Shown piece after piece: positions 1-27,987 of a stretch of 27,987 bases of DNA. Source of the DNA: a virus; the IMG/VR virus record IMGVR_UViG_3300045999_003283, positions 1 through 27,987 of that record; one strand, 5' to 3'. Every line of letters begins with the position of its first letter. The stretch's first letter is position 1. The notes below the pieces were generated by a model. The model had not been told where the DNA came from, did not search any database, and saw only the letters and a list, made by a program, of their open reading frames with translations. The position numbers were made by a program, and so were the translations under genes.

Positions 1-51
1 ATTGAGAACACGACGAATCTGTTCTTCTGTATAAATCTCTTTACTTACCAT
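1..51 (-). CDS. 5' end of an unidentified gene cut by the window edge
   Basis: An ATG at 51-49 opens a frame that stays open for 17 codons to the window edge, reading MVSKEIYTEEQIRRVLN. It overlaps the last codons and stop of the upstream helicase gene. An AAGGA sequence lies about 8 nt upstream of the ATG, inside the helicase reading frame, which is the pattern of a translationally coupled operon gene. The position directly after a replicative helicase suggests another replication or nucleotide-metabolism protein. The fragment is too short to assign a family. Confidence 0.55.
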   Translation of the reverse strand, partial: MVSKEIYTEEQIRRVLN

Positions 52-1264
52 CTTCAAAATCCTTGTAACGATAGTAACCCTTATCAAAGTCACATTGAAC
101 TAAGAAGTCTCCCATAAAACCATTACGGTTCTTTCTAAAAGCACACTCAATAATATCGCTATTACTAGCACGACCCAAAGCCATAACCCAGTCAGCATCA
201 TAGGCAATCTGTCTTGACCATGCTGTTTGTGCAAGTGTAGGAACAGTAGACATATCCTTTACATCGTCAGGTGTAGCAGATGAGATAGCGATAATAGGTA
301 CTTCTTCGCTAATAGCCATTAGCTTTAGTTCACGGGATAGATTCTTCATCTTTACCGTTTCATTATCAGCCTTCTGGTTTGGACTCATCAACTGAAGGTA
401 GTCAACTACAACGAAGTCTGGCTTGTATTGATCTAGTTTTCCACGGATTACAGAAGGTGTTACTTCTCCACCAGAGTCATTTGAAATGATGTGGAATGGT
501 GGACGACCTTCAAGTTTGTTTGTATGCCATTTCTTCATCATGTCAAGTTCAACTTCACCGTTTGATAACTTACGATGTGACCAAAGTCCCTCACCCATAA
601 TTGTGAATACACGGTTGCGAACTTCTGTCTCACTCATTTCAAGAGAGATGATAAGTGGTGTCTTGCCCTGTTTCCAGGCCTGCACAGCAAAGTAGAGAGC
701 CATCCATGACTTTCCAATACCAGGGTATGCCAGAAAGACTCCTAGCTGTCCTGGCATGATTCCAGAAGGTAGATAGTTATCAAACCCTGGCAATCCTGTT
801 TTGATTCCACGTTGTCCAAGAGCTTGCTGCTCTTTAACATTCTCAAAGTATGCAATTGCAGAGTCAAGGTCTGTTGCATCAATGTCACGAATAGAAGATG
901 TATTTTTCTTTAGTGTAGATGTTTTAGTAATAAGATCTTCAAGTGCCTGAACACCTTGTCCACCCTGAACCTCAGTCGCTGCAGATCTTAGAATATCTTT
1001 AAGGCTATCATTTAGGTACTCAGTCTGTAACTCTTCAAGGTGATGCTTAGTTGCACCAACATCCTTAAGGACCTCAAAGTCTCTAAACTTTTCTACTACT
1101 AGAGATGAAGGTGGTACTGTTCCATTGTTCTCAGCATAAAGACGAATGAAGTTCCATACATCGTTATGAGTTCTAAGCAGTGTTTCTACGTTTGCTTGTA
1201 GCAATACATGAAGCTGCTTATCTTGTAATACCGCTGAAATTACCTTAGCTTCTGTATTATTCAC
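41..1264 (-). CDS. DnaB-family replicative DNA helicase
   Basis: This is a 407-residue hexameric-helicase type protein expected to unwind the phage replication fork. Residues 1-120 are a helical N-terminal domain like the DnaB primase-interacting region. Residues 150-400 form the RecA-like core. The Walker A motif is AYPGIGKSW (179-187, K185 and S186), the catalytic-glutamate segment is ISLEMS (E209), and the Walker B motif is FVVVDYLQLM (D288). FRKNRNG near 376-382 looks like the arginine-finger region. The usual LSQLNR-type motif after Walker B reads ISSATPDD (residues 327-334), so the sensor glutamine is missing there. The start is GTG at 1264, with AAGGAG 8 nt upstream, and it overlaps the stop of the previous gene. 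Annotating it as a DnaB-like helicase is secure; whether it loads with a dedicated loader is inference. Confidence 0.93.
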   Translation of the reverse strand: MNNTEAKVISAVLQDKQLHVLLQANVETLLRTHNDVWNFIRLYAENNGTVPPSSLVVEKFRDFEVLKDVGATKHHLEELQTEYLNDSLKDILRSAATEVQGGQGVQALEDLITKTSTLKKNTSSIRDIDATDLDSAIAYFENVKEQQALGQRGIKTGLPGFDNYLPSGIMPGQLGVFLAYPGIGKSWMALYFAVQAWKQGKTPLIISLEMSETEVRNRVFTIMGEGLWSHRKLSNGEVELDMMKKWHTNKLEGRPPFHIISNDSGGEVTPSVIRGKLDQYKPDFVVVDYLQLMSPNQKADNETVKMKNLSRELKLMAISEEVPIIAISSATPDDVKDMSTVPTLAQTAWSRQIAYDADWVMALGRASNSDIIECAFRKNRNGFMGDFLVQCDFDKGYYRYKDFEDGK

Positions 1265-1565
1265 TTAGCCACTCCTTTGCTTTAGCCCTACGTTGTTGTC
1301 TTTCTTTTATATCTTGCTCTACATCTAGTTTACCATTAAGAATTTTTTCTGCATTATAAGCAAAGTAATTCCAGCTTGCTTCTTGTGCAACAGAAAAATA
1401 ATAATCTAGTAAGTCATAGCACTGTGACATGCCATAAGACTCAACAAGTCCATCTGCTGCCCATTGCTCTACGTTTAAGTTAAGAGATGGCTTTTGCCCA
1501 TACTTTGCTGTATGTAATTTTGAGTATCTACTCAGCAAAGCCATACGGTCTTTGCGTTCTGCCAT
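1257..1565 (-). CDS. Small helical protein upstream of DnaB; possible helicase loader or replisome organiser
   Basis: This 102-residue protein has a basic N-terminus (MAERKDRMALL) and a basic C-terminus (KERQQRRAKAKEWLSE) around a central helical, aromatic region (CYDLLDYYF, WNYFAYNAEKIL). Its start codon overlaps the stop of the upstream gene as TAATG, and its own 3' end overlaps the GTG start of the helicase, so the three genes look translationally coupled. Small basic helical proteins directly upstream of a phage DnaB are often loaders or DnaD-like organisers. That role is inferred from position and charge only; I see no diagnostic motif. It could also be a DNA-binding protein of another kind. 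Confidence 0.8.
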   Translation of the reverse strand: MAERKDRMALLSRYSKLHTAKYGQKPSLNLNVEQWAADGLVESYGMSQCYDLLDYYFSVAQEASWNYFAYNAEKILNGKLDVEQDIKERQQRRAKAKEWLSE

Positions 1566-1792
1566 TACTCTGAGATTTCAGACTTTGCTTCTTGAATCTT
1601 CTCAGTTAGCTTATCTTCTACAAACTTATACACACGCTCAAAAGCTTCGTTTGTAGTTTCTCCGTCACGCTTGCTATCTACAATTCCTAGATCAAGTCTT
1701 AGTGACTGAAAGTTACCAAGATTAAGCGTATAGCCTAACGTTACATTTACCTTTGTTGGTTCATTTGTTACTACGTAATTGCTATTTTCCAT
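1565..1792 (-). CDS. Conserved-type small protein of the replication cluster, function unknown
   Basis: This is a 75-residue protein starting MENSNYVVTNEPTKV. An in-frame ATG four codons upstream, at 1804, is possible. The start at 1792 is preferred because a GGGTGGGG block sits 3 nt upstream of it, and the same block precedes another MEN-type gene at 5152. The first half is predicted beta (KVNVTLGYTLNLGNFQSLRLDLGI) and the second half a charged amphipathic helix (EAFERVYKFVEDKLTEKIQEA). Proteins of this general look occur beside DnaB in other actinophage-like genomes, but I know of no established function. It is the first gene after the hairpin and promoter-like boundary at 1829-1872 and is coupled to the next gene by TAATG. 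Confidence 0.82.
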   Translation of the reverse strand: MENSNYVVTNEPTKVNVTLGYTLNLGNFQSLRLDLGIVDSKRDGETTNEAFERVYKFVEDKLTEKIQEAKSEISE

Positions 1793-1802
1793 TACCCCAC
1801 CC
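1785..1802 (-). promoter_or_regulatory. G-rich ribosome-binding block, copy 2
   Basis: Read on the minus strand this is GGGTGGGGTAATGGAAAA, containing the start codon of the small gene that begins at 1792. It differs from the block at 5145-5163 only by one extra A before the ATG in the other copy. It decides the start codon choice for this gene. It is G-rich and not a textbook AGGAGG. Confidence 0.6.
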
Positions 1803-1828
1803 ATTTCATTGTCTTTCGTTATATAGTA

Positions 1829-1837
1829 ATCATATCA
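1829..1837 (-). promoter_or_regulatory. Extended -10 promoter-like box before the replication cluster
   Basis: The minus strand reads TGATATGAT, an extended -10 with a 5/6 match to TATAAT. A weak -35 candidate, TTGCAG, lies exactly 17 nt upstream, within the adjacent hairpin. The box sits about 37 nt upstream of the ATG at 1792. It is the only gap of any size between the tail and replication clusters, so it could start a separate replication transcript. Confidence 0.45.
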
Positions 1838-1848
1838 TAAGATTGGCC

Positions 1849-1872
1849 ATGCTGCAACATTGGTAGCAGCAT
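1849..1872 (-). other. Hairpin between tail and replication modules
   Basis: ATGCTGC at 1849-1855 pairs perfectly with GCAGCAT at 1866-1872 around a 10-nt loop. There is no U-run after it in the minus-strand transcript (GGCCAATC follows), so it is not a classical intrinsic terminator. It lies just 5' of the extended -10 box at 1829 and 3' of the last tail-module gene, so a processing, regulatory or operator role at the module boundary is possible. Confidence 0.4.
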
Positions 1873-1890
1873 AGATTAATTAATAAAACA

Positions 1891-2118
1891 TTATAACCCT
1901 ATCATTTTTTTAGCATTCTCCAATGCTTTTTCTTGAGAATAACCTTTTTGAATATACTGAGATGTAACATCAATAAGCTGATCTTCTTTGGTATCTTCAA
2001 GATTCCATTTAACTGCCATGGTCTTAGAATCTGGACTATTAAAAAAATCAATCTCTTCTTGAGTTAAATCTCTTTCTATTAATTCTTGTAGTTCAACATT
2101 AAATTCTGTTATTTTCAT
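1891..2118 (-). CDS. Small acidic helical protein after the tail fibre, function unknown
   Basis: This 75-residue acidic protein is mostly helical. Its middle reads ERDLTQEEIDFFNSPDSKTM and its C-terminal segment SQEKALENAKKMIGL. It begins one base past the stop of the collagen-like fibre gene; the TAA and the ATG are separated by a single A. A GGGGGG run about 9 nt upstream could serve as a poor ribosome-binding site. It is the last gene of the structural run before the module boundary hairpin. Tail fibre genes are often followed by small chaperones, and that is one possible role, but nothing in the sequence proves it. Confidence 0.75.
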   Translation of the reverse strand: MKITEFNVELQELIERDLTQEEIDFFNSPDSKTMAVKWNLEDTKEDQLIDVTSQYIQKGYSQEKALENAKKMIGL

Positions 2119-2119
2119 T

Positions 2120-3850
2120 TTATGCTACCCCCCATAAATTCCATGTTCCACCTGTCCAGCTTTCTGATACTATTTGAAAGTTAATTGTATTAATTGCAGA
2201 TGCTTGAGTAATTGTTCCTGATCCTTGAAATGTTTGAAAAGAAACTGATGACGAAATATATGATGGCAAAGCACCAGATACTACCATATCCCATTGTTTC
2301 GTTCCAGTACTATTTGCATTTCTTATGTGTAGTTTTCCTGAAGACCATCTATAAGTTAAATTTGGCTCTAATCCGCTTGATGTGCTTATCATATATGTAC
2401 CACTAGTAGGTGTAACATAATCATTTCCTCCAGTAAAACCAGAAGCATTTCCGTTTACCCAGATTCTTGGAGAATTTCCAAGCAGACCATTATTACTAGA
2501 GCAAGTTGCTCCAGACCATGAAAGTATTAGCTCTTTATATGCTCCATTTAATCCAGTGAATGATGAAAAAAAACCTGATGTTGCTTGATATGTTCCAATA
2601 AGTGTCCATGGACCTGTTCCTGCACCAGCAGGACCTGTTTCTCCTGTGTCACCCTTGAGTCCTTGAGGACCTGTTGCTCCAGTGTCGCCTTTAACTCCTT
2701 GAATGCCTTGTAATCCTTGTTCTCCTTGAATACCCTGTAACCCTTGTATTCCTTGAATGCCTTGATCACCAGTATCGCCTTTAGGTCCTTCAATTCCTTG
2801 AATGCCTTGCTCACCCTGAATACCTTGAATTCCTTGGTCGCCAGTATCTCCTTTAGGACCAGGCTCTCCTTGAATTCCCTGTGGTCCTTGAGGACCAACA
2901 GCACCAAGTCTTACAACTACAAAAATAACTGAGTCATTGTTTGAGAAGATGTGTCCACCTTCAATATACTCTACTGGAATTTGGTCATAGCCAGTAAACT
3001 CAGTAGGTGATGCAGTTGCTTCCCACTTTTGATATTGAGAAGAATCTGATTGATTTTGAATAATAAGAATATCACCAGCATCAATAAGATGAAGGAATAA
3101 GTTAACATCGTCACCATCTCTATCAAGATGACTTGCAGAAAGAATAGTTCCATCAATTTGTCCAGCTGTATTCCAAATACCATGACCTGATCCAGGGTCT
3201 CCAGTAGTAGTTGTTGTTTTTACTGTGTAAGGGAAAAATGCAGAGGAACCCCCGTCGGCACCAGCAGGCCCTGTATCGCCAGTGTCTCCTTTATCCCCTT
3301 TATCGCCTTTTTCTCCTTGAATTCCTTGTTCGCCTTGAATACCCTGAATACCTTGAGGACCTTGATCACCAGTGTCGCCTTTAGGTCCTTGAACACCTTG
3401 TTCTCCTTGTATGCCCTGAGTACCCTGATCACCAGTATTTCCTTTTTCTCCCTGGATGCCCTGCTCACCTTGAACACCTTGTGATCCAGTATCTCCTTTA
3501 TCACCTTTAATACCTTGAGAACCAGTATCTCCTTTTGGAATAGTAAAATTTAAAACAACATTGCTAGATGTTCCAGAGTTTGTTACAGAAGCTGATGTGC
3601 CAGCATTGCCAGTTGTTGTTGATCCAACGGTAATGGTTGCTGCAGCATCACCTTTATCACCTTTAGGTCCTTGAATACTTTGACCAGATGAGAGCTCAAT
3701 AATTCCACTAGCCTGATATATATCTATGCTATTGCTATTTTGCACAACAACATTTGTTATTGAGTTTGCTGGTAATACCTCAACCACTAAATTGTTACTG
3801 TGAACATCTAAAATTACTGGGGTATTATTTATATTGACAATATCTGTCAT
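2120..3850 (-). CDS. Collagen-like tail fibre protein
   Basis: This 576-residue fibre protein has four parts. Residues 1-60 form a short beta N-terminus, followed by a mini Gly-X-Y stretch (61-69). Gly-X-Y block 1 covers about 107-201 and block 2 about 316-411, both dominated by GDTGDQG, GIQGEQG and GPKGDTG triplets. The insert at 202-315 and the C-terminal domain at 412-576 are globular and beta-rich. Gly-X-Y repeats in phage fibres form trimeric collagen-like stalks, and the C-terminal domain ([14 protein letters not shown]...TWNLWGVA) is the likely receptor-binding head. It overlaps the preceding gene by ATGA and has AGGT upstream of the ATG. The fibre probably attaches through its N-terminus, or through the preceding small protein, to the tail tip. 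Confidence 0.9.
2618..2905 (-). repeat. Gly-X-Y coding repeat block 2
   Basis: About 32 consecutive Gly-X-Y triplets of the fibre gene (residues 316-411) are coded here by near-repeating 9-bp units. The block resembles 3248-3532 at DNA level. This makes slippage or recombination between the blocks plausible. Confidence 0.85.
3248..3532 (-). repeat. Gly-X-Y coding repeat block 1
   Basis: About 31 Gly-X-Y triplets (residues 107-201) of the fibre gene are encoded here. They use the same GDTGDQG, GIQGEQG and GPKGDTG units as block 2. A globular segment of about 114 residues separates the two blocks. Confidence 0.85.
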
Positions 3851-4191
3851 CTAGTTACCTGTGGGGTTACAGTTATGCGACCCTGAACAAGACGTGTTAC
3901 TACTGATGAAGATGTTATTTCAAGGTCATATACGTATTCACCTGCTGTAAGTGCTCCAGTCTGCGTTGCAGTGGCTGTAACAGCTATAGTTCCAGCTGTT
4001 CCACCTAATACTATTCCACTTCCAGAGGTTAGTGATAGAGCAGCAGATGCAGCATCATAGCTTGTTCTAAGTTGGAGTGCTGCAGTGTATCCAGTAAGGT
4101 TGATTGGAGAACCATCAGAATTTTTATAGGTAAATGTAATATTCCAGGTTGCTCCTTGATCAATTATCAGGTTTGTAGTTGCTGCACTCAT
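3847..4191 (-). CDS. Small beta-sandwich tail protein, BppU-N-like
   Basis: This 114-residue, all-beta protein begins [20 protein letters not shown] and continues [20 protein letters not shown], a pattern typical of the N-terminal domain of the BppU baseplate upper protein and of many small minor tail proteins. The C-terminal part ([31 protein letters not shown]) completes the usual fold. In related phages this domain links receptor-binding fibres to the baseplate, and here it lies directly before the collagen-like fibre with an ATGA overlap. TAGGAG sits 7 nt upstream of the ATG. An extended -10 box at 4248-4256 may start transcription of this gene and the fibre. Confidence 0.8.
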
Positions 4192-4247
4192 TATTGCTCC
4201 TATTGGCTATATAAAATACTATTTTGAGATAATATTTTCCTTATTAA

Positions 4248-4256
4248 ATTATATCA
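4248..4256 (-). promoter_or_regulatory. Extended -10 promoter-like box before the fibre genes
   Basis: The minus strand reads TGATATAAT, a perfect -10 hexamer with the TGn extension. No convincing -35 is visible. It lies in the 75-bp gap between the HTH protein gene and the BppU-like gene, giving a predicted leader of about 50 nt. Confidence 0.5.
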
Positions 4257-4266
4257 TAGAATAGAT

Positions 4267-4809
4267 CTATACCGTTTCGTTCCAAATAGGTATAAATCTA
4301 CCGTCTTCTGTTCTGGTATATGTAAGTATACCGTCTCCCATGCGCCTTGTCAACTCTTGGCTTGTAGGTGTCATATTATTTGTTACCAGTTTATCTTTTC
4401 TTGGTTGACCTATGTGTATGCTTGCAAGAATAGCACGTATTTCCCTAACATGTGATTCAGAATAGTAGGATCTTACTTGCCAAGCCCTTTCGCCATTTAG
4501 CTTTGCACCGATTGGTGGGGGTATAACTCCTCGTTTAATTAAGCTTGGTATATACTTTCTATGCCTATTGACAAGCTGTGCAGTTTCTGATACACTATAT
4601 GCACGTTCACGATTTTTTTTAAAATCAGCAAGTAAGCATGTTTCTAAACGATCTTTAGTTATATTATAAAATGTAACCATACCAGTAGAACGAGAACTAT
4701 GGTATACCTTAACAAGATCACCATTGACAAACCATACCTTAACCTTACCCTTAATTACAGGTTCGTGATTGTATGCTTGGCTCTGGATTTTTCCTTTTGA
4801 AGTATCCAT
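4267..4809 (-). CDS. HTH DNA-binding protein, MerR/excisionase-like
   Basis: In this 180-residue protein, residues 68-115 (RAYSVSETAQLVNRHRKYIP to GERAWQVRSYY) look like a MerR- or excisionase-type winged HTH: a helix-turn-helix followed by a short wing ending in a tryptophan segment. The N-terminus (GKVKVWFVNGDLVKVYHSS) is a small beta domain. This points to a transcription regulator or DNA-architecture protein acting in the host cytoplasm. The start at 4809 is supported by AAAGAGGGA just upstream and gives a 55-bp overlap with the zinc-ribbon gene in a different frame. Its position inside a tail module is unusual for a regulator; late-gene control or moron-like expression are options. Confidence 0.78.
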   Translation of the reverse strand: MDTSKGKIQSQAYNHEPVIKGKVKVWFVNGDLVKVYHSSRSTGMVTFYNITKDRLETCLLADFKKNRERAYSVSETAQLVNRHRKYIPSLIKRGVIPPPIGAKLNGERAWQVRSYYSESHVREIRAILASIHIGQPRKDKLVTNNMTPTSQELTRRMGDGILTYTRTEDGRFIPIWNETV

Positions 4810-4946
4810 GTTCCCTCTTTAGTTGCTGAAGGTGGGTGATAAAATACTCTATTCCCACAAGAAATGCAAGATGTCTCTATATGGTCAACAGTTGTATACT
4901 GTCTATCTACAAAAACACGCCCACTGCATCTATTACAACTTAACAT
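4755..4946 (-). CDS. Small zinc-ribbon protein
   Basis: This 63-residue protein carries two CxxC knuckles, C4-x2-C7 and C27-x2-C30, spaced as in a zinc ribbon, with a basic, lysine-rich C-terminus. Such proteins bind nucleic acid or RNA polymerase; the exact target cannot be read from sequence. The start has AAAGGAAAT just upstream. Its last 55 bases overlap the start of the HTH gene, so the two are probably translated together and may act together. Confidence 0.82.
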   Translation of the reverse strand: MLSCNRCSGRVFVDRQYTTVDHIETSCISCGNRVFYHPPSATKEGTWILQKEKSRAKHTITNL

Positions 4947-4954
4947 TATTTCCT

Positions 4955-5152
4955 TTAGGTTGACTTCTGCTTAGAAGTTTTTTCTTCAAGATTTTTAGAA
5001 TATTCTTCTGCTGCTTTTTTCTTCTCTTCTTGTTCTTGAGAGTATTGAGTAATCTCAGCCCTCAGTATTGCTACTTGTGTTTCATAGTTTGAAACAAGTT
5101 CGCCAATTCTTTGCTGTAAAGCCATAATAATTAGTTCTGCTTTGTTTTCCAT
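4955..5152 (-). CDS. Small coiled-coil protein, function unknown
   Basis: This 65-residue protein starts MENKAELIIMALQQRIGELV and continues as one long charged helix with a Glu/Lys-rich C-terminus (EQEEKKKAAEEYSKNLEEK). Heptad-like hydrophobics at the start suggest a coiled coil. Similar short proteins are common in actinophage-like genomes, without known function. Its start lies in the G-rich block GGGTGGGGTAA shared with the gene at 1792. It is one of three consecutive tiny helical genes. Confidence 0.82.
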   Translation of the reverse strand: MENKAELIIMALQQRIGELVSNYETQVAILRAEITQYSQEQEEKKKAAEEYSKNLEEKTSKQKST

Positions 5153-5163
5153 TTACCCCACCC
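5145..5163 (-). promoter_or_regulatory. G-rich ribosome-binding block, copy 1
   Basis: The minus strand reads GGGTGGGGTAAATGGAAAA, covering the ribosome-binding region and the first codons of the coiled-coil gene. It is nearly identical to 1785-1802, although the two downstream proteins are otherwise unrelated. Confidence 0.6.
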
Positions 5164-5172
5164 TTTATATTT

Positions 5173-5388
5173 TTATGCTAAAGAATCTAGCTCATCTTGC
5201 AAAACTTGTTTTTTTGCTAATGAGTCTGATAATTGATTATTTAAAGATAAAATATTTTCTGAATTTGGAGTTGTAACTGCTTGCGCCTCTGCCAAACTTA
5301 AAATTAAATTATACTCTGAATAAGCAATATTCTTTAGATGCTGCTGTATAATTGCAGTCTTTTCTTCTACTGTTAGCTCTACTGTCAT
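5173..5388 (-). CDS. Tiny helical protein, possible paralogue of its neighbour
   Basis: This is a 71-residue all-helical protein (MTVELTVEEKTAIIQQHLKN...). Like the next upstream gene it begins MT, has an EEK near residue 8, a central Leu/Ile-rich helix, an Asn/Ser-rich turn and a final amphipathic helix ending near L-x-SL. Similarity is weak and seen only by eye, so common ancestry is possible but unproven. AAGGAGG lies 6 nt before the ATG, one of the best ribosome-binding sites in the window, and a TGATATACT box lies just upstream of that. Strong initiation suggests an abundant small protein. Function is unknown. Confidence 0.8.
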   Translation of the reverse strand: MTVELTVEEKTAIIQQHLKNIAYSEYNLILSLAEAQAVTTPNSENILSLNNQLSDSLAKKQVLQDELDSLA

Positions 5389-5404
5389 TTTTTCCTCCTT
5401 ATAT

Positions 5405-5413
5405 AGTATATCA
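5405..5413 (-). promoter_or_regulatory. Extended -10 promoter-like box
   Basis: The minus strand reads TGATATACT (5/6 match to TATAAT plus TGn). It ends about 16 nt before the ATG at 5388, and AAGGAGG follows directly, so the leader would be very short. It lies in the small gap between two tiny genes. Confidence 0.4.
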
Positions 5414-5417
5414 TATA

Positions 5418-5624
5418 TTAGCCTTCTATCAAACTGTTTAATGTCTCTTTTAAGGCATAAATTGCTTGCTCTCTGTCTAATATATCTTGTGTAACCTGCT
5501 CAACCTTGCTGCTATTAGAAGATATCAGTATATCAAGGTTGATTTTTTCTAAAGATAGGAATGATTCATAAAAATCTATTCTCTTTCTTAGAAATTCTAT
5601 TTTTTCCTCATTATTTATTGTCAT
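5418..5624 (-). CDS. Tiny helical protein after the Ig-domain fibre gene
   Basis: This 68-residue helical protein (MTINNEEKIEFLRKRIDFYE...) has two predicted amphipathic helices around an SSNSSK turn. Its ribosome-binding site, TTAAGGAAA, overlaps the TAA stop of the large upstream fibre gene, so it is probably translated by coupling. It may be a paralogue of the following gene. Candidate roles are fibre chaperone or small accessory protein; nothing in the sequence decides. Confidence 0.78.
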   Translation of the reverse strand: MTINNEEKIEFLRKRIDFYESFLSLEKINLDILISSNSSKVEQVTQDILDREQAIYALKETLNSLIEG

Positions 5625-5632
5625 TTTTTTCC

Positions 5633-8600
5633 TTAACTCATAAACCTAGTAAATACTGCAACTTGAGAGTCTCCTCCAGAATTTCTAGCAGACACATAAA
5701 TTGTGTAGTCTCCAGAACCTTGCCACCCAGTTCCGTCATATCCTGGACGGAAAGTTGTTCCAGTATAAGTATAAGCATTGCTTGTAGTAAAGACAGTTCC
5801 AGCAGGACCTGTACAAAAAACAGAATATGAGGTTGGAGAATTTGTAAAAGACCAAGAAAATGTTCCACCAAGAGCAAGTGAATTATCTCCAGTTAATGAT
5901 ATTAAAACAGGAGCTGAAACAGCTGGTGCACTAGCTCTTGTTCCAGTTACTCCGCTTGACCACGATGATGCTCCAGCAGCACTCCTTGCACGCACATAGT
6001 ATGTTCTGCTAGTTCCAGCACCTACCGAAGTGTCTAGGTAGCTGGTTGAGCTTCCTGGATAAAAATCTGGTGTAGAAGAGTCTGAAGGCACTGGACCATA
6101 CCAAAGTTCATATGATGTTGCTCCAGATGAGGCATTCCAGGTAAGATTAATTCCATCAGTTCTTGTTGTTGTTGCTGCCAATCCAGTTGGAGTTGCTGGA
6201 GCAGCAGCTGGATTATTAACTGTAAAGCTTGCACTTGCAGTTGCACTTCCTGCACTATTTGTTGCTGTTACTACAACTCTCCAAGCAAGCGCTATAGAAT
6301 TTTGTGCTATTGTTGGAGCAAATGTTGTTCCACTTGCAACTGGAACATAAGAAAAGCTGCTATTAAGATATTGCCAACTATATGTAAATGTTATTGGTGT
6401 TGTTCCACTCCAACCAGATGTTGATGCAGTAAAAGTGGTAGAACCAGCTGTTCCAGTTGTAGGGTTGACTGAAACAGTTCCTCCAGATGGTGGTGTTGCT
6501 GGTGCTGTGTAAGTAACAGATCCAGAACCAGTCCAATCTTTTACCTTATTTGCACCTGTTGCAGATACATTTGATGCTAATGTAACTCCAGATCCTCCCT
6601 GATTAATTTCTGGATAAACAGTTACACTTCCAACTGTAAAAGTATTAGCACTTGTACCAATTAATGCTTGTGGATTAGTTGCTGAAGAGTTTCCATTTAA
6701 AGTCTGTATTCCTGGCACACCACTTACAGTATATGAAACTCTATAGCTTTGAGCTCCAGATTGTGTCCATGTTGCATGAACTGTTTTTGATGTATTTATA
6801 GCTCTAATAGTTGCATGTGCTGTTCCAGTTGATATGACTGTAAAATTTCCACTAGTTAACAAAGATGATGGATCTGTTGGAGATGATCCTCCAGAACCAG
6901 AACCAGCCATGGAATATAATCCTGCTACTGATGTATTTGATCCATTTACCCATGAAACAGAACCAGTGTTAGATGGTGGGCTATTAAATACAGATATACT
7001 AGTTGCAGTTGTAGGATCTGGCGTAGTATTGGAAACTGAAATACCACTTATTGTTGGGTAAGTATATGTGATTGTTCCTGATGCAGAAGTAGTGAAGTCT
7101 TGAGTTGCTCCCAAAGTTACTTGAACTTCTGGTGTAATTGTAAAGTTTCCAATACTAGATCCAGTTGGTTGACCAGAATTTTGATTTTCATATTCATACA
7201 CAATAACCTCCATAACTCTCACAGTTGCAGAAGCAGCATTAACTATTACAGATACAGAAGATGCAGAACTATTTCCATTAACTATATAGTCAATAAATCC
7301 TCCTGGAGCTATTGTTGATGTAACCCTATATGTCAACTTATAGCTTTGTGCATTTGTTTGATTCCATGATATTGTTGCCTGTGGCAATGCCTTTTGAACA
7401 ACTGTTGCTGTGATATTTGCAGTTCCAGTTGCTGCTGACATTAAGAATGATGATGACTGAGTAGATCCAGAAATAGACTTATTTAAATCACTACCGCTAT
7501 AATTTCCGCTCCAATAAATATCTGATGTTTGTACTCCAGATCCATTTGTCCATCCAATAACTGCTGTTTGAGATGAGCCAGTACCTGTTTTAGAAAATGT
7601 TATATTTGATGCACCAGATAGATTTGTTGTTGTTTGTGCTATTGCAACATTTGTACGATTAAGGTTGGCAACTGTAAGATTGTTAACTACTATTGAGCTA
7701 TCGGGATTAATCCCATCAGAGGCTGTTAATGTTGCACGATATGTTCCAGACTGTGATATTGATTCAACAACATTAGTTCCTGTTTTTGGAGTTAAGTTTA
7801 CAAAATTTGTTTGCAAATAACTTCCACCAGACTGAAGTCTTTCAACTTTTAATGTTATGGTTGGAAACTGATTATCTGATGAAACAACATAAGAGTATGT
7901 TATTTTTGATACTCCTCCAGTTGCTGTAAAAGAAGTAACGCTTGGTGGTGCATAATCAACGAACAGTGTGTTTGATATAATTGGCAACTCAGATGTTGCT
8001 TCTAAGTCATCTACGGCAAACACCTTACATCTAATATCTTTTTGAACAAAAGAACTCATGTTGTTTGAAATTGATGTAGCTCCAGATATATCTGTCCATG
8101 TTCCATTTAGTAGTTGTTGCCATTGATAAGAATAGCTTTCTGGCGTACTAGACCATGTTCCATTATTTGTTACAGTATATACATATGATGTTGCTGACTG
8201 TCTTGCAATTGTAGCAGTACCTGCAGTTCCAACTAAAGCACTTTTACTTATGTTGACAGTATTACTAACCTCTGTTTTAGTAGTGTTTGTAGCTGAGTCT
8301 GTTCCCCTAACAACAAATCTAAACCATTTACTTCTTACCGTTGTAGAAAAATTAGCACTTGTTATTGAAAAAGTTTGTGTATTTGAGTTTCCTGTAGTAG
8401 GATTAGCGATGGTTGCGTACGACATTAAATCTGTCCATGCAGAATCATCAGTAGTGTCAGTTAAAGAATACTGAAATTTATATGAAAGAGTTGAAACATT
8501 TTCCCAATGGTAGTTTTTTCCAGTAAGTGTTGATGGCCAGGAAGCACTGCTTTTTGTTAACTCTAATGGAAAATCTATTGTAGGACCTGCAGATGGCCAA

Positions 8601-8734
8601 AACTGTGCCCACTCTGTTGCAGTTTTTTTAATCCATGCTTTTGTAACTGGTACCCACTCTGTTGGACTTTTCTTAACCCATATCTTTGTACCAGGCACCC
8701 ATGTGCTAGCATCTTTTTTAGTCCATAAAGCCAT
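5633..8734 (-). CDS. Large Ig/Fn3-repeat tail tip or fibre protein
   Basis: This 1,033-residue extracellular-type virion protein starts with three 15-residue tryptophan-rich repeats (residues 4-48: WTKKDASTWVPGTKI and variants). A series of Ig-like beta domains then covers about 50-555. A duplicated module of roughly 170 residues appears at about 375-558 and again at 576-746; each copy holds an AQSYxxxYxV segment followed by NGNSSA. A further Ig-like domain lies at 747-840. A classic Fn3 domain covers about 845-935 (PATPTGLAATTTR...YYVRARSAAG), and a final Ig domain 940-1033. Cysteines are very scarce. Such chains in siphovirus tips are adhesion or spacer domains. The gene starts one base past the stop of the upstream fibre gene and has little ribosome-binding signal, so translation probably depends on reinitiation. 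Confidence 0.87.
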   Translation of the reverse strand: MALWTKKDASTWVPGTKIWVKKSPTEWVPVTKAWIKKTATEWAQFWPSAGPTIDFPLELTKSSASWPSTLTGKNYHWENVSTLSYKFQYSLTDTTDDSAWTDLMSYATIANPTTGNSNTQTFSITSANFSTTVRSKWFRFVVRGTDSATNTTKTEVSNTVNISKSALVGTAGTATIARQSATSYVYTVTNNGTWSSTPESYSYQWQQLLNGTWTDISGATSISNNMSSFVQKDIRCKVFAVDDLEATSELPIISNTLFVDYAPPSVTSFTATGGVSKITYSYVVSSDNQFPTITLKVERLQSGGSYLQTNFVNLTPKTGTNVVESISQSGTYRATLTASDGINPDSSIVVNNLTVANLNRTNVAIAQTTTNLSGASNITFSKTGTGSSQTAVIGWTNGSGVQTSDIYWSGNYSGSDLNKSISGSTQSSSFLMSAATGTANITATVVQKALPQATISWNQTNAQSYKLTYRVTSTIAPGGFIDYIVNGNSSASSVSVIVNAASATVRVMEVIVYEYENQNSGQPTGSSIGNFTITPEVQVTLGATQDFTTSASGTITYTYPTISGISVSNTTPDPTTATSISVFNSPPSNTGSVSWVNGSNTSVAGLYSMAGSGSGGSSPTDPSSLLTSGNFTVISTGTAHATIRAINTSKTVHATWTQSGAQSYRVSYTVSGVPGIQTLNGNSSATNPQALIGTSANTFTVGSVTVYPEINQGGSGVTLASNVSATGANKVKDWTGSGSVTYTAPATPPSGGTVSVNPTTGTAGSTTFTASTSGWSGTTPITFTYSWQYLNSSFSYVPVASGTTFAPTIAQNSIALAWRVVVTATNSAGSATASASFTVNNPAAAPATPTGLAATTTRTDGINLTWNASSGATSYELWYGPVPSDSSTPDFYPGSSTSYLDTSVGAGTSRTYYVRARSAAGASSWSSGVTGTRASAPAVSAPVLISLTGDNSLALGGTFSWSFTNSPTSYSVFCTGPAGTVFTTSNAYTYTGTTFRPGYDGTGWQGSGDYTIYVSARNSGGDSQVAVFTRFMS
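6497..7009 (-). repeat. Internal duplicated module, copy 2
   Basis: Residues about 576-746 of the large Ig/Fn3 protein mirror residues 375-558. Shared landmarks include WVNGSN/WTNGSG, WTQSGAQSYRVSYTV/WNQTNAQSYKLTYRV, NGNSSA, VYPEINQ/VYEYENQ and GSVTYTAP/GTITYTYP. The copies are diverged at DNA level. Confidence 0.75.
7061..7612 (-). repeat. Internal duplicated module, copy 1
   Basis: This encodes residues about 375-558 of the large Ig/Fn3 protein, the partner of the module at 6497-7009. The copies lie almost back to back, consistent with an ancestral tandem duplication. Confidence 0.75.
8591..8725 (-). repeat. Three 45-bp units coding tryptophan-rich 15-mers
   Basis: These units encode WTKKDASTWVPGTKI, WVKKSPTEWVPVTKA and WIKKTATEWAQFWPS at the extreme N-terminus of the Ig/Fn3 protein. 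Conserved positions are W1, KK3-4 and W9. The third copy is diverged at its end. Confidence 0.85.
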
Positions 8735-8735
8735 A

Positions 8736-11700
8736 CTAGAAGTCTATCAGTAAATCGCCAGCATATCCAGTATCTGATGTTGGTGTGCTAGTTATTCCAG
8801 ATCCTCTATAATAAACTCCCATACCAAGCATAACCTGTCCAGTTACTGGGTCTTCAATAAGCATTCTAGATCGTGGATATCTTCCTAGTGGTGGAGTATT
8901 TCTATAATTACCGCCAGATCCAGCATCAGTCATATCTAAGTCTCTTTGTACCTGAATACCAGTAATTACAACACCGTAAGTTGGATCTAAAGTAATCTTT
9001 GATGGGCCCTCATACGCTGAAACTCCGCCTACTGGAAATGCACCACCTTGTCCAATTCCAGATCCTACAACCACCTGATTACTTCCTTGAAGAGTAATTG
9101 TAGAATCTGTTCCAACGTTTACAAATGTATTCGTTGCTGAGTTTATTTTTATTCCTGATGAATCAAACTGTTGATAAACATTACTAGATATTTGCGTTCT
9201 AATACCAGATGAATCAAACTGTTGATAAATGCTGCTAGATACCTGAGTCTTAATTGCAGAAGAAGTAAACTTTTGCCAAATATTTGCCGTTGATGCTATT
9301 TCAATATTTTGTGACCCTACAGTTCCATCAATATTTATAAATACTGTTTCTGCTGCAGTTAGTTTAATCTTATTGTTTGTAAATGCTGCCCAAGCTCCAT
9401 AAGTTGTTGTTGGTGAATATGGTGCTCCAGATTGTTTTGCTGTGTAAAACAACATTGATGGTGTACCACTTGCAACTGCTGGCATAAGGTTAGTGCCCGT
9501 TAGTGTTGCATCTCCACGGTCTAATAATAGACCTAAGTCTGGACTTACAGAAAGCTGGATACCAGTATCTGTTGCAGTAATAAAAGGCTTGCTTGATCCA
9601 GTGCTAAAATAGTCCCATGCTCCAACAAACATTCCTGTTCCAGTTGTTGTATTTCCCCAATAATCTTTATAGCTAGAACCAGCAGAGATATATGGTCCAT
9701 TGACTGGTCCAGATGAAGCTATCTGTTTTCCAGTTGACCAAGGCTCTGTTAAGCTTGGACTAGTTAAATAAATATTGTTATTTCTAGGAACTAAATAAGA
9801 TATTGGCGCATTTGATCCTGCTGTCTTTAAAGACATATATCCATGTTCGCCATCCATGGTCATTGTTCCTAAAGCACCAACGCTTGAAACAGTTCCAGTA
9901 ATCTTAGCATTTGATGCATATAGATTTCCAGATAATGTTACTCTAAATGCATTAGATGTTCCTGTTGCTCCTCCGCTACCAGCCCAAAATACGTTTTCTG
10001 CTCCTACTGGAGTTCCATTAATATCATCTACTGGTGTTGACCCAGTTGAAACAACTGGACCATTAATTCCAGAAGTATACGATGAAACGTTTTGTGAGCT
10101 CACAGAAATATTGCCAGCAGTTGCATTTAAAGATATGTTTGCAGCACCAGTTCTTGATATGGAAGTTTCATTTACTTTCCATCCACCAATATCTGCAGCA
10201 GTTGTTTTAAATGTTGAACCATCAGCAAGTGGTGTTGAGTACATTTGTGTGTAACTGCTAGAGCTGTTACCAAATGCTGAAATTGCATCGTTATCAAATA
10301 TAACTCCAGCTACGCCTGGTGCTGGTACTGTTCCTGTAGTTTTTGGTGAATATAAAGAGCCACCAGACTTTATTATTACATTTCCTAAAAATTCTCCAGA
10401 GTTTGCTTTAATAACACCCTGTATATTAGCAGAGGTGGCAGTGAAAGAACCATCATTATTAACAGTAAATAGTCCTCCTGCAGTAATAAGAGGATCTGTT
10501 CCTCCATTACCAAGTATGGTAATTTCTCTTGCTGTTACTTCACCTGCTGGAGTTACTGTAAACTTAGCAGTTTCATTGCCACCACTTACTGTGCTACCTG
10601 CCCAGAATGCGTAGTCACCTGTTGCTGATAAGCCAGTATAGGATGTTGGTGGACCAGATAAATCATTTTCAATCTTTGTATCAGTAATGTTCCAGTCTGC
10701 TATTTGTGCTCTCTGTGTAATAAATGTTGGAGTACCAGCGTCTGCATCAGATAATATTTGTGTGGTCTGGACTCCATCTGCATCATATGCAAATATTCCA
10801 CCAGTTTTAAACAATGTTCTGTTGCCTGAGTTATAGTTAGCTCCTGCATAAATAACTCCATTAACACCAAACGTTATTGGATTTTCAAAAGATGTAACTA
10901 TTCCAGCATCTAATGGTGTTGTGCTATTATTTGATTGATTTGAATAACTAGATCCATTATCAAAATCATCATAATAGCGAACCTTTACATATACTGGCGT
11001 ATATACTGTATCAATAATTACTGCTGGATTGGCACCTGCATAAACAACATCATCATCATTTGTTGGATCTGAAAGCCAAGGAGTATGCTTAGCATAAACT
11101 TCCATATATGTAGCACCAGTAGATGATTCATAGTTAGTTCCAAAAACTGAGTACCCATTTGTTAATGGAGTAAGTGAAAAAGTTGGAACAATTCCAGTAA
11201 GTGGGTTTGCTCTTTGTGGAACATTAAAAGATACTCCACCAGTTTTATTATCATTAGAGTCAGTGCTTTTTAGTAATCCAGTAAATGAACTGTAGTGTTG
11301 GCCAAACTGTTCAAGAAGATCTCTCTTTGTAATTGTTGCTGTCTGACTTGTTCCAGGTGCGGTAGGAAATCTATAAAAATAACCAACAAGTGAGTTTGTA
11401 GATGTGAGGGCTATCTCCACTCTAAACGCTGGATCAGTTGATGGTAGCTGATAGCTAACAATAATATTATCTCCAGACCACGCAGCTGATACTGAGGTAA
11501 CTTCATTTGGTGGTGTTTGGTCTACTAATCCTATGACTGATGGTGTTATTGCTTGTGCTGCACTATATGGAGTATAGATTCCACCATCTGATGAAAATCT
11601 TGCTTTTACCCATCTTTTATTAAAGTTTGGAGTTATTATTACTGCTGGATTTAGTTGACTAAAAAATGTTCTAGTATATGTTACTCCTGTTGGTTCAACG

Positions 11701-12455
11701 GTTGCATTAGACTCATACTCAACAATTTCAATTCCGTCAAAAACATCTTGAGTTGGAGTTGTATAAGAAACGCTATATCCACTTGTAATTGCTGTAATAC
11801 TTATTACTGGTGTTGGAAGATCTAAAACATATGATGGAACAGATGGAGCGCATATGCTATTGCTTATATTATTTAATGGATCTCCAGTGAGTACACATAC
11901 TGAAGAAAAGCTTGTTCTAAATACATTAAACATTGAAGTAATCATTGATTTAGTTACTGTTATTGTTTGTGCAGTTTGTGTTGTATTTGGAACAAAAGTA
12001 TTTACTGGGGTTCTTTTGGTTACTCCACCTGAAGTAAGTTCTACTATAAACTGTGAAATTGTATCATTAAGATCATTGGAATAATCCCAATCAAAGCTAA
12101 TAACAAGATCATTTCCAGACCATACTACAGAAACATTAGATGGGTCAGTTGGAACAATTATAACTGGACCAGATCCACCAGGATAAGTTTTTGGTGGTTT
12201 GTTTCCCATTGGTGGTATTACTACACTTTTAAAGTCTGGTAGCAATGGTGCTGGTGAAGTTCTTGCAGCAGGGTTATTTACATTTCTACCACCAGTAATC
12301 AATGACTTTCCATCAAGACCAACAATATCAATTTCAGAACCTTGACGTGCTTTTGTCTGTCCTATTTTACCTGGCTTTAATCTTGGATCATCAACACCAA
12401 TTGGTACAGTTTGGTTTTTACCAACTGACTTACCGCTTGTATATTTTGACTTCAT
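8736..12455 (-). CDS. Large tail tip/host-specificity-type fibre protein
   Basis: This is a 1,239-residue protein. A basic, proline-rich N-terminal segment (1-100) probably anchors it. Three Fn3/Ig-like domains follow, marked by VSVVWSGNDLVISFDW, SAAWSGDNIIVSYQLP and a related block near 400-500. The middle carries repeated trimeric-fibre motifs: QIADWNITDTKI and IGGWKVNETSI, and twice a FWAGS...F.VT..G...A pattern, as in J-like and DUF1983-type central fibres. Near residues 1050-1102 there are three 17-residue repeats (QQFDSSGI core). The C-terminus (VTGQVMLGMGVYYRGSGI) is a short cap. AAGAGG precedes the ATG. It is likely a host-contact protein at the tail tip. Confidence 0.86.
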   Translation of the reverse strand: MKSKYTSGKSVGKNQTVPIGVDDPRLKPGKIGQTKARQGSEIDIVGLDGKSLITGGRNVNNPAARTSPAPLLPDFKSVVIPPMGNKPPKTYPGGSGPVIIVPTDPSNVSVVWSGNDLVISFDWDYSNDLNDTISQFIVELTSGGVTKRTPVNTFVPNTTQTAQTITVTKSMITSMFNVFRTSFSSVCVLTGDPLNNISNSICAPSVPSYVLDLPTPVISITAITSGYSVSYTTPTQDVFDGIEIVEYESNATVEPTGVTYTRTFFSQLNPAVIITPNFNKRWVKARFSSDGGIYTPYSAAQAITPSVIGLVDQTPPNEVTSVSAAWSGDNIIVSYQLPSTDPAFRVEIALTSTNSLVGYFYRFPTAPGTSQTATITKRDLLEQFGQHYSSFTGLLKSTDSNDNKTGGVSFNVPQRANPLTGIVPTFSLTPLTNGYSVFGTNYESSTGATYMEVYAKHTPWLSDPTNDDDVVYAGANPAVIIDTVYTPVYVKVRYYDDFDNGSSYSNQSNNSTTPLDAGIVTSFENPITFGVNGVIYAGANYNSGNRTLFKTGGIFAYDADGVQTTQILSDADAGTPTFITQRAQIADWNITDTKIENDLSGPPTSYTGLSATGDYAFWAGSTVSGGNETAKFTVTPAGEVTAREITILGNGGTDPLITAGGLFTVNNDGSFTATSANIQGVIKANSGEFLGNVIIKSGGSLYSPKTTGTVPAPGVAGVIFDNDAISAFGNSSSSYTQMYSTPLADGSTFKTTAADIGGWKVNETSISRTGAANISLNATAGNISVSSQNVSSYTSGINGPVVSTGSTPVDDINGTPVGAENVFWAGSGGATGTSNAFRVTLSGNLYASNAKITGTVSSVGALGTMTMDGEHGYMSLKTAGSNAPISYLVPRNNNIYLTSPSLTEPWSTGKQIASSGPVNGPYISAGSSYKDYWGNTTTGTGMFVGAWDYFSTGSSKPFITATDTGIQLSVSPDLGLLLDRGDATLTGTNLMPAVASGTPSMLFYTAKQSGAPYSPTTTYGAWAAFTNNKIKLTAAETVFINIDGTVGSQNIEIASTANIWQKFTSSAIKTQVSSSIYQQFDSSGIRTQISSNVYQQFDSSGIKINSATNTFVNVGTDSTITLQGSNQVVVGSGIGQGGAFPVGGVSAYEGPSKITLDPTYGVVITGIQVQRDLDMTDAGSGGNYRNTPPLGRYPRSRMLIEDPVTGQVMLGMGVYYRGSGITSTPTSDTGYAGDLLIDF
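9151..9303 (-). repeat. Three tandem 51-bp units in the fibre gene
   Basis: Units at 9151-9201, 9202-9252 and 9253-9303 encode 17-residue repeats with a (Q/Q)(F)(D/T)SS(G/A)I core. The first two share a 22-base identical core at DNA level, while the third is diverged. They probably add turns to a trimeric coil or beta-helix. Confidence 0.82.
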
Positions 12456-12468
12456 TTGGGCCTCTTAG

Positions 12469-12996
12469 TTACTTTGGCCCAATTGCCATCCAGTTTACAA
12501 AAAATGTTCCAGTTATTGCTATTCCAACGCTAGAAGTACTGTTTGGATTCGTAACTCTATATGTAAATCCTTCTTGTGTTACAGCCACAATAGTTACAAC
12601 TATATGTGAGTTCCAAGGAACTTTTGTAGATTGTGTGTTTTGTATTGTTGCAGTAACGATTGGAGGGGCATCAAATGATGATGCTCCAGATACGTCATCT
12701 GCAAAAACAACGTCTCCATAGTAAACATATTTAACATTATTGCTTGCTATTTCAGCGGTGATCGTAGTTAGGTCTGGATTAAATTTGTTCTTACCAAAAA
12801 CAATCTTTTGTGATCCTGGATCATACTCATGAGATAGGTCAGACTCGCCTTGCCAATTTGTCTCGCCTGTACCCTGAATTCCAAAATTATTAGTGATTGC
12901 GGTGATGCTATCGCTATGCTGATTAACAACATTAATAACTTGCTGCCATGCAGCAACGTCTATTACGTTTGGATCTGATATTTTAATGTATGACAT
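12469..12996 (-). CDS. Small minor tail protein
   Basis: This 175-residue protein begins MSYIKISDPNVIDVAAWQQV and continues with a short helix (INVVNQHSDSITAITNNFG) like the trimerising N-termini of minor tail proteins. A beta-rich domain follows (residues 60-175), ending TGTFFVNWMAIGPK. It is flanked by the hub-like protein and the first long fibre, so it probably sits at the tail tip as an adaptor or H-like beta protein. AGGAG lies 8 nt before the ATG, and an extended -10 box just upstream could give it a separate transcript. No enzymatic motif is seen. Confidence 0.8.
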   Translation of the reverse strand: MSYIKISDPNVIDVAAWQQVINVVNQHSDSITAITNNFGIQGTGETNWQGESDLSHEYDPGSQKIVFGKNKFNPDLTTITAEIASNNVKYVYYGDVVFADDVSGASSFDAPPIVTATIQNTQSTKVPWNSHIVVTIVAVTQEGFTYRVTNPNSTSSVGIAITGTFFVNWMAIGPK

Positions 12997-13015
12997 TATG
13001 ATCTCCTAGATTTCA

Positions 13016-13024
13016 ATTATACCA
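13016..13024 (-). promoter_or_regulatory. Extended -10 promoter-like box before the tip/fibre genes
   Basis: The minus strand reads TGGTATAATTGA, with a perfect TATAAT and the TGn extension but no clear -35. The predicted start would leave a leader of roughly 15 nt carrying AGGAG for the gene at 12996. The same 9-base core with a trailing TTGA occurs at 23473. Confidence 0.5.
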
Positions 13025-13035
13025 CAGCCATCCTG

Positions 13036-16000
13036 CTAATCTAATCTATTCATTTTGATAGATGTTGAAAGCCCATAGTCAAATGAGTGGGATACTGACT
13101 GAACCATATATCGTTGATCCTCAACACCATTTAGTGAATAGCTCAGACCTACTATATCTCCTACCTGAATTAGTGGGTTTCCAAAAATATTTAAAGTTAC
13201 CGTTTTTGAAAACCCATCTAGCCCCATCTCAACAATTTTTAACATTTTGTATGCTGCTTCTTTTGATTGAATCCATTCAGAGTCTAGTTGAAGAACTTCT
13301 GACATATTGGATTGATCAACAACCTTCTCAATAATCTCTGGATCTGATGGAGCTACAATCTCATGTGTCCATAAGTTAAAGTTAATAGTAAACTGATTAA
13401 GCTCATCAGACTCTTTACGTAAGAAAACCATATGAGGGGAATTGTTTGCTACGGCTATCTTTGCTCTAAAACCAGTATTGATTGGGGTTGAATATGCTAA
13501 AGAGTATTCGTCAACAATCTTCTTTTGATAATTTTTTTGATCTTCTGGTTCATTACCTGGAAAGTAGTACCACATATATTCAATTGGCAAAACATCAACA
13601 GACACTGCAGCTGGAGTTGTATATTGAACATCATAGACATTAATTCCTGAAATTTCTGGTGTTGTCTGCATAATATAACTTGGAGACAAATTAGATAGAC
13701 TTTGATTTTGTATTAAACCATTTAGAAATTCTCTGTCTTGATAGAAATAACTCACACTTCTTTCCTTTAAAGGTTTTTTAGTTGCATGTATTTCTCTTAA
13801 AGATGATGCATGGTTTGAATCAGAGGCTGGGAACTGTAGCGGTGGCTCTAAGCCATCTATTGGATTAGGGGCTGAAGATGATACAAAACCAAACTTTGTA
13901 TCAAGAACCATGTCATTTGCTACAGATGGTTTTCTTCTCATTCCAGTTAATGGATTAATGCTTGTTGGCTTATAGCCTGTTGCACCTGTTTCAGGATCTG
14001 ATGGGTCTCCAGGAACTTGCCAGCTAGTAATCTCAACATTATTTAAAAAGACAGAAAGAATGTTTCTACTTATTTCCTCTGTTCCATCTTCACCATCTGA
14101 TCCGTCAGAAATATATCTAACCACCTTTAAGTTAAATGCATTATCAGTTACATAGTCATACTGATATTTATTGTCAACTTTGGTTTTATTAATTATTTTG
14201 GCAAAATTATTTGTTATGCTCTGGCATTCTCCAGTTACATCAGACCAAGCAACTATATATCCATCAGTGCGGATTGTGAGTGCGTATCTATATCTTGGTG
14301 GATTATATAGGTTAACGCTTCCTGGCTCTAAAATATTGTACTTGATTAACTCAACAAAATATGCCCAATCAGTTGATTCATCATCTTTCATATTAAAGAA
14401 TAGTCCTGCTGTTGTTACAGCTTGATCTGGCATGTCAAACTTTACTGAGTATGTTTGATACCCTATGTCAACTGCATCTGATGGATATATAAGCGTCTTG
14501 TTGTTTCCGAATGTTTCAACTCTAATTTTATCAATACTTGGCAAGCTATCAGTTATCTCACCACTACTTGTTTTACTGTTAATTATAGAAGCATCATTAG
14601 ATGCTGATACATCAGTGTAATAATAGTTTATAGATTTTTCAGAAAGGCCTTTGCTTTCTAATGAAGTTATTCTTTTATGTTCTGCTGGTGCGGTACCAAA
14701 CATTCCACGCTTGACATTTGTTATTTTTCCAGTTGGTGTTATTAAAATGTCTGATGTAGAGGCTGTAAACGCAGCACCTGACTTAGTTACTGGATCAAGA
14801 GAATGAGATGTAGTAAGTATTAAAAAGCTGGTGGCATCTGCATCAAGAACTGTTCCAGATAAATTAAACTGAGTTGGAACCATACCGCTAATACTAACCC
14901 TATCACCTATGGCAAAATTATTTTCTGCATAGTATGTGTTTATTACTCCGTCTCCTTCTGCATCAGTAACTATTGCAGACTTTTGAGTTAGACCAACACC
15001 GTACTGTTTAATAAATCTATTAATTTCTGAAGATAACTCAAGGTTATTTTTTACTGAAACCATTTCTGAAAGATTAGAGCTCATGTTCGTAAGCTCATAC
15101 TCTTTATAAACAAAAGAAACAATCTCATTTTCAATAGATGCATAGCCCTCGTTATTCATATTGAACGTGTGAAAAATATCTAATAAGTCGTTATTGTTGA
15201 TTTGAAATACGTTTGTATCTTCTGACATTTCAGCATTAAGATAATTAAATCCAACAGAATCTAAAGTTTGCTGTTGCCAAACCACATCATTTGAAGTTGT
15301 ATAAATAAATGATGGAGAGTTTTTAATTTCTAAATTTGTAACATTTTGTAGAGATGGCGACTGTTTAATTTTTGGTGTTTGATATCTTAATGATATTTTT
15401 CCTGGCTTAGCGTTATTGGATATTGAAAATCCACCTTCTAAAATATTTGAGTCTGAGATACTAAGTGAGGTTGTTGCTGAAGACAGGATATCCTGCAAAC
15501 TTAAAAACTTCATAATTCCATACTCATCAATATATGCGCCTATTTGATATGCAACAAAGATCTGGCTTAAAGCGTCTAAAACTGTTGTATCTTTTGAATT
15601 ACAATAGTAATATGATAAATCTAATGGTGCTGACTTGTTATTACATATTCTATATAAAGAGTCATAGTCATAGTCTGTAAAACCAGCAAGATCTAATATG
15701 TTTGTTATTACTTCAAATACGGTTTTTAGACTTGCTACATAGTCTGGTACTGGTGTTGATTGTAGGTACCGTGAAATATCAAAACACTGAATACTTACAT
15801 TGCTAATATCGTTTTCTTCCCATGTATCTGCATAAAATACACCGCCTGGAATATAGGTGTTTGAGCTTGGAACAGTTACGCTGCCAAGAGTTGCGTATTC
15901 AACAAGATTAAAGTTAATATAAATTTTTACATTTTTTCGCAAAAGGTTGGCAAGGATTGTTGATGTATTATTACTTTGACTAGAAAAAATAGGAACTATT

Positions 16001-17403
16001 TGTTCTCCAACAGGTTTTGTTATATCTAATCCTGGTATTCCAGAAAGGCTAATTCTTGCATCATTTGTATTGATTGAAGAAATTGGCAGTCCAGTTCCTC
16101 CAGCATCTAATGATTTATCTATGCTTATATTTTCTACAAAATCTGAAAGGTCTATTTCAAGTCTTGGTGAAACTTCTACTAGGTGCATTCTTTTTAAATC
16201 TAAAGATATGTTGGAGTTTTCATCTGATATTCCATTTATTCCAGATAAGGCTGAGTTTACTTGACTTGATGTCTGGGTAACTGTTATCTTTTTTATATTC
16301 CTTGAAATAGATAATGCTCCAGTTGAATCAAACTTTGGCATAGTTGACCATTTATCTGTACTCCAGGCAGATCCTGTCCAATATAAAACGACAACTCCAC
16401 TGCTATCAACAACTATTGACTGAGAACTTGTTGACTCAGTTCCAGAGACAACAGAGGTTATAGAAACACTAACTGTTGGAACAGTCATTAATGTGTTAAA
16501 CTTTAAAACAATTTTATTTGTAGGAATTATTTTTTCATATACAGCAGTAATACTTCTTGAGTTTGAGTCTGAAACAAAGTATTTATATGGTGCAATGTCA
16601 GATGGTAGGGCTGTCTTTATATTTGGTATTGTTGGTGCTGCAAGAAAAAACTTTGGGTTTTGTATGATACAACTAACTGGAGAATACTTGTTTCCAAAAA
16701 ATCCTCCACTTGAAGACTCAGTGCTTAAAAGTTTAGAAGCTATTCTTCTGTAATTGGATGGAAAAGAATACTTTGAGTCTCCAGATGGTATGTATGACTC
16801 TCCTGGTCTAAAGTATGTAAACGCACTTTCAGTTGGAAATAAAGAATGGTTGTAAAAATCAAAAATAGTTGTTTCGTATACCTCTGGCACTGTGTACCGA
16901 ACAGTTGCATTTAGATCATCTTCATCAGCACCACTGATAGTATTAGCTGTTATCTTATACACAAAAGAAGATATTGTATCTAGTATGCCAGAAGAACCTA
17001 TGTAAGTAATAGCTTTGGTCCAGCCAAGTGAATCAACCTCTATATTTTCTGCTCCGTACTGAGTCTCTGATCCTTTAGCAGATGCTGTAACCATAATTGG
17101 TGTTGATCTATTTGTTTTGACATAGGTTACTATTTTATAAGCTTTTCCAGATAATCCAGAAAATGTGTATGATACTGATCCAGCACCGTCAGACATTATA
17201 AATTTTTTGGTTGTAAAATTTTCTTTTGATTCTGCAGGATCTGCATTTGTATCAGCTCCAGAACCAAGTATCTTTGTTCCTGTTCCTGCGATAGTTATAT
17301 ATGGCTGATTAAATAAGTTATGATTCCATTCAGCAGAAACTACTGGGATTAATTTAATTGAGTCTGAACCTGTAAATATATCTGAGCTTACGTTGCTGAG
17401 CAT
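13036..17403 (-). CDS. Large tail hub/tail-associated protein
   Basis: This 1,455-residue protein is the largest after the tape measure. Its C-terminal 85 residues (SKTVTLNIFGNPLIQVGDIV ... RYMVQSVSHSFDYGLSTSIKMNRLD) match the end pattern of baseplate hub or Tal-like proteins, where a short beta domain finishes with a VxSVSHSF-type strand. A jellyroll or LamG-like segment lies around residues 950-1060 (YQTYSVKFDMPD...YRYALTIRTDGYIV). The N-terminus is beta-rich and repeats S/T-rich strands. It probably forms the tail-tip hub on which the fibres sit. It starts at a TAATG overlap with GGAG upstream. A peptidase or lysozyme active site is not obvious. Division into hub and fibre parts is inference. 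Confidence 0.85.
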   Translation of the reverse strand: MLSNVSSDIFTGSDSIKLIPVVSAEWNHNLFNQPYITIAGTGTKILGSGADTNADPAESKENFTTKKFIMSDGAGSVSYTFSGLSGKAYKIVTYVKTNRSTPIMVTASAKGSETQYGAENIEVDSLGWTKAITYIGSSGILDTISSFVYKITANTISGADEDDLNATVRYTVPEVYETTIFDFYNHSLFPTESAFTYFRPGESYIPSGDSKYSFPSNYRRIASKLLSTESSSGGFFGNKYSPVSCIIQNPKFFLAAPTIPNIKTALPSDIAPYKYFVSDSNSRSITAVYEKIIPTNKIVLKFNTLMTVPTVSVSITSVVSGTESTSSQSIVVDSSGVVVLYWTGSAWSTDKWSTMPKFDSTGALSISRNIKKITVTQTSSQVNSALSGINGISDENSNISLDLKRMHLVEVSPRLEIDLSDFVENISIDKSLDAGGTGLPISSINTNDARISLSGIPGLDITKPVGEQIVPIFSSQSNNTSTILANLLRKNVKIYINFNLVEYATLGSVTVPSSNTYIPGGVFYADTWEENDISNVSIQCFDISRYLQSTPVPDYVASLKTVFEVITNILDLAGFTDYDYDSLYRICNNKSAPLDLSYYYCNSKDTTVLDALSQIFVAYQIGAYIDEYGIMKFLSLQDILSSATTSLSISDSNILEGGFSISNNAKPGKISLRYQTPKIKQSPSLQNVTNLEIKNSPSFIYTTSNDVVWQQQTLDSVGFNYLNAEMSEDTNVFQINNNDLLDIFHTFNMNNEGYASIENEIVSFVYKEYELTNMSSNLSEMVSVKNNLELSSEINRFIKQYGVGLTQKSAIVTDAEGDGVINTYYAENNFAIGDRVSISGMVPTQFNLSGTVLDADATSFLILTTSHSLDPVTKSGAAFTASTSDILITPTGKITNVKRGMFGTAPAEHKRITSLESKGLSEKSINYYYTDVSASNDASIINSKTSSGEITDSLPSIDKIRVETFGNNKTLIYPSDAVDIGYQTYSVKFDMPDQAVTTAGLFFNMKDDESTDWAYFVELIKYNILEPGSVNLYNPPRYRYALTIRTDGYIVAWSDVTGECQSITNNFAKIINKTKVDNKYQYDYVTDNAFNLKVVRYISDGSDGEDGTEEISRNILSVFLNNVEITSWQVPGDPSDPETGATGYKPTSINPLTGMRRKPSVANDMVLDTKFGFVSSSAPNPIDGLEPPLQFPASDSNHASSLREIHATKKPLKERSVSYFYQDREFLNGLIQNQSLSNLSPSYIMQTTPEISGINVYDVQYTTPAAVSVDVLPIEYMWYYFPGNEPEDQKNYQKKIVDEYSLAYSTPINTGFRAKIAVANNSPHMVFLRKESDELNQFTINFNLWTHEIVAPSDPEIIEKVVDQSNMSEVLQLDSEWIQSKEAAYKMLKIVEMGLDGFSKTVTLNIFGNPLIQVGDIVGLSYSLNGVEDQRYMVQSVSHSFDYGLSTSIKMNRLD

Positions 17404-17876
17404 TATATCTCCGTAAACTCAATACTCATATCAACATAGTCTGACAACTTTGTTCTATTAATAATTGTTTTAGAAAAATTAGACATGAAGACAGAATATA
17501 TTTTTGATCCAGTCTGAGAGGTAGCAAAAATACCAGATGGGATGCTACCAGCTACTGGATCTAAAGCAAGCTCTGAACTAACAATTTTTAGATAAATAGG
17601 AATTCCAGCATTTGAACTATAAAAAGACTCTAACCATGCTGCTCCATAATTACCGTCAACGCACTCTGATGTCTTAGATGGAACATACTTCCATGATGAA
17701 GATATTTTATTTTTTTGAGCAATAACGTACTTTCTCATTTTTCCATTAGCCATACGTGATTGTGCTTCAATGAGCTCTGGAGAAATATCAATTGGCTCTC
17801 TGTTATGATCTGTAATACTATACCATACAGTACCATTAAGAGAAACCTGTATTCCTGATTCTAATAGGTATGCCAT
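17403..17876 (-). CDS. Distal tail protein candidate (Dit-like)
   Basis: This 157-residue, largely beta protein (MAYLLESGIQVSLNGTVWYS ... DMSIEFTEI) lies directly after the tape measure and before the hub-like protein. That is where siphoviruses place the distal tail protein, the ring joining tube and tip. The length is compatible with a minimal Dit N-domain. The C-terminal strand DYVDMSIEFTEI resembles the closing strand of tube-fold proteins. It is coupled to both neighbours through TAATG overlaps. The assignment rests on position more than motif; it could be another minor tail protein. Confidence 0.75.
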   Translation of the reverse strand: MAYLLESGIQVSLNGTVWYSITDHNREPIDISPELIEAQSRMANGKMRKYVIAQKNKISSSWKYVPSKTSECVDGNYGAAWLESFYSSNAGIPIYLKIVSSELALDPVAGSIPSGIFATSQTGSKIYSVFMSNFSKTIINRTKLSDYVDMSIEFTEI

Positions 17877-20800
17877 TAGATTCTCACCGCATTACTCTTA
17901 TTATTTTTATTAAGTTCAACCTTTAGTCGTCTAATAACTTCGTTTGCAACACCCTCTGGGCTTGCACTGTTACTTGTAATAGGCATATTTATATTATACA
18001 CGGTACCGCCAGAGTTTGTGCTGATCTCTGCAGTTCCATTATTTACTGCATTCATTGCATTAATTCCATAGTCCTTTACAGATGATGCCTTTACAACAAA
18101 TTCTCCATTTGAAACACGAATTGATCCTCCACCTGCATATCCAAGTGTTGCTCTAATAGAGTCAGATCGTCCTGTTCCAGGACCCTTGATAAGGCCTCCA
18201 TTGGCCTTCTTAGGCAGTTTGGCCTTTTCAGCGCTAGTTAGTTTAGCTCCATCTTTAATCTCAGTTACTCTTGCTCTTAGAGCATCAATTTCAGCATCCT
18301 TTTTTCTTAATTCTGTCTCTTTGTTAAATTCCATCTGTACATTTCTTGACTGTTGGCCAAGCATTGCTGCCTCTATATAATTGCCAGAAATCTTAGCTTG
18401 TACTGCTTGACTAGCAAGGTCTTGAAGCTTCATCTGTAAATCAATTTGTCTTTGAACTTCTTCGTTTGCTGCTTTTTGTGCATTACGCTTAGCTTCTAGT
18501 TTATTAATCTCTTTTTCTAGTAGTTTAATATATTGTTCTTCAGCAGTTAGCTTGTCTTTGCCCTTGCCTGTTCCATCATCTGGGTTTTGATAATCTTTTA
18601 CATCTGCTGCTGCTGGACTACTTGTTAATTTACCAAGTGCTTTTCTTGCTGCATCTCTTGCAGCATTAAAGCTCTTTATAACCTTTTCAGCATTATAAAC
18701 TCTTATAGCGTCATCTGGACCAGAAACTGTTGTATTTTGTAATATAAGCATTGCTTCAATTGCTCCAGATAGTGCACCAGTTAATCCTAGAGCTTGAGCT
18801 TCCATTATGGCTAGCTTATTTCCTGTTCCAGTTATTCCTTGTGCTGCCTTTTGTAAGTTCTTTGGAAGAGCCTTCATCATTTCATTTAATAAGATAGTTT
18901 GTTCTGGCTTTGGCATTGTTGCAATAGCAGAACTTATTCTGGCAAATCCCTGAGCAAATTGTTCTGCAGAGATGGTTCCATTTTCTAGTTGTGCTCTTAA
19001 ACCATTTATAAAACCATTAGCAGCATCTGCAGCTAGCTTAATGTTTTGTTTAGCTCCATCTGCATACTGAGTAATAACTCCACTAGCTCCTCTTTGAGAG
19101 CTAATAAATATCTGACTAATTCCAGCATCTATATCTTTAAGTATGGCTGTGAAATTTTTATCAAAATTTAAAATTCCTTTATCGGTTGATAGATCAATGT
19201 TAGCAAAATCAAACTTAAAGTCTGTTTTGCCAGACTCTTCCTGCAAGGCCTTTATAATTAAATCTATTTGCTCTTTAGCAAATCCAGAACCACGGAGCTG
19301 AATAGCAATAGAGTCAAATACTAGCTTAGCCTGCTCACTAGTTCCCTTTCTTAATGACTCAATGTCTTTCTTGAAGTCTTTTTGGAATGCTTCATTTGTC
19401 TGAAGCGAATCAATTGCGGACTGCTCCTGTGCATTGGCTCCAGTTGTCGTTGCATTATCTCTAGAAAGAAAATCAATTTTAGTAGGAACTATACCAAAGA
19501 AATCTCCAAGAGTCTTAAGCTTCTTTTCAGATACTGTTGCAGCATCGCCAAGACCTTCAATGGCAACTCTTTCTTTCTCTCTTAAAGCATTAACACCCTT
19601 GATAATAAGAGCAGTTGCAGCCATTCCAACCGCAACCAATTTAAATGGTCCTGGTAATAATTTCAAAACCATTGATAATGCTTGAAATCCAAATACCGCT
19701 GGCATAATCTTTTGAGCAAGCTCTCCCATTTTTCCAGGTAAGAACGCTGCTGCTATCATTGCAGAGTTTCCTGCCATACCAACTGCTGCACCACGTCCTG
19801 CAAACTTTGACCCAACTTTTCCTACTGCACCCTTTGCTTTTGACATTCTTGAAGGTGCTGCTAATATAGTTGTTCCACCACTAACATTTCCACCAACAGA
19901 AGAATTGCCTTGCTTAGCAAGTTTTCTGTTTTGTCTATCTATTGACTTTTGAACAGCAGTTGAATAAGCTCTTCCATCTTCTGCTCCATCCTTTGCAGCT
20001 AATGGATGTGGACTCTTTCTTTGTCTTGACTCTACATAAATATCTTTTAGACCGCTCTTATCTACACCAACCTTATATGCATTTCCAGTTTTTATTCCAG
20101 CAATCTCTGCTTGTTTTGCAAACTCTGCGGAGAACTTTGTAATGTCTCCTCTTAATCCTGCTAACTTTACTTTAACCTCATCTGAAAATTGCTTATAAAC
20201 TCTTGCTGCATCTCCAGATGATAAACCAATTTCGTCTGCCATCTGATTAGTAATTTTAAATCTTGCATTTCTTTCATATGGAACATTTTCTGCACCGACA
20301 GCTCTTTCCATACCAGCATAGTACTTGCCAGACTTTCTAGCCTTTGTATATGGATCATTGCTTAGTGCTACTCTAGAATCATTTCTAGGATCAGTTACTG
20401 CAGTAATGTTCTTCATTCTGCTTCTAGCTTCTGCAACACGAGTATCTTGTTTTGCTACCTCTGAATATGCATCATCTACAAGCTTATCTATTTCTTCTGC
20501 AGTAACAGTTGCCTTACTACCTAGTTTTTTAAATCCAACCTTAATACTATCTGTAACCTTTTTATTAATTGTTCTAATTTCATCAATTGAAACACCAGCT
20601 GACTCTAATTGTCTTTGTAACTCAATATCTCTTGTTGCTGCTCCAGATCCTATCAAATCTCTCTTAGCTAAATCAATTGGTGCTGTTTTTCCACTACCAG
20701 TTTTTCCAACTGCTCTGTTTAATTCAGTAGATGTACCAATTACTTCGTTACTAAATACAGTGAAGATTCTGTCTAGCCCACCTTCAACTTCAGCAACCAT

Positions 20801-23092
20801 TGTTCTTATTTGTCTAGCAAATGCAGTATCAAGTCCTTGAACCATATTGAGCAAATCTGCTCCAGATCTATACTCACTTCCACCAAAGTGAGCTGCTGCA
20901 AATCCTCCTGGAATATCAACAGCAGTTCCAGTTCCCAAGCCCTTACGATATCCAGGTATATTATCTGCAATCATCCCATTAATGAGACCACCATACTTCT
21001 TGCTCATCTTTGTTGGGATTACTGTTTCTCCAGGCATTAATAATGCTAGTTCTGAATCTTGATTTCCTGTACCGCCAACTACTGCAGGCTTACCTTCTGC
21101 TCTCTTCTTAATTGGTCCACGACCAACAGGCATTCTGGTTGGCATAAAGTTATTTTGAGCTGCAATTGCTCTTGCATATGCTGCAGTTAATTTATCTACT
21201 GATGCTGCTTCTGCTGTAAATGTTTGTGCAAGTGTTCTATGAACCTGATCAAGTGAAGCTGCAACAGCTGCAGCATTTCTCTGCTCAAGAGTCATATACT
21301 TAACTTCAGTACCTAAAGTTGCAGATGATTGACCAGTTTTATTAAACAAAGTCTTCATTGCTGTAAAGCCCTTGATTATATTTGCAACTCCGTTTGCAAG
21401 CAAACCAAATGTCATAAGCAAGATTGGTCCAAGACCAGCAATTACGGCTGTCAAGGTTACAATTATTTTCTTAGTACCATCACCAAGATTATTAAATCTA
21501 TCTAATATTTTTGAAACAAACTCAGCAATTGGTGTTACTGCCTTTAAGAATTCTTCACCAACTGGTACCAATGAAAGCTTTAGATTTTCAACAGCACCCT
21601 TAAACTTGTTCATAGCAGACTCTGAAGTCATTCCTAATTCTTTTTCAGATAGCGATGCTAGTTCTTGAACAGATGATCCAGCCAAATCAAGAACACGGGC
21701 TGCCTGTGTTCCTTCTTTTGTTACGTTTGCAAATAATGTAGAAAGACGAGAGAACTGGAACTTACCAAACATCTGCTCAATAGCCTGTGCTCTATTAAGA
21801 GGATCAAGTTGATTAAGTGCTGTAGCAAACTCAATAACAGTTTTCTTTAGATCTCCCTTATTGTCAACAACAATTTTCTTTGCATTAATTCCAAAACCTT
21901 CAAGCATTGCTGCTGCTTTACCAGTTGGATTAATTAAAGATGCAAGACCAGACTTAAGTGCGTTAGCACCTTCTGATGCATTGATTCCGCCTTCTTTCAT
22001 TGCAGTCATGAAGAATGCTAAGTCTTTAACATCTCCACCAAGCTGCTGAACAATAGGGGCTGCCTTTGGAATTGCTGTTGATACATCGTCAAGAGATAAT
22101 ACAGTCTGGTTTTCTACTGCGTTAAGGAAGTCAATTGATTCTGCAAGATTTTCAGAGGACATTGAGAAAGCATTTTGTAGAGCAATTGTTGTTTCAAGAG
22201 CTTTTTGACTATCTACTTGTCCAAGAATAGAAAGTTTTGTTGCTGCAGTTGTTTGTCTTTGAAGATCTAATCCTTGAAAACCTGCTGCTGCAGCTTCTGC
22301 TGCAAGGCCAACTGTTTGTGAAACAGCTATTCCATATTTGGTGAATTGCTTTCCAAGCTCTGTTATTCCCTCTAGTGCTGCTTGTGTTTCTGATGCTGGT
22401 GTGAATAAATCTCCATATACCTTTTTAAATCTGATAGCCTGTGTTTCCATATCCATAAATGTTTTTGATGCTGCTGCACCAACACTGATTAATGGAAGTG
22501 TAAAACCAACCATGAGCTGACGACCAGCCCACTGTGTATTCTTACCAAAATTAAGTAGGTTTGTAGAACCTTGTTTTAAAAGCTGATTAAGTAATGCTTG
22601 CTTTTCAGAAGCAATCATTGTCTTTGTTGCAAGATCATTCATATCCAGAGATAGTGGTCTTACAGCAATTGCCTTCATTGCACCGTTTGCATCACGGCCC
22701 ATCTTAATATACTGTGTTTGAAGGTCTTTTACATTTTCTCTAGCAACCTTGTTTATTGTTTCAAACTCAGACTTAAACAATCTACCAAAGGTTTTTGATG
22801 CTCCGCCAGCATATCTAAAATATTCTCCAAGTGAGAACTTATTTTTTTCTAAAGAGTTTGTGAAAGATTCAGTAGTTGTTCTTATTGTTTTCATCTGGGC
22901 AGAGAACTTGCCCGTAGCATTAATTGAGTTGATTAAACCTTGCTGCATTTGAGCAGTAACTGCATTTGCTGCAGCACCACCCTTTGCCATTGATGTGTGA
23001 AAAGCTGATATCTGTCTCTGTAAGTTTTTGATATTAGCCAGTGCTTCAGCAGTATCAATACTTACCTTAATATTGGACTGAGCATCAGCCAT
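17876..23092 (-). CDS. Tape measure protein
   Basis: This is a 1,738-residue tape measure. The conserved tail-core domain covers about residues 205-510 (SKTFMDMETQAIRFKKVYGD ... LSEKELGMTSESAMNKFKGA). A hydrophobic segment lies at 542-574. A GG-rich loop with MPGETVIPTKMSKKYGG sits near 685. A charged middle region spans 700-1085 and a second long hydrophobic stretch about 1087-1171. A coiled coil covers about 1516-1625, followed by the C-terminal motif GGLIKGPGTGRSDS (near 1630) and NGEFVVKASSVKDYG seen in many tape measures. At about 0.15 nm per residue it would set a tail of roughly 260 nm (inference). AAAGAGGTG precedes the ATG. The two hydrophobic regions may reach the host membrane during DNA entry. 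No lysozyme or peptidase motif stands out. Confidence 0.94.
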   Translation of the reverse strand: MADAQSNIKVSIDTAEALANIKNLQRQISAFHTSMAKGGAAANAVTAQMQQGLINSINATGKFSAQMKTIRTTTESFTNSLEKNKFSLGEYFRYAGGASKTFGRLFKSEFETINKVARENVKDLQTQYIKMGRDANGAMKAIAVRPLSLDMNDLATKTMIASEKQALLNQLLKQGSTNLLNFGKNTQWAGRQLMVGFTLPLISVGAAASKTFMDMETQAIRFKKVYGDLFTPASETQAALEGITELGKQFTKYGIAVSQTVGLAAEAAAAGFQGLDLQRQTTAATKLSILGQVDSQKALETTIALQNAFSMSSENLAESIDFLNAVENQTVLSLDDVSTAIPKAAPIVQQLGGDVKDLAFFMTAMKEGGINASEGANALKSGLASLINPTGKAAAMLEGFGINAKKIVVDNKGDLKKTVIEFATALNQLDPLNRAQAIEQMFGKFQFSRLSTLFANVTKEGTQAARVLDLAGSSVQELASLSEKELGMTSESAMNKFKGAVENLKLSLVPVGEEFLKAVTPIAEFVSKILDRFNNLGDGTKKIIVTLTAVIAGLGPILLMTFGLLANGVANIIKGFTAMKTLFNKTGQSSATLGTEVKYMTLEQRNAAAVAASLDQVHRTLAQTFTAEAASVDKLTAAYARAIAAQNNFMPTRMPVGRGPIKKRAEGKPAVVGGTGNQDSELALLMPGETVIPTKMSKKYGGLINGMIADNIPGYRKGLGTGTAVDIPGGFAAAHFGGSEYRSGADLLNMVQGLDTAFARQIRTMVAEVEGGLDRIFTVFSNEVIGTSTELNRAVGKTGSGKTAPIDLAKRDLIGSGAATRDIELQRQLESAGVSIDEIRTINKKVTDSIKVGFKKLGSKATVTAEEIDKLVDDAYSEVAKQDTRVAEARSRMKNITAVTDPRNDSRVALSNDPYTKARKSGKYYAGMERAVGAENVPYERNARFKITNQMADEIGLSSGDAARVYKQFSDEVKVKLAGLRGDITKFSAEFAKQAEIAGIKTGNAYKVGVDKSGLKDIYVESRQRKSPHPLAAKDGAEDGRAYSTAVQKSIDRQNRKLAKQGNSSVGGNVSGGTTILAAPSRMSKAKGAVGKVGSKFAGRGAAVGMAGNSAMIAAAFLPGKMGELAQKIMPAVFGFQALSMVLKLLPGPFKLVAVGMAATALIIKGVNALREKERVAIEGLGDAATVSEKKLKTLGDFFGIVPTKIDFLSRDNATTTGANAQEQSAIDSLQTNEAFQKDFKKDIESLRKGTSEQAKLVFDSIAIQLRGSGFAKEQIDLIIKALQEESGKTDFKFDFANIDLSTDKGILNFDKNFTAILKDIDAGISQIFISSQRGASGVITQYADGAKQNIKLAADAANGFINGLRAQLENGTISAEQFAQGFARISSAIATMPKPEQTILLNEMMKALPKNLQKAAQGITGTGNKLAIMEAQALGLTGALSGAIEAMLILQNTTVSGPDDAIRVYNAEKVIKSFNAARDAARKALGKLTSSPAAADVKDYQNPDDGTGKGKDKLTAEEQYIKLLEKEINKLEAKRNAQKAANEEVQRQIDLQMKLQDLASQAVQAKISGNYIEAAMLGQQSRNVQMEFNKETELRKKDAEIDALRARVTEIKDGAKLTSAEKAKLPKKANGGLIKGPGTGRSDSIRATLGYAGGGSIRVSNGEFVVKASSVKDYGINAMNAVNNGTAEISTNSGGTVYNINMPITSNSASPEGVANEVIRRLKVELNKNNKSNAVRI

Positions 23093-23116
23093 TCACTACA
23101 CCTCTTTATTTAATTA

Positions 23117-23446
23117 TTATTCATCTGCATTACTGGCGAAAAGTGTTGCTGCTTCAGAAATTGGAACTCCTGATGCTACTTCAACAATCTTATACACAGT
23201 AGGCAAATCAATATTCTCTTCCAGTGCAGCAATATCTGATGCTAGCTCTGGCTTATATTGTTCCATTGCGATTAGTACACATTCCATAAGTAGATTAATT
23301 GACTTCTCGTTGTCATCTACTACCTCTGCAATACCCTCAAACTTTTTCATAAACTTTCGTAAAAGTGAAATCTTAAGCGGTCTTAGAGTAATTTCTGTAC
23401 CATCAATTAGCTTAATCTGTTGTGATTCATAAACAGTTGTTGCCAT
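23117..23446 (-). CDS. Tail assembly chaperone, G-only paralogue
   Basis: This 109-residue protein aligns end to end with residues 1-96 of the previous gene product: MAT start, DGTEI, PLKI..LR.FM, LL.EC..IAM.QY.P and NIDLPTV are shared, roughly 45-50% identity by eye. In siphoviruses the G domain coats the tape measure and the T domain recruits tail tube subunits; this copy keeps only G. Its ribosome-binding site is strong (GGGAGGG, 6 nt before ATG), and an extended -10 box overlaps the stop of the fusion gene. It probably supplies extra G without T. It sits 24 bp before the tape measure gene. Confidence 0.88.
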   Translation of the reverse strand: MATTVYESQQIKLIDGTEITLRPLKISLLRKFMKKFEGIAEVVDDNEKSINLLMECVLIAMEQYKPELASDIAALEENIDLPTVYKIVEVASGVPISEAATLFASNADE

Positions 23447-23472
23447 GTTGATCCCTCCCTAGGTTTGTATCA

Positions 23473-23481
23473 ATTATACCA
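23473..23481 (-). promoter_or_regulatory. Extended -10 box overlapping the fusion-chaperone stop
   Basis: The minus strand reads TGGTATAATTGA. The TATAA includes the TAA stop of the upstream chaperone gene. A start about 7 nt downstream would leave a leader of some 23 nt with GGGAGGG for the G-only chaperone. No good -35 is seen. Confidence 0.5.
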
Positions 23482-24190
23482 TGAGAGAGGGGTCTCTTGC
23501 GTCTTCATAATCAAGACCCATACCAATCCCAAACCCTGCTTTCTTAGCATTTTGTCCCTGTAATGCAAGCACATCATTACTATCTTTTGTTGCACCACCA
23601 CTAAACACTCTTGCTTTAAGATTTTCCCATTCTTTTTGACCACGCTCTTCATTGTTAGAGTCTTCAAGATCAACACCTTGTATTGCTGCAAAGAACTTTT
23701 TTTCTTGATAATCTAATTCTCTTTTGCTAGATATAATTGCCATTATTTCTGATAGAGATAATGACTCTTCTAGCTCAGAATAATCCTTCCATATACCAAG
23801 CAAAAATACCTCAGACTCTAACTTGGCTAAGTCAAAATCTTCCCATGATGGTCCTGGATCTCCCTTTTGAGCTTGTGTCTTTACGTCTTCCTGTGAGTTT
23901 TCACCAACTTTAATATTTCCAGCTATTTCTAAAATCTCATGAACTGTTGGCAAATCAATATTATCTTCTAGATCTTCTATGCTTTTAGATATTGATGGAT
24001 AATATTGTTTCATAGCTATTCTTGTGCATTCTAGCAAAACCATCATGGCTTCGTCATCATCTGTTGTATATTTAATCTTATCAAAAGCATCCATGAACTC
24101 TCTAAGATACTTAATCTTAAGAGGCATTGTTTGTATCTCTGTACCGTCAAATAAATAAATATTTTTGGTTTTATATATTGATGTAGCCAT
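23474..24190 (-). CDS. Tail assembly chaperone, in-frame G-T fusion
   Basis: This is a 238-residue protein. Residues 1-96 form a G domain homologous to the next gene. Residues 97-115 form a linker, and 116-238 a T-like domain with SWEDFDLAKLE, YSELEESLSLSEI, QGVDLE and the end motif LALQGQNAKKAGFGIGMGLDY typical of actinophage chaperones. In most siphoviruses GT is made by a programmed frameshift from G; here the two are one open frame with no slippery site visible at the linker. The protein should link the tape measure to the major tail protein during assembly. There is no ribosome-binding site upstream of the ATG. A TGGTAAACT box 10 nt upstream suggests a leaderless transcript. The start is fixed by homology to the paralogue. 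Confidence 0.9.
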   Translation of the reverse strand: MATSIYKTKNIYLFDGTEIQTMPLKIKYLREFMDAFDKIKYTTDDDEAMMVLLECTRIAMKQYYPSISKSIEDLEDNIDLPTVHEILEIAGNIKVGENSQEDVKTQAQKGDPGPSWEDFDLAKLESEVFLLGIWKDYSELEESLSLSEIMAIISSKRELDYQEKKFFAAIQGVDLEDSNNEERGQKEWENLKARVFSGGATKDSNDVLALQGQNAKKAGFGIGMGLDYEDARDPSLMV

Positions 24191-24199
24191 AGTCTATTA

Positions 24200-24208
24200 A
24201 GTTTACCA
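24200..24208 (-). promoter_or_regulatory. Possible promoter giving a leaderless chaperone transcript
   Basis: TGGTAAACT on the minus strand fits a TGn-TANNNT -10 box. It ends 9 nt before the ATG at 24190, so transcription would start at or within a few bases of the start codon. It lies immediately after the terminator at 24211-24245. Evidence is a short motif plus the lack of any ribosome-binding site. Confidence 0.4.
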
Positions 24209-24210
24209 CA

Positions 24211-24245
24211 AAAACAACAAAGCCCACCTCGTTATGAGATGGGCT
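24211..24245 (-). terminator. Rho-independent terminator after the major tail protein gene
   Basis: In the minus-strand RNA, AGCCCATCTC and GAGGTGGGCT form a 10-bp stem with one G-U pair and a 5-nt loop (24221-24245). An interrupted U-run, UUGUUGUUUU, follows at 24220-24211. It begins 22 bp after the major tail protein stop, so it would separate that abundant message from the chaperones. Confidence 0.82.
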
Positions 24246-24267
24246 AAGTCGTATTATTAAGTTGTTA

Positions 24268-24903
24268 TTATGAAGCGTCGCCCCATGTGCGATCTACGAT
24301 CTTACCGTATGATCCACCATCTTCTGGAAGAAGACGGAATGAAACCTCAAACATTGAAGCTTCGTCACGCTTAGCAGATACTGTTACGTTCTCAATTGAG
24401 AGTGCACGGTATCCAACATAAACACGCTCTACATATGCAGAGTCTACGCAGTCACCAGTTCCTGGTCCAATTGCAACGATTCCTCGCTCAACTGGGCATT
24501 CACCGATATCTCCTGCTGACAAGTCCATTGTCTTGTCTCCGTTAAGTTCTGTAGTAAGCTTTGAATCGCTATATGCTAGAGCCAATAGAAGGTTCTCTAG
24601 TGTAGCTTCAGCAAATGCTGTTGCAAGATTAACTTGCATTCCCTGCTTATAAAGCTTAGCAACGTCAAGAATTTGGTCAACCTGTACTTCACCGAAGTCA
24701 GGCTGGAACTGCAATTCAAGACCGTTCATAGTGTAACCTACGTTTGTGTAGTCTGTATCAGTTGCCAGAGTTTCTCTGAATGATTCAGCGTTAACAAATG
24801 CTGGAAGAGCGTTAGCTCCTGTAGGTGCCAATGTAGTGTCTGCAATAAATAATGCTGCTGCACCAACGATAATGTTGGTAGACGTTCCACGACTATATGC
24901 CAT
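24268..24903 (-). CDS. Major tail protein
   Basis: This 211-residue tube subunit begins MAYSRGTSTNIIVGAAALFI and ends SFRLLPEDGGSYGKIVDRTW, a beta-sandwich pattern usual for siphovirus tail tube proteins. It is placed between tail terminator and chaperones, as expected. Codon use differs from the neighbours: Lys is AAG in all six cases, Asn is AAC in eight of nine, and Asp is mostly GAC, as in highly expressed genes. AGAGGTG precedes the ATG, a promoter with both -35 and -10 lies upstream, and a terminator follows. The protein polymerises as rings around the tape measure. Confidence 0.9.
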   Translation of the reverse strand: MAYSRGTSTNIIVGAAALFIADTTLAPTGANALPAFVNAESFRETLATDTDYTNVGYTMNGLELQFQPDFGEVQVDQILDVAKLYKQGMQVNLATAFAEATLENLLLALAYSDSKLTTELNGDKTMDLSAGDIGECPVERGIVAIGPGTGDCVDSAYVERVYVGYRALSIENVTVSAKRDEASMFEVSFRLLPEDGGSYGKIVDRTWGDAS

Positions 24904-24936
24904 TTATTCACCTCTTTCTGTAAAAATAGATATTAA

Positions 24937-24974
24937 ATTGTACGGCGTTGTGTTTCCTCAAGTCAATTATAACA
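24937..24974 (-). promoter_or_regulatory. Promoter region of the major tail protein gene
   Basis: TTGACT (24966-24961), an 18-nt spacer and TACAAT (24942-24937) form a recognisable promoter about 30 nt before the ATG. Partly overlapping it, TGTTATAAT (24974-24966) is the same extended -10 seen at other gaps, directly followed by TTGACT. Either box could be used; both would make a transcript for the major tail protein only, ending at the terminator at 24211. Confidence 0.6.
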
Positions 24975-24979
24975 GTGTT

Positions 24980-25558
24980 TTATAGGATAATCTTAGTGGC
25001 TAATTTAGCCTCTGGCTGCCAGTCGTTTGAGGTTAGGTCTGGCATCTGGTGGTACTCAAAGTCAACAATTATCTTATTACCGCCATAGGTGCGAGCTGTT
25101 CCAAAGTCAATAATATCTCTGGTCTCCTCAAGCTGGTATACCTTGAAGCTATGGAAATAGAACATGTTGTCAACTACCTCTGTAGGGCTAAGTCTGACTT
25201 GACGATTGCTACACCAATTGTTGACCTCTTCTGCTGACTCATTAAGGCGATCCATAAGCCTTAAAACAGATTCCTGTACCTGAACCATATTTTCTATTGT
25301 ATTTTCTGCTGTTGCATAAAAATAGTACATGATTTGCTCAGACTTAATATGTGGAAAACTCTTACGATTCATTTTAATCAGTCTGTCCCAGGTAGCCATA
25401 ACTCCGCCCTCTGGAAAACCTTCAGTTAGGTTGTCTATTGCTGATGGTGTTGATGGGAAAAAAGGAAGTCTAGAAATACCAGTTAGCTCTTGAACCTTTA
25501 CCTGTAAATATTTATTGATCCATAAAACTGGAGTATTTAGTGTTGAGTCATTTGCCAT
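24980..25558 (-). CDS. Tail terminator / tail completion protein candidate
   Basis: This 192-residue protein begins with helix segments (LWINKYLQVKVQEL) and ends with a beta strand (KIIVDFEYHQMPDL). Position directly before the major tail protein and after the neck protein is typical of the tail terminator that closes the tube on the head-proximal side. No catalytic motif is seen. The ATG overlaps the stop of the neck gene as TAATG with weak ribosome-binding signal, so it is probably coupled. The function is inferred from order. Confidence 0.75.
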   Translation of the reverse strand: MANDSTLNTPVLWINKYLQVKVQELTGISRLPFFPSTPSAIDNLTEGFPEGGVMATWDRLIKMNRKSFPHIKSEQIMYYFYATAENTIENMVQVQESVLRLMDRLNESAEEVNNWCSNRQVRLSPTEVVDNMFYFHSFKVYQLEETRDIIDFGTARTYGGNKIIVDFEYHQMPDLTSNDWQPEAKLATKIIL

Positions 25559-26229
25559 TATCTAATCCCCGCATTCGCTATCCATCTATAACCTACTTGA
25601 TATCCTTTAATCTTGCCAGATGATTTGCCTGATGCAAGATTCTTTCTGTAAACATCTGCATTATTAAAGTATTGGTAAATACCACTTGATTTTAAGAATG
25701 CTTGAGTAAAATATCTAGTAAAAAATGTGTCAACTACTTTTTGGAAAGAGCCAGTTGTTGCTGTTCCTCCAGGTGACTGTACTACAACCTCGCCTTTAGT
25801 AAAGACTGTTTCTCCACCATCTTCAAAAACCAAGACGTTTGACTTCTTTGGTCTTATGGTTACTGGAGTGCCTTCTTCCATTATTTTTGCCTTGTTATAA
25901 AAAGGTACTGATGAGCCATCTTTAATTGATGTTGATTGCTTAAATGTTGACACAAACGAAAGGCCAAGGTTGCTTATTGTATAGTTTATATCGTATAGAC
26001 GTGCATCAGGACTTCCCACTTTAGACCATTCATATATATGGTGTAGTGCTTCTGGATTTACCCTGGCATTTGAGTCTATATATTGTTCTAATAGTTCTTT
26101 TGTCATTACTCCAACATTATTTAAAAACTTTATCTTTCCTGCTTGTACGCCATCTAAGAATCCAATTGAGTAGTTCATGATATTCTTCATGTCTTTTTTA
26201 AATGCAGCGTCATTCATTAAAACCTTCAT
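25558..26229 (-). CDS. Neck protein candidate (HK97 gp10-like)
   Basis: This 223-residue protein has a helical N-terminus and mixed C-terminus (AFKKDMKNIMNYSIGFLDGV ... YQVGYRWIANAGIR). The N-terminal helices followed by KFLNNVGVMTKELLEQYIDS fit HK97 gp10-family neck proteins, which join head connector to tail. It is coupled to both neighbours by TAATG overlaps. It could alternatively be another head-tail component; the family call is moderate. Confidence 0.75.
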   Translation of the reverse strand: MKVLMNDAAFKKDMKNIMNYSIGFLDGVQAGKIKFLNNVGVMTKELLEQYIDSNARVNPEALHHIYEWSKVGSPDARLYDINYTISNLGLSFVSTFKQSTSIKDGSSVPFYNKAKIMEEGTPVTIRPKKSNVLVFEDGGETVFTKGEVVVQSPGGTATTGSFQKVVDTFFTRYFTQAFLKSSGIYQYFNNADVYRKNLASGKSSGKIKGYQVGYRWIANAGIR

Positions 26230-26675
26230 TATAGATCACTTGCCTGATTCTCTGATCGTCTTAAGACTACTTTATAATATTCAACATTTCCAAATGGTCC
26301 AACTATAGCTTCACTTGTTGCGATCTCATACAGTGTTGATCTTCCATCTCTTGGTCCAGATGTTTCAATATAAATAGCGTCTTGCTGTGCTGTTCTTATG
26401 TTAGTAACTATTACGTTGGTTATGGAATTTCTGTCATTAGCAGATGATACTCTTAGATCAGTCTTTGTTCTTCCTAATAAAATATTTTCTTTAGTAATAT
26501 TAACATTTGGCTTTACCTCTTCTGATGCTGCTGATCCAGTAGGTGCAAAGTTACAGGCTATAGACCTATCAAGAATCCACTGCTTTTTTACGTTACCGTA
26601 AGCACCCTGCTCAACTATTGGATAATAGATGTCTGCAAGCATTGGGTAGATAAAGTCTGTTGTTTCGCATTGCAT
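26229..26675 (-). CDS. Head closure (stopper) protein candidate
   Basis: This 148-residue beta-rich protein begins MQCETTDFIYPMLADIYYPI and contains YGNVKKQWILDRSIACNF, a style common in stopper proteins that plug the connector after packaging. Its place after the adaptor candidate and before the neck gene supports this. TAATG overlaps join it to both genes and the ribosome-binding signal is weak. No further motif is seen; the assignment is by order and size. Confidence 0.75.
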   Translation of the reverse strand: MQCETTDFIYPMLADIYYPIVEQGAYGNVKKQWILDRSIACNFAPTGSAASEEVKPNVNITKENILLGRTKTDLRVSSANDRNSITNVIVTNIRTAQQDAIYIETSGPRDGRSTLYEIATSEAIVGPFGNVEYYKVVLRRSENQASDL

Positions 26676-27580
26676 TAAATTATGCCTATCTTAGTAATGC
26701 TCTTCTTATACTTATCTAAAATCTTGTCAACAATCATGTTTCCTGTACCGTCAAAAACAGTCTTATCAAACTGAATCTTGAACTGGTCAGTGTTGTATGA
26801 TGTTACATAACGCTTATAGTAGTCAAGCTTTCCACACTTAAGGTCATCAATAAGAAGTTTTGTAGCATACTCAATATCTGGCGGTACCGCTTTGTGACCA
26901 ACATCTAGAACAAATGTATAGTCAAATCCTATTGGAAATGCAGTTCCTGCATAACCATAAAATCCTATGTTTCCTGGTGATATTGGTAATGTTATTGGTT
27001 TTGCCTCTGCACGATTATATGTATTTGCTTCTACTCTTTGAATTGCTGAGTTATCAAGTGTAACAATATATTCATACTTTCCAATATCTGGATCATCAAT
27101 GTCATATACCAAGACATTGTTCTCGTAAACCTTAAGTACTCTGTTTAGGTCTTCCCAGATTGGAAAATAGTCAGTTCCTAGTCCTGTGGTTTGAACGATA
27201 TGTTTGTTATTATAAAATCCGTCAGATACTACTGAATCAATAATATTTCTTGCAACAAGCTCAAGCATCTTATATTCTTGAATCTCTGTTGCTGTTGTTC
27301 CTAATGTACGGTAGTCAATATATGGTCTTAAAACATCAAGGTTGCTATCAACAACAATTTCGCCATCTTCATCTTTAACCTGAAATAAAAATGTTCTATC
27401 AAACTGAGCTTTTGCTCTTGGAATAATATACTCAATCTTTGATTGAGAGTTTGATGTTACCTCAATATTTTCATATGAGTGATCAACTAGATCTTCCATG
27501 TAGATCGTATAGTCAGTGTTTGCATCTGGAACATCCCAGGACGTTGTAATGGGATATGGTGGTATTCTTAAAACTTCCAT
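26675..27580 (-). CDS. Head-tail adaptor candidate with N-terminal beta domain
   Basis: In this 301-residue protein, residues 1-95 look like an Ig-like beta domain (TSWDVPDANTDYTIYMEDLV). The remainder mixes helices and strands, with a C-terminal helix near DKILDKYKKSITKIGII. The position after the capsid-side genes and before the head-closure candidate fits a connector adaptor, although the extra N-terminal domain makes it longer than usual (about 100-200 residues). It starts 3 nt after the previous stop, with no good ribosome-binding site. The call rests mainly on order. Confidence 0.7.
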   Translation of the reverse strand: MEVLRIPPYPITTSWDVPDANTDYTIYMEDLVDHSYENIEVTSNSQSKIEYIIPRAKAQFDRTFLFQVKDEDGEIVVDSNLDVLRPYIDYRTLGTTATEIQEYKMLELVARNIIDSVVSDGFYNNKHIVQTTGLGTDYFPIWEDLNRVLKVYENNVLVYDIDDPDIGKYEYIVTLDNSAIQRVEANTYNRAEAKPITLPISPGNIGFYGYAGTAFPIGFDYTFVLDVGHKAVPPDIEYATKLLIDDLKCGKLDYYKRYVTSYNTDQFKIQFDKTVFDGTGNMIVDKILDKYKKSITKIGII

Positions 27581-27583
27581 GGG

Positions 27584-27922
27584 TTATTTACCGTATGCTC
27601 TCTTCACTTCTTCTGGAGTTGCTGTACGAACAGACTTGTTTGTTATCCATTGTTCTGCATCCTCCTTAGTGACTATGTTATACCCCTTAGTCAATGCCCC
27701 AACACCAGTCCAGTTCAGATTACGCAATGAGTATACAGCAACCTTTTCTTTTGGTGCTTGTTTCTCAACTACTATCTTGTCTGTTTCTTTTGGAACAAAA
27801 CTAAAAATTACTTCTAAAATATCATTTTTTGTGCTTACCCCAAATAGGTCAATGTTATTTTTCTTTGCATATGACTTTAGTTCAAAGACAGTTTTACTTT
27901 TTAATTCATCTATTAATGACAT
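27584..27922 (-). CDS. Small Rho_N/SAP-like head-tail region protein
   Basis: This 112-residue protein starts MSLIDELKSKTVFELKSYAK. The N-terminal 35 residues (LKSKTVFELKSYAKKNNIDL) look like a Rho-N or SAP-type helical motif, often found in a small protein next to capsid genes; it may bind nucleic acid. The C-terminus carries NWTGVGALTKGYNIVTKEDA. I place the start at the ATG at 27922 because GGAGGA lies just upstream; the GTG at 27934 is part of that ribosome-binding site. It is the first gene after the right-edge hairpin. Confidence 0.8.
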   Translation of the reverse strand: MSLIDELKSKTVFELKSYAKKNNIDLFGVSTKNDILEVIFSFVPKETDKIVVEKQAPKEKVAVYSLRNLNWTGVGALTKGYNIVTKEDAEQWITNKSVRTATPEEVKRAYGK

Positions 27923-27938
27923 TGTATCCTCCACTGCT

Positions 27939-27947
27939 ATTATATCA
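27939..27947 (-). promoter_or_regulatory. Extended -10 promoter-like box before the head-tail genes
   Basis: The minus strand reads TGATATAAT, a perfect -10 with TGn extension. It lies about 16 nt before the ATG at 27922, and the leader would hold only GGAGGA. No clear -35 is present. Confidence 0.5.
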
Positions 27948-27959
27948 GAATATGACTAA

Positions 27960-27985
27960 GGGAGACAGTTTTTACGCTGTCTCCC
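27960..27985. other. Perfect 9-bp hairpin at the right edge
   Basis: GGGAGACAG (27960-27968) and CTGTCTCCC (27977-27985) form a perfect stem with an 8-nt loop. Read on the minus strand it lies 12 nt before the extended -10 box and is followed by TTAGTCATATT, not a run of U. It probably ends or processes the transcript of the unseen upstream (capsid) gene. Confidence 0.6.
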
Positions 27986-27987
27986 CT

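Follow-up and report, generated by a model that had tools for sequence, protein, structure and literature searches.

The window, that is, the whole 27,987-nucleotide stretch that was analysed (IMG/VR record IMGVR_UViG_3300045999_003283), is a viral record of its own and probably a fragment of a larger genome, with relatives of up to 108 kb. Five minus-strand ORFs, comprising three small helical genes, a zinc-ribbon gene (ZnR) and a helix-turn-helix gene (HTH), form a cluster between the fibre genes. All five were confirmed as real at the coordinates of the first-pass annotation, as was its overlap of exactly 55 bp between ZnR and HTH (4755-4809). The cluster and its surroundings contain the following features.

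5418-5624, minus strand: first helical gene, 68 aa, fast-evolving, directly behind the last large fibre gene
5405-5413, minus strand: extended -10 box TGATATACT between helical genes 1 and 2, putative transcript start for helical genes 2 and 3, ZnR and HTH
5173-5388, minus strand: second helical gene, 71 aa, in tandem with the third also in distant relatives
4955-5152, minus strand: third helical gene, 65 aa, phrog_10610 (5e-5), next to ZnR only in close relatives
4755-4946, minus strand: ZnR gene, 63 aa, CxxC...CxxC (C4, C7, C27, C30), conserved GRVFxDR, phrog_12850
4755-4809, minus strand: ZnR/HTH dual-coding overlap, 55 bp
4267-4809, minus strand: HTH gene, 180 aa, with SH3/Tudor-like barrel (residues 23-71), MerR-like winged helix (residues 68-134) and small C-terminal domain, phrog_9440
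4427-4435, minus strand: second conserved element in HTH resembling an extended -10, reading TGCTATACT in about 98 of the 106 relatives and TGCTATTCT in the window
4325-4353, minus strand: predicted promoter embedded in the HTH ORF, TTGACA (4353-4348), 17-nt spacer, TATACT (4330-4325), directed at the fibre cassette and replication genes
4316-4331, no strand assigned: inverted repeat GTATA-N6-TATAC covering the embedded promoter's -10, one copy per genome in the window and two relatives, candidate operator
4248-4256, minus strand: extended -10 box TGATATAAT just past the HTH stop, at the head of the cassette, identical in all four cassette carriers
1891-4191, minus strand: inserted fibre cassette, with LtfC-like gene (3847-4191), collagen-like fibre (2120-3850) and small gene (1891-2118)
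1829-1837, minus strand: TGATATGAT box ahead of g1565, present where a cassette is inserted (four loci)
1565-1804, minus strand: g1565, 79 aa, phrog_5189, conserved, replication block
1257-1565, minus strand: g1257, 102 aa, phrog_11101 (unknown function), model resembling the SPP1 G39P helicase loader
41-1264, minus strand: DnaB-type replicative helicase, PF03796 (1.2e-29)

Chance ORFs were ruled out by the PHROG matches, by close HTH relatives encoded on 155 viral contigs and by the constraint in the overlap. There, synonymous variation fell to ~0.3 of expectation in both frames, as dual coding predicts, and both frames are therefore read. ZnR matched phrog_12850 over its full length (1.3e-12) with two CxxC knuckles, and its four cysteines were invariant in 22 diverse aligned members; against the PDB it gave only a weak match, to the 49-aa uncharacterised protein 2nb9 (0.0079). 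HTH matched phrog_9440 at 8.5e-22, residues 24-178 aligning to profile positions 9-163 of 166. Both families, as well as phrog_10610, are without known function. A Shine-Dalgarno-like GAGG precedes the HTH ATG, which most relatives have at the same position, and inspection revealed no canonical slippery heptamer, so that a frameshift fusion of the two products was judged unnecessary.

The structural model of HTH was of middling quality (mean pLDDT 75.5, with lower confidence beyond residue 130) and showed a barrel ahead of the wing, a helix at 118-130 and a small alpha/beta C-terminus. Fold alignment identified residues 68-134 as a MerR-type wing at a Z of about 6 (Z 5-6); Foldseek with the model returned no match below 0.001, so the fold names are provisional, and a PDB sequence search with the HTH profile yielded nothing credible. 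HTH_17 matched 8 of 29 family members (best 1.5e-6) and MerR one of the 29 at 0.004, and the window protein scored 12.9 bits against the MerR Pfam models (PF13411/PF00376), under the 21.6-bit cut-off. The HTH_17 matches support a DNA-binding domain in HTH. The earlier regulatory reading of the cluster is retained to this extent, with a product of DNA-binding type (MerR/HTH_17-like) for which phage gene control is plausible; its cargo and tail-module components are not. A defence system was rejected, the sole PADLOC match being a bare HTH model (0.0013).

When the window proteins were mapped onto relatives, the order ZnR-HTH-g1565-g1257-DnaB was constant. Among 130 loci with distinct HTH genes, ZnR adjoined HTH in 128 and the overlap measured 55 nt in 107, and DnaB lay downstream of HTH in all 77 loci long enough to tell, followed in relatives by primase, SSB and polymerase. 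The gap between HTH and g1565 was ≤60 bp in 102 loci, 60-500 bp in 23 (Streptomyces-like clades) and >500 bp in 4. An HTH profile search gave at least 586 relatives among the 600 candidate stretches listed. Both genes occurred in 127 Streptomyces phage records (Stanwilliamsviridae, cluster BE), with TunaTartare, BillNye and Yaboi showing tail genes, phosphoesterase, holin or membrane protein, ZnR, HTH, small genes, DnaB, primase, SSB and DNA polymerase III in succession. The ZnR gene is unannotated in several of the Stanwilliamsviridae records (for example, TunaTartare L082:11816-12004), and the annotated HTH start of BillNye (46547) is apparently too late, as the open frame and conserved region begin upstream. 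Another carrier is MindFlayer, a Streptomyces phage and the helper of a satellite phage. Its HTH family member is gp72 (MW291014). More distant queries reached seven Rhodococcus phages; Rhodococcus phage Weasels2 has, behind its HTH homologue, a g1565-like gene, then a gene at the place of g1257 and then DnaB, and no recognisable ZnR was found among its ORFs. The related Rhodococcus phages are not mentioned in the Rhodococcus WC1 transcriptome paper (PMC10986025), and the cultured Nanopelagicales phages E7 and F5 (39 kb) form a different group (PMC10202952). Five of six large freshwater relatives carry WhiB genes, in agreement with actinobacterial hosts.

These comparisons do not support the proposal that the pair is accessory cargo. 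HTH was 77-94% identical across freshwater relatives, compared with mostly 22-60% for the fibres, and no HTH relative was found in the bacterial genome contigs searched with one peptide pattern. It was conserved like the replication proteins, unlike the tail genes of the same loci. ZnR and HTH showed no significant similarity to structural families, and their conservation followed DnaB rather than the fibres. A cargo or moron reading was accordingly rejected, the pair being core and syntenic.

The helical genes belong to the other side of the boundary and evolve fast, with identities of 38-69% for the second and 57-92% for the third among the freshwater relatives in which they were found. About 29 loci have the third directly next to ZnR (23 fell within the set limit and 6 had shorter copies), and in another large clade a 146-147-aa protein holds that position next to ZnR. 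In Streptomyces-like clades the third helical gene stands apart from ZnR, 1.2-3.3 kb upstream and just behind the last of the tail genes, with lysis-type genes in the interval. The helical genes are most likely small tail-end proteins. Because the two blocks are separable across loci, the suggestion that all five genes move together could not be upheld. Nor is the cluster embedded in a tail-fibre module: it is the junction of the tail genes with the DNA-copying genes, at which the helical trio closes the tail module and ZnR-HTH opens the replication module, the fibre cassette beyond being an insert. Elsewhere on the tail side, two tandem genes with similar N-terminal halves (LxDGTEI...PLKI...) lie at 23117-23446 and 23474-24190, just before the tape measure; the pair (23117-24190) is in the position of the tail assembly chaperones, but consists of two separate genes.

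The collagen-like fibre, rather than ZnR/HTH, is the inserted element, because g1565 is distant from HTH only in the four loci that carry an LtfC-like gene. These carriers (4 of 129 loci) hold different inserts of fibre type, 0.75-5 kb in size (window 1891-4191, L002:5391-10385, L029:8540-11209 and L031:8540-9316). In all four, TGATATAATTTA follows the HTH stop and TGCTATGATTAG or TGATATGATTAC precedes g1565, where it may offer the replication genes a second promoter. The -35 of the embedded promoter was lost in 2 of the 4 carriers compared with 3 of 102 others (Fisher p = 0.010, a post hoc comparison of small numbers). The HTH/g1565 junction thus resembles a site at which exchangeable fibre genes enter. 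Between the cassette and g1565, the window also contains a hairpin, ATGCTGC...GCAGCAT (1848-1871), which lacks a clear T run and is possibly a terminator.

The strongest promoter of the window (4325-4353) had been missed by the first-pass annotation. It is spelled by HTH codons 153-162 as TTGACA-N17-TATACT, and codons 153-154 (TTG ACA) and 160-162 (GGT ATA CTT) were nearly invariant among 106 distinct genes, with several intervening codons varying. The exact form TTGACA-17-TATAMT was present in 101 of these 106. In the five genes tested, no stretch was under stronger synonymous constraint than HTH codons 159-169, which exceeded even the dual-coding overlap. The window contained a single perfect sigma-70 promoter, this one (0.02 expected). 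Across 107 freshwater loci, 102 of 103 perfect coding-strand promoters lay inside HTH, with one elsewhere in 548 kb of the structural side and none in 447 kb of the replication side. Two ~108-kb relatives contained 9 and 8 perfect promoters against expectations of 0.6 and 0.2; in each, one was inside HTH and all others lay outside the structural genes. The embedded sigma-70 promoter is thus well supported as a sequence and is predicted to be active. The site is less widely conserved than the protein: the Streptomyces-like clades showed no embedded promoter of comparable clarity, and their weak TTGAC-type matches, located 78-90 bp beyond HTH, may be coding coincidences.

The constraint extends beyond the -10 through ACA TAT AC, making GTATA-N6-TATAC. 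This inverted repeat was found in single copy in the window and in each of the two ~108-kb relatives (0.0, 0.1 and 0.2 expected), in every case at this promoter, where it overlaps a TATA-type sequence that is itself partly self-complementary. An inverted repeat over the -10 is typical of repressor sites. Both promoter-like boxes said to bracket the cluster were real (TGATATACT at 5413-5405 and TGATATAAT at 4256-4248), but the first sits inside it, between helical genes 1 and 2. Nor are such boxes confined to the cluster: TGNTATAMT recurs across the phage as a promoter motif, with 8 occurrences in the window vs 4.5 expected and 36 vs 15 and 45 vs 17 in the two ~108-kb relatives. In G001 and G002 (L185-L196) the motif reached 2.4-2.6 times expectation and was mostly intergenic, often ~15 bp before a start codon, a spacing suggesting leaderless transcripts. 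The structural genes had extended -10 boxes only, without a -35. In 78 of 103 freshwater relatives a counterpart of the TGATATACT box preceded ZnR by 430-490 bp (~1% for a random interval of about that size), and we infer that the box upstream of ZnR starts a transcript carrying ZnR-HTH. No convincing terminator was found from helical gene 3 to HTH.

The explanation we favour, as a tentative first choice, is that the junction also acts as a switch, the HTH product binding the repeat and damping the replication promoter in its own gene. Transcription of ZnR and HTH would start upstream, at the extended -10 promoter that precedes helical gene 2 (or at the counterpart), and the sigma-70 promoter at the 3' end of HTH would fire into the replication genes independently of that transcription. 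Most likely as a dimer, the HTH protein would bind GTATA-N6-TATAC over the -10. As the upstream operon is expressed, HTH would then damp the replication promoter, giving a negative-feedback timer that couples tail-operon expression to replication-operon output, with ZnR as a putative co-translated partner. In this phage, a fibre cassette with its own putative promoters has been inserted between the embedded promoter and the replication genes. The boxes and -35 losses seen in the four cassette carriers agree with this picture. One point against binding of HTH at the repeat is that the usual target of MerR-type activators is the -35/-10 spacer and not the -10 itself. A fuller version, in which the HTH ORF is at once the promoter of the replication operon and the operator for its own product, while the upstream transcript reads through the promoter and supplies the damping protein, seems to us doubtful; a bolder form would have the promoter also prime the replication origin.

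The main alternative, which we consider unlikely, is that HTH is a replication initiator that binds the origin and, with the loader g1257, delivers DnaB in the manner of SPP1 gp38-gp39-gp40, the conserved element in HTH being part of the origin and its promoter possibly priming replication. The constant linkage to DnaB favours it, and so does the model of g1257 (pLDDT 92). A G39P-like loader had been suspected from the sequence and position of g1257 ahead of the structure search, whose best match was G39P itself (1no1; Z 7.4, 66 of 67 residues, rmsd 2.2); the runner-up, at Z 5.2, trailed it by more than 2 Z. The Foldseek E was only 9 and the Z is below 8, and assignment of g1257 as an SPP1 G39P-like helicase loader is provisional; like G39P, g1257 is encoded immediately ahead of DnaB, an adjacency conserved in freshwater as well as Streptomyces phages. 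Gene 38 of SPP1, which serves in origin binding, comes ahead of genes 39 and 40 and contains oriL (PMC6316719); HTH, similarly, stands two genes upstream of g1257. However, iteron-like direct repeats (repeated 9-mers) in ZnR-HTH-g1565 were not above shuffles in 10 relatives, which leaves room for degenerate repeats or an origin elsewhere, and the constrained element has the anatomy of a promoter, with hexamers and a variable 17-nt spacer. GC skew followed the coding strand and marked no clear origin, and per-gene skews in the window were likewise undecided.

Less likely still are roles in late activation or in packaging and the virion. HTH, with ZnR, could activate late genes if extended -10 promoters lacking a -35 need help, for instance from an SH3/Tudor-like domain docking RNA polymerase in the fashion of CarD, but this is improbable. 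The promoter classes of the structural genes would suit it, as would the exclusion of perfect promoters (the HTH one excepted) from structural genes in the two relatives, and the N-terminal barrel (residues 23-71) aligned to Tudor/KOW folds and CarD (Z 5.4, rmsd 8.1). Yet extended -10 promoters need no activator as such, HTH itself is apparently on an extended -10 transcript, no common motif was seen by inspection upstream of the -10 boxes, and SH3-like barrels are common, a Z under 8 not being diagnostic. The conserved promoter within HTH points to control of the replication operon rather than of late transcription. That ZnR and HTH are late proteins linked to packaging, virion or lysis (for example, small-terminase-like DNA-binding proteins), with a merely historical place before DnaB, is very improbable: they are co-oriented with tail and lysis genes and come right after the holin in Streptomyces phages, BillNye has no annotated small terminase, and lambda Nu1, with its MerR/Xis-like winged helix, offers a parallel, but the pair is linked to replication genes, far from the head genes, and HTH is conserved accordingly.

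Stanwilliamsviridae and their many freshwater relatives are common, yet we came across no published description of the timing of replication relative to virion production in these phages. The preferred explanation, repression of the embedded promoter by HTH, names one DNA site and one protein that could time replication, in a pair annotated only as "HTH" or "hypothetical". If true, the self-regulating HTH ORF would be a compact timer of the shift from replication to virions in large actinophages. The fibre cassette inserted alongside explains why regulators seemed to lie among tail genes and marks the junction as a place of entry for fibre genes, and a name can be offered for an unannotated helicase loader (g1257).

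The closest known counterparts are the phrog_9440 proteins of Streptomyces cluster BE (Stanwilliamsviridae), such as TunaTartare gp50 and BillNye gp183, which are homologous to HTH over 85-88% of the length at 30-35% identity and have the same neighbours, holin or ZnR upstream and DnaB downstream. They differ in an extra gene between HTH and the g1565 homologue, in the holin and phosphoesterase that precede ZnR and in having no equally clear embedded promoter. ZnR corresponds in full length and in its four invariant cysteines to phrog_12850, often unannotated in Streptomyces records, and it shares 55 bp with HTH in the freshwater clade but fewer in the others. The SPP1 genes 38-39-40 share the arrangement of a DNA-binding gene, a G39P-like loader and DnaB on one strand, with a functional DNA element, here predicted, within the first gene. 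In position, HTH corresponds to gene 38, as the gene beside DnaB models as a G39P-like loader; here, g1565 is additionally present between, and the internal element is a promoter with an inverted repeat, not iterons with an AT-rich unwinding element. The MerR regulators HiNmlR, CadR and TipAL and BldC-type HTH proteins resemble HTH in the winged helix and through the HTH_17/MerR matches of family members, whereas the wing of HTH is not N-terminal, no effector-binding C-terminus was seen and an SH3/Tudor-like barrel stands in front. The gene families were thus already known, though unnamed; the new points are their position at the front of the replication block, the promoter and repeat in HTH, the loader assignment and the cassette site.
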